The notes beneath the pieces are model-generated. The model made no database searches, was not told the origin of the DNA, and was given only the letters and a program-made list of their open reading frames with translations. Shown piece by piece: positions 1-64,000 of a stretch of 64,000 nt of DNA; within the stretch, counting starts at the first letter, position 1; each line of letters opens with the position of its first letter. Source of the stretch: Pseudoalteromonas denitrificans DSM 6059 (lineage in GTDB: Bacteria > Pseudomonadota > Gammaproteobacteria > Enterobacterales > Alteromonadaceae). Both the position numbers and the translations under genes were made by a program. The stretch lies in NCBI RefSeq assembly GCF_900112265.1, contig NZ_FOLO01000002.1:180205-244204 (forward strand), read 5' to 3'.

Positions 1-1789
1 TGATTGTTTCAACATTTTGGCTAACATCTGTAACGACCGCATTTTGTTCTTCTGTTGCTGTGGCAATTATGGTTGCCATATCATTTATCTTTTCTACCTT
101 TTCAACAATTTCGGTTAATTGACCTACTGTTTCATCCATAGATGTTACACTTTGACTCGCATTTGATTGAGATCTTTGAATATCAATAACAACTTGGTGT
201 GATGTTGAATTGAGTTCTTCAATCATATTTTGTATTTGATCTGTTGATTGTGATGTGCGTTGTGCTAAACCTCTCACTTCATCTGCAACAACAGCAAAAC
301 CGCGGCCATGCTCACCTGCTCGAGCAGACTCAATAGCTGCATTTAAAGCGAGTAAGTTTGTTTGTTCTGAAATAGAGCGTATCACGTCTAAAATTGAACC
401 AATTTCTTTGGTTTTATTGGCTAAAGTGTCTATTTTGTGACTGACTTGATCAATATCATTAGCAAGGTTTTTTATGTCTGACTGAGATTGTTGAACCTGA
501 TTTTGTACCTCAGATGCTTGCTGGTGGCTTTGCTGTGTATATTCAGCTGTATTTGCAGCACTCGTGGCAACTTCTTGTACTGCTGCTCCCATTTCATTTA
601 TGGCTGCAGCAACTGAAATAGTTTGCTCTTTTTGTTGATTCATTTGTGATGAATGCTGTTGAGTTTGTGTAAACACTTGATCTGATGTCGTTCTAATATC
701 ATGACTTTGCTGTAATACATCACGTAATGCTTGTTCAATTTTGTTTAAAAATTGATTGAATCCTGAACTAAGTTTATTTAATTCTGGTTGTTTATTTGTG
801 GGTAGTCGATAGGTTATTCTTCCTTCGCCTTGCCCTAATTCTTCAAATAAAGCGGTGATTTTCTGAAGCGGTGCACTAATCGTTCTTGCTAAAAATAAAC
901 CAAATAAGCTGGCGATAACGGCGACTAAAATTGAAAAGCTAACAATTTTCCATGTCAGCGAATTTATTTGTGAAAAAACTTCCTGTTTTGGCACTTGAGC
1001 AATAACATATAGGTCCGTATTTTCGATAGGGCTAGCGCCAAGTAAAATGGTTTGATCTTGATAGTTTGTTTCAATTAAAGAAAACTCTTTATCATTTAAC
1101 AAACGAGATTGAATGTTTGAGTTGTAAATTTTGTCTAATGTGGATTTAGCAACGAGTGTGTCGTCAGAATGAAGCTTAACTAAACCTTTTTTATCAACAA
1201 TAAAAACAAAACCTGATTTTTCAATGCTAAATTTTTCTAATAAACTTTGCATTTCATCTATGCTTTTTGCCAGCCCAGCTAAGCCAAGACCATCAAGCTC
1301 TTGATGATTTATAAACATTTTTACATCCTCTGGGCTTTCTTGGAAAATGCTAATTGAAAAAGCTTGTCCTGATGATTTAAATGCATAAAACCACGCATCT
1401 TCTTGTCTATTTAGGGTTCTTAAAAAGCCATTTTGATTCCAGTAGTCATTCGTATTTTTATTAGACCAAGAAGCGGTTGCTAAATCATATTGTTCTACGA
1501 GACGGTTTAATTCAGTTATTAACAATGAGTCGTTAGGTGATTTTTGTTGTGCCCAGTTTTGAATAAACTGGTTCCCTGATAATTGTTTGCTTGCCATTAA
1601 TAAAATATTAATTTCTTTACTTAAATAATTTTTAATTTCTTTTACTTTGCTGGGGAGTTCGGAGTGGATCATTCTTTCTTCTATTATGCTCTTTGAAGAA
1701 AAAATTGAAATTGATCCAATAATACTAGCAACCACGATAGCGACAAGTGTGGCAACGAATGCAACTTTTTGTGTGATAGAAACTGTCAT
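1..1789 (-). CDS. Methyl-accepting chemotaxis protein, 3' end beyond window
   Basis: A membrane chemoreceptor that senses a ligand outside the cytoplasm and controls CheA. The reading frame is open for 596 codons from an ATG at 1789 and runs off the left edge, so the last part of the C-terminus is missing. One membrane segment lies near residues 8-30 and a second near 280-302. The roughly 250-residue region between them looks like a Cache-type sensor domain. A HAMP region follows (about 303-355), then a long Gln/Ser/Thr-rich coiled coil. The invariant hairpin tip near residues 475-505 is visible ([16 protein letters not shown], then [12 protein letters not shown]). The class is certain; the ligand cannot be told. 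Confidence 0.95.
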
Positions 1790-1874
1790 TATTACTTTAC
1801 TAAAATAAATGGGATAAATATCTTAGCATAGGGATATTGTTGTGTTAATGGCAATTATAATAAATGGAGGGAAT

Positions 1875-1905
1875 AAAAAAGCCCCGCTTTATAATAGGGG
1901 GCTTT
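1875..1905 (-). terminator. Rho-independent terminator of ilvC
   Basis: An 8-bp stem (AAAGCCCC at 1878-1885 with GGGGCTTT at 1898-1905) is followed, reading the minus strand, by a T run. It lies 25 bp past the ilvC stop and also separates ilvC from the chemoreceptor gene. Confidence 0.85.
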
Positions 1906-1929
1906 GACAAGCGAAAATTAATTTTAGCG

Positions 1930-3405
1930 TTAAACTATTTTCTTCATATCAGACATATAGCCACGTAGCGTAGTTCCAATAATTTCAACTGGGTGGTTAC
2001 GTAAAGCTGCATTTACTTCAATTAAACGCGCATTATCTACACCATTTGTTGTTGTGTTTAAACCTTTGCCAATAACATCAGTTTCTACATTTTTCATGAA
2101 ATCTTGAAGTAAAGGTAAACATGCGTGATTATATAAATAACAGCCATATTCAGCTGTATCAGAAATTGTTCTATTCATTTCAAATAATTTTTTTCGAGCT
2201 ATTGTATTAGCGATAAGGGGGGTTTCATGTAACGACTCATAATAAGCGGATTCATCTTTAATACCTGCTGCAACCATAGTTTCAAAAGCGAGTTCAACAC
2301 CCGCTTTAACCATAGCAACCATTAAAATACCATTATCAAAAAATGCTTGTTCTGAAATCTCAGCATCGGTATTTTGTTGCTTTTCAAATGCACTTTGTGA
2401 TGTTTCTTCACGCCAGCCCAATAATTTAGCATCATCTTCAGCCCAATCAGCCATCATGCCAGCAGAAAAGTCACCAGCCATGATATCGTCCATGTGTTTA
2501 TTATATAAAGGACGCATGATTGTTTTTAGATCTTCACTTAAATCAAAAGCCTTTATTTTAGCTGGATTTGATAAACGATCTAACATATTCGTTACACCGC
2601 CGTATTTTAATGCTTCAGTGATTGTTTCCCAGCCGTACTGTACAAGTTTTGATGCATAACTAGCATCGATGCCTTTTGCAACCATTTTGTCAAAACACAG
2701 AAGTGACCCTGTCTGTAACATGCCACATAAAATAGTTTGTTCACCCATAAGGTCGGATTTAACTTCAGCAATAAATGAAGATAAAAGTACGCCTGCTTTA
2801 TGACCACCAGTACCTGCGGCATATGCTTTTGCTTGTGCTAACCCTTTAGATTGTGGGTCATTTTCAGGATGAACAGCAATTAATGTTGGTACACCAAATC
2901 CACGTTTATATTCTTCGCGTACTTCAGTGCCTGGGCATTTAGGTGCAACCATGATAACTGTAATGTCATCGCGTACTTGCATGCCTTCTTCTACAATATT
3001 AAAACCATGAGAATAAGATAACGTTGCGCCTTGTTTCATTAATGGCATAACAGCTGTCACAACAGAGGTATGTTGTTTATCGGGAGTCAGATTAAGCACT
3101 AAGTCGGCACTTGGAATTAGCTCTTCATAAGTACCTACCTGAAATTTATTTTCAGTTGCGTTTATATATGATTGACGTTTTTCTGAAATAGCTGACTGAC
3201 GAAGTGCATAACTTACATCTAAGCCTGAGTCACGTAAATTTAAACCTTGATTTAAACCTTGCGCACCACAACCGACTATTACAAGCTTTTTACCCTCTAA
3301 TACTTTAACACCGTCACTGAATTCAGATTCGTGCATAAATTCGCATTGACCTAGTTGTGCTAATTGCTCACGTAATGCTAAAGAGTTGAAATAATTTGTT
3401 GTCAT
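1930..3405 (-). CDS. ilvC: Ketol-acid reductoisomerase (class II)
   Basis: Converts acetolactate or acetohydroxybutyrate to the dihydroxy acid with NADPH and Mg2+, the second common step of valine/isoleucine synthesis in the cytoplasm. The N-terminal Rossmann motif [11 protein letters not shown] is present, and the C-terminal knotted domain is duplicated as in the long, enterobacterial-type class II enzymes. An in-frame ATG lies 9 bases upstream at 3414, but the AGGA ribosome site sits 8 bases before the ATG at 3405 and directly against the first one. The 3405 start also gives 491 residues, the length of E. coli IlvC. The gene is divergent from ilvY, which is expected to activate it. Confidence 0.97.
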
Positions 3406-3491
3406 AATATCCATCCTGCTAAAAATTAAGTGATCTTACTGAGACCTTGATAATAACTTATACAAAAACACTTCTTGCGTAAAATGATATA

Positions 3492-3512
3492 TTTGCATTA
3501 GAGTATTGCAAA
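3492..3512. promoter_or_regulatory. Probable IlvY operator
   Basis: An interrupted palindrome, TTTGCA-N9-TGCAAA, in the 137-bp gap between divergent ilvC and ilvY. It fits the LysR-family T-N11-A operator form, and IlvY is known to bind between these two genes in enterics. A second TTGC half-site lies just to its left (about 3473). The assignment comes from position and symmetry. Confidence 0.6.
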
Positions 3513-3542
3513 ATGTGAAATGATTGGTTTTAAGGGTACTCC

Positions 3543-4439
3543 ATGGATAATCGTTCTTTGCAGTTATTTTTAGCTTTAGCTGAAACTTTACACTTTGGGC
3601 GTGCAAGTGAGCGTTGCCACATTAGTGCTTCTACATTAAGTAGAAATATTAAACAGTTAGAACAAGATCTTGGCGCTAGTTTGTTTACAAGAGATAATAG
3701 AACTGTGACTTTGACAAAACAAGGCAAGGATTTTGTAGAATATGCGAAGCTTAGTTTGTCTCAATGGAATAGGTTTAAATCTTCATTAGATGAAAACCAT
3801 ACTGAACTTCAGGGAGAGCTGAGTTTATATTGTTCGGTTACCGCATCATATAGTTTTTTATATCGTTTATTAGAAACATTTCGTCAACAGCATCAAAAAA
3901 TAGAAATAAAACTTAATACTGGTGATCCCGGCATTGCAATTACACGTATTTTAGATGGTCATGAAGATATGGCAATTGCAGCAAAACCTGATCAATTACC
4001 TGCTAATATTGCTTTTTGTACAACGGGTACTTCCGCATTACAATTTATTGCACCTAAAATGCAGTGTGATATTAGTCAGGAAATAAATCTATTAGGGCAA
4101 GATGTTAAATGGCAATCCTTACCTTATATTGTGCCAGAGCAAGGCTTGAATCGAAAAAGACTTGAGCATTGGTGGAAAAAAAATCACATTAAACCACAAA
4201 TCTATACACAAGTAGCGGGTAATGAGGCAATTGTTTCAATGGTTAGTTTAGGTTTTGGTATTGCACTTGTTCCTAAAATTGTTTTAGATAACAGCCCACT
4301 GAAAGATAAAGTACAAGTATTGCAAGTGCCTCATCAGCCGAAGGCTTTTGAAATAGGATTATGTGTTCAGCGTAAACAATTACAAAACCCAATCATTCAG
4401 GCTATGTGGAAAATTTCGAAAACACTAAAATCAGTATAA
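3543..4439 (+). CDS. ilvY: LysR-family activator of ilvC
   Basis: A transcription factor expected to activate ilvC in response to acetolactate or acetohydroxybutyrate. The N-terminal winged helix-turn-helix is visible (LFLALAETLHFGRASE, then STLSRNIKQLEQDLG, residues about 7-50), followed by a periplasmic-binding-protein-like effector domain to residue 298. The length is normal for the family. An AAGGG ribosome site lies 6 bases before the ATG. Divergent placement next to ilvC is the classic arrangement and is what fixes the name among LysR proteins. Confidence 0.92.
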   Translation: MDNRSLQLFLALAETLHFGRASERCHISASTLSRNIKQLEQDLGASLFTRDNRTVTLTKQGKDFVEYAKLSLSQWNRFKSSLDENHTELQGELSLYCSVTASYSFLYRLLETFRQQHQKIEIKLNTGDPGIAITRILDGHEDMAIAAKPDQLPANIAFCTTGTSALQFIAPKMQCDISQEINLLGQDVKWQSLPYIVPEQGLNRKRLEHWWKKNHIKPQIYTQVAGNEAIVSMVSLGFGIALVPKIVLDNSPLKDKVQVLQVPHQPKAFEIGLCVQRKQLQNPIIQAMWKISKTLKSV

Positions 4440-4559
4440 AAATAATGTGTTTTTTAAGTGGTGCTTTTTGTTATTAATTGTAACTGATGGGTGTGTGGCA
4501 TGTGATATCTTGCTAAAGTGTGCATACATTGCGCATAATGAAATTACAAGGGGGGGCAG

Positions 4560-5426
4560 GTGCGTTACATTTTTATTATTTTATTCTGTAGCTATGGTTT
4601 TGCTACTAAAGCTGAACCTCTAGACAATGAAGCTTTGCAAGTTAAGCTTGGTCAATGGCATTTGGGTTTAGGTGTGGGTTTGGGAGTTGCAAAGAATCCA
4701 TTAAATGGTGGTGATGATTTTCCGTTACTTCTATTACCTGACGTTGCATATTACGATGAACACTTTTACTTTGATAATGGTCAATTTGGATATACAGTTT
4801 TTGATAAAAAAAAACATGTTGTCAGTTTTATTTCAGAGCTAAATCCGGAAAAAAGGTTTTTTATATTCTGGCACCCCTCTAATGTATTTTTAAATTCGTC
4901 TACTATGTCGAATGCATATTCTACTCCCGTGATTGGCCAAGATGATCCCGTGATTGATCAAGATGAGCAACTAAAAAATATAAATACTGATGATATATCA
5001 AAAAGAAAGTGGGCTTTTGACTCGGGGATTAATTATCAATATTTTAATAAAGATTTGATTGTAAGAGCTAATTTATTAGCGGATATCAGTGATGTTTATA
5101 ATGGTTGGAGAGTAGGATTAGAATTAGAATATCAATTATTTGTTGGTAATTTAATTGTTCAGCCTATGCTGGGTGTTTGGTATAAGTCTTCAGAACTTAA
5201 TAGTTATTATTATGGTCTGTCTGAAAAAGATAATCTTGATATTTTTTACCCCATGGATGGCGGTTTTCAGCCGTATGCTCATTTGCAACTGACTTGGCCT
5301 ATGTCTGAAAATAAAGCTGTATTATTTAAATTAAAATATGATGACTATTCGAATACAAGTGATAGCCCTTTGTTTAAATATGATTATGCCGTTAACATTT
5401 TTATGGGTTTAAAATACATTTTTTAA
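4560..5426 (+). CDS. MipA/OmpV-family outer-membrane protein, cassette A
   Basis: A predicted outer-membrane beta-barrel of the MipA/OmpV (MltA-interacting protein) family. The start is GTG at 4560, preceded by a purine-rich AAGGGGGGGCAGG stretch. A signal peptide covers about residues 1-18 (cleavage near ATKA-EP). The rest alternates amphipathic strands rich in Tyr, Trp and Gly, and the chain ends in the aromatic barrel signal GLKYIF. It is the first gene of a four-gene set: the DUF3019 gene starts 1 base after its stop, then a response regulator and a sensor kinase. The same set recurs at 16788-20109. What the barrel binds is unknown. Family call fairly firm, function open. Confidence 0.8.
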   Translation: MRYIFIILFCSYGFATKAEPLDNEALQVKLGQWHLGLGVGLGVAKNPLNGGDDFPLLLLPDVAYYDEHFYFDNGQFGYTVFDKKKHVVSFISELNPEKRFFIFWHPSNVFLNSSTMSNAYSTPVIGQDDPVIDQDEQLKNINTDDISKRKWAFDSGINYQYFNKDLIVRANLLADISDVYNGWRVGLELEYQLFVGNLIVQPMLGVWYKSSELNSYYYGLSEKDNLDIFYPMDGGFQPYAHLQLTWPMSENKAVLFKLKYDDYSNTSDSPLFKYDYAVNIFMGLKYIF

Positions 5427-5427
5427 T

Positions 5428-5826
5428 ATGAAAAAATCCATACGTATTGTTATCATTTTTTTACTGTTTTTTATTTTGGCGCAACAAAATTGTTTTGCGT
5501 TAGGGCAGGGTGCCTTATTAAATGTATCGCCAAAAGTGTGTGTAATCAGTGAAAAAGTATCAATGTGTGATCTAAACCTTAGGATTATGTGGCAATTAGC
5601 TGAAACCCAAAATATTTGTTTATACGAAAATGGAAAAAAAGTGAAATGCTGGCAACAAAATAACCAAGCAAAAATGACTCATAAAGCTCAGGTTCAGATT
5701 GAGACCGTATACTCTCTGGTAAATACTCAAACGGGTAAAATATTGGCGAAAACTAAGGTTGAAGTTCAGAGTTCTCATTTAAAAACTCAACGCCGTCGCT
5801 TACGTTCACCCTGGAGTTTCTTTTAA
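5428..5826 (+). CDS. DUF3019-family exported protein, cassette A
   Basis: A small exported protein of unknown function matching the DUF3019 pattern. A signal peptide spans about residues 1-24 (cleavage near CFA-LG). The mature part has four cysteines at 38, 47, 64 and 74 in the order C..C..W..CL..CW, an NTQTG motif near residue 105, and a basic, aromatic tail ending RRRLRSPWSFF. The cassette B paralogue shares all four cysteines, the NTxTG motif and the basic tail. The cysteines probably form disulfides in the periplasm (inference). It sits 1 base after the MipA-like gene and 10 bases before the response regulator, which suggests co-expression. Confidence 0.78.
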   Translation: MKKSIRIVIIFLLFFILAQQNCFALGQGALLNVSPKVCVISEKVSMCDLNLRIMWQLAETQNICLYENGKKVKCWQQNNQAKMTHKAQVQIETVYSLVNTQTGKILAKTKVEVQSSHLKTQRRRLRSPWSFF

Positions 5827-5836
5827 GGAAATAGAT

Positions 5837-6526
5837 ATGGCTAAAGTTTTATTAGTAGAAGATGATTTAGGTTTACAGCAATTAACACGAGAATATTTAG
5901 AACATAATGGCTTAATTGTTGATGTGCTTGATAATGGCGCACATGTTATGGGCTATATCGAGTCTCAAATGCCTGATCTTATGATTTTAGATGTGATGTT
6001 ACCTGGAAAAGATGGCTTTAGTGTTTGTCGAGAGATCAGGGATAAATATGCTTTACCTATTTTAATGTTAACGGCAAAAGGTGAAGATTTTGATCAGGTG
6101 ATTGGTCTTGAACTCGGTGCTGATGATTATGTTATAAAACCTGCTGAGCCGCGAGTTTTACTTGCTCGGGTCAATGCATTGTTACGACGTCATCAACCAC
6201 AAAAATCAACGGAAGAATTAAAATTTGGTAATCTGAAAATAGATAAAACTAGCAGAATTGTAAAATTGAGTGGGGCTGAAATAACACTGACGTCACACGA
6301 GTTTGAATTATTATGGTTGTTATCAAATAGTTCAGGTGAAGTATTGAGTCGAGAATATGTACATGAAAAAATGATAGGACGTCAATACGATGGTTTAGAT
6401 AGAACTGTGGATGTGCGTATTTCACGGTTACGCAAAAAGTTAGGAGATAACAGTGATAAACCTTACAGAATTAAAACCGTTTGGGGTCAAGGTTATTTAT
6501 TTGTTTCTGATGCTTGGAATGATTAA
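5837..6526 (+). CDS. OmpR/RstA-type response regulator, cassette A
   Basis: A two-component DNA-binding regulator of 229 residues. The receiver domain has the acidic pair D9-D10, phosphoacceptor D52 (ILDVMLPG), T79 and K101. The C-terminal winged helix ends in the usual VWGQGYLF motif. It is expected to be phosphorylated by the kinase encoded 15 bases downstream. Overall it resembles RstA-class regulators. Its paralogue is at 18099-18818. The target genes are unknown, although regulation of its own cassette is the simplest guess. Confidence 0.92.
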   Translation: MAKVLLVEDDLGLQQLTREYLEHNGLIVDVLDNGAHVMGYIESQMPDLMILDVMLPGKDGFSVCREIRDKYALPILMLTAKGEDFDQVIGLELGADDYVIKPAEPRVLLARVNALLRRHQPQKSTEELKFGNLKIDKTSRIVKLSGAEITLTSHEFELLWLLSNSSGEVLSREYVHEKMIGRQYDGLDRTVDVRISRLRKKLGDNSDKPYRIKTVWGQGYLFVSDAWND

Positions 6527-6541
6527 GAGGCTCTCAATTAA

Positions 6542-7783
6542 ATGAGAAGGCTTTTTATTAGCTTATATCTTTATATTATTATCTCATTATTTTTACTAAG
6601 TGGCGCAATGGAAAAGTTGTGGCCTCATAAAGAAGGTGAAAATGCAGTAATGTTGGGTGCTGAATTTAGTCAAAGCTTACTTTTGTTATCAAAAACTTCA
6701 AATGGTATTGAGCAGCTTAAAAAGCACTTTTCAGCCGAAATTATCGCATCCAGTGATATTGCATTTTTACCTCATCAGCAAGATAAATTAAGTGAAGAGT
6801 CACCCGTTTTATTATTTGACAGCGAAGAACGAGCTGTCTGGTATATCCAATTAAGTAAAAAAAACCTACTAAAAGTAGGCCCTATCACAGTTGTTGCACC
6901 GGTTTATGATTCAAGCTGGCCTTATTTGATTATTTTGGCATTTATTGGTGTGCCGATAGGCCTATGGAGCTTTTTTGTTTGGCGAGATTTTGAAAGGTTA
7001 CGCCATATATGCGAAAACATGAATTCACCCGATAGTATGGACTTAGGACCTGGTGTTCACTCTGTGTTACTTCCTATCACAGATACTTTATCTGCGATGC
7101 AGGAGAGAATAAAGCGTTTACTTGATTCCCAAAAGGAATTAACTTCATCCGTTTCACATGAATTTAGAACGCCACTGGCAAGATTAAAATTTGCAATCGC
7201 CATGCTTGATGACAATGAGCTTAATGAGAGAAGTCAAAAGTATATCAATAGTATGAATTATGATATTGCAGAGCTTGAATTATTAGTAACAGAGATGCTT
7301 AACTTTGCAAAGATGGATAGAGAAACACCAGTATTAAATATTGAAAATGTAGATGTTGTTGAACTGGCCGATAATCTAATTGATAAATTGAGCTTTAATA
7401 CAGATTGTACAATACGCTTAATATCACCTGATGAATTGAATTATGCTTGTGATGGTCACTTTTTAACACGCTCAATACAAAATTTAATAGGTAATGCGCT
7501 AAAGTATAGTAAAACTCTGGTTCAAGTTAGTTTGATTTTGACTCATGATAAAGTTTTAATCAAAGTTGCTGATGATGGTCCAGGCATAGATGAAAGTGAA
7601 TGGGTTAATGTATTTAAACCTTTTACTCGTTTAGATAAAAGTCGAGATAAAAAAACTGGAGGATTTGGTTTAGGCTTGGCTATTGTGAAAAAGATTATCA
7701 TTTGGCATAAAGGGCGTTGTTATTTAGAAGAAACAGATCTGGGGGGGGCTTGTTTTGTTATTGAACTGCCACTTAACAATTAG
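6542..7783 (+). CDS. Sensor histidine kinase, cassette A
   Basis: An inner-membrane sensor kinase of 413 residues, partner of the regulator just upstream. Membrane segments lie near residues 5-22 and 127-147, leaving a periplasmic sensor region of about 105 residues with no recognisable domain. The phosphoacceptor is H206 in SVSHEFRTPLARL. The ATP-binding core shows an N box (NLIGNALKYSK), the G1 box DDGPGID and the G2 box GGFGLGLAIV. It closes the four-gene cassette and is followed by a strong terminator. RstB-like in overall form. Confidence 0.92.
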   Translation: MRRLFISLYLYIIISLFLLSGAMEKLWPHKEGENAVMLGAEFSQSLLLLSKTSNGIEQLKKHFSAEIIASSDIAFLPHQQDKLSEESPVLLFDSEERAVWYIQLSKKNLLKVGPITVVAPVYDSSWPYLIILAFIGVPIGLWSFFVWRDFERLRHICENMNSPDSMDLGPGVHSVLLPITDTLSAMQERIKRLLDSQKELTSSVSHEFRTPLARLKFAIAMLDDNELNERSQKYINSMNYDIAELELLVTEMLNFAKMDRETPVLNIENVDVVELADNLIDKLSFNTDCTIRLISPDELNYACDGHFLTRSIQNLIGNALKYSKTLVQVSLILTHDKVLIKVADDGPGIDESEWVNVFKPFTRLDKSRDKKTGGFGLGLAIVKKIIIWHKGRCYLEETDLGGACFVIELPLNN

Positions 7784-7800
7784 TCTTTATGATGAAAAGA

Positions 7801-7826
7801 AAAAGCGCTCAAATATGAGCGCTTTT
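7801..7826. terminator. Bidirectional rho-independent terminator
   Basis: A perfect 10-bp stem (AAAAGCGCTC at 7801-7810 with GAGCGCTTTT at 7817-7826) and a 6-base loop. It has a T run on the plus strand and an A run that serves the minus strand. It ends cassette A and can also stop pepD transcripts. Confidence 0.85.
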
Positions 7827-7850
7827 CAAACGGGATAACTGAATTTCAAC

Positions 7851-7877
7851 AAGTAGCACTAACTCAGAGTGCTACTT
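7851..7877. repeat. Perfect 10-bp inverted repeat
   Basis: AAGTAGCACT at 7851-7860 is repeated inverted at 7868-7877 around a 7-base loop. It has no T run on either side, so it is not a typical intrinsic terminator. It lies between the cassette A terminator and the pepD stop, where it could protect an mRNA 3' end. Confidence 0.6.
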
Positions 7878-7915
7878 ATAATAAAGGTTCAATATTTTTT
7901 ATATTTTATTTCAAA

Positions 7916-9373
7916 TTATTTATTTGGGATATTTTCTAATACTTGAAGTAATAATTGATAAAATGGCGCTACCGTATCTATTTTTACTTTTTCATCTGGG
8001 GAATGTGGAAAACGTATTGTTGGACCAAAAGAAACCATGTCCCAATTTGGGTAAGCATCTTTAAATAAACCACATTCTAAACCTGCATGGATCACCATGA
8101 TATTTGGTAAAGTACCAAACATTTTTTGGTAAGTTTCACGCAGAAGATCTTTAATTGGAGAGTCTGTTCTTGGCTCCCAACCTGGATAGGCTCCTGTGCA
8201 TTCAATTGCTGCACCTGCTAACTCAAAAGTAGAACTGATCATATTTTGAGTATTAGCGCGAGCGCTGTCTATAAGTGAACGTACTAAGCATTGAATATGT
8301 AAATGTTTATCTTGGGTTGTTATTACACCTAGATTAGTTGATGTTTCAACAACACCTTCAACTTCATCGCTCATTCTGATCACGCCGTTTACACAAGCAT
8401 TAACTGAATTAACAAATGCAAATTGTGTTGCCTTAGAAAATTGAGCGTTGGCTAATCCAATTTTATTTAAACTTAATTGTAAATTTGGTTCTACAGCGCT
8501 TAATTCAGTATTCAGTAATGCTTGAAATGCGTCTACCGCCTGGCCTAAAGAAATTGAATTTTCATGATGAACATTAAGTTCCATTGAAGCTTCTCTAGGG
8601 ATCGCATTACGCAAGCTACCGCCATTGAATTGGCTTAATGAAATATTTAATTCTTGCTGATGCAATTTTAAAAATCGTGTTAATATTTTATTCGCATTAC
8701 CTCTACCTAAATGAATATCAACACCAGAGTGCCCACCTTTTAAGCCTTTTATACTCAAAGAGTAACTTTGAACATTTTCACCAACAGGTTCAGTTTCAAG
8801 AGGCAGTTTAATGTTCACATCAATACCGCCAGCACAACCCATATAAACTTCACCCTCATCTTCAGAGTCGGTATTCAGCAATATGTCTCCTTCTAACCAG
8901 CCAGCCTCAAGACCAAAAGCGCCAGTCATGCCCGCTTCTTCATCTATTGTTACTAATACTTCTAGTGGACCATGTTTGATATCTTTGCTGGCAAGTACGG
9001 CTAAACTGGCTGAAAGCCCAATGCCATTGTCTGCGCCTAAAGTTGTTCCGTTTGCAGTTACCCAATCACCATCAATATAAGGTTCAATTGGGTCTGTTAC
9101 AAAGTTGTGTTCTTTGTCTGAGTTTTTCTGCGGAACCATATCCATATGGGCTTGTAATATGACTCCTTTTTTATTTTCCATGCCGGGTGTTGCTGGTTTT
9201 TTGATGATCAAATTCCCGACTTTATCTTCTTTGATATTAAGTCCAAGCTCTAGCACCCATTGTTGGATCCATGCTGATATTTTATCTTCATGTTTGCTTG
9301 GATGAGGGATTGAGCAGATTTTCTCAAAAATAGACCAAAGAGGTTGGGGTGATAAATTGCTTAGTTGACTCAC
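7916..9373 (-). CDS. pepD: Aminoacyl-histidine dipeptidase (peptidase D, M20 family)
   Basis: A cytosolic dinuclear zinc dipeptidase that splits Xaa-His and other dipeptides. At 485 residues it has the same length as E. coli PepD. Metal-site motifs are visible: H76 and D78 in AHMDMVPQ, D115 in GADNG, the catalytic acidic pair E145-E146 (DEEAG), and the late His in MVIHAGLECG. A lid/dimer domain (GHSGVDIHLGRGNA) lies in the middle. The gene stands alone on the minus strand, convergent with cassette A. Confidence 0.95.
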   Translation of the reverse strand: MSQLSNLSPQPLWSIFEKICSIPHPSKHEDKISAWIQQWVLELGLNIKEDKVGNLIIKKPATPGMENKKGVILQAHMDMVPQKNSDKEHNFVTDPIEPYIDGDWVTANGTTLGADNGIGLSASLAVLASKDIKHGPLEVLVTIDEEAGMTGAFGLEAGWLEGDILLNTDSEDEGEVYMGCAGGIDVNIKLPLETEPVGENVQSYSLSIKGLKGGHSGVDIHLGRGNANKILTRFLKLHQQELNISLSQFNGGSLRNAIPREASMELNVHHENSISLGQAVDAFQALLNTELSAVEPNLQLSLNKIGLANAQFSKATQFAFVNSVNACVNGVIRMSDEVEGVVETSTNLGVITTQDKHLHIQCLVRSLIDSARANTQNMISSTFELAGAAIECTGAYPGWEPRTDSPIKDLLRETYQKMFGTLPNIMVIHAGLECGLFKDAYPNWDMVSFGPTIRFPHSPDEKVKIDTVAPFYQLLLQVLENIPNK

Positions 9374-9654
9374 AGAAAGATCCTATTTTAGTTAATATTG
9401 ACGAGAACTTATTACCAACGCCATTAAAAATGGTTATTACAAATGGTCTAAATGTACAATAGCAGTGTTACTTTCAATTCCTATAGTCGATAATTTCTCA
9501 ATCAAATTTTTAGTCCACATCCATGTTGGTATTTGAATTTAGTATGAAACAATAAACCAGTGCTTTGAACAGTTATACTCACCTATACGTGTTCACTCAT
9601 TTAAGATAATTGGTATAAGTAATATATTGAGGATTATAACAGTGTTAATGGTGC

Positions 9655-9882
9655 TTAATAAGGTTTGTTTGATTTTTGTAATAGCGGCTTTAACATGCCC
9701 TCTAAACCGTTTAATTTAACTTCATACATTAATGCTAATTGTTCTCCCAATTTTCCTTGAGGAAAACCTTGCTGTTTAAACCAAACTAAATAAGGCTCTG
9801 GCAAGTTTAATAATGGACGACCAGCGTATTTTCCAAATGGCATTATGGTATTTATAGCATCGGAGAGTATTTTATTATCCAT
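9655..9882 (-). CDS. DUF3820-family small protein
   Basis: A 75-residue cytosolic protein matching the DUF3820 family (also annotated as putative quorum-sensing-regulated virulence factor). The signature is clear: MPFGKYAGRPL, then LPEPYLVWF and GFPQGKLGEQLAL, ending with NGLEGMLKPL. A TTG seven codons upstream (9903) also opens the frame, but the ATG at 9882 has a GGA ribosome site about 9 bases before it and is preferred. The molecular function is not established. It is transcribed in the same direction as the small orphan gene upstream, about 135 bases away. Confidence 0.75.
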   Translation of the reverse strand: MDNKILSDAINTIMPFGKYAGRPLLNLPEPYLVWFKQQGFPQGKLGEQLALMYEVKLNGLEGMLKPLLQKSNKPY

Positions 9883-9999
9883 TAGTATTTTTCCGGTATT
9901 CAAAAAATTGATTATATAAGACAGGGGAGAAATTAAAATGATTAAACAAGAAGTTTAGGCTAGTTCGAAGGGGTCGACAAAGGCTGTGCCGACCTATAA

Positions 10000-10017
10000 A
10001 AGAGGACGAAGCCTCTT
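10000..10017 (-). terminator. Hairpin after the 94-residue orphan gene
   Basis: A 6-bp stem AAGAGG/CCTCTT around a 6-base loop, directly past the stop codon of the minus-strand orphan gene and followed by TTAT. A short, moderately convincing intrinsic terminator. Confidence 0.5.
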
Positions 10018-10018
10018 A

Positions 10019-10303
10019 TTAATGAATTATGTTTGATGATTTACGATAAAATCCATGTTGATTTAATGTTTGTTTTATTTTTGGATCATCTAATCGTGTC
10101 GGTATTTCTTGAGCTCTTAATTCATGACTTTGAGGAACATGGTACATATCTAACATTTTTTGAAAAAGTACTTCTCTTAATTGAGAAGGGCTGATACCTG
10201 AGTTTTGAATATAATCAAGCTCAGCTTGTAACTTTATTAGCGCTTCACCTTGGCGATCTGCTGCCACGGGTTTAAATTCTTGTTTACTAAATTCTTTTGA
10301 CAT
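10019..10303 (-). CDS. Small hypothetical protein (94 aa)
   Basis: I do not recognise this protein. It is soluble, charged and has no signal peptide or membrane segment. The first half is probably helical (about residues 20-55, including QAELDYIQNSG and LREVLFQKMLDMYHV). The C-terminal part is rich in basic residues. A GGGAGC ribosome site 9 bases before the ATG and a hairpin directly after the stop support it as a real gene. It is probably species- or order-restricted (inference). Confidence 0.65.
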   Translation of the reverse strand: MSKEFSKQEFKPVAADRQGEALIKLQAELDYIQNSGISPSQLREVLFQKMLDMYHVPQSHELRAQEIPTRLDDPKIKQTLNQHGFYRKSSNIIH

Positions 10304-10591
10304 TATTTAAGCTCCCAACAGGCAATGCTTTTTAATTAGATTAAACCAGTAATTCATATAATTAACTATTTCTTTGTATTAAAATAAATACTTAGGTATT
10401 AATTTTATGTTTGAACCTAGTGTACGATCTTTCCGGGGCTGATTGCTAACTCTCATGTAAAGCTTTGTAAATGAAGTAGCATATAATAAAGAGTTCTTAT
10501 ATATTGTTATTTGTTATGGAATTAATAACATAATGATATATAAATAAAAATAGTTATCAATTCCAAGTCATGACTAATTTATTTTTTTTTA

Positions 10592-12163
10592 TTAATTAAA
10601 AACTTTTGATTTTACGTGTTCTGCAAAACCACTTCCGGCTTCAAGATAGAAGTTATAAGTGGAGTCAACACCCAAGCTTTCAAGTTCTTTTTGTTGATCT
10701 GGATAATTTGCAATTGCAGTTACTTGCCCGTTAAACCCAGATGCTTTTAGTTGTTCAAGTGCAAATATATTCTGCATATGTTTTGGCATTGCAAGCATGA
10801 TCATTTCGACATGAGAATGATTAACTCTTTGCCAAAAATCAGGATCGGTTGCATCTGCTAAAATGACAAATCGGTTTCGTTTTATATGTTTTTCAACACA
10901 TTCAGGTTTTATATCAACACCTGCAACTGAGTTTGGGAAGCTATGATAAATCGTTTCATAAGCACCAGTTCCAATACGACCCATACCAAAAATAAGCACT
11001 CTTGCTTGATTTAGGTTTACTGGTAACTCATCTTTTAAGCGTTTACTTGATTCAAACTTTATTAACCAGTTCTCAAACTTTACATATATCTCATTTGCAT
11101 GATTATTGAGAGGGGATGCGATAATGAAAGTAAGTGACACTGCAATGGCTGCAACTGCTAACCATTCAGCTGATATAAACTGACTTGATGCAGCCATTGC
11201 ACAAACAATTAAACCAAATTCACTATAGTTTGAAAGTGTGAAGCAACTTAATAATGAAGTACGGGCTCGTAAATGAAATAGATTGGTTAAGATGTAATAA
11301 ATAATCACTTTTACAGGTAATATACATACCATAAGTAAAGCAACAAATAGTGCTTCAACTGTGATGTTAGCATTTAATCCGATTGTTAGAAAAAAACCGA
11401 CTAATAATAGGTCTTTAAAACTTAAAAGGGACTTAGCTAATTCACCTGCTTTTTTATGGGGCGCAAACAACATACCAATAATTAAAGCACCTAAGTCACC
11501 TTTTAAGCCCGCAAACTCAAAAGCTTGATAGCCTGCAACAAGTGCAAAGAAAAAACCAAATAAAGGTAGAACTTCACCATGCTTAGAGCGGTTTAATACC
11601 CAAAAAAGCAATGGGCGAATTAAAGGTAAAATAGCGATTAATGCCAAGGCCCATACATTAGGTATCTTACCTGTATTGATTGCTAAAAAGATAACGGCAA
11701 AAATGTCTTGCATAACTAAAATTCCAATTGAAATTTTGCCATGTAAACTTGCCATTTCTCCTCTTTGTTCAAGTACTTTTACTGCAAAAACAGTGCTTGA
11801 AAAGCTAAATGCAAAGCCAAGTAATAAAGCTGACTCAAGAGAAAGTTGGCTAAATAGTGAAATGTCGAAGTAACTCATTAATAAAATAAAAGCAGAGAAT
11901 AAAGCGCTGCTCAAAATAATATGTATGCTTGCTGGAGCCCAAACTTGTAATTGTGTCAGGTTCTTAACTCTCAGTTTTAACCCTATGCTGAAAAGCAACA
12001 AAGTAATGCCTGTAGATGAAATCTTTGAAAGTAATTCACTACTTTCAAATCCAGCAAAGTTGAGCAAAAAACCTGCGGCTAAAAAACCTATTAAAGGAGG
12101 TAACTTCATTTGAAGCACAATAAAACCACAGATAAATGCTGTAGCAAAAAAGACGATTTCCAT
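10592..12163 (-). CDS. Monovalent cation:proton antiporter, KefC/YbaL-like (CPA2)
   Basis: An inner-membrane antiporter of the CPA2 family, probably K+/H+ or Na+/H+. About twelve hydrophobic segments cover residues 1-355, with the family-typical FSFSSTVFAVKVLEQRG and LKGDLGALIIGMLFAP stretches. A cytosolic RCK/TrkA-N nucleotide-binding domain follows (about 385-510) with VLIFGMGRIGTGAY. At 523 residues it is shorter than KefC and lacks a long C-terminal tail. No KefF/KefG-like ancillary subunit lies next to it, so glutathione gating cannot be assumed. Confidence 0.85.
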   Translation of the reverse strand: MEIVFFATAFICGFIVLQMKLPPLIGFLAAGFLLNFAGFESSELLSKISSTGITLLLFSIGLKLRVKNLTQLQVWAPASIHIILSSALFSAFILLMSYFDISLFSQLSLESALLLGFAFSFSSTVFAVKVLEQRGEMASLHGKISIGILVMQDIFAVIFLAINTGKIPNVWALALIAILPLIRPLLFWVLNRSKHGEVLPLFGFFFALVAGYQAFEFAGLKGDLGALIIGMLFAPHKKAGELAKSLLSFKDLLLVGFFLTIGLNANITVEALFVALLMVCILPVKVIIYYILTNLFHLRARTSLLSCFTLSNYSEFGLIVCAMAASSQFISAEWLAVAAIAVSLTFIIASPLNNHANEIYVKFENWLIKFESSKRLKDELPVNLNQARVLIFGMGRIGTGAYETIYHSFPNSVAGVDIKPECVEKHIKRNRFVILADATDPDFWQRVNHSHVEMIMLAMPKHMQNIFALEQLKASGFNGQVTAIANYPDQQKELESLGVDSTYNFYLEAGSGFAEHVKSKVFN

Positions 12164-12300
12164 AGACTCTGAACTTAAAGAAAGTATGGATAAATTGTAT
12201 CTAAATTAAATGGTTATTAATATGAAGTATATGTATTTTCTAAGCGATATTTGTAAAATACACATGAATTTTTTTTATGTTGTGACTTGGCAACTAAATA

Positions 12301-12993
12301 CTATAGTTGTGCCTTATATTTAGCTAAGTCTTTATCCCATTGCTTTATCCAAGAATCTACAAGTTCTTGAATATGACTTTGATTTAACTTTTCAGAATCA
12401 TTTTCAAGTTGTAACGCATTGCCTCGTAATACGGAGGTCACTAACAAGTCATTGCTTTCAGCATTTATTATTTTTGACTCTAAACGGACTTCAACGTCTC
12501 TATCCCTGCCTCCTATGGCATAGTTAAGACTAGAGATCACAGCTTTAAATGGCAATACTTCTAATGGCGAGAAGTTTTCCAAAGAAATACGCATACTTGT
12601 GATTGCAGGTTCAAGTATAAAAATCTCTGGACCAAGAGTGTTTGATATCAAAAAATGTTTAGCGACAACTTTTTTTAATTCAGAATCAAAATAAACCTTT
12701 ATTTTTTTAGCTGAGAGTGCATCAAATTGTGAATTAACTTCTAATTTTGGATAATAAATAACGGGTTTTATAAAAAAGGCTTTTGGTTGAAGAGGATTAA
12801 TTTTACGGGTTAATTTTTTTGAAACCCAACGTTGCTGGATCGAACCATCATTGCGTTCAATATTTTCCATTTGTGAATAGTCACGGATAAATCCATTTTT
12901 AACTTCAATAGTTTTAGTTGTTTTACAACCTGAAAGTAAAAAAAGCGTTAATAGTGAAATAAAGTATGTTTTTTGTTTTATAGCTTGCTTCAT
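12301..12993 (-). CDS. DUF3313-like lipoprotein
   Basis: A predicted lipoprotein with a lipobox LLSGC and lipidated C23, 230 residues in all. The mature protein resembles DUF3313 proteins: a DYSQM motif after the lipobox, then a KAFFIKPVIYYP strand and a long alpha/beta domain ending near residue 225. Function is unknown. It stands alone on the minus strand between a cation antiporter and divergent spo0M. Confidence 0.6.
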   Translation of the reverse strand: MKQAIKQKTYFISLLTLFLLSGCKTTKTIEVKNGFIRDYSQMENIERNDGSIQQRWVSKKLTRKINPLQPKAFFIKPVIYYPKLEVNSQFDALSAKKIKVYFDSELKKVVAKHFLISNTLGPEIFILEPAITSMRISLENFSPLEVLPFKAVISSLNYAIGGRDRDVEVRLESKIINAESNDLLVTSVLRGNALQLENDSEKLNQSHIQELVDSWIKQWDKDLAKYKAQL

Positions 12994-13162
12994 ATTGTAT
13001 TATTTCCGAACAAAATGGTTTGTTGTACCATTTTACTCTATTTGCTTTATAGGAAAATATATATATTTTGTTTTTATATATTACAAAATAAGTGAAAAAT
13101 ATGCGCGACAATTACAAATAAATAACGTTAAGATGCAGGTAAAGAAAAAATAGGAGTACAAG

Positions 13163-13906
13163 ATGTTCAAAAAAATCTTGGCAACAGTAGGAATTGGCGC
13201 TGCTAAAGTCGATACGATATTACAAACTGAACACTTACAACCAGGGCAAAAATTTAGCGCTGAAATTTTAATTCAAGGTGGGGACGTTGAGCAGGAAATA
13301 TCAGGGTTAGATTTAGCCCTCATGACTAAAGTAAAAGTTGAAGACGATAATGGTGATTATTTTACTAATCATGTGATTGAAAGTTGGCATATTGTTGATC
13401 ATTGCACCGTAGCTGCAGGTGAGTTAAAAAGAATTCCTTTTGAAGCGCGTTTACATTCAGAGACACCCATAACAGAACTTAATCAGGGATTAAATCAAAC
13501 GCAAGTATGGTTAGCGACAGGTCTAAATATTGATATGGCACTTGATCCAACGGATAAAGACCCTATTTATGTTTATCCAAATGAAGCTGTACGTACTTTT
13601 ATGCAAGCAATAGAGCGCTGCGGTTTTAATTTAGTAAAATCAGATGTGGAAAAAGGTTTTTTGCAAGCTTCTACCTTTCAATCAACATCAGGCTGCTATC
13701 AAGAGCTTGAATACAAACCTAATGCATCAAATCTTTTTGACTTAAAAGAAGTTGAGTTATCATTTGTACCTGAAGCTCATAAAACCCATGTTCTAATTGA
13801 ATTAGATAGGGCTTTTAGAGGTGATGGTTATATTGATATGACTATTGAACATGATCAGGTAAATTTATCTCAGTTATGCGATCAACTTGAGCACTTGTTG
13901 AATTAA
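13163..13906 (+). CDS. Spo0M (SpoOM)-family arrestin-like protein
   Basis: A cytosolic protein of 247 residues in the Spo0M family, named from a Bacillus sporulation-control protein but widespread in non-sporulating bacteria. The N-terminus MFKKILATVGIGAAKVDT and the following beta-rich arrestin-like half are typical (QPGQKFSAEILIQGG, then IPFEARLHSETPI). The C-terminal half is a second beta domain. The start has a GGAG-type ribosome site. In gammaproteobacteria its role is not established and there is no link to sporulation here. Confidence 0.88.
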   Translation: MFKKILATVGIGAAKVDTILQTEHLQPGQKFSAEILIQGGDVEQEISGLDLALMTKVKVEDDNGDYFTNHVIESWHIVDHCTVAAGELKRIPFEARLHSETPITELNQGLNQTQVWLATGLNIDMALDPTDKDPIYVYPNEAVRTFMQAIERCGFNLVKSDVEKGFLQASTFQSTSGCYQELEYKPNASNLFDLKEVELSFVPEAHKTHVLIELDRAFRGDGYIDMTIEHDQVNLSQLCDQLEHLLN

Positions 13907-14035
13907 ATTTTACTCAGTTAAATAGACAGTTAACTCCATCAAAATTTTATTATGCTGAGTTAAAGTGAATACTTAAGTTGCTACTCAGAAAGGTTCTGCG
14001 TAGCGCAATAAAAACAATGTTACGTGGTCCTTATA

Positions 14036-14623
14036 ATGAATATAAGCTCAGTTTCTCAACCTAAATTAACTCACTTTTTAATTGCAAGTTGGATGTTATT
14101 GATAGCTGTACATCTTGTGAACCTACTTTTATCTATGAAGCTAAATTATTTTGGCGTGATACCAAGGGAGGTTTCTGGTTTATATGGCATTTTATTTCAC
14201 CCTTTTCTTCATGGTAGTTGGTCTCATTTAATACATAATTTATTTTCATTTAGCTTGTTTTCTGCACTTGTTTGGCAATTCAAACCCAATAGAATTTGGC
14301 TTTTATTATTATTGGGTGCTTTAATTCCCGGTTTATTTGTTTGGATTTTTGCCCGTACCTCTATACATGTGGGTTTAAGTGGCGTTGTATATTTTCTGTG
14401 GGCATATGTGGTGTTATACGGTTTTGTTCGTCGTAGTATTAAATCAGTTGTGATTTCTGTTGTAGTGATATTTTTATATGGTGGTATGGCTTGGGGGGTA
14501 TTACCTATAAAAGAAGGTATGAGTTTTGAAAGCCATTTATTTGGTATGCTTGCTGGTGCTGTCATTGGTTACATGTTTGCTAAAAAAGATGCTGGTAATC
14601 AAGTTCAATGTGAAACAAATTAA
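14036..14623 (+). CDS. Rhomboid-family intramembrane serine protease
   Basis: A polytopic membrane protease of 195 residues with about six hydrophobic segments. All catalytic elements are present: the HxxHN motif (H64-N68), the nucleophile S115 in GLSG and the catalytic H167 in ESHLFG. It lacks the cytosolic N-terminal domain of GlpG. A GTG at 14024 is in frame 4 codons earlier; neither start has a strong ribosome site, so the ATG is preferred. The next gene starts 20 bases after its stop, so they may be co-transcribed. Confidence 0.88.
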   Translation: MNISSVSQPKLTHFLIASWMLLIAVHLVNLLLSMKLNYFGVIPREVSGLYGILFHPFLHGSWSHLIHNLFSFSLFSALVWQFKPNRIWLLLLLGALIPGLFVWIFARTSIHVGLSGVVYFLWAYVVLYGFVRRSIKSVVISVVVIFLYGGMAWGVLPIKEGMSFESHLFGMLAGAVIGYMFAKKDAGNQVQCETN

Positions 14624-14642
14624 TATCAGAGATAAAAAAATA

Positions 14643-15098
14643 ATGCTTAACAAAATAACAAAATCTTTTAATGAATTAACAACGAACGAGCTATATCAAA
14701 GTTTAAAATTAAGAGTCGACGTATTCGTCGTAGAACAAAATTGTGTATATCCTGAGTTGGATGATTTAGATATGCATGAACATACGCGACATGTATTGAT
14801 TTATGATGATGAAGAATTACTTGCATATGCGCGATGTCTTGCACCTAAAACTGTTTTCACTCATGAACCTGCAATTGGACGAGTTGTAGTCTCTAAGCTG
14901 GGCCGAGGGAAAGGATTGGCGAAGGAGTTAATGCTTTGTGCTATTAAGGAATGCGAATTATTTTGGCCGGAACATATGATAAAGATATCAGCGCAAACTT
15001 ACTTATTATTTTTTTATCAAAGCTTGGGGCTCGAAGTTGTAGGAGATGCTTATTTAGAAGATGGTATTGAGCATCAAGATATGATCAAACGGGCATAG
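14643..15098 (+). CDS. elaA: GNAT acetyltransferase, ElaA family
   Basis: A predicted acyl-CoA N-acyltransferase of 151 residues, close to the size of E. coli ElaA. Visible ElaA features are LKLRVDVFVVEQNCVYPELD, the acetyl-CoA pyrophosphate loop region (IGRVVVSKLGRGKGLAKELM) and the C-terminal FYQSLGLEVVGD motif. The frame is open further upstream inside the rhomboid gene, but the ATG at 14643 matches the family start. The physiological substrate is unknown. Confidence 0.88.
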   Translation: MLNKITKSFNELTTNELYQSLKLRVDVFVVEQNCVYPELDDLDMHEHTRHVLIYDDEELLAYARCLAPKTVFTHEPAIGRVVVSKLGRGKGLAKELMLCAIKECELFWPEHMIKISAQTYLLFFYQSLGLEVVGDAYLEDGIEHQDMIKRA

Positions 15099-15110
15099 AG
15101 TTAAAACAGA

Positions 15111-15134
15111 AAAGGCGCATTAAGCGCCTTTTTT
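15111..15134. terminator. Bidirectional terminator between elaA and the NSS transporter
   Basis: An 8-bp stem (AAAGGCGC at 15111-15118 with GCGCCTTT at 15124-15131) with a T run on the plus strand and an A run for the convergent minus-strand gene. Confidence 0.87.
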
Positions 15135-15152
15135 AGTTAAATAGCTTTTGAC

Positions 15153-16502
15153 TTATAATACTGAGTTTAAGAATACGAATGAAATACATAATGGACAGAT
15201 AAACTTAATATACCAAGGCCAAATTTTCCAAAATAGACCTTGCTCAAGTTCTTCATAACCTTGCTTTAGTTCTTCTATTATTTTACTTCTATGCCAGATC
15301 CAGCCGATAAAAATACAACAAAACATACCGATAATAGGCTGACCGTATTCTGTTGCCAAAGTAACAACAAAACCAAATAATGAATCCATGTTTAATATAA
15401 TTAAAATACTAATGCTTAATATGAGTAAGCTTGTGATTAAAGTTGCTTTATTTCTTGGTAAGTTAAAACGTTCAACAACATAAGAAACAGGGGCTTCTAA
15501 CATTGAAATTGAAGAGGTTAGCGCAGCTATGCTCATTAAAGCAAAAAATGCCAGCGCAACAAATGATCCTATGAATCCCATGCCATTAAATAAGCTAGGT
15601 AAAATAGTGAATACAAGATCTGGACCTGAAATTAAATTACCCTCAGCTGAGAATATTTGTAATCCTTGTGCTTGAGCAACATACATAGCAGGAATAACTA
15701 ATAAACCAGCAAGAAAAGCAATAGAAACATCAATCAGTGTAACTTGTGCGCCTAAGGTTACTAAGTTTTCCTTTTTACTAATATAAGAACCGTAGATGAT
15801 CATTACACTTGTGCCTAAAGATAATGAGAAGAAAGCTTGTCCTAATGCACTTATTAATAATTGAGGTTCAATTAATTTTGAAAAATCAGGGTTTAAATAT
15901 GCATTCAGTCCTTCGCTTGCCCCTTCTAATGTCATGACATATATAATCAAACAGATCAGCAATAAGATAAGCATAGGCATCAAGCGTTTTGACCATTTCT
16001 CAATACCATTTTCAACACCGCTGCGAATGATGTAAATTGTTAAACCCATGAACAAGGTCGTGAATATCAAACTTGGTACTGTACTTTGACTTGTTAGCCA
16101 CTTACTTGCTTCATTAATTCCTATCAAAGTGGTTATCGGTTCTAAAGTATATGACATCATCCAACCAGCAATAATGCCATAGAAACTTAAAATTAAAGCA
16201 GCACATAGAATACCACCAAAACCAATAATAAATGCAAATTGGTGTTGCCACTTTTTATTCGACATTTTTTTCAAAGAGGCTACAGCGTTTGCTCTACCAT
16301 ATCGACCGATCACAAGTTCAGCCATAAATGCAGGATATGCTAAACAAAAAGCTAATACTAAATAAGCTAATACAAATGCAGCCCCGCCATTTGAAGCCGT
16401 TTGTGTTGGGAATCCCCATATATTACCTAAGCCAACAGCTGAACCTGCTGCAGCCATGATAAATCCGAAGCGGGAGCTGAACTCCCCTCTATTAGCACTC
16501 AT
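15153..16502 (-). CDS. Sodium-dependent transporter, NSS (SNF) family
   Basis: An inner-membrane Na+-coupled symporter, probably for amino acids or related compounds. The N-terminus FSSRFGFIMAAAGSAVGLGN and IWGFP is the hallmark unwound first helix of the NSS family, followed by NGGAAFVLAYL. About eleven to twelve hydrophobic segments span its 449 residues, the usual bacterial length. The substrate cannot be read from the sequence. The 285-bp gap upstream (16503-16787) is AT-rich and I see no gene in it. Confidence 0.9.
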   Translation of the reverse strand: MSANRGEFSSRFGFIMAAAGSAVGLGNIWGFPTQTASNGGAAFVLAYLVLAFCLAYPAFMAELVIGRYGRANAVASLKKMSNKKWQHQFAFIIGFGGILCAALILSFYGIIAGWMMSYTLEPITTLIGINEASKWLTSQSTVPSLIFTTLFMGLTIYIIRSGVENGIEKWSKRLMPMLILLLICLIIYVMTLEGASEGLNAYLNPDFSKLIEPQLLISALGQAFFSLSLGTSVMIIYGSYISKKENLVTLGAQVTLIDVSIAFLAGLLVIPAMYVAQAQGLQIFSAEGNLISGPDLVFTILPSLFNGMGFIGSFVALAFFALMSIAALTSSISMLEAPVSYVVERFNLPRNKATLITSLLILSISILIILNMDSLFGFVVTLATEYGQPIIGMFCCIFIGWIWHRSKIIEELKQGYEELEQGLFWKIWPWYIKFICPLCISFVFLNSVL

Positions 16503-16787
16503 ATTATTATATTTCTCTTTTATTGATATTTTATGATTGTTATAGCTAGATCCAATTAGGTATCTCTCAGCTTTTTTTATTAAGCTATTTGGAAATAATG
16601 CGTTAAGCTGACAATCTACTGTAAATACTCAAAAATAAAAAGCTTAAATAGCATTGATCTATCTCAAAACAACTAAGAATAAAAAGAGGTATTGAACATT
16701 ATTTTTTACTATTAACATTTTAAAAGTGTAACTTGTTGTTTTAATAGGTCTAATGTTGTTTTTTAAATTTTAATTGTAAATTAAAAG

Positions 16788-18098
16788 TTACGAGTTTTTA
16801 TTTGTTTGGATTGGGGGTCTTAAAGGAAGTTTTAATGTAAAACGCGCACCAGATAGATCAGGTGATTTATCAACTTTTATGATCCCAAAATGCCAATCGG
16901 CTACTTTTGCCGCAATAGCGAGTCCTAAGCCATAACTTTTATTACTACGATCTCTATGTGTTTGCTCTTTAAAAAATGGAGTGAAAACAGACTTCCAATT
17001 ATCTGGTGAAATTCCAGGTCCATCGTCTTCAATGGTTAAATAAAAAGATGTATTACTTGTTACTGCACGTATTAATATTCTTTGCTCAGCAAAATCACAG
17101 GCATTACTTAATAAATTAGTAACAGCACGCGCCAACCAATGTAAATCAGCTTCAACTTCTACAGAGTCACATTCAATTTTGGCGATTAATTTTTTATTGT
17201 CTAGTTTGGGTTTTATTTGCCTTACTAAATCATGTAAATATGGCGATAGATTAACTGGTGAAATAGATATTTGGTAAGAGTTTTTTTCTAAGGTTGCAAA
17301 CTCCAAATAACTATTTAGCATACACTCCATCTGATCTAAGTCAGTTTCCATTCTTTCAAGATAACGATCTTTTTTGTCATTATCTTGAGCATCTAACGCG
17401 GCATCGAGTCCAAAACGTAAACACGCTACAGGGGTTCTTATATCATGAGACATACTAGATGCGAGTAGTTTATTTTCTTCAATAAGCTTTTGTATTTGGC
17501 CTGCCATACGGTTAAATGCAGCTTCAACATCGTAAATATAAGTAAACTTACTAATTTTTATGCGAGCAGATAAGTTGCCGCTCGCAAATTTTTGTGATGC
17601 CTCATTTAATATACTTAATCGTTTGGTGAGCGGGGATAACCATATCCACATTAATATACAAACTCCGGCATAAAAGCTTAGAGTTAAAAATAAATCAAAA
17701 TTATTGGAGGAACTTTGTGTTTTTGTTAGCCTTAACTCTAGATGGTAATCTTTAAACTTAGGAGATGATTTTAGTAAATAAAACCCTAATTCGTCTTCTA
17801 AAACTAGACCTCCAGGTAAATATAGCTCAGATAACAAGCTATCGGGTAAAGCTAATGTTGTATTTTTTTGATAGGTTAAGTCTTGACTAAAGTGATCATT
17901 TAGCTGGATTGTTTTTCTTGTTCTTTTTAATGGTGCTACCTGTGCAATTTGTTCAGAAAACCCTTGCATCATCATTTTTTGCCATGCAAAGTCATCAAGG
18001 TTATTTGTGCTTGTTTGGCTAAAGGTATCTAATAACCAACCAAGCGCAAAAAGAGAAACAAAAGCGCTAAGTAATAATGAAATATATAACTTTTTCAT
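16788..18098 (-). CDS. Sensor histidine kinase, cassette B
   Basis: An inner-membrane sensor kinase of 436 residues and paralogue of the cassette A kinase. Membrane segments lie near residues 3-22 and 135-155 with a periplasmic region of about 110 residues between them. A HAMP region (about 156-208) follows. The phosphoacceptor is H218 in SMSHDIRTPVACLRFG. The ATPase part has NLLSNACDFAE, DDGPGISP and YGLGLAIA. Its ATG follows the stop of the response-regulator gene without a gap (TAA-ATG), so the two are translationally coupled. Confidence 0.92.
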   Translation of the reverse strand: MKKLYISLLLSAFVSLFALGWLLDTFSQTSTNNLDDFAWQKMMMQGFSEQIAQVAPLKRTRKTIQLNDHFSQDLTYQKNTTLALPDSLLSELYLPGGLVLEDELGFYLLKSSPKFKDYHLELRLTKTQSSSNNFDLFLTLSFYAGVCILMWIWLSPLTKRLSILNEASQKFASGNLSARIKISKFTYIYDVEAAFNRMAGQIQKLIEENKLLASSMSHDIRTPVACLRFGLDAALDAQDNDKKDRYLERMETDLDQMECMLNSYLEFATLEKNSYQISISPVNLSPYLHDLVRQIKPKLDNKKLIAKIECDSVEVEADLHWLARAVTNLLSNACDFAEQRILIRAVTSNTSFYLTIEDDGPGISPDNWKSVFTPFFKEQTHRDRSNKSYGLGLAIAAKVADWHFGIIKVDKSPDLSGARFTLKLPLRPPIQTNKNS

Positions 18099-18818
18099 TT
18101 ACCAAGCGTCATCAACTAATAAATAACCTTGACCCCAAATCGTTTTTATTTTTTGTGGGTTTTGTGGGTCGTCACCAATTTTTTTTCTAAGTGCCGAAAT
18201 CAAAACATCAACGCTGCGATCCAAACCATCATACTCACGGCCTTTAGTTGCTTTAAATACAGCGTCACGATCTACTACTTCACCAGCATGTGAAGCGAGA
18301 AAACTCAAAAGTGAAAATTCAGCATTTGAAATTGCAATTTTTTCACCTTGTAACATTACATTACGCGCTTTTAAATCAATGTATAAACTTCCTACGTTAA
18401 TTTCTACAGCTTTCTCTGGCGTTTCATTATGAGTGCTTTCATTACGTAGAGCAGACTTAATGCGAGCTAACAAAGCTCTGGGGCGTACAGGTTTGATTAT
18501 GTAATCGGAAGCACCAACTTCTAAGCCTATAACTTCGTCAACTTCTTCACCTTTTGCTGTAAGCAATAAAACTGGTTTTTTGTAAAAGTGCCTAAGCTCT
18601 CGACAAACGCTGATACCATCCATTCCAGGTAACATGACATCTAGTAAAATTAATGCCGGATTATGCTGTTTTACAAGCTTAACAACATGATCACCTCTAT
18701 GACACATGATCACTTCAAAACCTTGCTCTAATAAATAGCTATTTACCCAATCAGCTAACGAAAGATCATCTTCAACTAATAAAATTTTACCGTACCCACT
18801 TATTAATAAATCAGACAT
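18099..18818 (-). CDS. OmpR/RstA-type response regulator, cassette B
   Basis: A two-component regulator of 239 residues from the ATG at 18818. Three in-frame or nearby ATGs crowd the start; GGAG lies 6 bases before the one at 18818, which decides the call (an ATG at 18830 would add 4 residues). The phosphoacceptor is D60 (LLDVMLPGMDG), with T and K in LLTAKGEE and DYIIKPVRP. The C-terminal winged helix ends in IWGQGYLLVDDAW, nearly the same ending as the cassette A regulator. It is the partner of the adjoining kinase. Confidence 0.92.
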   Translation of the reverse strand: MSDLLISGYGKILLVEDDLSLADWVNSYLLEQGFEVIMCHRGDHVVKLVKQHNPALILLDVMLPGMDGISVCRELRHFYKKPVLLLTAKGEEVDEVIGLEVGASDYIIKPVRPRALLARIKSALRNESTHNETPEKAVEINVGSLYIDLKARNVMLQGEKIAISNAEFSLLSFLASHAGEVVDRDAVFKATKGREYDGLDRSVDVLISALRKKIGDDPQNPQKIKTIWGQGYLLVDDAW

Positions 18819-18866
18819 TCGTTTCTCCATTCATTTTTTTACTAATGTGATCGTGTGACAAGTGCA

Positions 18867-19265
18867 TTAAAATAATCTCCAGCGTCTTTTTTTCTGTTTA
18901 TTGGTATAAACCCAGTGAACTTTAATACCCGCTCGTCCTGAAACTTGACCTGTTTTTGTATTTATCAATTCAAACTTTTGATTTTTTTCAGAATTAAATT
19001 CGTATTGAAATACACCTGATTTTTGGGCTGTCCAACATTGCATAATTTGTTTTTTATCGCTGCTACGTATGCAATAATTACCTACCGTGCTCTGTTTCCA
19101 ATTTACGGAAATAGGTGCATAACAAGGACTGCCCTCACGAAGTGCAATGCATTTATTGGGTGTCACTGTAAAAGTATTGGCTGAACCATCGTTTATCTTT
19201 GCAAATGCCTCAAAGGGAAAGTGTACTAATAATAAACAAATATATAATTTGGATTTAAAATACAT
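18867..19265 (-). CDS. DUF3019-family exported protein, cassette B
   Basis: The paralogue of the cassette A DUF3019 protein, with the same length of 132 residues. A signal peptide covers about residues 1-22 (cleavage near AFA-KI). Cysteines at 39, 48, 65 and 77 keep the C..C..W..CI..CW spacing. An NTKTG motif and a basic aromatic tail (KQKKRRWRLF) are also shared. Its ATG lies 11 bases inside the 3' end of the MipA-like gene, which implies translational coupling. Function is unknown. Confidence 0.78.
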   Translation of the reverse strand: MYFKSKLYICLLLVHFPFEAFAKINDGSANTFTVTPNKCIALREGSPCYAPISVNWKQSTVGNYCIRSSDKKQIMQCWTAQKSGVFQYEFNSEKNQKFELINTKTGQVSGRAGIKVHWVYTNKQKKRRWRLF

Positions 19266-20109
19266 ATCTTACGCCTACCTTGGCTTTATGTTGATAGCTT
19301 TGAGTGATAATTGGGCTATTTCCTATTGCCCCTGAAAACCAAGTTGATAATATGCCACTCATAAATACCCAATGCTCAGATAAAGGGTACTCAGCATGAA
19401 ACTCGATCAAAGCACTAAAGCCGTTATCGGGCCTATATTGCGCTCTAAAGCTTCTTTCTTCCTCTGGACTAATGCCGTAATAGTATTGGGTAAACTTTTC
19501 AGAATAAATGTTAATACCTGCTGCAGTGCGAAACTCCCAGTTCTTCCAGATTTGTATACGGCTTATAAAAGAATTGAATAACCAGCTGTCATGAGCTCCT
19601 GAAATATCTTTTAACAGTTCAAAAGATACTTGAGTATCTTTAAAGCGACGAGATAAACGCATGCCTATGTTAAAGTCGTATTCTCTTGTGCTTATTCCTG
19701 CAAGATCAGGTTTTATATCATCATCATAATTATAACCACTTTCACTAAAACCTTTTTGAAAGTTGGTTCCAATAATATCAAGACCCCAGTCATATTTATC
19801 TATAAGGCTGTAACCTAATAAAAATGTACCACTGATTTGGGTATTGTCTAAATCTAAATAAAATTTGTTATATGATATCGCAAGGTTTAAATCTAACTCA
19901 AGTCCTTGTTCAAATGAGTCGGTACTGATTAAGTAGGAGTCTTGAATGAAATGACTGGCACCAAAGCTCCAATCCCAATCAAAACCTTGCGTTGGCTCTA
20001 GTTCATTATCAGCATAAAGTCGGTTACTCGCATTTGTTGTCATCGTGCTAAACAAAGCGATTAGACACATTAATGTGATGGTTATATTTTTTGATATATG
20101 CTTAAACAT
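19255..20109 (-). CDS. MipA/OmpV-family outer-membrane protein, cassette B
   Basis: A predicted outer-membrane beta-barrel, the counterpart of the cassette A barrel but strongly diverged. An ATG at 20142 opens the frame, but the ATG at 20109 has AAGG about 6 bases upstream and gives a clean signal peptide (MFKHISKNITITLMC through TTNA-S). The mature chain has alternating Tyr/Trp-rich strands and ends with the barrel signal VGVRYVF. The DUF3019 gene overlaps its last 11 bases. Its role, like that of cassette A, is probably in sensing or remodelling the envelope (inference). Confidence 0.75.
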   Translation of the reverse strand: MFKHISKNITITLMCLIALFSTMTTNASNRLYADNELEPTQGFDWDWSFGASHFIQDSYLISTDSFEQGLELDLNLAISYNKFYLDLDNTQISGTFLLGYSLIDKYDWGLDIIGTNFQKGFSESGYNYDDDIKPDLAGISTREYDFNIGMRLSRRFKDTQVSFELLKDISGAHDSWLFNSFISRIQIWKNWEFRTAAGINIYSEKFTQYYYGISPEEERSFRAQYRPDNGFSALIEFHAEYPLSEHWVFMSGILSTWFSGAIGNSPIITQSYQHKAKVGVRYVF

Positions 20110-20175
20110 GGAAACCTTGCAACCGAATTCTATTTTTGACATGTGTTATTGTATTGTTAAACACTGTGTTGTAAC

Positions 20176-20189
20176 TGTAAAAAATTGTA
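20176..20189 (-). promoter_or_regulatory. Possible RstA-like box upstream of cassette B
   Basis: On the minus strand this reads TACA-N6-TACA, the spacing of the E. coli RstA box (TACATNTNGTTACA). A third TACA lies 2 bases closer to the gene (20170-20173). The site is about 65 bases before the start of the cassette B MipA-like gene, in a very AT-rich gap. No equally good site was found before cassette A. Confidence 0.4.
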
Positions 20190-20203
20190 ATTTTTTAATT
20201 TTG

Positions 20204-21022
20204 TTATTTTTTATTATAGACTTTTAATTTCTTCATCAGAATATTAACTAATAATTCACTGGAATTATGGGTTAATTTATCTACCTCTTCTTGTGTGCAA
20301 GCGCCTGATATTTTTTTTAATTTAGATGAGATATTCGAAATTTGATAGCTTGGCAATTGTGCCGGTGTATGTGCTCTTATAATTCTAGCTTCTTGAGTAT
20401 TGTTAGCTGATACGAAAGCTTTTATTTCATCTTTATTTGTGATTTTTTCATGTATATTTAAGTGGTAATTCAAAGGCGTTAAAAGTTGGCTACTGTTCAT
20501 AGTTGCTTGTGCAAACCAAATTACATCACCAGATTTTATATGCGTAAGTCGAAAACTAATGTTTGAGTTCATAGATGCACATGTTTTTAAATTGTACTTT
20601 TGCTGTAAATCATCATTGTTTAATGCATCTTTATTTGACAGTTGATAAGTTATTTTAGGTCCAGAGTGATGAGTTAACTTATTTAAAGTTAATTTATAGT
20701 CTCCTTTAGCATTGTTTTGAACAAGGGATAGATTCTTAGCCGATAATTTATTTTTGAGTATTTTTCTTAAATTGTAGTTAACTGGTGATTTTGATAAATC
20801 AAGTTCGACTGTTTGCAGTGGCGTTATCTTGTGTGCGGGTAACTGAACAGATTTTACTTTTGTTTCAGGAATCGCTTTTGAGTGCTTATTTTTATAAATT
20901 AAGGTGATATTCTTAGACTTTAATACTGGTTTACTTGGCATCGCTAATAATGGTGCAGGTGGAGTTATTAGCTGACAACCAGTTAATAAAAGAATGTAGC
21001 AAATCATTAGCATTAAGCGCAT
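20204..21022 (-). CDS. Hypothetical lipoprotein
   Basis: I do not recognise this 272-residue protein beyond its export signal: a short hydrophobic N-terminus with lipobox LLTGC and lipidated C16. The mature protein is lysine- and asparagine-rich, mostly beta-like, with no known motif. It has a good ribosome site (GGAAACACA before ATG). It is on the same strand as cassette B, with its stop about 95 bases before the MipA-like start, so it could share transcription or simply be a neighbour. Confidence 0.65.
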   Translation of the reverse strand: MRLMLMICYILLLTGCQLITPPAPLLAMPSKPVLKSKNITLIYKNKHSKAIPETKVKSVQLPAHKITPLQTVELDLSKSPVNYNLRKILKNKLSAKNLSLVQNNAKGDYKLTLNKLTHHSGPKITYQLSNKDALNNDDLQQKYNLKTCASMNSNISFRLTHIKSGDVIWFAQATMNSSQLLTPLNYHLNIHEKITNKDEIKAFVSANNTQEARIIRAHTPAQLPSYQISNISSKLKKISGACTQEEVDKLTHNSSELLVNILMKKLKVYNKK

Positions 21023-21183
21023 TGTGTTTCCTGTTTAAATAAGCTGAACCAAATTTCAGGCGCTAGTATATCTTAGTTAGGCTTAAGTTGCTTCTTTGGT
21101 GTGCCTGTTTGTAATTTGCCTATGCACATCATGTATTTGATGTGATAAAATTATCAGTGAATTCATATTATTTAGAGACTAAG

Positions 21184-22317
21184 ATGCAGTACATTTTTGC
21201 ATTGTTAATTGTAACAGCAAGTTTTTTTGCTCAAAGTACAACAGAGAACTGGAATAAACTAACAGGTTCTTATGTAAAACACTTAAAACAAGCACTTAAT
21301 AAAAAATCGATCCCTGGTGCAGCACTATCTATTGTAAATACAAATTATGACTCAATTGCATTAGGGGTAGGTCAAACAAAAATAAAAAATGGTGAATCTA
21401 TTACTGTTAATACACGATTCAGACTGGCCTCCATTTCAAAAACCTTTGCGGGTTCATTGACATCAAAACTTGCTGAGCAAGGTGCATTTTCACTTAATGA
21501 CTCAGTTGAGAAATATTTACCAAATATCAAATTTTCAAATTTTGATGAGTCGCTTAAAATTTATCATTTGTTAAGTCATTCTAGTGGTTTAGTACCTAAT
21601 GCTTATGATAATTTAATAGAATCAAGAATGAATTACCCCGATATTGTTAATAAACTAACCAGTGTCATGCCATTATGTATACCTGGAAGGTGCTATGGCT
21701 ATCAGAATGTTATGTTTAGTTTGATTGGCGAGATAACAAAAAAAAGCACAGGTGTGAGCTATAGTGACTGGTTAAATAAAGCTATTTTTAAACCTTTAAA
21801 TATGAAAAATGCCAGTATTGGTTTTGAAGCTATGGTTGCTGATAAACACTATGCACACCCTCATGTAAAAGGTCGAAAAAGATGGCACACGGCTAAACTT
21901 AAAAAAAATTATTATAAGGTTGAACCTGCAGCGGGAGTTAACGCCAGTGCATCTGATATGGTGCAGTGGCTAAAGGCACAGTTAGGTTCTTATCCACAAA
22001 TATTGAACGATAAAACCTTAAAACAACAAATTTTTGGTTATACAAAAACAAAAAAAGAATTAAAACGCCGTATTTGGCGAGAGAAGTTAAAACAAGCTCA
22101 TTACGGTTTAGGCTGGCGAATTTATGATTATGGTGGCGAGCAATTATATTATCATAGCGGTTGGGTTCAAGGGTACCGTGCTGATATTGTTGTGATCCCA
22201 AGGCTTAATATAGGTTTTAGCCTTATGCTTAATGCAGAAACTGGCTTGATAAATGAATTGACAACCGATTTTATTGATCGTGTACTTTTAGAATATAAAA
22301 ATAAGGAAACCGCATGA
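21184..22317 (+). CDS. Secreted beta-lactamase-related serine hydrolase
   Basis: A penicillin-binding-like serine hydrolase (class C beta-lactamase/AmpH/esterase superfamily) of 377 residues. The nucleophile motif SxxK is SISK in RLASISKTFAG, the YxN motif is YQN, and HSG in YYHSGWVQGY fills the KTG position. The start at 21184 gives a signal peptide (MQYIFALLIVTASFFAQS); a GTG at 21142 only adds residues before it. The product is expected in the periplasm. The actual substrate (peptidoglycan peptide, ester or D-amino acid compound) cannot be told. Its stop overlaps the next start by 4 bases. Confidence 0.87.
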   Translation: MQYIFALLIVTASFFAQSTTENWNKLTGSYVKHLKQALNKKSIPGAALSIVNTNYDSIALGVGQTKIKNGESITVNTRFRLASISKTFAGSLTSKLAEQGAFSLNDSVEKYLPNIKFSNFDESLKIYHLLSHSSGLVPNAYDNLIESRMNYPDIVNKLTSVMPLCIPGRCYGYQNVMFSLIGEITKKSTGVSYSDWLNKAIFKPLNMKNASIGFEAMVADKHYAHPHVKGRKRWHTAKLKKNYYKVEPAAGVNASASDMVQWLKAQLGSYPQILNDKTLKQQIFGYTKTKKELKRRIWREKLKQAHYGLGWRIYDYGGEQLYYHSGWVQGYRADIVVIPRLNIGFSLMLNAETGLINELTTDFIDRVLLEYKNKETA

Positions 22318-22790
22318 AACGTTATTTATTAGTATTATGTTTTTTTAGCATTACTGCTTTTGCAGCACCGAATAAAATATTTTTGCTTCGTCATGCTGAA
22401 AAACAATCTGGGGAAAATCCAAGTTTAACTTTAGCAGGAAAAAAACGTGCGCTTTGGCTGGCTAATAAATTGAGTGAATATCAGCCAAACCTGCTCTTCA
22501 GTACAGATTATAATCGAACAAAAGAAACCTTAGCACCTTTAGCTAAAAATGAAAAAGTAGACGTTATTATTTACGATCCTAGAAAGTTAGCTGAATTCTC
22601 AAAACAATTAAAAGCACTAGAGGGGATCGTCGTTGTTGCGGGCCATAGTAATACAACACCTATGTTGGCGAATATGTTAACTGGAGAAAAATTTAGTCAA
22701 TTTAATGAAATGCAATTTGATTCATACTTTGAAATAAATTTATTAAATCAAAGATACATTGCAGAAATCAAAAGTATGGGACTTAAATAG
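22314..22790 (+). CDS. Secreted histidine phosphatase (SixA-like)
   Basis: A histidine phosphatase superfamily protein of 158 residues. The phosphohistidine motif LLRHAEK and the second catalytic His in VVVAGHSNT are present. The N-terminus (MKRYLLVLCFFSITAFA-AP) is a signal peptide, so unlike cytosolic SixA it should act in the periplasm. Its ATG overlaps the serine hydrolase stop in an ATGA junction, so the two are co-translated. The substrate is unknown. Confidence 0.88.
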   Translation: MKRYLLVLCFFSITAFAAPNKIFLLRHAEKQSGENPSLTLAGKKRALWLANKLSEYQPNLLFSTDYNRTKETLAPLAKNEKVDVIIYDPRKLAEFSKQLKALEGIVVVAGHSNTTPMLANMLTGEKFSQFNEMQFDSYFEINLLNQRYIAEIKSMGLK

Positions 22791-22801
22791 ATGTGCCCAT
22801 A

Positions 22802-22835
22802 AATTAAAAGGTTAGCGAGTGCTAACCTTTTAATT
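22802..22835. terminator. Bidirectional terminator
   Basis: A 15-bp stem (AATTAAAAGGTTAGC with GCTAACCTTTTAATT) around a GAGT loop, between the convergent phosphatase and yhbY genes. Confidence 0.87.
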
Positions 22836-22841
22836 TAAAAC

Positions 22842-23138
22842 TTATTTGCGAGGCAATTGTATTTTTTTATCTGGGCTTTGACGATATAATACAACGGTAT
22901 GACCAATGGTATGTAATTTTTCAGCGCCTGTTTCACGAACAATTGCGTCAAAAATTAGTTTTTTAGTTTCACGGTCGTCAGTTGGAACTTTAACTTTAAT
23001 TAATTCGTGTATCTCTAGAGCGCTTTGAATTTCTACAATTACACCCTCTGTAAGGCCGTTAGAACCTAGTAATACCACTGGCTTAAGGCTATGTGCCTCG
23101 CCTTTTAAAAATTGCTTTTGTTTATTTGATAATTTCAT
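22842..23138 (-). CDS. yhbY: Ribosome-associated RNA-binding protein YhbY (CRM domain)
   Basis: A 98-residue CRM-domain RNA-binding protein linked to large-subunit assembly. The family start LSNKQKQFLKGEAHSLKPVV, the GxxG-type loop LGSNGLTEGV and the closing IGHTVVLYRQS are all visible. It is divergent from rlmE, as in E. coli, with about 110 bases between them for promoters. Confidence 0.94.
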   Translation of the reverse strand: MKLSNKQKQFLKGEAHSLKPVVLLGSNGLTEGVIVEIQSALEIHELIKVKVPTDDRETKKLIFDAIVRETGAEKLHTIGHTVVLYRQSPDKKIQLPRK

Positions 23139-23249
23139 AATGTTACATTTTTCACTGGATAAAGCTTGAATTATGGGTATTCTACCGCCATCTAATGAAT
23201 AATACTAATATGTTGGGTATTTTGTTAAATACTATAGTTGAGCAAGAAG

Positions 23250-23879
23250 ATGACAAATAAAAAGCAGTCAGCCAGTTCGCAACGCTGGATGAAAGAGCAT
23301 TTTGATGACCATTACGTGAATGAAGCTAAAAAAAGAGGGTTCAGATCGCGTGCTGTATTTAAGCTTGAAGAGCTGCAGCAAAAAGATAAACTAATCAAAA
23401 CAGGTTTTACAGTGGTTGACTTGGGAGCAGCCCCAGGAGGTTGGTCGCAATACTGTGTTGAACATGCAGGAATGGATGGCACTGTAATAGCGTGTGATAT
23501 CTTGCCAATGGACCCTATAGCAGGCGTTGATTTTTTACAAGGCGATTTTAGAGAAGAAAAAGTGCTTGATGCATTGTTAACAAGAATCGATGGAAAAAAT
23601 GTTGATTTGGTCTTATCTGATATGGCACCAAATTTTAGTGGTAACTTGTCTGTAGATCAGTCTGGTAGTATGTATCTAGTTGAGTTAGCTTTAGATATGT
23701 GTAATCAAGTATTAAAGAAAAATGGAGGTTTTGCAGTAAAAGTATTCCAAGGCGAAGGCTTTGAGCAATTTGTAAAAGATGTAAGAGCATGTTTCAAAAC
23801 GGTCAAAATTAGAAAACCTGACTCATCAAGAGCACGTTCAAGAGAAGTATATGTAGTAGCTACGGGCTACAAACTGTAG
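23250..23879 (+). CDS. rlmE: 23S rRNA 2'-O-ribose methyltransferase RlmE (FtsJ/RrmJ)
   Basis: Methylates U2552 of 23S rRNA with S-adenosylmethionine during 50S maturation. From the ATG at 23250 the protein has 209 residues, the same as E. coli RlmE, and the start [18 protein letters not shown] matches it. A TTG four codons upstream is a weaker alternative. The SAM site [14 protein letters not shown] and the catalytic region LVLSDMAPN and AVKVFQGEG are intact. It is directly upstream of ftsH, as in E. coli. Confidence 0.96.
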
Positions 23880-23938
23880 TACATTAAGATATTATACTAT
23901 AGTAATTTTAATTTAATTGGAAACAAGAGGTTAACTTC

Positions 23939-25891
23939 TTGAGTGATATGGCAAAAAATCTAATACTTTGGTTAGTCATCGCCGTTGTTTTGATGTCGGT
24001 GTTTCAAAGCTTTAATCCAGGTGATCGCTCAGATCGCCAGATGAGCTATTCTCAGTTCGTATCAGATGTACGAACTAAAGCAGTGCGTGAAGTTCAGGTA
24101 GATCGTACACAAGGCATCATTACTGGTATCAAAGGTAATGGCGATCGCTTTGAAACAGTTGTGCCTATGCATGATGATGATTTATTAAATGACTTATTGA
24201 AAAATGGTGTGAATGTTGTAGGAAAGCTTCCTGAGGAACAGTCTTTCTTAGCGAGTATCTTTATCTCTTGGTTCCCTATGTTACTACTTATTGGTGTATG
24301 GATTTTCTTCATGCGTCAAATGCAAGGTGGTGGTGGTAAAGGGGCTATGTCATTTGGTAAAAGTAAAGCTCGCTTAATGAGTGAAGACCAAATTAAAGTT
24401 ACCTTTAAAGATGTTGCTGGTTGTGATGAAGCAAAAGAAGACGTGACTGAAATGGTCGACTTCTTACGTGACCCAGCTAAATATCAAAAGTTAGGTGGCA
24501 GCATTCCAAAAGGTGTTTTAATGGTTGGACCGCCAGGAACGGGTAAAACCTTGTTAGCTAAAGCTGTTGCTGGTGAAGCAAAAGTACCTTTCTTTGCAAT
24601 TTCAGGTTCTGATTTTGTTGAAATGTTTGTTGGTGTAGGTGCATCACGTGTTCGAGATATGTTTGAACAGGCTAAAAAAGCAGCGCCTTGTATTATATTT
24701 ATTGATGAAATTGATGCCGTTGGTCGCCAGCGTGGTGCAGGTATGGGTGGTGGTCATGATGAACGTGAGCAAACACTTAATCAAATGTTAGTAGAAATGG
24801 ATGGTTTCGAGGGTAATGAAGGAATTATCGTTATCGCTGCAACTAACCGTCCAGATGTGTTAGATCCCGCATTACTTCGTCCTGGTCGTTTTGATCGTCA
24901 GGTTGTTGTTGGTTTACCTGATATTCGTGGTCGTGAGCAAATAGTTAAAGTTCATATGCGAAAAGTGCCATTAGGTGATGATGTTAAAGCTGAAGTCATT
25001 GCACGTGGTACACCTGGTTTTTCTGGTGCTGATCTAGCAAATTTAGTCAATGAAGCCGCATTATTTGCCGCACGAAATAATAAACGTGTTGTAAATATGG
25101 CTGAGTTTGATGCTGCAAAAGATAAAATCATGATGGGCGCAGAGCGCAAATCTATGGTTATGAGTGAAGAAGAAAAAGAAATGACGGCTTATCATGAAGC
25201 CGGACATGCAATTGTTGGTCGCTTAGTACCAGACCATGATCCTGTTTATAAAGTATCAATTATTCCGCGTGGTCGTGCACTTGGTGTAACTATGTATTTA
25301 CCAGAAAAAGATCGTGTAAGTCATTCTAAGCGTTTATTAGAGTCGATGATCTCAAGTCTTTATGGTGGTCGTATTGCAGAAGATATCATTTATGGTTCAG
25401 ATCGTGTTTCAACTGGAGCTTCTAATGATATTGAACGTGCCACTGATATTGCACGTAAAATGGTTACTCAATGGGGCTTAAGCGATAAACTAGGGCCACT
25501 TCTTTATGCTAAAGAAGAAGGTGAAGTTTTCTTGGGTCGTACATCAGCACAATCTAATAGTATGTCGGCAGATACTGCTCAGTTAATTGATGCAGAAATT
25601 AGAGACTTTTCCGATCGAAACTATCTAAGAGCAGAGCAGATATTAAAAGATAATATTGATATTCTACATGCCATGAAAGATTGTTTAATGACATATGAAA
25701 CCATAGATGCAGGTCAAATTGATGATCTAATGGATAGGAAGCCTGTTAGAGAGCCAAGAGATTTACATGATCAGAAACCTAATTCTGATGATAAAAAATC
25801 AGATAACTCAGATAAGCCTGAAATTAAGGAAGAACCTGAGAAAAAAGATGAATCTAAGCTTGATGATGCAGAGCAAAAATCTGTAGAATAA
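23939..25891 (+). CDS. ftsH: ATP-dependent zinc metalloprotease FtsH
   Basis: A membrane-bound AAA+ protease that degrades unassembled membrane proteins and regulators such as LpxC and sigma-32. Two membrane segments (about residues 8-24 and 104-126) flank a periplasmic domain. Walker A is GPPGTGKT (197-204), Walker [12 protein letters not shown], and the zinc motif HEAGH near 420. The start chosen is TTG at 23939, because AAGAGG lies 8 bases before it but 17 before the ATG at 23948. The resulting MSD- extension also exists in front of E. coli MAKNLILW. The acidic tail past residue 600 is variable in the family. Confidence 0.97.
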
Positions 25892-25904
25892 CAAACTTAA
25901 TAAG

Positions 25905-25926
25905 CCCCGAATTATCGGGGTTTTTT
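25905..25926 (+). terminator. Rho-independent terminator of ftsH
   Basis: A 6-bp stem CCCCGA/TCGGGG with a 4-base loop followed by six T. It ends the rlmE-ftsH unit. Confidence 0.85.
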
Positions 25927-26123
25927 AATGAACTTGCTACGTATATTTATTAATGCAACCATATGGCGTTTTTATGAGTTAAGTTATATATTAATTTTTA
26001 TCTAACTTAATATACACTTGTAGAAAATGACGTAGCTAAACTTATAAAATGTTCCGATTTTGATATGAAGCTCTGTATAGTGAGTTTGTTTCGCAAGGAA
26101 CTTTGTTCGCAATGATGTGAATT

Positions 26124-26984
26124 ATGTCTATTTTAAAACTACCAAGAGGCCGAGAGCTTAATCTTAGCCAGCCGCAAGTAATGGCGGTTCTTAATGTTAC
26201 TCCTGATTCTTTTTCTGATGGTGGTAGCTACACAAGTTATGATAACGCTGTCAAATCAGCGTTAAACATGCTGAAATTAGGTGCTTCAATTATAGATGTC
26301 GGTGGAGAATCTACACGCCCCGGAGCTCCAGATGTATCTGAAGAAGAGGAATTAAAACGTGTTATCCCCGTTATAACTTCACTTAGAAAGAAATCAAACT
26401 GCGTTATTTCAATCGATACCAGTAAAGCTGAGGTAATGTCTCAAGCTGTAGCAGCAGGTGCTGATATTATAAATGATGTAAGAGCGTTACAAGAACCTAA
26501 CGCGCTAAAAACTGCAGCTGGCTTGGGTGTGCCTGTATGTCTGATGCATATGCAGGGCCAGCCTAGAACAATGCAAGACTCCCCCACTTATGAAAATTTA
26601 ATTGATGATATTAATTACTTTTTCAAGCAAAGAATTAATGAGTGTGAAGAGTTTGGTATAAACCGAAGCCAAATTATATTAGATCCTGGTTTTGGTTTTG
26701 GTAAGACGTTATCACATAATTATGAGATTTTACAAAAACTTGAATCATTTAAAACCTTAGGTTGCAATGTACTTGCGGGACTTTCACGTAAATCTATGAT
26801 TGGAAATTTGCTAAATAGAAATGCGAACGAAAGATTAGCTGGTTCATTAGCTGGTGCATTAATCGCTGCACAAAAAGGTGCAAAAATAATTAGAGTACAT
26901 GATGTTGCACAAACATCAGATGTACTGAGAGTATGGCAAGCTTGTGAACAAGGCTTGCACAATATAGGAAAAATTAATGTCTGA
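26124..26984 (+). CDS. folP: Dihydropteroate synthase
   Basis: Condenses p-aminobenzoate with the pterin pyrophosphate in folate synthesis; the sulfonamide target. Motifs are [11 protein letters not shown] (residues about 24-34), GGESTRPGA for substrate phosphate, DINDVRAL, and DPGFGFGKT. At 286 residues the length is normal. It follows the ftsH terminator by about 200 bases with its own spacing, and overlaps glmM by 8 bases. Confidence 0.96.
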
Positions 26985-28326
26985 TAGAAAGTATTTTGGT
27001 ACCGATGGAGTACGTGGTTTAGTTGGTGAGTTTCCGATCACACCAAAATTTGCGCTTAAATTAGGCTGGGCTGCTGGTAAAGTACTAGCTAAGTCTGGTA
27101 CTCAAAAGGTCATTATCGGTAAAGATACGCGTATTTCTGGTTATTTACTTGAAACGTCTTTGGAAGCTGGTTTAATTGCTGCTGGAATTGATGTTGTACT
27201 GTTGGGGCCAATGCCAACGCCTGCTGTGGCATATCTAACAGAAACTTTCAGGGCTGAAGCAGGTATAGTGATCAGCGCTTCTCACAACCCTTATTATGAT
27301 AATGGTATTAAGTTCTTTTCAAGTAAAGGGCTTAAGCTGGATGATAAAGTTGAACTTGAAATGGAAGCCATGTTAGATGAAAAAATGACATGTGTCTCAT
27401 CTGAACAGTTAGGTAAAGCTAAGCGGTTAGATAATGCTGACGGTCGTTATATTGAGTTCTGTAAAAGTCAGTTTCCACAAACTTTATCGCTAGATGGTTT
27501 AAAAGTGGTTGTTGATTGTGCAAATGGTGCAACATATCACATAGCCCCATCGGTATTAGAAGAGTTAGGCGCAGAAGTCATCACATACGCTTGTGAACCT
27601 GATGGCATAAACATTAATGAAAAATGTGGTGCAACGCATGTTGAAGCTTTAGTTCGTAAAGTTTTAGAAACTAAAGCGGATGTCGGCATTGCTTATGATG
27701 GTGATGGTGACCGTGTAATGATGGTTGATCACAAAGGCCGTGTTTTTGATGGTGATGATATTGTTTATATTACTGCTTGTCAGGCTTTTGAAACCAATAC
27801 ATTAGGCGGAGGTGTTGCTGGCACTGTTATGTCTAATATGGGACTTGAGAATGCTTTAAAAGAAAAAGGCATTGAATTTGAGCGTTCTAAAGTGGGCGAT
27901 CGTTATGTGATGGAGTTACTGAAAGAGAAAGGTTGGAAGATAGGCGGTGAAAGCTCTGGCCATATATTGAATTTAGATTTGACATCAACAGGCGACGGTA
28001 TCATCTCAAGTTTACAAATTTTAGCAGCCATGATAGCGCAAAATAAAACCTTAGAAGATCTAGGTAAAGGGTTTGTTAAGTACCCAATGAATATGATTAA
28101 TGTACGTTACCCTAAAGGAACAGATCCAACAATTAACCCTGAAGTGATACAAGCGGTTCAAGAAGTTGAGGAGATGTTGGCAGGAAAAGGTCGGGTATTA
28201 TTAAGGAAATCAGGTACAGAACCTGTGATCAGAGTAATGGTTGAAGCTGAACATGAAAAACAGGTTTTCGATTATTCAAAGAAAATCGCAGAAGTTGTTG
28301 AATCTGTGAGCAATCAAGACGTTTAA
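26977..28326 (+). CDS. glmM: Phosphoglucosamine mutase
   Basis: Interconverts glucosamine-6-phosphate and glucosamine-1-phosphate for UDP-GlcNAc, thus peptidoglycan and LPS. The phosphoserine is S102 in [12 protein letters not shown], the metal loop is DGDGDRV, the sugar loop GGESSGH and the phosphate loop [12 protein letters not shown]. Length 449, against 445 in E. coli. Its ATG lies inside the end of folP, as in E. coli. Confidence 0.97.
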
Positions 28327-28348
28327 GCTTGATAATGACTTGAAACAA

Positions 28349-28382
28349 CGGGCGAGTCACGTTAAAATTCGCCCGCTTTATT
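28349..28382 (+). terminator. Terminator-like hairpin between glmM and tpiA
   Basis: A 7-bp GC-rich stem (CGGGCGA at 28349-28355 with TCGCCCG at 28369-28375), a 13-base loop and CTTTATTT after it. Probably a partial or full stop between glmM and tpiA. Confidence 0.55.
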
Positions 28383-28407
28383 TATTGGAACTTAAAAAGA
28401 GGCTGAA

Positions 28408-29157
28408 ATGGCATCACGTAAACCAATGGTCGCTGGCAACTGGAAAATGAATGGCTCTGTAGAGTTAATTACTACCATGGCTGATACATTGAAAAACGCG
28501 TCAAATAATAAAATTGATGTACTTATTTTTCCTCCGTTCCCGCTTTTATCTAAAGCATTAGAGGCTGACATTGTTGCAGGTTCTCAAACTGTATCTCATG
28601 AAGATGCAGGCGCATTTACAGGTGAAGTAGATGCAAAGCTAGTTTTTGAACTAGGTTGTAAATATACATTAGTAGGTCACTCTGAAAGACGTAGTATTTA
28701 TGGCGAATCTAATGATGTTGTCGCTCTTAAATTTGAAAAAGCGCAAGAGAATAAGCTTATTCCAATTCTATGTGTAGGCGAAAGCGAAACACAAAGAGAA
28801 CAAGGATTAACCGAATCTGTTGTTGCAGAGCAGCTAAATGTAGTAATAGATAAATTAGGTGTAGCGGCACTGGTTAATTCTGTGATAGCATACGAACCCG
28901 TTTGGGCCATAGGCACAGGTAAGACAGCTTCACCCAAACAAGCACAAGAAGTGCACAAATTTATAAGAAACAAAATTGCTGCTTTAGATATGTCTATCGC
29001 AGAAAATATTACACTTCTATATGGTGGAAGTGTAAATGACCAGAATAGCGAATTGTTATTTGCACAAGCAGATATAGATGGTGGTCTGATTGGTGGCGCA
29101 AGCCTAAAACCTGACGCTTTTTTAAGTATTTGTAATAGTGCCCAAAGGAACGCATAA
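28408..29157 (+). CDS. tpiA: Triosephosphate isomerase
   Basis: A glycolytic TIM barrel that interconverts dihydroxyacetone phosphate and glyceraldehyde-3-phosphate. The substrate loop AGNWKMNGS, catalytic His in LVGHSERR, catalytic Glu in YEPVWAIGTG and phosphate loop LYGGSVN are all intact over 249 residues. Placement between glmM and secG is seen in pseudomonads and marine gammaproteobacteria but not in E. coli. The secG start is 1 base past its stop. Confidence 0.97.
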   Translation: MASRKPMVAGNWKMNGSVELITTMADTLKNASNNKIDVLIFPPFPLLSKALEADIVAGSQTVSHEDAGAFTGEVDAKLVFELGCKYTLVGHSERRSIYGESNDVVALKFEKAQENKLIPILCVGESETQREQGLTESVVAEQLNVVIDKLGVAALVNSVIAYEPVWAIGTGKTASPKQAQEVHKFIRNKIAALDMSIAENITLLYGGSVNDQNSELLFAQADIDGGLIGGASLKPDAFLSICNSAQRNA

Positions 29158-29158
29158 A

Positions 29159-29512
29159 ATGTACGAAATATTTTTAGTAGTTTATTTAATTACCGCATTA
29201 GCCTTAATTGGTATGGTTTTAATCCAACAAGGTAAAGGCGCAGACATGGGCTCATCATTTGGAGCTGGCGCATCAGCAACCGTATTTGGTTCAAGTGGTG
29301 CTGGCAACTTTATGACTAAAACAACCACTGTTTTAGCAAGTGCATTTTTTGTTTTAAGTATTATTTTAGGTAACTTAACTGCTGGTCAAATTAAGAAAAC
29401 GGATGAATGGTCTGATTTATCACCTGTACCAGCGGTTGAAACTTTAGTTGCGCCAGGTGCTGAAGATGTACCAAAATCAACTGAAAATAAAGGTTCTGAT
29501 GTTCCAAAATAG
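29159..29512 (+). CDS. secG: Protein translocase subunit SecG
   Basis: A small inner-membrane subunit of the SecYEG channel, 117 residues. Two membrane helices (about residues 2-20 and 53-73) flank the conserved cytosolic loop QQGKGADMGSSFGAGAS and the FGSSGAGNF motif. The start at 29159 is fixed by AAGGA 8 bases upstream and by the family start MYEIFLVVY; the frame also opens 7 codons earlier inside tpiA. The last 40 residues are hydrophilic. Confidence 0.95.
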   Translation: MYEIFLVVYLITALALIGMVLIQQGKGADMGSSFGAGASATVFGSSGAGNFMTKTTTVLASAFFVLSIILGNLTAGQIKKTDEWSDLSPVPAVETLVAPGAEDVPKSTENKGSDVPK

Positions 29513-29528
29513 CCTTTAGGAAAGATAT

Positions 29529-29613
29529 GCGGATGTGGTGGAATTGGTAGACACGCAGCCTTGAGGGGGCTGTGCTTTAGGGCGTGGGGGTTCAAGTCCC
29601 CCCATCCGCACCA
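29529..29613 (+). tRNA. tRNA-Leu (anticodon GAG)
   Basis: An 85-base tRNA. The acceptor stem pairs GCGGATG with CATCCGC, and the gene encodes the CCA end (29611-29613). The anticodon GAG is at 29563-29565 in the loop CTTGAGG. A class II variable arm (about 29571-29585) and the T loop GTTCAAG are visible. It follows secG by 16 bases, like leuU in E. coli. Confidence 0.96.
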
Positions 29614-29622
29614 TTACAAATA

Positions 29623-29653
29623 AAAACCAGTTTAGAAATAAACTGGTTTTTTT
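29623..29653 (+). terminator. Terminator after tRNA-Leu
   Basis: An 11-bp stem (AAAACCAGTTT at 29623-29633 with AAACTGGTTTT at 29640-29650) followed by T residues, 10 bases past the tRNA. Confidence 0.88.
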
Positions 29654-29673
29654 GTGTTTGTATTTATCAAAGA

Positions 29674-29701
29674 TTCGCTTTTGTGGTAAAAACAGTATAA
29701 T
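29674..29701 (+). promoter_or_regulatory. Probable apt promoter
   Basis: A perfect TATAAT at 29696-29701 with a weak -35 (TTCGCT at 29674) 16 bases upstream, located 36 bases before the apt start and just after the tRNA terminator. Confidence 0.5.
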
Positions 29702-29737
29702 ACGCTTAATCAGTTACATAAATTCTAGAGTCAAAAA

Positions 29738-30283
29738 ATGACACAATCTATCATTAACAAAATAAAATCAAGTATCGCAACGGTACCTAACTACCCAAAA
29801 CAAGGGATCATGTTTCGTGATGTTACGACATTAATGTCAGATCCTGATGCTTTCACTGCTGTAATTGACTTATTTGTTGATAAATATAAAAATAAAGGTT
29901 TTACAAAAATTATAGGCACCGAAGCACGAGGTTTTATATTTGGTGCACCTTTATCATACGCATTAGGGATCCCTTTTGTACCGGTGAGAAAACCAGGGAA
30001 ATTACCAAGAGCTGTAACCAGTCAAGCATACCAATTAGAATATGGTGAAGATATTTTAGAATTACACACTGATGCTATTGTTGCCGATGACAAAGTATTA
30101 TTAGTTGATGACTTATTAGCAACAGGTGGCACAATTGAAGCTACCTTTAAACTAGTAGAGCGATTAGGTGGTCAAGCGACTGATGCAGCTTTTGTTGTTT
30201 CTTTACCTGAGTTGGGTGGTGAAAAAAGAATAGAAAAATTAGGTATTGAAGTATTAAAGCTGGTTGAGTTTGAAGGCGAATAG
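29738..30283 (+). CDS. apt: Adenine phosphoribosyltransferase
   Basis: Salvages adenine to AMP using PRPP. The PRPP-binding motif [13 protein letters not shown] (about residues 122-134) and the PVRKPGKLP loop are intact over 181 residues. It is followed 28 bases later by dnaX, the same apt-dnaX-ybaB-recR order as in E. coli. Confidence 0.96.
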
Positions 30284-30311
30284 ACGTAGTCGATTTAAGG
30301 GTAATTAATAC

Positions 30312-32702
30312 ATGAGTTATCAGGTTCTTGCGCGAAAATGGCGACCACAAAACTTTCATCAGTTAGTTGGTCAAAGTCATGTCAAACAAGCTTTAATTAA
30401 TGGCCTTGAACAAAAAAGGTTACATCATGCATATTTATTTACTGGTACTCGTGGTGTTGGTAAAACAACAATTGCCCGGATTTTCTCTAAAAGCTTAAAC
30501 TGTGAACAAGGGATCACGGCAGAACCATGTGGTGTTTGTTCAACTTGTTTAGATATAGAAGAAGGTAGATATATTGATTTACTTGAAATTGATGCTGCTT
30601 CTCGTACAAAAGTTGAAGATACACGTGAAATATTAGATAACGTACAATATGCGCCTTCAAGAGGGCGTTATAAAGTTTATTTAATAGATGAAGTGCACAT
30701 GCTATCTAAGCATAGTTTTAATGCCTTACTTAAAACTTTAGAAGAACCGCCGGAGCATGTGAAGTTTTTACTAGCAACAACCGATCCTCAAAAACTACCC
30801 GTTACCATTTTATCTCGTTGCTTACAGTTTAATTTAAGTGCGTTAACGTTAAATGAAATTCAAAAACAGTTAGAAACAATATTAAATAAAGAGCGACTTA
30901 CCTTTGAATTAGAAGCTCTAAAACTATTAGCAAAAGCTGCCGATGGCAGTATGCGAGATGCGCTTAGTCTAACGGATCAAGCAATTGCACAAACTAATGG
31001 ATTACTTGAAACCCAACCCATAATGCAAATGTTAGGGTTAATCGATATCAGTTGGTCACAAAAATTGTTTGTTGCCATTTTATGTCAAGATGGTGAAACT
31101 CTGTTGGAGGTTGTATCTCAACTTGCTTTACATAATCCGAACTATAAAAGCGTGCTTGATGATTTACTTGCTTTGACTCATTTGGTTTTAATGACTCAAT
31201 TGGTACCATCAGCTGCTAAACTAGATGAAAATAACGAAATTTTTATTAGTGAAGTTGCTGAGCAAAGCAATGCTGAACAAATACAGATTTATTATCAACT
31301 GCTCCTTAATGGTAAAAAAGATTTATTATGGGCCCCTGAAGCAAAGCTCGGTTTTGAAATGGTCTTACTACGTCTATTAGCATTTGAGCCGTTATCAATT
31401 ACAAGGCAAAATGTAAATATAGAAAGAACGAGTCAAAAACCCGGTAATAAAATGGCTAGTTTGAGACAATTACTGAACACTCCTAAGGTCGAAAAAAAAA
31501 GTGATTTAGTTGTCGAACCTGATATAAATACTCTAAAATCTAGTCCAGATGTGGTGAATAAAAATCATGATAATTTAGCTACAAAACTTACTAATACAAG
31601 GATTCAAAATGATGTAGGTAACAACAGCCTAAATGCAGAGGAACTACAAAATAGTTCAGAAGCTGAAGTTAATACGCAAATGTTAGATGTATTAAATGAA
31701 GCTCAAACGCTATTGCAGCCTCAAAGTTTAAATGTTGAAGAAAATATGAATGGTGCTCAATTTAATGCTAGTTTAGAAGAAGAATATACTTCAGTTGAAA
31801 AAAGTCGCATAAACTTAGAGTCTCACAAAACGAGTGCAAATATTCCAATGCAAGATAATGTGCTTGCTATAGAAAATGTGCCATCAATAACAGAAAAAAC
31901 AGAAAAGAAAGAAGTCAATTCAGAGCTACCAAATGTCACTCGTATGATGTCTGGTGCACAATCAGCAATAGCTAGGATTTTGGCTAATCGTAATGTTTCA
32001 GGAACTGGCAAACTTTCAACACCTTCAAAAAATAGCCAGAACGAAACTTCGCATCTTGATGACACATTACAAAAGCACGATCAAAAAAAAAGAGAATCCC
32101 AAAAAGGTAGTCAAGTATCGAATGTAATCAAAAGTGAGGATACTCCTAAAAAACCACCAATCAAAACAAAAACTCTCGAGCGTATAAAGTCCGATCCTTC
32201 AAACTTAGCACCTGAATTATTAATTCAGATAGCAGGAGATAAAAATAAAAGTGAAGACGTTTTTGTTCAGGAAGTCGAAGTACCTGATGGTTTTGAAAGC
32301 CCCCTCAGTAATGTGAAGTTTGCATATCAACAAGATCATTGGGCTGATGTTATTAATAATATGCAGCTTGGCGGACGAATTCGTCAGTTTGCATTACATG
32401 CCACATATCAAAAACAAGATAATTTGGTTTCATTGAATGTTGATATGTCGCAGCAGCACTTAGATAGTCAAAATATGCGCGACCAACTTCAAATGAGCTT
32501 ATCTAAAATATTAAATGAAGAAATTAATTTACAAGTACAGTTTGAAGGGCAAGTTGAAAACTCACCTTATTTAATTCAACAAAATATTGATGTAAATAGA
32601 TTACAACACGCTATTGAGGTTTTAAAGCAAGACCCGGTTGTATCTCAATTTTTAACACGTTTTAATGCTCAAATGGATGAAACAAGCGTACGTACTCGAT
32701 AG
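30312..32702 (+). CDS. dnaX: DNA polymerase III tau subunit (and probable gamma)
   Basis: The clamp-loader ATPase of the replisome, 796 residues for the full tau form. Walker A is GTRGVGKTT (near residue 45), the zinc site has cysteines in CGVCSTC plus the earlier C, and the DExx motif is LIDEVHMLS. Domains I-III run to about residue 370. A long low-complexity, hydrophilic linker (about 390-640) precedes a C-terminal domain that in tau binds the polymerase alpha subunit. A run of nine A at codons 394-397 gives a -1 frame stop that would produce a gamma form of 397 residues. Confidence 0.96.
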   Translation: MSYQVLARKWRPQNFHQLVGQSHVKQALINGLEQKRLHHAYLFTGTRGVGKTTIARIFSKSLNCEQGITAEPCGVCSTCLDIEEGRYIDLLEIDAASRTKVEDTREILDNVQYAPSRGRYKVYLIDEVHMLSKHSFNALLKTLEEPPEHVKFLLATTDPQKLPVTILSRCLQFNLSALTLNEIQKQLETILNKERLTFELEALKLLAKAADGSMRDALSLTDQAIAQTNGLLETQPIMQMLGLIDISWSQKLFVAILCQDGETLLEVVSQLALHNPNYKSVLDDLLALTHLVLMTQLVPSAAKLDENNEIFISEVAEQSNAEQIQIYYQLLLNGKKDLLWAPEAKLGFEMVLLRLLAFEPLSITRQNVNIERTSQKPGNKMASLRQLLNTPKVEKKSDLVVEPDINTLKSSPDVVNKNHDNLATKLTNTRIQNDVGNNSLNAEELQNSSEAEVNTQMLDVLNEAQTLLQPQSLNVEENMNGAQFNASLEEEYTSVEKSRINLESHKTSANIPMQDNVLAIENVPSITEKTEKKEVNSELPNVTRMMSGAQSAIARILANRNVSGTGKLSTPSKNSQNETSHLDDTLQKHDQKKRESQKGSQVSNVIKSEDTPKKPPIKTKTLERIKSDPSNLAPELLIQIAGDKNKSEDVFVQEVEVPDGFESPLSNVKFAYQQDHWADVINNMQLGGRIRQFALHATYQKQDNLVSLNVDMSQQHLDSQNMRDQLQMSLSKILNEEINLQVQFEGQVENSPYLIQQNIDVNRLQHAIEVLKQDPVVSQFLTRFNAQMDETSVRTR
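31485..31504 (+). promoter_or_regulatory. Probable dnaX -1 frameshift (slippage) site
   Basis: Frame 0 reads GAA AAA AAA AGT GAT from 31491. A -1 slip on the A run gives AAG then TGA (31502-31504), so translation stops after one extra lysine. A Shine-Dalgarno-like TAAGG at 31485-31489 lies just upstream, recalling the stimulator in E. coli dnaX. The nine-A run could also cause transcriptional slippage. No downstream stem-loop was obvious. Confidence 0.65.
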
Positions 32703-32835
32703 ATTTTGATAGGATGCGGCTTTAACATCTTTAAGTATTTTAATGATAGTGTATATTTAAACTTGTAATCAGTAGCAGAAATCCTTATCTTTTGCTCAGT
32801 TTGAATTTAGTTAATTGTAATAGAGAGTAGAGAAT

Positions 32836-33162
32836 ATGTTTAAAGGCGGAATGGGCAACATGATGAAGCAAGCGCAGCAAATGCAAGACCGCATGCAAAA
32901 AGCCCAAGAAGAAATTGCAAAAATGGAAGTTGTTGGCGAAGCTGGCGCAGGTTTAGTTAAAGTAACTATGTTAGGTAATCATAATGTTCGTCGCGTTGAT
33001 ATTGATGAAAGCCTAATGGAAGACGAAAAAGATATGATTGAAGATTTAGTTGCAGCTGCAATTAACGACGCCGTTCGTCGAGTTGAAGAACAAAGTCAAG
33101 AAAGGATGAGTAAAGTAACAGGTGGAATGCAAATGCCGCCAGGTATGAAAATGCCGTTCTAA
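32836..33162 (+). CDS. ybaB: Nucleoid-associated protein YbaB/EbfC
   Basis: A small DNA-binding, nucleoid-associated protein of 108 residues. The family pattern is clear: [20 protein letters not shown], then the central [17 protein letters not shown] strand pair and the C-terminal helix ending in [12 protein letters not shown]. It sits between dnaX and recR as in E. coli. Confidence 0.95.
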
Positions 33163-33303
33163 AATAGTTGAATGAATACAGGTTGCATCGATGTTAATCT
33201 GTATTCGAGCTGTTTTTATTGTAAAAACAAATCATATGTACCCAACCAGATTATAAAAATAACTTTCTGCATATTTATATTCCACTCTTAAAGAGCTAAC
33301 ACA

Positions 33304-33903
33304 ATGAAATTATCTGCAAGCCTTTCTCAATTAATCGATGCTTTACGTTGTTTGCCTGGTATCGGTCCAAAATCGGCACAAAGGATTGCTTTTCACTTAT
33401 TAGAAAGAGATAGAAATGGCGGTAGTCAATTAGGGCGTTCATTAACTAAAGCAATGGATAAAATTGGTCATTGTCAATCTTGTCGTACTTTTTGTGAAGA
33501 AGCTATTTGTGATTTATGCCAAAACGTCAAACGAATTGATTCGGGATTATTATGTGTTGTGGAATCACCTTCTGATATTTTGGCGATAGAGCAAACGGGT
33601 CAATATGTAGGGCGATATTTTGTGTTAATGGGGCATCTTTCACCACTTGACGGTATAGGCCCGAATGAAATTGGCTTAGATCAGTTGGATAATCTATTAA
33701 TAACCAGTGACGTAAAGGAAGTTATTTTAGCAACTAATCCAACTATTGAAGGTGAGACAACCGCGCATTTTATCGCTGAACTTTGTCAAAAAAACCAGGT
33801 GGAAGCTTCACGTATCGCCCATGGAGTCCCTGTTGGAGGTGAGCTTGATTTGGTTGATGGAATGACATTATCCCATGCATTTAATGGTCGTAAAGTGGTT
33901 TAA
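33304..33903 (+). CDS. recR: Recombination mediator RecR
   Basis: Acts with RecF and RecO to load RecA at single-strand gaps. The N-terminal helix-hairpin-helix [17 protein letters not shown], the four-cysteine zinc finger ([16 protein letters not shown]) and the Toprim domain ([16 protein letters not shown]) are intact over 199 residues. It ends the apt-dnaX-ybaB-recR unit. Confidence 0.96.
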
Positions 33904-33956
33904 GTATCGTGCATATAAATATTTTAATTTAATCTTAAAAATATGATGTTCAAAGG

Positions 33957-33985
33957 TTGCTAAATAAGCTGCGGGAAATTATAAT
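33957..33985 (+). promoter_or_regulatory. Sigma-70 promoter before the tRNA-like sequence and rimP operon
   Basis: TTGCTA (33957-33962), a 17-base spacer and a perfect TATAAT (33980-33985). Transcription should start near 33992, 8 bases before the tRNA-fMet-like sequence. One of the best promoter matches in the window. Confidence 0.7.
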
Positions 33986-33999
33986 CCCTGCCATCATAA

Positions 34000-34074
34000 T
34001 GCGGTGTAGAATAAATTAGCTTTTGCTTACTATTCTTTGAGTAGAAATGGATGGCTTAAATACTCCCGCAACCA
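34000..34074 (+). pseudogene. Decayed initiator tRNA (metY-like) remnant
   Basis: A 75-base stretch resembling tRNA-fMet at the place where E. coli has metY, upstream of rimP. The 3' end CCCGCAACCA matches tRNA-fMet exactly. The 5' end TGCGGTG pairs with TCCCGCA with one mismatch and one G-U pair. Scattered D-arm bases (GTxxAG..A, then TAGCT) and GGCTTAAATAC in place of GGTTCAAATCC also match. There is no CAT anticodon, and the anticodon and T stems do not form properly, so a working tRNA is ruled out. It could be a fossil or a tRNA-like leader structure. Confidence 0.45.
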
Positions 34075-34102
34075 AGCCATTACTTAGGTAATGATGGTTA
34101 TG

Positions 34103-34126
34103 GCGCATTCAGGTAATGCGCATTTT
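34103..34126 (+). terminator. Terminator-like hairpin after the tRNA remnant
   Basis: A 7-bp stem (GCGCATT at 34103-34109 with AATGCGC at 34115-34121), a 5-base loop and a short ATTTT tail. A smaller hairpin, CATTAC-TTAG-GTAATG, lies at 34078-34093. Confidence 0.5.
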
Positions 34127-34198
34127 GCGTTTAAATCATTTTTTGATTTTTTTGATATGACTTTTATATCACGCAAGCCCTTATGGGCACACATTTTT

Positions 34199-34250
34199 AT
34201 GCTCCAGGTGTGCGCCCCTAAGTTAAGGGGCGTAGTTGTTTCTGGAACAT
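34199..34250 (+). promoter_or_regulatory. Structured leader of the rimP-nusA operon
   Basis: A nested hairpin: ATGCTCCAG (34199-34207) with CTGGAACAT (34242-34250), 8 of 9 paired, around a perfect 7-bp stem CGCCCCT/AGGGGCG (34213-34219 and 34226-34232). The segment GTGTGCGCCC (34208-34217) can instead pair, with one bulge, with GGGCACAC at 34185-34192. Two mutually exclusive folds are therefore possible. It lies between the tRNA remnant and the terminator before rimP. Confidence 0.45.
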
Positions 34251-34309
34251 AATAAAACTTAGTTATATTAAATAAGTGATAGCAGTTATTTAATGTAATT
34301 AAATATTAT

Positions 34310-34328
34310 GGGCATTATGCCCTTTTTT
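34310..34328 (+). terminator. Intrinsic terminator just before rimP
   Basis: GGGCA-TTA-TGCCC followed by six T, ending 18 bases before the rimP start. In E. coli the metY-rimP leader also contains intrinsic terminators that are partly read through into nusA. A leaky or regulated terminator here is the likely parallel. Confidence 0.65.
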
Positions 34329-34346
34329 GTTTGTATGGAGGAACTT

Positions 34347-34811
34347 GTGACAAAGCTAGAACAAGATTTAACAGCAATGTTAGAACCTGCCGTCGAAGCG
34401 ATAGGTTTTGAATTGTTAGGCCTGGAGTTTGTTCGAGCTGGCCAGCATTCTACTTTGCGTGTATATATCGAAAATATACAAAATGCAGAGGGGATCACGG
34501 TTGATAATTGTGCTGATGTAAGTCGTCAAATAAGTGCAATCTTAGATGTCGAAGACCCAATAACAAATGAATATAACTTGGAAGTATCTTCTCCTGGAGT
34601 AGATCGTCCACTGTTTAAGTTTAAGCATTATGAAAAAGCTCTGGGTGAAGAAGTTCGTTTAAAAACAAAACTTCCACAAGACGGTCGCCGCAACTTTAAA
34701 GGCGATTTAGTATCAGTTGAAGGTGATATGTTGACATTATCTATTGATGGTTCTGATTATTTAATCATGCTAGGTAATGTCGAAAAAGCAAACATTATTG
34801 CTAAATTTTAA
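34347..34811 (+). CDS. rimP: Ribosome maturation factor RimP
   Basis: Assists 30S subunit assembly. The start is GTG at 34347, because GGAGG lies 5 bases upstream and the resulting VTKLEQDLTAMLEP matches the family start. An upstream ATG at 34308 would place the terminator inside the gene. The protein has 154 residues (E. coli 150), with LEVSSPGVDRPLF and the C-terminal SH3-like domain. It heads the rimP-nusA-infB operon. Confidence 0.95.
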   Translation: MTKLEQDLTAMLEPAVEAIGFELLGLEFVRAGQHSTLRVYIENIQNAEGITVDNCADVSRQISAILDVEDPITNEYNLEVSSPGVDRPLFKFKHYEKALGEEVRLKTKLPQDGRRNFKGDLVSVEGDMLTLSIDGSDYLIMLGNVEKANIIAKF

Positions 34812-34835
34812 CTGCTAAATTTTAACTGCTAAATA
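34799..34835 (+). repeat. 14-base tandem duplication at the rimP stop codon
   Basis: TGCTAAATTTTAAC occurs twice in tandem plus 9 bases of a third copy. The first copy holds the last codons and stop of rimP, so the extra copies extend only the spacer to nusA. Confidence 0.8.
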
Positions 34836-34876
34836 TAAATTTGAGCACAAAGGAATAAGGCAGCGAGGAATATAAA

Positions 34877-36379
34877 ATGGCAAAAGAGATATTATTGGTA
34901 GCTGAAGCTGTTTCCAATGAAAAAGCAGTCCCTAAAGAAAAAATTTTTGAAGCTTTAGAAATTGCTTTAGCAACGGCAACAAAGAAAAAACATGAAGGTG
35001 ATATAGAAGTAAGGGTAAGCATCGACCGAAAAACTGGTGAGTATGATACTTTTCGTCGTTGGATGGTTGTTGAAGCAAACCAAGAAACGGGCGTTTTAGA
35101 AAACCCGTATAAAGAGATAACAGTTGAAGCTGCGCAATTTGATGAGCCTGAAATCCAAATAGGTGAATATGTTGAAGATCAAATAGATTCAATTAAATTT
35201 GACCGTGTAACAACGCAAACAGCAAAGCAAGTTATTGTTCAAAAAGTAAGAGAAGCTGAACGTGCTTTAGTTGTTGAGGCATATCAAGACCAAGTTGGTG
35301 AAATGGTAACGGGTGTTGTTAAAAAAGCAACACGTGAAGCTGTTATGTTAGATTTAGGTAATAATGCTGAAGCGGTAATCTACCGTGACGATATGTTACC
35401 TCGTGAAAACTTCCGCCCGGGTGACCGAGTACGTGGTTTACTTTACGAAGTAAAACCTGAAGCGCGTGGTGCACAATTATTTGTAACACGTTCAAAACCT
35501 GAAATGCTGATTGAATTATTCCGCATTGAGGTGCCAGAAGTTGGCGAAGAAACTATAGATATTAAGGCTGGTGCACGTGATCCTGGTTCTCGTGCAAAAA
35601 TTGCTGTTAAATCTAACGACAAACGTATTGACCCAGTTGGTGCGTGTGTTGGTATGCGTGGTGCACGAGTTCAAGCTGTTTCTACAGAGCTTGGTGGTGA
35701 GCGTATTGATATCGTTTTATATGATGATAATCCCGCACAATTTGTTATTAATGCAATGGCACCAGCTGAAGTCGCTTCAATCGTAATGGATGAAGATACT
35801 CACTCTATGGATATTGCGGTTGAATCAGATAACTTAGCACAAGCTATTGGTCGTAATGGCCAGAATATTCGTTTAGCGACTCAACTTACTGGTTGGGAAC
35901 TAAATGTAATGACGGTTGATGACATGGCTGAGAAAAACCAAGCTGAATCAGATAAGTTAATGTCTTTATTTACTGAAAACTTAGATTTAGATGAAGATTT
36001 TGCCACTTTACTAATTGAAGAAGGTTTCTCTTCATTAGAAGAAGTTGCTTATATTCCAGTTGCAGAATTTATGGAAATTGGTGACTTAGACGAAGAAACA
36101 GTTGAAGAACTGCGTAACCGTGCAAAAGCAGCTATCACCACAAAAGCATTAGCATCAGAAGAATCTTTAGAGGACGCACATCCTGCTGAAGATTTATTAG
36201 CCCTTGAAGGCTTAGAAAAACATTTAGCATTTGTTATGGCAAGTAAAGGTGTAATTACCTTAGAAGATTTGGCAGAACAAGGCATTGATGAATTAGTAGA
36301 AATTACAGAGCTTCCTGATGAAGAAGCTGGCAAGCTAATAATGGCTGCACGTAATATATGCTGGTTCGCTAACGAATAA
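34877..36379 (+). CDS. nusA: Transcription termination/antitermination factor NusA
   Basis: Binds RNA polymerase and RNA to control pausing, termination and antitermination. Of its 500 residues, 1-130 form the polymerase-binding domain, followed by an S1 domain (near 135-200, [18 protein letters not shown]), two KH domains (about 205-345, with [15 protein letters not shown] and [12 protein letters not shown]) and two C-terminal acidic helix-hairpin-helix repeats (about 365-500), as in E. coli. It is probably autoregulated through the leader described upstream (inference from E. coli). Confidence 0.97.
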
Positions 36380-36403
36380 TTTATTGACGGAGATAACAAG
36401 TAG

Positions 36404-39097
36404 ATGGCAGATGTAAGCATAGAGAAGCTAGCCAGTGATATAGGCACAACTGTTGATAAATTAGTTAAACAGTTAGCACAAGCGGGTATCAATAAATCAG
36501 AAAGTGAAAGCGTTTCTGATACTGAAAAAACGACCCTTTTGGACCACCTTAATAAGCAACATGGTGGCACAGGTACGGCTGAACCAGCAAAAATGACTTT
36601 ACAACGTAAAAGTAAAAGTACTTTAAACGTTAAAGGTAAAAAATCAGTTCAAGTTGAAGTTCGTAAAAAACGTACATATGCTAAAAAGAGCGCAGTACAA
36701 GAACAACAACAAGAACAAGCTCGTAAAGATGCTGAAGCATTGCAAAGACGTTTAGCTGAACGTGCGGCTGAAAAAGTAGCAACAATTAAAGCTGAAGAAA
36801 ATGCAGAATTAGTTGCTAAGCAAAAAGCAAACCCTGAAGCTGCTGCAAAACTAAAGCATGAAGCAGAAGTTAAAGCAAAGCAAGAAGCAAAAGAAAAAGC
36901 ACTAGCTGCTCGTAAAGCTGCCGCACAGCCTAAGAAGGTTGTAAGTAAAGAAGAAGCACAGCGTATTGCTAAAGAGCGTCAAGAAGCACAGCGTATTCAA
37001 AATATAGCTGATGAAACAGCACGCAAAAAAGCAGAAGAGGAAGGTAAAAAGCTATCTGAAGAAGCTCGTAAACTAGCAGAAGAAAATGCTGCTCGTTGGA
37101 AAGCTGAAGAAGCAGCACGTAAAAAAGCAGAAGCAACTGCTGATTTACATGTAACAACTTCTAATGCTGCACGTGCCGCTGAAGATGAAACTGAAGCGAA
37201 AGAAGCTAAAAGTGATCGTCGTCGTAAGAAGAAAAAACCAGCTACCACAACGACTTTACGTGGTAAAGGGCGTGGTCAAAAAGCAAAATTAAAAGCACCA
37301 ACTTCTTTACAGCATGGCTTTACTAAACCAACTGGCGAAGTTAAAGCAAAAGATGTTCGAATCAGTGAAACTATCAGCGTTGCAGATTTAGCAGACAGAA
37401 TGTCAGTTAAAGGTGTTGAAGTTGTTAAAGCAATGATGAAAATGGGTGATATGGTTACAATTAACCAAATCATTGACCAAGAAACTGCACAACTTGTTGC
37501 AGAAGAAATGGGTTTCAAAGTTGTTCTTGTGAAAGAAAATGAATTGGAAACAAATGTGCTTGCTGATCGTGGTGAAGCAGGTAATAAAGAGTCTCGAGCT
37601 CCAGTTGTTACTGTTATGGGTCACGTTGACCATGGTAAAACTTCAACACTTGATTATATCCGAAAAGCTAAAGTTGCTGATGGTGAAGCTGGTGGTATTA
37701 CACAGCATATTGGTGCATACCATGTAGATACAGAAAATGGCATGATCACTTTCTTAGATACTCCTGGTCATGCCGCATTTACATCAATGCGTGCTCGTGG
37801 TGCTAAAGCAACTGACATCGTAGTACTTGTTGTTGCTGCAGATGATGGCGTAATGCCACAAACAGTAGAAGCGGTACAGCATGCTAAAGCTGCTGAAGTA
37901 CCTCTTATTATTGCTGTTAATAAAATTGATAAAGAAGGCGCTGATCCAGATCGCGTTAAAAATGAACTTTCTCAACATGATGTTATACCTGAAGAATGGG
38001 GTGGTGATGTACCATTTGTTCACATTTCAGCTAAAACAGGTGAAAATGTTGACGCTTTATTAGAGCAAATCTTGCTACAGTCAGAAGTTTTAGAGCTTAC
38101 AGCATCTAAAGAAGGTATGGCTGCAGGTGTTGTAATTGAGTCACGCCTAGATAAAGGTCGTGGTCCAGTTGCTTCAGTTCTGATTCAAGAAGGTACCTTG
38201 AAAAAAGGTGATATCGTTTTATGTGGTCAAGAGTATGGCCGCGTTCGTGCTATGCGCGACGAAAATGGTAAAGATATCACTGAAGCAGGCCCAGCGATTC
38301 CAGTTGAAATCTTAGGATTATCTGGTATTCCAGCTGCAGGTGATGAAGCGACAGTTGTTAAAGATGAGAAAAAAGCACGTGAAGTAGCACTTTACCGTCA
38401 AGGTAAATTCCGTGATGTTAAACTTGCTCGTCAGCAAAAAGCCAAACTTGAAAATATGTTTGCAAATATGACTGCAGGCGATATTTCTGAAGTTAATGTT
38501 GTACTTAAAGCTGATGTTCAAGGTTCAATTGAAGCAATCTCTGATTCTTTACAAAGATTATCAACAGATGAAGTTAAGGTTAAGATTGTAGGTACTGGTG
38601 TAGGTGGGATCACTGAAACAGATGCAACGCTTGCAGCAGCTTCAAATGCAATCGTCGTTGGTTTCAACGTGCGTGCTGATGCTTCAGCGCGTAAAGTAAT
38701 TGAAAATGAGAACCTAGATTTACGTTACTACAGTGTAATTTACGCCTTGATTGAAGAAGTTAAACAAGCGATGTCTGGTATGTTAGCACCAGAATTCAAG
38801 CAAGAGATCATTGGTTTAGCACAAGTTCGTGATGTATTTAAATCTCCTAAGATTGGTGCTATCGCAGGTTGTATGGTTACTGAAGGTACAATTAAACGTA
38901 GTAATCCAATTCGCGTATTACGTGATAATGTGGTTATTTACGAAGGTGAGCTTGAGTCTCTTCGTCGCTTTAAAGATGATGTTCAAGAAGTTCGTAACGG
39001 TATGGAATGTGGTATCGGCGTTAAGAACTATAATGACGTTAAAGTGGGTGATCAGATTGAAGTATTTGAAATTGTTGAAGTTCAGCGTTCGCTATAA
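36404..39097 (+). CDS. infB: Translation initiation factor IF-2
   Basis: A GTPase that brings fMet-tRNA to the 30S subunit. Of its 897 residues the N-terminal part (1-60) is the IF2-N domain, then comes a highly charged Ala/Lys/Glu helical region (about 80-290). A second IF2-associated N-domain (about 320-375) precedes the G domain, with [26 protein letters not shown] and NKIDKEGA. Domains II-IV, including the C-terminal fMet-tRNA-binding barrel, complete the protein. E. coli IF-2 has 890 residues. Confidence 0.97.
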
Positions 39098-39121
39098 CTT
39101 TTAATAATTTATAAATTAATT

Positions 39122-39143
39122 AATGGGGGCTTTAGCCCCCATT
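39122..39143 (+). terminator. Strong hairpin after infB
   Basis: A 9-bp stem AATGGGGGC/GCCCCCATT with a TTTA loop, 24 bases past infB. The T tract that follows is weak, so it may attenuate rather than stop transcription into rbfA. Confidence 0.65.
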
Positions 39144-39211
39144 CGTATTTTAGAATATTTAAAATATTGTGCTTAAACAGCCAAAATTTTAATTAATTAA
39201 AGAGTGATAAA

Positions 39212-39649
39212 ATGAGAGAGTTTTCTCGTACTGATCGCGTAAGTCAGTCTATTCAAAAAGAAATAGCACTAATTTTACAAAGAGAAATAAAAGATCCACG
39301 TTTAGGTTTTGTAACAGTATCTGCTGTTGAAGTATCTCGTGATTTATCTTACGCAAGAATCTTTATAACTATCCTAGATCAGAAAGATGAAGATAGTGCA
39401 AAACAGAGTGTAGCAATATTAAATGATGCAACAGGTTATATACGTTCAGTTTTAGGTAAACGTATTCGCGCACGTATCATGCCTGAATTGAAATTTGTAT
39501 TAGATACATCATTAATGGAAGGAATGCGTATTTCTAACTTAGTTGAAACGGCGGTGCGTACCGATAATGAAAGACGTAATGATGATGACGTTAGCAATAA
39601 TGAAAATATCGCAGATAACAGCGAAGATAGTTCAACAGAGCAAGAGTAA
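39212..39649 (+). CDS. rbfA: Ribosome-binding factor A
   Basis: A KH-type 30S assembly factor of 145 residues. The start [20 protein letters not shown], the [18 protein letters not shown] strand and the [17 protein letters not shown] region are typical. The acidic Asn/Asp/Glu tail (about 118-145) is longer than in E. coli. truB begins 13 bases later. Confidence 0.95.
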
Positions 39650-39662
39650 TAGGTTTTAGAAG

Positions 39663-40634
39663 ATGGCAAGAAGGTCTAAAGGTCGCCCTATAAATGGAGT
39701 TTTATTATTAAATAAACAAGAAGGGCTTTCCTCTAACAATGTTTTACAACGCGCAAAAGGAATTTATTATGCCCAAAAAGCAGGGCATACTGGAGCACTT
39801 GATCCATTAGCAACAGGCATGCTGCCTATCTGTTTTGGTGAGGCAACTAAGTTTTCACAGTTTCTATTAGATACAGATAAGACTTATGTTGTTAGAGCGA
39901 AATTAGGCGTCCGTACAACAACCTCAGATTCCCAAGGTGATGTTGTTTGTGAAAAACCAGTATCAGTAACACACTCTCAGATAGAAGATGCCATAAAAAC
40001 ATTCATTGGTATCTCTGATCAATATCCATCTATGTATTCAGCATTAAAATATGAAGGTCGACCTTTATATAAATATGCCAGAGAAGGCATAGAAGTTCCT
40101 AGGAAATGTAGGGAAATAAATGTATTTAGTCTGACTTTTGATGAGTTCGATAGCGAAACCAATGAAATCCAAATGACGGCACATGTGAGTAAAGGTACTT
40201 ATATTAGAACGATTGTTGATGATTTAGGTGAGTTGCTAGGATGTGGAGCTCATGTAATTATGTTGCATCGATCAAAAGTAGGTAATTATCCAAGTGATCA
40301 AATGGTTACTTTAGATCAAATACAGGAATTACTTGATCGTGGTAAAACAAATGAGTCTGATAAAAGAGAACAAATATCTCCAGATGCATACATTGTTTTA
40401 GATTCATTATTATTGCCTATGGATACTGCTGTTGCGGATCTTGAAGAAGTGAATATTAGCGTGGAAGACGGGCAGTTTTTTGCAAATGGTCGCAGTATTA
40501 TTGTGAATAATTTACCAAATGGTGTGGTAAGAGTCACAGCTGGCAGTGATAAAATATTTATTGGAGTAGGTGAAAAAAATGATAAAGGTGAATTAAAAGC
40601 TAAGCGCACTTTAGAAAGTTTACAACCTAAATGA
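39663..40634 (+). CDS. truB: tRNA pseudouridine-55 synthase
   Basis: Makes pseudouridine 55 in the T loop of tRNAs. The family start NGVLLLNKQEGLSSN, the catalytic aspartate in GALDPLATGMLP (about residues 44-55) and YSALKYEGRPLYKYAREG are intact. A C-terminal PUA-like domain completes the 323 residues (E. coli 314). It lies in the rbfA-truB-rpsO-pnp order. Confidence 0.96.
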   Translation: MARRSKGRPINGVLLLNKQEGLSSNNVLQRAKGIYYAQKAGHTGALDPLATGMLPICFGEATKFSQFLLDTDKTYVVRAKLGVRTTTSDSQGDVVCEKPVSVTHSQIEDAIKTFIGISDQYPSMYSALKYEGRPLYKYAREGIEVPRKCREINVFSLTFDEFDSETNEIQMTAHVSKGTYIRTIVDDLGELLGCGAHVIMLHRSKVGNYPSDQMVTLDQIQELLDRGKTNESDKREQISPDAYIVLDSLLLPMDTAVADLEEVNISVEDGQFFANGRSIIVNNLPNGVVRVTAGSDKIFIGVGEKNDKGELKAKRTLESLQPK

Positions 40635-40706
40635 ATATTAACTTCATAGGATAATTTGAATCTATTTACGTTTTAGAATTAATTATCTGCGCGGTCAATA
40701 AAATAT

Positions 40707-40735
40707 TTGCAGGCAGGTATCTAAACCCGTATAAT
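40707..40735 (+). promoter_or_regulatory. rpsO promoter
   Basis: TTGCAG (40707-40712), a 17-base spacer and a perfect TATAAT (40730-40735). Transcription from about 40742 gives a leader of about 90 bases before rpsO, comparable to the leader through which S15 represses its own translation in E. coli. Confidence 0.7.
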
Positions 40736-40832
40736 CTCGCCCGAATCGTTTTTGCTGAATTAGTGATCGGCTTAAACACCCTAAGTACTTTTTTAATTAA
40801 AAGTCTAAAATTTAAATTTATTGGAGTTACAT

Positions 40833-41102
40833 ATGTCACTAAGTACTCAAGAAACTGCTGAAATCATTGCTAAATTTGCACGCGCTGAAGGTGATACTGG
40901 TTCACCAGAAGTTCAAGTTGCATTATTAACACATGATATCAACAAGCTTCAAGGCCATTTCAAAAGCCACATACATGATTTCCATTCTCGTCGTGGTCTT
41001 CTACGTAAAGTTAGCCAACGTCGTAAACTTCTTGATTACCTTAAAGGTAAAAAAGTAGAGTCTTACAAAGCGTTAATCCAAGAGCTTGGCCTACGTCGTT
41101 AA
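40833..41102 (+). CDS. rpsO: 30S ribosomal protein S15
   Basis: A primary 16S rRNA-binding protein of the small subunit. From the ATG at 40833 it has 89 residues, exactly as in E. coli, starting [17 protein letters not shown]. The conserved [14 protein letters not shown] and [20 protein letters not shown] segments are present. A TTG four codons earlier overlaps its GGAG ribosome site and is not the start. Confidence 0.97.
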
Positions 41103-41126
41103 TTCGATGCTAAGATTTTGATTAAA

Positions 41127-41152
41127 AAAAGAGGCTTTTAGCCTCTTTTTTT
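41127..41152 (+). terminator. Terminator after rpsO
   Basis: AAAAGAGGC (41127-41135) pairs with GCCTCTTTT (41141-41149) and is followed by more T. It separates rpsO from pnp, probably with read-through as in E. coli. Confidence 0.85.
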
Positions 41153-41200
41153 ATGGCTGTTTATTACTATAGTGTGTTTTGTAAAGTATACTAAGCGCGG

Positions 41201-41294
41201 ATACCAATTGTAGTAGTTAATTGATCTTAAAATTTATGAAACTTATAAGCCAAATTTGAGTTTCAAAAGTACAATTAACTACTGGAATTGGTAC
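41201..41294 (+). promoter_or_regulatory. Long inverted repeat in the pnp leader
   Basis: Two 23-base arms (41201-41223 and 41272-41294) match inverted at 20 of 23 positions, around 48 bases that include a smaller GAAACT/AGTTTC pairing. In E. coli a long stem in the pnp leader is cut by RNase III and lets PNPase repress itself; this sits at the same place, 46 bases before pnp. A MITE- or REP-like element is the alternative reading. Confidence 0.6.
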
Positions 41295-41340
41295 TTAAAG
41301 CAAAACTACAATTTCATACTTATTTATTAAGGAATATTAA

Positions 41341-43464
41341 GTGCAAGCAATTATTAAAAAATTTCAATTAGGTCAACACGAAGTAACCCTAGAAACGGGT
41401 GCAATTGCACGTCAAGCATGTGGTGCTGTATTAGCAAGCATGGGTGATACATCAGTTTTAGTAACTGTTGTTGGTAAGAAAGATACAAAACCAGGTCAAG
41501 ATTTTTTCCCATTAACTGTTAATTACCAAGAGCGTATGTATGCTGCAGGTCGTATTCCAGGTGGCTTCCTTAAGCGTGAAGGTCGTCCAAATGATGGCGA
41601 AACATTAATCGCACGTTTAATTGACCGTCCAATTCGTCCATTATTCCCAGAAGGTTTCATGAACGAAGTACAAGTTATTGCAACAGTTGTATCTTCAAAC
41701 TCTGAAATTCAACCAGATATTTTAACTATGATTGGTACTTCAGCGGCACTTGCCATCTCAGGGATCCCATTTAATGGTCCTATAGGTGCATCTCGTGTTG
41801 GTTATGTAGATGGTCAATATGTATTAAACCCTTCTGTTACAGAATTAGAAAACAGCCAATTAGATTTAGTTGTTGCTGGTACTGATAACGCAGTATTAAT
41901 GGTTGAATCAGAAGCCGATGTATTACCAGAAGACGTAATGTTAGGTGCTGTTGTATATGGTCATGAACAAGCTCAAGCTATCATTACTGCAGTAAATGAG
42001 TTTAAAGCTGAAGCTGGCAAACCTACTTGGGACTGGACAGCTCCAGAAAAAAATGTTGTTTTAGCAGATAAAATTGCCGCGCTTGCAGAAGAGAAAATCG
42101 GTGCAGCTTATTTGATTACTGATAAAGTAGCACGTAAAGATGCAATCAATGATACTAAAGCGCTAGTGATTGAAACGTTAACAGCTGAACTCGCAGAAGA
42201 TGAAAAGTTAGATACTCAAGAAGTGGGTAAACTTTTAGGTTCACTAGAGAAGAAAACAGTTCGTGGTCGCATTATTGCTGGTGAAAAACGTATTGATGGT
42301 CGAGATCCTGCTTCTGTTCGTGCTTTAGATGTTAAAACTGGTGTACTCCCACGTACTCACGGTTCTTCAATCTTTACGCGTGGTGAAACACAAGCACTAG
42401 TGACTGCTACTTTAGGAACAGAAAGAGATTCTCAGCTAATTGATGACCTTTTAGGAACGCAAAAGAATCACTTCATGCTTAACTATAACTTCCCTCCTTT
42501 CTGTGTAGGTGAAACTGGTTTTGTTGGGTCTCCTAAACGTCGTGAAATTGGTCACGGTAACTTAGCAAAGCGTGGTATGAAAGCAGTAATGCCAACGTTA
42601 ACTGAATTCCCATACTCAATTCGTGTTGTATCAGAAATCACTGAATCAAATGGTTCATCTTCAATGGCTTCAGTGTGTGGTTCTTCACTTGCACTTATGA
42701 ATGCGGGTGTACCAATTAAAGCATCTGTAGCAGGTATTGCTATGGGTCTTGTTAAAGAAGACGAAAACTTTGTTGTCCTTTCAGATATCTTAGGTGATGA
42801 AGATCACTTAGGCGATATGGATTTTAAAGTAGCGGGTACTCAAGGTGGTATCACTGCATTACAAATGGATATCAAAATTGAAGGTATCACGCAAGAAATT
42901 ATGCAAATTGCTTTAACGCAAGCAAAAGCAGCACGTTTACACATACTTACAGTGATGGACGAAGCGATTTCAGCTCCTTCTGAAGAATTATCTGAGTTTG
43001 CTCCTCGTATCTACACTATGAATATTCCACCTAAGAAAATTGCTGATGTAATCGGTAAAGGTGGTGCGGTGATCAGAGCATTAACTGAAGAATTCGGCAC
43101 AACTATCGAAATCGAAGATGATGGCACAATAAAAATTGCTGCAACTGATGGTGCAAGTGCACGTGCTACAATCGAGCGTATCGAACAAATCACTGCAGAG
43201 CTTGAAGTTGGTACTATCTACAATGGTAAAGTTGTACGTATCGTTGATTTTGGTGCGTTTGTAAATGTACTTCCGGGTAAAGATGGTTTAGTTCATATTT
43301 CACAAATCTGTCAAGAGCGTGTAAATAATGTTGCTGATCACCTTAAAGTTGGTCAAGAAGTTAAAGTTAAAGTTGTTGAAGTTGACCGCCAAGGCCGTGT
43401 TCGCTTAAGCATCAAAGAAGCGATGGCTCCTGCAGCACCAACAGAGGCTCCTGCAGCTGAATAA
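41341..43464 (+). CDS. pnp: Polynucleotide phosphorylase
   Basis: A 3'-5' phosphorolytic exoribonuclease and degradosome component, 707 residues. Two RNase PH-like domains surround an all-alpha linker, with [16 protein letters not shown] in the second. A KH domain ([20 protein letters not shown], near 560) and an S1 domain (about 620-690) follow. The start is GTG at 41341, with AAGGA 7 bases upstream. Probably autoregulated through the leader hairpin. Confidence 0.97.
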
Positions 43465-43490
43465 TTTGAGTTAAGCTTAAATTAAAATAA

Positions 43491-43514
43491 AAAAGGGGCT
43501 TGGCCCCTTTTTTA
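43491..43514 (+). terminator. Terminator after pnp
   Basis: A 9-bp stem AAAAGGGGC/GCCCCTTTT with a TTG loop, followed by T residues. Confidence 0.87.
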
Positions 43515-43628
43515 TTACCCGATCATAATTTGCATTAATTAATCTAATTGGTTTAATTGAACTAAAAGAATAGGCTATACTCTTAAGAGTACTTCCCATT
43601 TAATCGGTTATGACAGTTAAGGAAATCG

Positions 43629-44531
43629 ATGCAATTAAAAAAATTACTTTTAGGTGCTTTTCTAGGGCTTAGTTTAGCAGCTTGTCAATCGACACCAGAA
43701 AAACAAGATTTACCTGTTGTTAATGTTGCTTTCACAACACCGCTGGAATCAAATGCGCGAAGTGAGCTGGCAATTGCGCGTTACAGTGAATTGCTCTACC
43801 GTGCTAATTTAACAAATGAGCAAAAAGCACAACTATATTATGATCGAGGGGTACTGTTTGATAGCCTAGGCATGCAAACTTTAGCATGGATTGACTTTAA
43901 TCGAACGATAAAACTGAAACCAGATTTACCCGAAGTATATAATTTTTTAGGTATCCATCTCACTTTAAGGCAACAATATACCAAAGCATATGAGATGTTT
44001 GATTCTGTTTTAGACTTAAAGCCAAAACATGAATATGCTTATCTTAACAGAGGCATTGCATTATATTATGGTGACAGAGCTCAGTTAGCTAAATCAGATT
44101 TTACTACGTTTTTAGAATATGCACCTGATGATGCATATCGTGTGGTTTGGCTTTATTTAGCTGAACAAGCAATCTCAAAACCAGAAGCCGTTAAACACTT
44201 AAAACAGCATGCAAAAAAACTTAACTCTGATAACTGGGCTTATCAACTTGTTTCTTTATACAGTGGTGAATTAAGTGAAGAAGACTTTTTAGCTGGCTTA
44301 GATAAAAATGTAGGTAATCAACAACAATATGCAGAGCGTTTGTGTGAAGCTTACTTTTATTTAGCTAAGCAATATCAATATGCAGGGAATAACCTCAGAG
44401 CTGCGGAATACTTCAAATTGGCTTTAGCAACTAATGTCCATGAATTTGTTGAATATAAATATGCTAGGCTCGAACTTCAAGTATTGCAAAATGAAGCGAT
44501 GGCTTTAGAAGCTGCAAAAATAGTACATTAA
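43629..44531 (+). CDS. nlpI: TPR lipoprotein NlpI
   Basis: An outer-membrane lipoprotein that in E. coli serves as an adaptor for murein hydrolases and the protease Prc. The lipobox LSLAAC ends at C19. TPR units are visible from residue about 60 (AQLYYDRGVLFDSLGMQTLA, then DLPEVYNFLGIHLT and HEYAYLNRGIALYYGDR). Length 300, against 294 in E. coli. It follows pnp as in E. coli. The next gene begins directly after its stop (TAA-ATG). Confidence 0.92.
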   Translation: MQLKKLLLGAFLGLSLAACQSTPEKQDLPVVNVAFTTPLESNARSELAIARYSELLYRANLTNEQKAQLYYDRGVLFDSLGMQTLAWIDFNRTIKLKPDLPEVYNFLGIHLTLRQQYTKAYEMFDSVLDLKPKHEYAYLNRGIALYYGDRAQLAKSDFTTFLEYAPDDAYRVVWLYLAEQAISKPEAVKHLKQHAKKLNSDNWAYQLVSLYSGELSEEDFLAGLDKNVGNQQQYAERLCEAYFYLAKQYQYAGNNLRAAEYFKLALATNVHEFVEYKYARLELQVLQNEAMALEAAKIVH

Positions 44532-46115
44532 ATGCCAAATTATTTTGAGATAAAGCCGAAGCATTTGCTTCGGCTTTTATTTTTGGCTGTGATCCTTATT
44601 AATATAAAACCATTTAATTTATCGGCATATTATATTAATGATAGGGCCTTAAATACTTCAATAATTCAAAAGCAAACTGCTATGCATTCAATGAATGAGT
44701 CTATGTCTAGTCTTCGTTATTTAGCATCTATCAATAATATAGATGCGATGAATTTATTGGCTCAAAGATATGAAATTCAAAAGAGTTACTTATTAGCCGA
44801 AAAACTTTATCTTAAAATAATTGTTCAAACAAAGAATAAAAATGCTAAAAAAATTGCACGCAAAAACTTATTTACATTTTATAAAAAAAATCAGTTGTGG
44901 AAAAAAATAGATTATTTTCTAAATGAAGATGATCCTAAAGATTGGACTTATTTATCTCAACTACATAACTCTCAACTGTTAACTGCATTGGCTCAAGAAG
45001 ATGTAATTGACCTTACCCAAAAGAATATTTTGACTGTAGGAGTTGACTTTGTTAGTTCTGTTAAACAATTAGATGTAGATAATATGTGTAAAGTTAATAT
45101 TGTGCCTGTTGCACGTAGCTACTCTAGTTTGACTCAATCTATTAAGCAAATCTATTCATTCTCAAAACATCCCTTCTTATCTGGTTTACCTATATGTTTT
45201 ACAAAACCCCTGTATATAAATAAATCGAAATTACCTTGTTTAGAAAATGTAAATTCAGCAATAAAATGTGATTTTACTCAGTTAGCACAAATATCTGATT
45301 GGCCTGATAATATTCGTCATTTAATGGTAATAGCTGAAGGAGGTAAAGCGAATGTTCATCAAGGAGTAATGTATTTAGCGAATGAGTCTGGTTTTAATGT
45401 ATTTAAGCACGAGTTTATGCATTTGTTTGGTTTTGATGATGAATACGAAATATCAAAATCAAAGCAAAAAAAACGGTGTAATCTAAATGCTTTAAATTTG
45501 AGATACAGCCAACTCACTTTAAAAAGAAATACTGAAGTACGGTTTAAAAATTTGAAACCCGTTGCAAGTTGTAACGGTAGTAAAATAAAAGCTTACAAGC
45601 CAGTAAATGAATTAACTTTAATGCAGTATTTAGATAAGGGGTTACCCAAAAAGTATCAAATTAAACTGACTAAAAATATAAATAAATATTTATCTATGTT
45701 TCCTGTCTTTGCCATGAATTTTGCGCAATCGACTAAAACGCGTTTTTGGTATTTATATGCCGCTAAACTCGGGTTTAAAGGTGCTTTAATTCAAGTCGCT
45801 TTATTAAAAGAAGCAGAAGGCAATATCACAACAGCTATTAAACTACTAGAACAATCAGGTGATTGGCCATTGGCGCAGTCAAATTTAGCACGCTTGTATT
45901 ATGAGCAAATGCAATATAAAAAAGCACGTAAATACTTTTTATTGGCCAGTACAAAGTCCTTAGATAGTTTTGCACAATACTTTTATGGCAAAATGTTATT
46001 TAACGGGCAAGGGGGCAAGACTGACAAAGAGGCTGCAATGCACTACTTTAAGTTATCTGCAGCACAAAATAACCCTTTGGCGATGAACTATCTGAACAGT
46101 ACCCCAGTATTGTGA
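44532..46115 (+). CDS. Putative exported metallopeptidase with Sel1/TPR-like repeats
   Basis: A 527-residue protein I cannot place in a named family. A hydrophobic N-terminus (about residues 11-30) is a signal anchor or signal peptide. The central part holds a zinc-protease signature, H293-E294-x-x-H297-x-x-G300-x-x-D303, followed by E304-Y305, which resembles the M64 (IgA-peptidase-like) HExxHxxGxxDEY pattern. Several cysteines (C186, C222, C236, C246, C316) fit an oxidising periplasm. The C-terminal 120 residues form TPR/Sel1-like repeats (QSNLARLYYEQMQYKKARKY, then YGKMLFNGQGG). It starts right after the nlpI stop, so the two are coupled. Peptidase activity is inference. Confidence 0.65.
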   Translation: MPNYFEIKPKHLLRLLFLAVILINIKPFNLSAYYINDRALNTSIIQKQTAMHSMNESMSSLRYLASINNIDAMNLLAQRYEIQKSYLLAEKLYLKIIVQTKNKNAKKIARKNLFTFYKKNQLWKKIDYFLNEDDPKDWTYLSQLHNSQLLTALAQEDVIDLTQKNILTVGVDFVSSVKQLDVDNMCKVNIVPVARSYSSLTQSIKQIYSFSKHPFLSGLPICFTKPLYINKSKLPCLENVNSAIKCDFTQLAQISDWPDNIRHLMVIAEGGKANVHQGVMYLANESGFNVFKHEFMHLFGFDDEYEISKSKQKKRCNLNALNLRYSQLTLKRNTEVRFKNLKPVASCNGSKIKAYKPVNELTLMQYLDKGLPKKYQIKLTKNINKYLSMFPVFAMNFAQSTKTRFWYLYAAKLGFKGALIQVALLKEAEGNITTAIKLLEQSGDWPLAQSNLARLYYEQMQYKKARKYFLLASTKSLDSFAQYFYGKMLFNGQGGKTDKEAAMHYFKLSAAQNNPLAMNYLNSTPVL

Positions 46116-46324
46116 TGCTTTTATTTAAGGCTAATTCATATAACTGAATTAATGTATTTTTAACTTAAGTTTATCTTTAGCTTATCAATAAGTTAATTTT
46201 TGAGCGAGAGAACCTTTATTTGTGATATTTAGTTAGAATTGACGTTTATTCACTATTCTAGCTGGGGTTATAAATGATATGATTTCAGAGATTTGAACTT
46301 CAATTTTGGAAATGAAATATACAA

Positions 46325-49114
46325 ATGGCTTTGCTATGGATCCCTTTATTATCTTTACTAGCTAGCATTATAGCGTCTGTAACTGGTAGCTTGAACCGAA
46401 CTGTGAGTGCCTGGTTAACTGCAATTATGCCCGCAATTGCACTGGCAATTGCAATTTATTATACACCGGCTATTTTTTCTGGTGAAACTTTGCTGTATTC
46501 ACTTGAATGGCTCCCGGCTATAGGCATTAGCCTATCTTTCAGGCTTGATGGTCTCGCACTATTATTTGTTTTTATGATCTTAGGTATAGGTTTGTTAGTG
46601 ATCCTTTATGCCAGGTATTACTTAAGCGAAAATGATTCTATGGCTAAGTTTTACGCATTTTTAATGTTATTTATGACTGCGATGTTAGGAATTGTTTTAT
46701 CTAATAACATTCTTCAGCTTTGGGTTTTTTGGGAGTTAACAAGTGTAAGTTCATTTTTATTAATTAGTTTTTGGTGGCATCAGTCAAGTGCAAGAAAAGG
46801 CGCGCGAATGGCACTTGCTGTTACAGGTGCAGGAGGCTTAGCTCTATTGGCAGGGTTAATCATGCTGGGTAATATTGTTGGCAGTTATGACCTTTCAGTT
46901 GTCCTACAAAGTGGTGATTTAATTAAAAGTCATGCTCTTTACCCTGTTACTTTAGTGTTAATTTTGTTAGGTGCATTTACTAAATCGGCACAATTTCCAT
47001 TCCACTTTTGGTTACCTCACGCTATGAGTGCTCCTACCCCTGTGAGCGCATACCTACATTCAGCTACTATGGTAAAAGCTGGAATTTTTTTATTAGCACG
47101 TTTTTATCCTGCTTTAGCTGGTACTGAACTTTGGTTTTTAATTGTAGGTTTAACGGGGTTGGCCACTTTACTACTAGGTGCTTATATTGCTTTATTTAAA
47201 CATGATCTAAAAGGTCTATTAGCTTATTCTACAATAAGTCATTTAGGTTTAATTACTTTGTTATTAGGTTTAGATACGCAACTGGCTGCGGTTGCCGCCA
47301 TTTTCCATATTATAAATCATGCAATTTTCAAAGCTTCATTATTTATGGCTGCGGGCATAATAGATCATGAATCAGGCACCCGTGATATGCGTAAATTAAA
47401 TGGTTTATTTAAGTTTATGCCTTATACGGCAACACTTGCTATGGTTGCATCAGCCTCTATGGCAGGTGTGCCTTTATTGAACGGCTTTTTATCCAAAGAG
47501 ATGTTTTTTGCTGAAACGCTGCATCAACAAGTACTAGGATCTATGTCTTGGTTAATTCCTGTGCTAGCAACATTAGCTGGTGTTTTTGCCGTAGCGTATT
47601 CGGCACGGTTTATTCATGATGTATTCTTTAATGGTAAGCCAATTGGGTTAACTAAAATGCCTCATGAACCGCCTAGGTATATGCGAGTACCTGTTGAAAT
47701 TTTAGTGGCGCTTTGTATTATTGTTGGCGTAGTACCTAATTTTGTTGTTGATGGTATTTTGACATCAGCATCAATTGCTGTAGTAGGCCATGCACTACCT
47801 GAATATAATTTAGCAATTTGGCATGGGTTTAACTTACCTTTACTCATGAGCTTTATTGCTGTTGTATTAGGTTTATTTGTATATACGCAGCGTAAACACT
47901 TTTTTCAATTTCAAGCCTCTTTACCAAGTATTGATGCAAAGGCTTGGTTTGAGCTATGGGTTCAAACCTCGGTAAAATTTAGCTCTAAATTTATAAACTC
48001 TATTGAGAATGGTTCATTACAAAGATATATATTTTTGTTCTTATTAAGTGTGCTTGTATTAGCTGGTTTACCATTATTTGATATGATCCAACTTGCTGGC
48101 TCAGAAAGTTTAATGCCAATTTCTCCACAAAACGCTGTTGGTGCAGGTCTATTAATTGCGGGCGCATTGGCAACTATCATTTGGCATAGAGTACGTATTG
48201 TTTCATTGATAAGTATTTCAATTGTAGGCTTGATGGTTTCAGTGGCATTTACTCGCTTTTCTGCTCCAGATTTGGCACTAACACAACTTATTGTTGAAGT
48301 GGTTACTGTTATATTATTAATGCTAGCCTTATTCTTTTTACCACAGAAAACACCGAAAGAGTCGAGTTCTCCTCGCATTTTAAGGGATTTAGCGATAGCT
48401 TCTAGCATAGGTGTTGTTGTTGGAAGCATCTGTTATGCCATGCTTACACGGCCTTTATCGTCGATATCTGACTTCTTTTTAGCGAACGCTAAGACGGGCG
48501 GTGGAGGCACCAATGTTGTTAATGTTATTTTGGTTGATTTTAGAGGTTTTGATACCTTAGGAGAAATTACTGTTTTAGGCATTGCTGCATTAGGTATCTA
48601 TAAGCTTTTGGCAAACTTGCCATTATTTATGCCATCTAGTGATGGAGAAGGGAGGTTATGGGCAAGAGAGCGCCACCCAATATTACTAGCTAGTGTTTCG
48701 CAAAGCTTATTACCTTTAGCTTTATTAGTATCGGTATATATTTTCTTAAGGGGTCATAACCTTCCCGGTGGTGGGTTTATTGCTGGTTTAGTTACCGCAA
48801 CTGCATTTATTTTACAATATATGGCACATGGTTCTCAGTGGGTTTCATCTCGGTTTGATGCTAACTACAGAAAAATAATCGCTTCAGGTATTTTAATTGC
48901 TTTAGCCACTGGTGTTGGCAGCTGGTTTTTCAATCGTCCATTTTTAACAAGTTGGTTTGAATATTTTAAAGTTCCGCTAGTAGGAAAGGTTGAACTTGCC
49001 AGCGCAATTGCATTTGATTTAGGTGTTTATATTACCGTGGTGGGTTCTACTTTAATGATTTTGGCAAGCCTAGGAAAGCTGACTATCGCGACAGAGCCAA
49101 AGGAGAATAATTAA
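46325..49114 (+). CDS. mnhA: Mrp-type Na+/H+ antiporter, fused A and B subunits
   Basis: A large membrane subunit of the Mrp/Mnh multisubunit Na+/H+ antiporter, 929 residues. The N-terminal part is homologous to the proton-pumping subunits of complex I, with [31 protein letters not shown] and [18 protein letters not shown]. The C-terminal 250 residues correspond to MnhB ([19 protein letters not shown]), so A and B are one polypeptide, as in group 2 Mrp operons. It is the first of six overlapping genes. Confidence 0.93.
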
Positions 49115-49470
49115 TGGAAATTTTATACGCTGGCTGTGTTGGAATACTTGTTACATGTGGCATTTTTTTAATGCTACGTGCACGTACTTTTCCTGTTGTA
49201 CTAGGTTTAACTATGATGTCGTATGCTGTGAATTTATTTTTATTTGCATCAGGCAGGTTAAACTCAAATCAAGCCACAATTTTAGGTCAATCAATTCAAT
49301 ATGCAGATCCTTTACCGCAAGCCCTAGTATTAACAGCGATTGTTATAGGTTTTGCAATGACAGCATTTGTCGTTATTTTATCAATACGTGGCAGAGCTGA
49401 TTTAGGTAATGATCATGTAGATGGAATAATTCCAAATAAAAATAAAGAATCTCAAAGGGAGAGCCGTTAA
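49114..49470 (+). CDS. mnhC: Mrp antiporter subunit C
   Basis: A small membrane subunit of 118 residues, NuoK-like, with three hydrophobic segments. Recognisable stretches are GIFLMLRARTFPVVLGLTMM and DPLPQALVLTAIVIGFAMTA. Its start overlaps the mnhA stop and its end overlaps mnhD, so the subunits are translationally coupled. Confidence 0.93.
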   Translation: MEILYAGCVGILVTCGIFLMLRARTFPVVLGLTMMSYAVNLFLFASGRLNSNQATILGQSIQYADPLPQALVLTAIVIGFAMTAFVVILSIRGRADLGNDHVDGIIPNKNKESQRESR

Positions 49471-50987
49471 TGGGCCACTTAGTGACCTTGCCTATTTTAT
49501 TGCCTATGTTAGGTGCAATTTTATTACTACTACCGCCTTGTGGTAAAAATGTAAAAGTTAGACGTACAGTATCTCAAGTATTTGCTTTGTTTACATTAGT
49601 AGCTTCTCTAATATTGTTAAATTATAGCGCTAGCAATAATATTGAAGTATATGCAATTGGTAATTGGAGTGCGCCATTTGGTATTGTATTAGTTAGTGAT
49701 ATGCTTTCTACACTTTTGATTTCATTAACTTCACTTTTAGCCTTATGTTGTATTACTTATGCAAGTGCTGGCGACGATGAGAGTGGTAGCTTTTTTCATC
49801 CGTTAATGCAGTTTTTAGTTATGGGTGTTAATGGGGCGTTTTTAACTGGGGATTTATTTAATCTATTTGTATTCTTTGAAGTTTTATTAATTGCATCATA
49901 TTCCTTACTTATGCATGCAGGGGATAAGCATAAAACCCGCTCGGCATTACACTATGTAATTTTAAACCTTATTGGTTCAAGCATATTTTTAATTGGATTA
50001 GGCGTATTATACGGCGTATTGGGTACATTAAATATTGCCGATATGGCAGTGAAAGTATCTCAGCTTACTGGTGATGATGTTGCTCTGGCTAAAATTGGTG
50101 GTTTATTATTATTAATTGTATTTGGTTTAAAAGCAGCTATTTTACCACTGCATTTATGGTTACCAAAAACCTATTCATCGGCTTTACCTGTTGTGGCAGC
50201 TATGTTTGCAATCATGACTAAGGTAGGTGTATATGCCATGCTCAGAGTATATACAATAATTTTTGGCGAACAAGCCGGTGAGCTTGCCTTTATGGCACAA
50301 TCATGGCTATGGCCATTAGCTATTTTAACAATTGCGATTGGTGCTATTGGTGTACTTGCCAGTGAGGATTTAAGAAAGCTAACAGCAAACCTTGTTATTA
50401 TTTCAGTCGGTACTTTAGTTGCAGCAATTAGTATGCATTCTGTGATGGCAACTGCCGCTGCACTGTATTATGTGATTCACTCAACCTTAATGATAGCTGT
50501 GTTATTTTTATTGGCTGATTTAATTTCGGTTCAAAGAGGTAAAGTCTCAGATCGATTAGTTGAAGGTCGACCCGTAGCACAGCCTTATATATTAGGTGCT
50601 GGTTTTTTAGTTGCAGCTTTAGCTGTAATGGGAATGCCGCCAATGTCTGGTTTTATCGGTAAAATTTGGCTATTAAAAGCATCTTCACAAATTAACGGAA
50701 CATATATATTTTGGCCTGTGTATTTGATTGCTAGCTTTGTTGTATTAATTGCTTTATCTCGTGCCGGAAGCTATTTATTTTGGCGACATTCTAATAATGA
50801 AGCGACCAAAGAAAAAGCTGCACCATTAAAAACAAATGTGATTATCACTTTATTATTATGTTCACCTTTAATGGTTATATTTTCAGGACCTATTAGTGAC
50901 TTTACATTAGCTGCCGCTAAACAATTACATGATGTTACTAATCATGTAAATACCGTTTTAGCCATATCAAATCATGGATCTAAATAA
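49470..50987 (+). CDS. mnhD: Mrp antiporter subunit D
   Basis: A large proton-channel subunit of 505 residues, homologous to NuoM/N and MnhD. Motifs include GDLFNLFVFFEVLLIASYSL and FGLKAAILPLHLWLPKTYSS, with the Lys and Glu of the proton path. About fourteen hydrophobic segments. It overlaps mnhC and mnhE by one base each. Confidence 0.93.
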   Translation: MGHLVTLPILLPMLGAILLLLPPCGKNVKVRRTVSQVFALFTLVASLILLNYSASNNIEVYAIGNWSAPFGIVLVSDMLSTLLISLTSLLALCCITYASAGDDESGSFFHPLMQFLVMGVNGAFLTGDLFNLFVFFEVLLIASYSLLMHAGDKHKTRSALHYVILNLIGSSIFLIGLGVLYGVLGTLNIADMAVKVSQLTGDDVALAKIGGLLLLIVFGLKAAILPLHLWLPKTYSSALPVVAAMFAIMTKVGVYAMLRVYTIIFGEQAGELAFMAQSWLWPLAILTIAIGAIGVLASEDLRKLTANLVIISVGTLVAAISMHSVMATAAALYYVIHSTLMIAVLFLLADLISVQRGKVSDRLVEGRPVAQPYILGAGFLVAALAVMGMPPMSGFIGKIWLLKASSQINGTYIFWPVYLIASFVVLIALSRAGSYLFWRHSNNEATKEKAAPLKTNVIITLLLCSPLMVIFSGPISDFTLAAAKQLHDVTNHVNTVLAISNHGSK

Positions 50988-51523
50988 TGAGGTTAAAAGC
51001 AAAACTTTCTTGGTTACCAACGCCATTTCGTAGCCTGCTATTGTTTGTTGTATGGTTATTATTAAATAATAGTATTTCAGTTGGTCATCTGATCTTAGCA
51101 ACGATTTTAGCCATTTTAATTCCGTTGCTAACTTTTAGATTTCGAGAGCCACAACCGCTGATCTTAAAGCCAGGACTTGCGCTTAGGCATTTTCTATTAG
51201 TGCTTTACGATATTGTTACAGCAAATGTGCAAGTGGCAATTTTAATCTTGGGTTCATCTAAAAAGTTACGTCCTGCATTTGTAAAAGTGCCTCTGGATTT
51301 GTCTCATGAAATGCCTATTACAATATTAGCAAGTACGGTTTCATTAACACCTGGAACAGTAAGCGCTGAAATATACCCAATACCAGAAAGCATTACTGAA
51401 GATGATAAAGAGCCTCAAAAATATTTGTTGATCCATGTTTTAGATTTAGAAGATGAAGAAGCATTAATAAAAATGATTAAACAAAGATATGAAGCCCCAT
51501 TAAAGGAGATTTTTCAATGTTAG
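50987..51523 (+). CDS. mnhE: Mrp antiporter subunit E
   Basis: A 178-residue subunit of the antiporter with hydrophobic segments in its N-terminal half and a cytosolic C-terminal domain. The MnhE pattern VPLDLSHEMPITILASTVSL and TPGTVSAEI is clear. Its 3' end overlaps the mnhF start by 7 bases. Confidence 0.92.
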   Translation: MRLKAKLSWLPTPFRSLLLFVVWLLLNNSISVGHLILATILAILIPLLTFRFREPQPLILKPGLALRHFLLVLYDIVTANVQVAILILGSSKKLRPAFVKVPLDLSHEMPITILASTVSLTPGTVSAEIYPIPESITEDDKEPQKYLLIHVLDLEDEEALIKMIKQRYEAPLKEIFQC

Positions 51524-51801
51524 ATTTATCATTATTAGATACAGTGATCTTAATTGTTTTTTCTATGATTGGCATCGCTTTGTTATTGAATTTATGGCGT
51601 TTAATTATAGGGCCTTCGGTACCAGACCGTATTTTAGCCTTAGATACCATGTATATTAATACAATCGCATTAATTATTTTATATGGTATTCAAATGGATA
51701 CCGCTTTATATTTTGAAGCTGCATTATTAATTGCTATGTTAGGTTTTGTAAGTACAGTTGCTGTGTGTAAATACTTACTTCGTGGCGATATTATTGAATA
51801 A
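51517..51801 (+). CDS. mnhF: Mrp antiporter subunit F
   Basis: A small membrane subunit of 94 residues with three hydrophobic segments. The family motif RLIIGPSVPDRILALDTMY is present in the first loop. It ends 9 bases before mnhG. Confidence 0.92.
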   Translation: MLDLSLLDTVILIVFSMIGIALLLNLWRLIIGPSVPDRILALDTMYINTIALIILYGIQMDTALYFEAALLIAMLGFVSTVAVCKYLLRGDIIE

Positions 51802-51810
51802 AGGTTAAAT

Positions 51811-52143
51811 ATGATTTTTGAATGGTTTGTATCAGTATTATTATTAATTGGCGGTGCCTTTATTTTAATCGGCTCTATAGGGTTAAATAAAATGCCTGAT
51901 TTTTTTATGCGTTTACATGGGCCAACAAAAGCAACTACTTTGGGTATGGCTGCTGTTTTGATTGCTGCTATGGTGTATTTCAGCTTTACGCAAAATGGTA
52001 TAAGCGTGAAAGAAATTTTGATATCCGTATTTTTATTGATCACAGCACCTATCAGCGGATATATGTTAATAAAAGCAGCAATACACCATAAACTTGAAGC
52101 TAAAAAAGGCACCAAAGGGTTAGATAATATAGAAGATGACTAA
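51811..52143 (+). CDS. mnhG: Mrp antiporter subunit G
   Basis: A 110-residue membrane subunit and last gene of the operon. The family motif GLNKMPDFFMRLHGPTKATT and about three hydrophobic segments are present. Its stop overlaps by 4 bases the stop of the convergent TPR gene; no terminator is visible between them. Confidence 0.92.
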   Translation: MIFEWFVSVLLLIGGAFILIGSIGLNKMPDFFMRLHGPTKATTLGMAAVLIAAMVYFSFTQNGISVKEILISVFLLITAPISGYMLIKAAIHHKLEAKKGTKGLDNIEDD

Positions 52144-53147
52144 TTTTGTAATTTACAATTTTTTAAATAATGCAAGACAGGCCCTTTATATTTTTTTGCT
52201 TGAGTTGAATGGCTCGGTTGTGGAAGTTCGATATTCAGATAAGCCGCTCTTTGCTCAATTAAAGCAATGTAGCTGCTGCCTTTTAAAAAATAAAATTCTT
52301 GAATAAGTGTTTTTTCACTGATTGATGCATGTTTATTTTTTAACTTATCAAGACTGAATTGTAACCAATGATAATATATCTTTTTATCGGTACTACTTGT
52401 CTTTGTGAATAACTTATCAATTTTTAATGATATTTTTTCTGACAAAGAAATATTTTCCATAAATATCAGCGTATTTAAAAGATTGAGAGCTGTTGTGAGT
52501 TGACTTGCTGTTCTAGACACTCTTTCCTTTAAATATAAGGCGTGGGAAAATTTCTTCTTCGCTAAAATAAAGTCATTTTGGCTTAATGCGAGCATACCTA
52601 AGTTGTTACTTATACTTGCTTCAAGTATTTTATTTGGCGTTTTCTTTAATAACATTATTGCTTGTGAAAAGTATGTTTTGGCAAGTTTTGTATTTTTTAT
52701 ATAGCGTGCAGCAATTGCTGCATTATTGAGGTACTTTGTTTGTTTAGCGATGTTTGTTGTTGTTTCTAGTGCACATTGATAAGCTTTTAACGCTTGCTGG
52801 TTATATCCTGATTTTCTAAACCAAATACCGGTTAAATTATAATAGAAGCCAATTTTGTGCTTTACGGCCATATCATAGCTATGTTTCATATCCGAAAATA
52901 TCTCTTCAGCAAAAGTTAGTTGTGAGCTATTTAAAGCTGCTCTTATTGCTGCTGTATGCCAACGTAATTCTATTGATTTAGGTAAGTTATTTAATTGATT
53001 TTTATAATTGAAGTAATTATTTATTGCTAGACTAGGATAATTTGCAGCATCTTTTTCGGCTTTAACTAAAGCGTTAAAAGTTACTGTTGGGCTACTGGAT
53101 ATACTCAAGTTTATTACAGTAAAAAATAATGCTGAAGCAGTTAACAT
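52140..53147 (-). CDS. TPR-repeat protein
   Basis: A protein of 335 residues made mostly of tetratricopeptide-like repeats (YYNLTGIWFRKSGYNQQALKAY, LNNAAIAARYIKNTKLAKTY and SNNLGMLALSQNDFILAKKK among them). From the ATG at 53147 the N-terminus (MLTASALFFTVINLSIS) looks like a signal peptide; a TTG 8 codons upstream gives a less export-like start. It is probably periplasmic. The partner proteins are unknown. It is convergent with, and touches, the Mrp operon. Confidence 0.7.
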   Translation of the reverse strand: MLTASALFFTVINLSISSSPTVTFNALVKAEKDAANYPSLAINNYFNYKNQLNNLPKSIELRWHTAAIRAALNSSQLTFAEEIFSDMKHSYDMAVKHKIGFYYNLTGIWFRKSGYNQQALKAYQCALETTTNIAKQTKYLNNAAIAARYIKNTKLAKTYFSQAIMLLKKTPNKILEASISNNLGMLALSQNDFILAKKKFSHALYLKERVSRTASQLTTALNLLNTLIFMENISLSEKISLKIDKLFTKTSSTDKKIYYHWLQFSLDKLKNKHASISEKTLIQEFYFLKGSSYIALIEQRAAYLNIELPQPSHSTQAKKYKGPVLHYLKNCKLQN

Positions 53148-53212
53148 TTCATCATCAAAATTAAATATCAATAGTTAAACTCTAGCAGTTATTTTGGTCC
53201 TGGGTATTTTAT

Positions 53213-53254
53213 GCAATAAAAAAGCTTGATATTTATATCACGCTTTTTTATTGC
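53213..53254. terminator. Terminator after lipA
   Basis: A 13-bp stem (GCAATAAAAAAGC at 53213-53225 with GCTTTTTTATTGC at 53242-53254), 11 bases past the lipA stop on the minus strand. The internal T run allows function in either direction. Confidence 0.8.
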
Positions 53255-53264
53255 AATTTGTAAC

Positions 53265-54254
53265 TTACTTTACTTCTTTACCCGCTGCTTGCTGATCTGC
53301 GTGGTAACTAGAGCGTACAAATGGACCGCTCGCGGCATGTGTAAAGCCAATTTCATCTGCATAGTCTTTTAATGCATCAAACTCAGCTGGTGGTACGTAG
53401 CGCTTTACAGGTAAGTGGTGTTTAGAAGGTTGGAGGTATTGGCCAACAGTTAACATATCGACGTTATGCTCTCTAAGATCCCTTAAAACTTGTTCTATTT
53501 CAGGTATTTCTTCACCTAACCCAACCATTAGTCCTGATTTTGTTTTAACATTTGGGTGTGCTTCTTTGAAGCGGCGTAATAATTCTAGAGACCATTTATA
53601 ATCAGCACCTGGCCTTGCTAATTTATATAAACGAGGGGCAGTTTCTAAATTATGATTAAAAACATCGGGTGGCGTTTCAATGAGAATCTCTAAAGCACGA
53701 TCCATTCGGCCTTTAAAGTCAGGCACTAAAATTTCAATTGTAATATCAGGGCAGTGTTTTCTAATGTGTGTAATGCAGTCAGCAAAATGTTGTGCGCCAC
53801 CATCTCGTAAATCATCTCTATCTACTGATGTGATCACGACATATTTTAAACCCATATCACGTATCGTAAGCGCTAACTTTTCAGGTTCTTCTGCTTCAGG
53901 CTTTAAAGGGCGGCCATGGGCAACATCACAAAATGGGCAGCGGCGAGTACAAATAGCACCTAAAATCATGAATGTAGCAGTACCATGATTAAAGCATTCA
54001 GATAAGTTAGGGCATGAGGCTTCTTCACAAACTGAGCTTAAACCTCGGCTACGCATTGCTTTTTTTATGCCATCTATGCGTTCACTTGACTTTGGTAATC
54101 GAATTTTAAGCCATTCGGGTTTTCTCAGCATTTGGCTTTTTTCAGTTGCGATAATTTTTATTGGGATATGTGCTAATTTTTCTGCATCCCTGAGTTTCAC
54201 CCCAGGTTGTACTTTAACTGGTTTGTTTTGTACTTTATTGTCTGAAAGCGTCAT
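53265..54254 (-). CDS. lipA: Lipoyl synthase
   Basis: A radical-SAM enzyme that inserts two sulfurs into protein-bound octanoate. The radical-SAM cluster is CTRRCPFC and the auxiliary cluster [12 protein letters not shown], with the conserved C-terminal serine near RSSYHA. Length 329, against 321 in E. coli. Its ATG overlaps the lipB stop by 4 bases. Confidence 0.97.
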
Positions 54255-54916
54255 TCGTGTTCAAACCCCTGTATTTGTATGCTTTTAAGATCTGCATTTA
54301 TTTTCTGTAATTTTGTGATTAAGTATTTTACTAATGCACTCGATGCTTGTTCAAGGCTTTGAAGATCTGATAAATCTTTACTTTGAACCATAGTTAAGCC
54401 AGCGTAACCGCATGGATTTATGCGTAAAAATGGACTTAAATCCATATCTATATTTAGTGCTAAACCATGAAATGAACATCCTCTTCGAACTCTCAGTCCT
54501 AAAGATGCTATTTTGCTATTATTAACATAAACACCCGGAGCATCGGCTTTGGCATAAGCTTTGATACCAAATTCAACTAAAGTCTCTATGATTGCTTCTT
54601 CAAGCCAAGTAACCAGCTCTCGCACACCTATCTTAAGTCGACGTAAATTGAATAAAACATATAAGACTTGTTGGCCTGGTCCGTGATAAGTTACCTGGCC
54701 ACCTCTATCAACTTTTACTACTGGAATATCACCAGGCATAAGTAAATGTTCTTCTTTACCTGCTTGGCCTTGAGTAAAAACAGGATCATGTTCAACTAGC
54801 CATATTTCATCTGGTGTTTCATCTGTTCTGCTATCAGTGAAACTTTGCATTGCCTGCAAAACACCTTCATAACCACGACGATTAAGTTGGCGGACAATAA
54901 CACTATTTTGACTCAA
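54251..54916 (-). CDS. lipB: Octanoyl-[ACP]:protein octanoyltransferase
   Basis: Transfers octanoate from ACP to lipoyl domains, the step before LipA. The motif [12 protein letters not shown], the lysine-bearing [13 protein letters not shown] and the catalytic cysteine region (NPCGYAGL) are intact over 221 residues. It is coupled to lipA by a 4-base overlap. Confidence 0.96.
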
Positions 54917-54953
54917 ATTAATGACTCCTAAAATGAGTTATAGGAAATATCAA

Positions 54954-55232
54954 TCAGAGTACGTAGCGTACATCTTCTATATTACCAAGTTCAGTATAAA
55001 GCTGTTCTATATGTTCTTTACTTGTAACTGTTGCTACTAAGCTTACTGACTCGTATGTGCCCTTGCTACTTGGTTTGCTTTTTGGTGCGTAATCACCTGG
55101 GGCATATTGTTGCATTACAACTAAAATTTGATCTGTTAGATTTGTATTGGCCAAACCCATAATACGAAATGTAAATGGGCAAGGAAATTCAAGAAGTTCA
55201 TCAAATTTAGTATCTTTAACAGGTTTTACCAC
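54954..55232 (-). CDS. ybeD: YbeD (DUF493) family protein
   Basis: A small ferredoxin-fold protein of 92 residues, usually between dacA and lip[18 protein letters not shown] and [21 protein letters not shown] are typical. Function is not established; the ACT-like fold suggests a regulatory role in lipoate metabolism. Confidence 0.93.
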
Positions 55233-55454
55233 AATAATTCGCCTTTCATGTCACTAGTTTAAAATCATTACAATTGTGATGCTTAGTTTTATAGAACTAA
55301 ATCTCAGTCTTTGAGGCAGCTATTACAAAGTAATTGAATGTTTAAAAAGGTGGGCATTTTATCATTAATATGGTTAAAACGCTTATTAATATTCTTAATT
55401 TAAAGATTAATAATTTTATTTCATTTGAATATTAAACAAAGATAGAAACAAAAA

Positions 55455-55480
55455 ACGCCTCATAAAATGAAGCGTTTTTT
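55455..55480 (-). terminator. Terminator after dacA
   Basis: AAAAACGC and GCGTTTTT arms around an inner TTCAT/ATGA pairing, with a T run on the minus strand, about 18 bases past the dacA stop. Confidence 0.7.
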
Positions 55481-55497
55481 TGACATAAGATAGGCTT

Positions 55498-56682
55498 TTA
55501 GTTCGTTAGTTGAAGGCGTAAGTAGTCGTATACTTTACTAAAGAAACTGCCTTCTTCAATTTCTTCTAACGTAACTAGAGGATATTGAGCAATATCTTCA
55601 CCTTCAAGCTGTAAAAATAGTGAACCTACTGTTGTACCCTTAGCAATTGGAGCTTTAAGTTCTTTATCTAGTTTAAAGTTAGCTTTTAAGTTTTTACGTT
55701 GACCACGTGGAATGGTAATTGGGGTATCTTGTAATATACCTAAAGAAACTTCCTCTTTATTACCCATCCATATACGTTGTTTTGCAAAACTATCACCGGC
55801 TTTATAGGGTGTAATTGTTTCAAAAAATCTAAAACCATAGTTTAATAACTTTTTACTTTCTACTTTGCGAGCGCGTTCACTGGTAGTACCCATAACAACT
55901 GTAATTAAGCGCATATCGCCTTTAGTTGCTGAAGTTACTAAGCTATAACCTGCTTCGCTTGTATGACCTGTTTTAATGCCATCTACATTTAAGCTGTTAT
56001 CCCATAATAGAGAGTTACGGTTAAATTGTTTTATGCCATTAAAAGTAAATGATTTTTCAGCGTATAAAGCATATTCTTCAGGGACATCTTTGATTAATGC
56101 TGCACCTAAAGTAGCCATGTCTTTAGGTGTTGTATAATGTTCATTAGTATCTAAACCATGGCTATTGATAAAATGCGAATTAGTCATGCCTAGTTGTTTT
56201 GCATGGGCATTCATTAAATCTGAAAAAGCACTTTCACTGCCGGCAATATGCTCAGCCATAGCAACACAAGCATCGTTACCTGATTGAATAATAATGCCAC
56301 GGTTTAAGTCTTCAACAGAAATGTTTTTGCCAACTTCAATGAACATTTTTGACGAATCAGGGAAGTTTTTGGCCCAAGCATTTTCACTTATGGTGACTTT
56401 ATCAGTCAAAGCAATATTGCCGTTTTTAATTTCAGAGCCAATAACATAGCTAGTCATCATTTTTGTTAAACTAGCAGGTGCTAATTTATCATCCGGATTC
56501 CCTTGGGCGATTACTTTGCCCGTTGTGAAATCAACTAAATAATAACCTTTTGCATTGATTTGGGGAACAGACGGAATGATTTGAGCTGTGGCATTATATG
56601 TTGTACTAACTGTTGCCGCTAAGGCAACTGAATAAACAATTTTGCTTATTTTATTTAATAGTTTGTTTTTTATTTGTTTCAT
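55498..56682 (-). CDS. dacA: D-alanyl-D-alanine carboxypeptidase (PBP5/6)
   Basis: A periplasmic low-molecular-mass penicillin-binding protein that trims pentapeptides to control cross-linking and cell shape. A signal peptide covers about residues 1-33. The active-site motifs are SLTK, SGN and KTG (DGIKTGHTSEAGY). The C-terminal amphipathic helix (FFSKVYDYLRLQLTN) anchors it to the inner membrane. Length 394, normal for PBP5/6. Confidence 0.95.
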   Translation of the reverse strand: MKQIKNKLLNKISKIVYSVALAATVSTTYNATAQIIPSVPQINAKGYYLVDFTTGKVIAQGNPDDKLAPASLTKMMTSYVIGSEIKNGNIALTDKVTISENAWAKNFPDSSKMFIEVGKNISVEDLNRGIIIQSGNDACVAMAEHIAGSESAFSDLMNAHAKQLGMTNSHFINSHGLDTNEHYTTPKDMATLGAALIKDVPEEYALYAEKSFTFNGIKQFNRNSLLWDNSLNVDGIKTGHTSEAGYSLVTSATKGDMRLITVVMGTTSERARKVESKKLLNYGFRFFETITPYKAGDSFAKQRIWMGNKEEVSLGILQDTPITIPRGQRKNLKANFKLDKELKAPIAKGTTVGSLFLQLEGEDIAQYPLVTLEEIEEGSFFSKVYDYLRLQLTN

Positions 56683-56738
56683 ATTGCTAATAAGCTACTT
56701 TTTAATAAGTTAAAGTGACGCAAAGAGGATTCATTATC

Positions 56739-57509
56739 CTAAAGCTTGTCTTGAGAGTAAAGCAAGAACGCCTGTTTATGCGAATTTTGTTTTAAACTGT
56801 TCAAAACATCTTTTGCCTGTGATGGATCTTTTATAGGACCTAAATGCAGACGATAAATTCCATTTACTTGATTAATTTTATTTTTTAATTGGTATTTTTT
56901 GGAAAGTTTATTCGCAAGTAGTTGAACATTAGAGTAATTGGTAGCTGCGAGTACTTGAATATACATGGCCGATGTTTTGTCATTGGGCACTAAAGCTTTG
57001 ATTTTAACGCGCCCGGTTCCTGATTGGTAAATTCCTAATTTATAAGCTGCTGCATAGGATAAGTCTATGAGTCGATTATCATGAAAAGGCCCTCTGTCAT
57101 TTATTTTAACGATGGCTGTTTTGCCATTGACTAAATTTGTGACTTCGACAAAACTAGGAAGGGGCAGTGTTTTATGTGCTGCGGTCATAGAAAACATATC
57201 ATAGGTTTCACCATTAGAAGTTAGGTGACCATGGAATTTTCGCCCGTACCAAGATGCGATACCTTCATTTTCATATCCTGACTCACTAAGCAAAGGCGTA
57301 TATTTTTTCCCTCGCACAGTATATGTTCGACTTGCAGCTATGCTTTTTTTTACTTTTATGACTTTAGCATCAAGCTGTTCTAATAAAGTGGGCTTTCTTA
57401 GTGGTGCTGCATCATGGCGCATATTATAACGACTTGTACTGCATGCAGATAAAACGACTGTGCTAATTATTAATAAGATAATGAATCGCATTTTTAATAA
57501 CTTTATCAT
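56739..57509 (-). CDS. rlpA: Septal-ring lytic transglycosylase RlpA-like lipoprotein
   Basis: An outer-membrane lipoprotein with a lipobox VVLSAC. A double-psi beta-barrel domain follows (GIASWYGRKFHGHLTSNGE, then HKTLPLPSFVEVTN and NDRGPFHDNRLIDLSYAAA), with a C-terminal SPOR domain (about residues 180-253) that binds denuded septal glycan. It cuts glycan lacking stem peptides in Pseudomonas. Its ATG overlaps the rodA stop by 4 bases. Confidence 0.94.
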   Translation of the reverse strand: MIKLLKMRFIILLIISTVVLSACSTSRYNMRHDAAPLRKPTLLEQLDAKVIKVKKSIAASRTYTVRGKKYTPLLSESGYENEGIASWYGRKFHGHLTSNGETYDMFSMTAAHKTLPLPSFVEVTNLVNGKTAIVKINDRGPFHDNRLIDLSYAAAYKLGIYQSGTGRVKIKALVPNDKTSAMYIQVLAATNYSNVQLLANKLSKKYQLKNKINQVNGIYRLHLGPIKDPSQAKDVLNSLKQNSHKQAFLLYSQDKL

Positions 57510-58615
57510 GTATGAACCAACATGCGCTTATGGGTTGCCACTGACATTATCATGCCAAAGCCTGCCAATAAAGTAACCATAGAAGTTCCACCATAGCTAA
57601 TAAGAGGTAAAGGAACACCTACAACAGGTAATAAACCTGAAACCATGCCGATATTTACAAAAATATACACAAAAAAAGTTAAGGTTAAACTTCCCGCTAA
57701 TAATTTACCAAAGGCATCTTGTGCATTAACAGCGATGAATAAACCCCGTGCGATAATAAATAAATAAGCTGCTAATAACAAAGTCACACCCACTAAACCG
57801 AATTCTTCGCTGAGAACTGAAAATATAAAATCAGTATGGCGTTCAGGTAAAAACTCTAATTGTGATTGTGTTCCGTGGAGCCAGCCTTTTCCTTCAACTC
57901 CCCCTGACCCTATGGCTATTTTAGATTGAATAATATGGTAGCCAGATCCAAGCGGGTCACTTTCTGGATTTAAAAAGGTTAATACTCTTTGTTTTTGATA
58001 GGCATGCATACCATAAGTCCAAAGAGGCCATGCACTGATAGCACCAATAGCACACACACTACCAACTAGGCGCCAGCTAACCCCTGCTAGGAACAGAACA
58101 AAAATACCTGAGCTGGCTATTAAAATGGAAGTACCTAAGTCCGGTTGTTTATAGATTAGGTAAGTTGGTAACATGACCAATAAAAACCCAATGAATAAAT
58201 GTTTTAATTTTGGTGGTAAATGATATTTACCTATATACCAAGCAACCATCATAGGCACTAATAGCTTCATTATTTCTGAGGGTTGTATGCGCGTAATGCC
58301 TATGTTTAACCAACGTTGAGCACCTTTACTGCTAACACCTACAATTAATACTGCAATGAGAAGTATAATGCCAAATGTATAAAGGGGGATCACAAAACGT
58401 TGCAAGGTAGAAGGGGATATTTGTGCCAGAACAACCATGATTAAAAGCGCAACTCCCAAGCGTTTTAATTGGCGAAAAACGATAGGAAGTTCTTGTCCAC
58501 CGGCACTATAAACAATGAATAAACTCGCTGCGAGTAAAACAATTAAAGCGAGTAATAAAGGGAGGTCGATATGAATTTTGTCCCAAATTGTTTTTTTATG
58601 TTTTAACGGATTCAT
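57506..58615 (-). CDS. rodA: Rod-shape peptidoglycan glycosyltransferase RodA
   Basis: A SEDS-family polymerase that works with PBP2 in cell elongation. About ten membrane segments over 369 residues, with LSEEFGLVGVTLLL, LPVVGVPLPLISYGGTSMV and QPDLGTSILI. It overlaps both mrdA upstream and rlpA downstream by 4 bases. Confidence 0.96.
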   Translation of the reverse strand: MNPLKHKKTIWDKIHIDLPLLLALIVLLAASLFIVYSAGGQELPIVFRQLKRLGVALLIMVVLAQISPSTLQRFVIPLYTFGIILLIAVLIVGVSSKGAQRWLNIGITRIQPSEIMKLLVPMMVAWYIGKYHLPPKLKHLFIGFLLVMLPTYLIYKQPDLGTSILIASSGIFVLFLAGVSWRLVGSVCAIGAISAWPLWTYGMHAYQKQRVLTFLNPESDPLGSGYHIIQSKIAIGSGGVEGKGWLHGTQSQLEFLPERHTDFIFSVLSEEFGLVGVTLLLAAYLFIIARGLFIAVNAQDAFGKLLAGSLTLTFFVYIFVNIGMVSGLLPVVGVPLPLISYGGTSMVTLLAGFGMIMSVATHKRMLVHT

Positions 58616-60492
58616 GGATTACCTGCTATTTCAGCTGCTTTATTTGCAAAATAATGGTCCATAATTTTACGAGCGAGGGGCGCCCCTAGGCTACTCCCGC
58701 CACCTGCATTTTCAACTGTAATGGTCACAATAATTTCAGGGGATGAAAAAGGTGCAAAGCCAACATACATAGCATTATCACGATGCTTTTCTTTAACTTT
58801 ATCTTTTTCGTACTCTTCACCTTGGGCAATATTAACGACTTGTGCTGTGCCTGTTTTACCCGCAGCATCATACGTATGCCCTTTAAATGCTTTGTATGCA
58901 GTACCCGATTTTTTTTGTACGGTATTATGCATTGCTCTTAAGGGAATATCCCAATGATTATTATCTTTTAATATAATGGGTGGCTTTTCTTCATTATTTA
59001 AAATAGTCAGTTGTTCATTCAATTTAGCCACTGAAACTAAATGTGGTGGGTGGTTAATACCTTTATTGGCCAAAATATTAACTGCATTTGCTATTTGGAT
59101 TGGTGTCGCAGACCAATAACCTTGACCAATACCAATCGAAATCGTATCTCCTGGATACCATGACTCATTAAAGCGTTCTTTTTTCCATTCAACAGAGGGT
59201 AAAATTGCAGAGGTTTCTTCATGAATATCTATACCTGATAAATCTCCAAAACCAAATTGAGCCATAAAGTTACTGATTTTGGTGATTCCGAGCCTGTAAG
59301 CCATATCATAAAAAAAAGTATCACAAGATTTTTCTATCGCTTTATAAATATCAACTTTACCATGGCCCCACTTGAGGTGATCTCGCCATCTATGTTTTAC
59401 ATTTGGGATTTGAAAAAAACCTTGGTCACGGATCGTTGTTTTTTCATCTATAATGCCTTCTTCTAAACCTAGCACTGAAATAATTGGCTTAATAGTGGAT
59501 GCTGGTGCGTATCTTCCTTGTGTTACACGGTTAAACAATGGGCGGTCTGAATTTAATAATGCTTTATAGTTCTTACTGCTAATACCATGGACAAATAAAT
59601 TGGGGTCGTAACTTGGATTTGAGTACATAGCTAATATACCGCCATCTTTTGCATCTAAAACAGTAATGGCACCACGCATACCTTTTAATGCTGCTTGAGC
59701 TGCTTTTTGTAAACTTATGTCCATTGTTAAAACAAGGTCGTTACCTGGAATCGGAGGTGTAAAGCTTATGCTACGTAGTACCCTGCCTCTATTGTTAATT
59801 TCTACTTTTTCTGACCCCACGGTGCCATGTAAAGTTTCTTCATAAAATTTTTCTATGCCTAGCTTGCCAATAAAGCGGGTAGCACGATAATTTTGACTTT
59901 TATTTTCAGCATCTAATTTGAGCAATTCCTTTTTATTTATTTTAGCTACGTAACCTAGGGCATGAGTCAAAGTATCACCATGAGGGTAATGGCGAGCTAA
60001 ACGGGCCTCTACTCTAAAACCCGGGAATTTATCTTGGTTTACCGAAAATAATGCAACTTCCTTTTCATTGAGGCGAGATTTTAGGATTTGGCTTTTAAAA
60101 CGGCGATTATGTTTTATATCATTTAAAAAGTTTTTTTCTTGTTGCTCTGTGATATCAAGTAACTTTTTTAGCGCCATTAAAGATTTATCTAAATCTTTAA
60201 TCTTTTCAGAAATGCCTTCGAGATTATAAACGGGTTTATTTTCAGCAAGGATCACGCCGTTTCTATCATAAATAATACCGCGATTAGGGGGGACTGGGAC
60301 TAGTTTTATGCGATTATCATTAGAGCGCGTCTGATAGGAATCAAAAGATGTGACTTGCAATTGATAAACATTAATAAACAGTACTGCAATTAAAATTAAT
60401 ACAAATACAAAAGCAATAAAGGCTCTACGTGCAAATAAATTTGCTTCAAAGGAATGATCTCTAATAGTCGTAGGGCCTTTAAACATCAACAA
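58612..60492 (-). CDS. mrdA: Penicillin-binding protein 2
   Basis: The transpeptidase of the elongasome, partner of RodA. One N-terminal membrane anchor (about residues 25-48), a pedestal/dimerisation domain with RGIIYDRNGVILAEN, then the transpeptidase domain with SxxK (APASTIKP), SxN (KSCDTFFY region) and KTGTAQV. Length 626, against 633 in E. coli. Confidence 0.96.
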   Translation of the reverse strand: MLMFKGPTTIRDHSFEANLFARRAFIAFVFVLILIAVLFINVYQLQVTSFDSYQTRSNDNRIKLVPVPPNRGIIYDRNGVILAENKPVYNLEGISEKIKDLDKSLMALKKLLDITEQQEKNFLNDIKHNRRFKSQILKSRLNEKEVALFSVNQDKFPGFRVEARLARHYPHGDTLTHALGYVAKINKKELLKLDAENKSQNYRATRFIGKLGIEKFYEETLHGTVGSEKVEINNRGRVLRSISFTPPIPGNDLVLTMDISLQKAAQAALKGMRGAITVLDAKDGGILAMYSNPSYDPNLFVHGISSKNYKALLNSDRPLFNRVTQGRYAPASTIKPIISVLGLEEGIIDEKTTIRDQGFFQIPNVKHRWRDHLKWGHGKVDIYKAIEKSCDTFFYDMAYRLGITKISNFMAQFGFGDLSGIDIHEETSAILPSVEWKKERFNESWYPGDTISIGIGQGYWSATPIQIANAVNILANKGINHPPHLVSVAKLNEQLTILNNEEKPPIILKDNNHWDIPLRAMHNTVQKKSGTAYKAFKGHTYDAAGKTGTAQVVNIAQGEEYEKDKVKEKHRDNAMYVGFAPFSSPEIIVTITVENAGGGSSLGAPLARKIMDHYFANKAAEIAGNP

Positions 60493-60495
60493 ATA

Positions 60496-60966
60496 CTACT
60501 CTCTGTGATAGGGATGGTTGGTGTTTAAGCTCCAGCCTCTGTACAGGCTTTCAGCTAAAATGATTCGAACAAGCGGGTGGGGTAAGGTTAAATTAGATAA
60601 TGACCATTTTTGTTCAGATGCTTCTATGCATTGAGGTGCTAACCCTTCTGGTCCACCAACTAATAAACTGACATCACGGCCATCTAACTGCCATTTTGTC
60701 ATATTTTTAGCTAATTTGTGTGTATCCCAAGGTTGACCTGTTACTTCAAGTGTTACTATACGGTTGCCTTTAGGAACAGCTGCTAAGGTTTTTTCACCTT
60801 CAATATGCAAAATACGTTTTATATCTGCATTTTTACCGCGTTTACCTGCTGGTATTTCGATTAACTCTAAGGCCATATCTTTGGGAAAACGACGTTGATA
60901 CTCTTTGAAGCCGGCTTCAACCCAGTTAGGCATTTTAGTACCGACTGCAATGAGTTGGATTTTCAT
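60496..60966 (-). CDS. rlmH: 23S rRNA pseudouridine-1915 N3-methyltransferase RlmH
   Basis: A SPOUT-family methyltransferase of 156 residues acting on 70S ribosomes. The knot motifs [12 protein letters not shown] and [20 protein letters not shown] and the NTNHPYHRE end are intact. It sits between rsfS and mrdA, as in E. coli. Confidence 0.97.
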
Positions 60967-60967
60967 A

Positions 60968-61285
60968 CTAGCCCCAAAGTTTTTCTAACTGGTAAAAGTC
61001 TCTTGTCTGTTCTTGCATTACATGAACAATAACATCTCCTAAATCCACAATTACCCATTCCCCAGTTTCTCTTCCTTCAAAACTTAAAGGCTCAAAACCT
61101 GCGGCTTTTGCTTCTTTATTAACGTTATCTGCAATTGACAAAACATGACGTTTTGAATTACCTGAGCAGATCAATAAATAATCTGTAATAGGCGATTTAC
61201 CAATGACATCTAATTTCACGACATCTCGTGCTTTCATATCATCCATTTTGTTAAGGGCAAATTCTACTAATTCAGTTGTTTGCAA
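60968..61285 (-). CDS. rsfS: Ribosomal silencing factor RsfS
   Basis: Binds L14 and blocks subunit joining when nutrients are scarce. 105 residues, with [41 protein letters not shown] and the end FYQLEKLW. It is the first gene of the minus-strand cluster in this window and abuts rlmH by 1 base. Confidence 0.96.
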
Positions 61286-61764
61286 AATAAATACTCACTA
61301 TTTATAAGATTTTAACGATTTAACTAATCGACCATTTTATCATGCTAATTAAAGATAAGTAACAGTTGAATTAAATCATTATGAAACTTAACGTTGAAAT
61401 GATTTTTATTCTTTTTTGTTTTCTGTTATTCGATCTAGTTATAAGTGGTGTATCTTGAAGTACCTGATTTAGGTAGTGTAACTTGCTGTATATTATAATT
61501 AAAAAAGATATTTAGGAATTTAATAGTACAAAATCAATTATTTTATAAATTCAATTTAGAATGTTTATACTATTAAATTTTTCTTACGAATGTATGTTTT
61601 TTGCTCTTCAAGTTGTTGTTTGTGCTTATTATTTATTTGGTTTCTCAAATAGGTAAAATTATTTTTTCTAAATTTGCTGTTTGTAAAATATATGTTACCT
61701 TTGTTTTATCTATTAAATTGCAATGTTGCGTAAAAGTTAATTGAAATAAGGAATGGAGGTGACA
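61286..61764. other. AT-rich gap between divergent rsfS and chitinase genes
   Basis: This 479-base gap holds no convincing gene. It must carry promoters for both divergent genes. One TATAAT lies at 61494-61499 without a good -35. The chitinase ribosome site GGAGG is at 61755-61759. Confidence 0.6.
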
Positions 61765-64000
61765 ATGAAATCAGTAATAAAAATTAAAAACATGCTTACA
61801 TTGAGTGCAATTTCACTCGCTATGGCTGGAGGCGCTGTGCAAGCTGCTGTCGTAGACTGTACAAATGTAACAACCTGGCAAGAAAATACAGCATATTCAA
61901 AAGGTGAACTTGTTCAGTTAAGTGAACAAGCGTTTGAATCACAATGGTGGAATAAATCTAATCCATTGGAAAAATCAGGTCCATGGCAAGAGTGGAAAAA
62001 AACGGGTGACTGTGACAGCGGTGTCATTGTTAATTTACCTCCCTTTGTATCATGGAATTCACCATTAACTGGTACTTCTTTTGTAGAGAATGACAGCGTT
62101 GTCTTTGATTTGAACAGTTCGGATGAAGATGGCACTGTTTCTAAAGTTGATTTATTTATAGATGGTATTAAATTAACGACTTTAAACGGAATTCCGTATA
62201 AATATGATTGGTTGGCTGTGGTAGGGGAACATACACTCACGGCTGTTGCAACAGATGATAAAGGTGCGCAAACAACAAGCAGTGAAATCTTAATTATAGT
62301 TACACCAAAAGATACCCCCCCTGTAAATAAGCCACCTGTTGCAACATTAATGGCAACGGTACCAAGTAAAGTTTTAGTGGGTGATACGATTAACTTTGAG
62401 TTTTCGGCCACAGACTCCGATGGCCAAATATCTTCTTTAGAATTACTCGAAAACGGAATCAAAGTAAGCAGTGCTACGAGTGCTAGCGGGAGTTTTTTAT
62501 GGACTGCTTCGGCTTTAGGCATTGTTAAATTTGCAGTAAAAGCAACAGATAATAAAGGCGCTACTTCTTTAAGTAATGAAATTAGTGTTTCTGTTGTAGA
62601 AGATGGACAAACAGGACCTAACCCTGATGACTGTCGTCCTGAAGGACTTTACCAAACGCCAGGTGTTAATACACCTTACTGTACTATTTATGATCAAAAT
62701 GGTCGTGAATTGATGGGAGCCGATCATCCGAGGCGAGTTATCGGTTATTTTACTAGCTGGCGAAATGGTGCTAATAACCAACCTAGCTATTTAGTTAATG
62801 ATATTCCGTGGGATAAAATTACTCATATAAATTATGCGTTTGCTCATGTTGATGATCAAAATAAAATTTCTATTGGTGATCCTAACGCAGTTAACAATCC
62901 CGCTACTAATATGGAGTGGCCGGGTATTGCTGGCGCTGAAATGGATATGAGCTTGCCATATAAAGGTCATTTCAATTTACTCAGTAAATACAAAAAACTT
63001 CATCCTGATGTTAAAACTTTAGTTTCTGTAGGTGGCTGGGCTGAAACTGGCGGCTATTTTGGTGATGCTGGGCGTGTTGCCAGTGGCGGTTTTTATACAT
63101 TAACAACCAATGCTGATGGTAGTGTAAATCAAGCGGGCATCGCTGCTTTTAGCGCCAGTGTTGTTGATTTTATACAAAAATATGGTTTTGATGGTGTTGA
63201 TATAGATTATGAATACCCATCATCTATGGCTGACTCTGGTCATCCCGATGATTTTGAGTTTTCTAATGCGCGCCGCGCAGGTTTAAATGCATCTTATCAA
63301 GTATTAATGAAGTCACTTCGTGAAAGTTTAGATAAAGCGGGTGAGCTTGCTGGTGAGCATTATATGCTAACAATAGCATCACCATCTTCGGGTTATTTAT
63401 TACGTGGCATGGAAACTTTCCAAGCAACTCAATACTTAGACTATGTAAATATCATGTCTTATGACTTACATGGTGCATGGAATTCTCATGTTGGTCATAA
63501 CGCATCATTATTTGATACAGGCTTAGACTCTGAGCTTAAAGCATGGGATGTATATGGTACTAAAGAGTTTGAAGGTATAGGTTATTTAAATACTGACTGG
63601 GCTGTTAAATATTTCAGAGGAGGCTTATCTGCAGGTCGTATTAATATCGGTTTGCCATATTATACGCGTGGTTTTAAAGATGTGACTGGTGGGACAAATG
63701 GTCTTTGGGGCCAGGCTAAATTTACTGATCAAGCTAACTGTCCTAAAGGTACAGGTAAAGGTGATAAAAACTTCTGTGGTGATGGTGCTGTTGGTATTGA
63801 TAACCTTTGGCATGATATAGAAAATGATCGCGAAGTTCCTGCTGGTAGTAATCCATTATGGCATACTAAAAATTTAGAAAAAGGCATTGTTGGCAGTTAT
63901 TTAAGTGCTTACGGTTTAGATCCTGATACAGATATTGATGATAAGTTTATTGGAACATATACACGGTATTACGATAGCGTTGCTGTAGCGCCTTGGCTAT
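61765..64000 (+). CDS. Secreted GH18 chitinase, 3' end beyond window
   Basis: An extracellular chitin-degrading enzyme; 745 codons are visible before the right edge. The ATG at 61765 has GGAGG 5 bases upstream. A signal peptide covers about residues 1-27 (cleavage near VQA-AV). A chitin-binding type 3/CBM5-12-like module follows (about 30-83, with WQENTAYSKGELV and QWWNKSNP, bounded by C32 and C83). Two Ig/PKD-like modules lie at about 90-280. The GH18 barrel starts near residue 325 (RRVIGYFTSW), with the chitinase motif DGVDIDYEYP, general acid E483 and SVGGW upstream. Substrate-assisted hydrolysis is established for the family. Confidence 0.95.
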   Translation, partial: MKSVIKIKNMLTLSAISLAMAGGAVQAAVVDCTNVTTWQENTAYSKGELVQLSEQAFESQWWNKSNPLEKSGPWQEWKKTGDCDSGVIVNLPPFVSWNSPLTGTSFVENDSVVFDLNSSDEDGTVSKVDLFIDGIKLTTLNGIPYKYDWLAVVGEHTLTAVATDDKGAQTTSSEILIIVTPKDTPPVNKPPVATLMATVPSKVLVGDTINFEFSATDSDGQISSLELLENGIKVSSATSASGSFLWTASALGIVKFAVKATDNKGATSLSNEISVSVVEDGQTGPNPDDCRPEGLYQTPGVNTPYCTIYDQNGRELMGADHPRRVIGYFTSWRNGANNQPSYLVNDIPWDKITHINYAFAHVDDQNKISIGDPNAVNNPATNMEWPGIAGAEMDMSLPYKGHFNLLSKYKKLHPDVKTLVSVGGWAETGGYFGDAGRVASGGFYTLTTNADGSVNQAGIAAFSASVVDFIQKYGFDGVDIDYEYPSSMADSGHPDDFEFSNARRAGLNASYQVLMKSLRESLDKAGELAGEHYMLTIASPSSGYLLRGMETFQATQYLDYVNIMSYDLHGAWNSHVGHNASLFDTGLDSELKAWDVYGTKEFEGIGYLNTDWAVKYFRGGLSAGRINIGLPYYTRGFKDVTGGTNGLWGQAKFTDQANCPKGTGKGDKNFCGDGAVGIDNLWHDIENDREVPAGSNPLWHTKNLEKGIVGSYLSAYGLDPDTDIDDKFIGTYTRYYDSVAVAPWL

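Follow-up and report, generated by a model that had tools for sequence, protein, structure and literature searches.

The gene downstream of nlpI

The window analysed here is a stretch of 64,000 nucleotides from Pseudoalteromonas denitrificans DSM 6059. It contains nlpI (43629..44531; this and all further features are on the + strand), which encodes a TPR lipoprotein adaptor. This ORF scores 355 bits with the NCBIfam equivalog model for NlpI (NF008391, cut-off 250), and a lipobox (LAAC) can be seen in its sequence. The ATG of the next gene abuts the TAA of nlpI (gap 0); this gene (44532..46115) codes for a protein of 527 amino acids, which we describe as an NlpI-linked igalysin-like metzincin, by prediction. 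The ORF directly behind the nlpI stop and its HExxHxxGxxD-E-Y signature, as reported in the preliminary description of this DNA, are present, and 146 relatives, one per genome, retain the motif. Promoter-like sites between 43400 and 46450 were found at chance level (14 versus 12.9).

The protein begins with a putative signal peptide (residues 1-32, 44532..44627), recognised by eye from K8, K10 and R14 followed by a hydrophobic stretch at approximately residues 15-25. TPR/Sel1-like helical repeats are predicted for residues 58-155 (44703..44996), where the AlphaFold2 model has helices, with low confidence beyond residue 132; the N-terminal part of the family profile A1 matches Sel1/TPR structures. 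The predicted metzincin catalytic domain comprises residues 176-402 (45057..45737). It includes the zinc motif HEFMHLFGFDDEY (residues 293-305, 45408..45446), so that the glutamate assigned earlier as E294 is the correct residue, and a putative Met-turn with M364 (residues 361-366, 45612..45629), which hhalign aligns with the Met-turn of M64. The C-terminal part (residues 404-522, 45741..46097) would consist of Sel1-like helical repeats: the whole-protein model has paired helices across approximately this region, and Pfam reports a single Sel1 repeat at residues 480-514 with 30.2 bits, slightly below the PF08238 cut-off of 30.7. The Sel1-like tail is real in the window protein, as described before, but it is found in few relatives: more than 100 residues follow Y375 in only 6 of 146 members, the window protein among them. 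Besides this repeat, Pfam gave weak TPR matches and no peptidase family for the window protein.

The gene pair is conserved throughout the Alteromonadaceae

The initial protein search covered 295 genomes of the order and matched 36 of them: the window's own genome, 23 genomes of the same family (matching residues ~175-400) and 12 of other families, which matched with the Sel1 tail only. All 23 same-family matches are located directly 3′ of nlpI. Profile A1 (mean column identity 25%) was built from the same-family matches of the window protein and matched 147 of 147 family genomes and 52 of 52 genera; three of these matches, in G313, G328 and G367, were rejected, because the catalytic-domain profile (A2; mean column identity of its alignment 19%) finds no nlpI-linked gene there. 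Altogether, the protease gene is present in 146 of 149 genomes of the GTDB family Alteromonadaceae, including two (G214 and G224) seen only in the initial protein search, and the three genomes without it are 81-85% complete.

In all 145 testable family genomes nlpI is located upstream on the same strand; one genome (G375) was left out of this count because its gene runs to the contig edge. The coupling to nlpI is therefore far stronger than could be known from the single locus described before. The distance between the two genes is zero or negative in 52 of the 145 pairs, 1-20 nt in 59 and 21-100 nt in 32, such that 111 pairs are at most 20 nt apart. Only two gaps are larger, 278 nt in G319 and 332 nt in G377, where an apparent frameshift divides the gene. 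Because overlap length depends on which start codon is the first possible one, the longest overlaps, which reach 263 nt, are probably artefacts of start assignment. There is no selection for a particular reading frame of the protease gene with respect to nlpI: the gap is a multiple of three in 47 of the 145 pairs. No ORF matching both nlpI and the protease, that is, no gene fusion, was found in the family loci examined.

A contig search with the A1 alignment returned 176 relatives, while the same search with the single window sequence returned none. The best 80 of the 176 are from named organisms such as Alteromonas, Pseudoalteromonas, Paraglaciecola, Rheinheimera and their kin, and all 80 have nlpI upstream. 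These loci were recovered via the motif itself and are therefore not counted as evidence of motif conservation; they were used for the A2 profile and for the analysis of the right-hand neighbours. The gene mrpA lies 3′ of the protease gene in four named Pseudoalteromonas loci, in the window and in four genomes of the same genus. In the whole set of 184 loci, some of which are copies of one genome, the longest ORFs within 900 bases to the right of the protease gene fall into 27 clusters (41, 39, 19, 17, 17, 11 and fewer loci), 13 with at least two loci and 14 singletons; the ORFs of two large clusters, one with 39 and one with 17 loci, are on the opposite strand. Linkage on the left together with a variable right flank suggests that nlpI and the protease gene stay paired while the other side is exchanged.

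Outside the family the gene was hardly found. In 148 genomes of the order the A2 profile matched ten, all of the same family, and at E 0.001 gave no match in the 138 genomes outside it. A class-wide A2 search of 369 genomes returned three family genomes with strong matches and four marginal hits outside the family (E 6e-5 to 8e-4). Two of these (L183 and L184) were rejected as other HExxH proteins by eye. The other two (L182 and L185, from other families of the class) are long ORFs with HExxHxxGxxDEY, which might be distant relatives or due to chance. NlpI itself is much more widely distributed (82 of 109 genomes of the order). Of the nlpI loci outside the family, the 24 with the best scores have right-hand ORFs that start with other sequences, as judged by eye; at one of them (L313), nlpI overlaps by 4 nt with an ORF that resembles by eye a NagZ-type hexosaminidase, which would be another wall-related neighbour. 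Plasmid records contained no match to the protease. Two loci on viral contigs matched: L320, an IMG/VR contig with both nlpI and the protease gene, is probably misassigned and chromosomal, and L321 was discarded as a match of 31 residues around the motif only. The nlpI-linked protease could be assigned to neither a Pfam nor an NCBIfam family, and the open-access PubMed Central papers listed by our searches include none on the gene. A protease family that forms a fixed gene pair with nlpI across the whole family is real.

The serine protease Prc was found in 57 of 59 sampled genomes, the two misses being genomes of 81% and 85% completeness. The metzincin therefore adds to Prc and does not replace it.

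Catalytic residues and cysteines are conserved, the repeats are variable

With one ORF per genome, all 146 sequences have H293, E294, H297, E304, Y305, C316 and C347, and HExxH is accordingly conserved in every one of them. Position 303 is Asp in 145 sequences and Glu in one (DEY 145, EEY 1). Position 300 is Gly in 137, Asn in two and another residue in seven. The nine members with a replaced Gly300 (L153, L171, L174, L175, L177, L277, L281, L283 and L285; examples of the motif are HEIAHWLQLYDEY, HELAHFAFFAEEY and HEFLHIFRFMDEY) retain the H, E, H, E and Y residues. Position 364, likely that of the Met-turn methionine, is Met in 89 sequences, among them the window protein, and Leu in 57. At position 362 all 146 have T, S, N, H or G, and none has Cys.

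Six cysteines are conserved in the family. C236 and C246 are absent together in ten genomes of four genera; for this count G334 was regarded as a misalignment and G375 as a fragment. Their joint loss fits a disulfide bond and thus an oxidising compartment, and its confinement to ten genomes of four genera suggests few independent events. Lipobox-like sites were found in 12 of 146 sequences with a loose regular expression, of which approximately nine are convincing by eye; in relatives of a few genera a lipobox replaces the plain signal peptide, and the next residue is Gln, Val or Lys in some.

The helical repeats are located in front of C186, which is preceded by a median of 215 residues (range 40 to 312, a contig-end fragment aside). 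They vary in place and length, and a fixed docking surface for NlpI is therefore not obvious. A separate observation concerns the genus of the window: one of its genomes (G244) encodes an 824-aa Sel1-rich, lipoprotein-like ORF (L176:1730-4204) with the motif HELMHMFHFDDEY, a paralogue of the domain that has no nlpI within 7 kb.

The predicted fold is that of a metzincin close to the igalysins

The whole-protein model reached a pLDDT of 74.5; the catalytic domain alone, modelled with 118 sequences, reached 91.7 with a pTM of 0.89. A Foldseek search of the PDB with the domain model gave seven matches below E 0.001, all of them M64 proteins (9qdi: E 7.1e-6, probability 1.00, TMq 0.60; IgAse 9qdh: E 2.9e-4), and the first entry of another kind was an archaemetzincin at 0.081. 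With the whole protein, TPR proteins dominated the Foldseek output and no match reached E 0.001; searching with the domain alone resolved the matter. VIA-align likewise placed seven M64 rows first (Z 10.5-13.6; IgAse entries 10.5-10.7), the best of which is 9qdi, a moderate match (Z 13.6, rmsd 4.2, 204 aligned residues, 11% identity). Rows 8-50 comprise snake-venom metalloproteinases, ADAM/ADAMTS, TACE and ulilysin (Z 7.7-8.7, ~150 residues). With the whole protein M64 was again first (Z 13.3), followed by TPR proteins at 11. As far as checked, the predicted domain can be aligned to solved metzincin structures over the motif, which gives no sign of a fold that places the three ligands apart.

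At the sequence level the relationship is more distant. Searching the PDB sequences with a profile for the domain gave no entry at E up to 10, and the Pfam family for M64 (PF09471) did not match the window protein at E up to 10; eight of 24 family members match it (best E 0.019), none reaching the cut-off. When four M64 proteins (alignment A3) were aligned by hhalign to the family domain profile, the probability was 93.4 and E 2.5e-7 over 113 columns, and the alignment runs through DEY, the next Asn, YKP and the Met-turn. The comparison with 15 M6 proteins gave a probability of 89.0 and E 2.3e-6, with only 28 columns around the motif. A search for M64 proteins in the window's own genome (G000) found none. 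In the family, the A2 hit in the incomplete genome G313 (L287, E 9.2e-5), picked from sequence, is an M64-like protein (HEFGHHFAGLADEYY) and not the nlpI-linked gene.

According to PMC12237041, igalysins are defined by an extra residue before the Gly together with Asp as the third ligand. Across the M64 clusters described in PMC12402451 the motif is HEXXHXXXGXXD, except that two clusters have Glu in place of Asp and one lacks the residues. In the nlpI-linked family five residues separate the second His from DEY/EEY in 146 of 146 sequences, which is the ordinary metzincin spacing; the extra residue is absent throughout, and we therefore call the family igalysin-like and not M64. A structural zinc with Cys as the first Met-turn residue is seen in IgAse and may not hold in all M64 proteins. 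On the strength of the model, the nlpI-linked protein is a metzincin whose nearest relatives are the M64 igalysins, and it belongs to an igalysin-like family of its own. Its earlier designation as a putative metallopeptidase is strongly supported by the predicted fold and the invariant catalytic residues. The designation as M64-like holds for the fold, M64 structures being the best matches, but not for the spacing, which is HExxHxxGxxD against HExxHxxxGxxD in igalysins.

A terminator-like hairpin in the signal-peptide codons

Codons 7-16 of the window gene contain a hairpin that resembles an intrinsic terminator (44552..44577), with 11 pairs and a loop of 4 nt, followed by TATTTTT; it might act as an attenuator. 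The terminator scan of 43400-46450 gave four terminator-like sites, compared with 1.7 in shuffles, and folding of the hairpin region gave −23.7 kcal/mol (z −5.36). A search for the 10-base arms joined by any 4-base loop gave a single site both in the window, with up to three mismatches allowed, and in the genome, with exact matching. The element seems to be a transcription stop signal inside the export-signal codons of the protease gene, as in about a quarter of the family.

One junction per genome was scanned over 130 bases after the nlpI stop. Terminator-like hairpins were found at 33 of 145 junctions, compared with 8 of 127 at the nlpI 5′ end and 1 of 145 inside the protease gene. Relative to the first possible start codon, as labelled automatically, 23 lie after it, three across it and seven before it; six of the latter belong to genes that start within the end of nlpI (negative gaps) and the seventh to G377. 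Synonymous shuffling without change to the protein, done 60 times per junction in the longest open frame and with codon weights taken from the G+C content, gave an expectation of 1.15 hairpins against the 33 observed. A second scan, which allowed one mismatch and is not nested with the first, found 49 of 145 against 2.97 expected. A few of the 33 may be weak chance products. The stricter scan found no hairpin at the other 112 of 145 junctions, and four genomes of the window's genus have none by either scan; attenuation is therefore not general.

The hairpins are of at least three unrelated kinds, of which that of the window is one. The kind GAGCTTG...CAAGCTC-TTTTT is present in all members examined of six genera (4/4, 4/4, 3/3, 3/3, 4/4 and 4/4 in the second scan), in some members of others (1/3, 1/2, 1/3 and 2/3) and in none of five genomes of genus g103. 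The kind AAAAGCC(A/G)GC... was found by the first scan in seven genomes, six of them close in sequence and one (G372) a variant, and is located in codons that start lipoprotein signals.

Covariation was analysed with fourteen GAGCTTG-kind hairpins of equal length. In this set 98.4% of the cells are paired, a percentage that is partly due to construction, since the hairpins were picked by the scan; the synonymous-shuffle test is not affected in this way. Double-change cells numbered 21, compared with 6.6 in the shuffles, and the covariation was 0.427 against 0.217 (sd 0.024), with 0 of 500 shuffles as high; the signal collapses in slid controls. Two of the five measures were weaker: pairs changed on both sides (6 versus 3.5; 9 of 500 shuffles) and further pair types (15 versus 12.4; 15 of 500).

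A possible second NlpI-linked protease

We propose that the gene encodes an active, exported zinc metzincin that is expressed together with NlpI and probably works with it, its dose being lowered through translation-coupled attenuation in genomes that have the hairpin; we assign this reading a probability of roughly 0.5. NlpI would be translated first, and ribosomes finishing at its stop codon would re-initiate at the adjoining start codon of the protease gene. Their passage across the signal-peptide codons would melt the terminator hairpin that would otherwise end the transcript, resulting in a smaller, NlpI-coupled protease output in those lineages that have the hairpin. After export, disulfides might stabilise the catalytic domain. 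By analogy with IgAse, zinc would be held by His293, His297 and Asp303, with Glu294 activating the water and Tyr305 assisting. The helical repeats might dock NlpI, the substrate or both, and the protease would reside near the outer membrane on the periplasmic face, where it could trim or degrade envelope proteins with NlpI as a partner. Several findings count against this proposal: the Leu at the Met-turn position in 57 of 146 sequences, the hairpins at the nlpI 5′ end (8 of 127), the only moderate M64 match, and the comparison with M6, for which the hhalign E value is low as well, though over 28 columns only.

The protein might also be an active envelope protease that shares the nlpI transcript for reasons of expression only, without any link to NlpI. 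Physical linkage is all that is observed, the repeats vary in place and length, and the hairpin would allow different expression levels for the two genes. However, the linkage was found in every testable genome, across ~50 genera, despite the variable right-hand neighbour, and we consider a mere sharing of the transcript unlikely, if a serious competitor. The suggestion of the preliminary description that the protein is an NlpI client or partner is plausible from this gene linkage.

The junction hairpin in turn could be the terminator of nlpI, overrun by the start of the next gene and of no regulatory use, which would be compatible with the other readings. Apart from a weak site inside nlpI, the scan of 43400-46450 gave no other terminator-like site on the + strand. 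Yet it sits in signal-peptide codons that the exported protein needs, and it is kept with compensatory changes in related genera, which makes an idle terminator doubtful.

Another class of substrate would be the cell wall: the domain might cut wall peptides as a cross-link endopeptidase, one more hydrolase recruited by NlpI. As reported in PMC7049810, E. coli NlpI binds several classes of peptidoglycan hydrolases. In the account of PMC12402451, however, BF3526 and the T. ramosa IgAse are peptide or protein peptidases that prefer proline at the cleavage site, and none of the best 50 VIA-align rows is an entry named as a wall hydrolase; a role in wall cleavage is thus improbable. A pseudo-protease scaffold whose metzincin fold only binds would accommodate the Leu at the Met-turn and the nine replaced Gly300 residues, but is very improbable in view of H, E, H, E and Y being kept in 146 of 146 sequences at mean column identities of only 25% and 19%.

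The proposal of an active metzincin working with NlpI bears on the adaptor itself. Peptidoglycan hydrolases and Prc are known to use NlpI as an adaptor, and its near-universal neighbour in this large family of marine bacteria encodes a predicted protease of another class. This suggests a second NlpI-linked protease beside Prc and raises the questions whether NlpI serves two proteases and which envelope proteins the second one would control. Somewhat short of even odds stands the broader version, a second protease arm throughout the family with a metzincin on NlpI beside Prc, whose dose would be set in several lineages by a dual-coding attenuator, based on at least three unrelated hairpins. If true, a terminator within the codons of a signal peptide would set the stoichiometry of adaptor and protease in a compact manner, and through the dual-coding attenuator the amount of protease would depend on translation coming from the adaptor gene upstream.

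Comparison with known systems

The best fold matches are the M64 igalysins BF3526 of B. fragilis (9QDI/4DF9), BACOVA_00663 of B. ovatus (3P1V) and IgAse of Thomasclavelia ramosa (9QDH). The nlpI-linked family shares with them Asp as third ligand, followed by Glu-Tyr, and a profile alignment that extends to the Met-turn. It differs from them in that the Gly comes one residue earlier (HExxHxxGxxDEY) and the first Met-turn position is never Cys; it also has six conserved cysteines and helical repeats, adjoins nlpI and scores below the Pfam cut-off for M64. The structurally studied igalysins are from gut bacteria, and the nlpI-linked family provides a chromosomal branch close to them. With M6 proteins (immune inhibitor A type) the family shares the HExxHxxGxxD spacing, and eight of 24 members have a weak NCBIfam M6 match (best E 8e-4), but the hhalign match is limited to 28 columns around the motif.

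Among adaptor-protease pairs, LbcA-CtpA of P. aeruginosa is described as a lipoprotein with an envelope protease, as proposed here. Prc and CtpA are carboxyl-terminal-processing serine proteases, whereas the nlpI-linked protein is a zinc metzincin by prediction. BepA is a member of the M48 family, not a metzincin, and is not known to be linked to nlpI. As described in PMC7950410, BepA of E. coli is an envelope metalloprotease joined to TPR repeats, as is predicted for the window protein. In E. coli, NlpI is described as a lipoprotein of the outer membrane to which hydrolases bind and which delivers MepS to Prc (PMC7049810, PMC11211486, PMC5686067). The NlpI-Prc pair (PMC5686067) thus combines an outer-membrane lipoprotein adaptor with an envelope protease, the arrangement that we propose here from the genes for NlpI and the metzincin.
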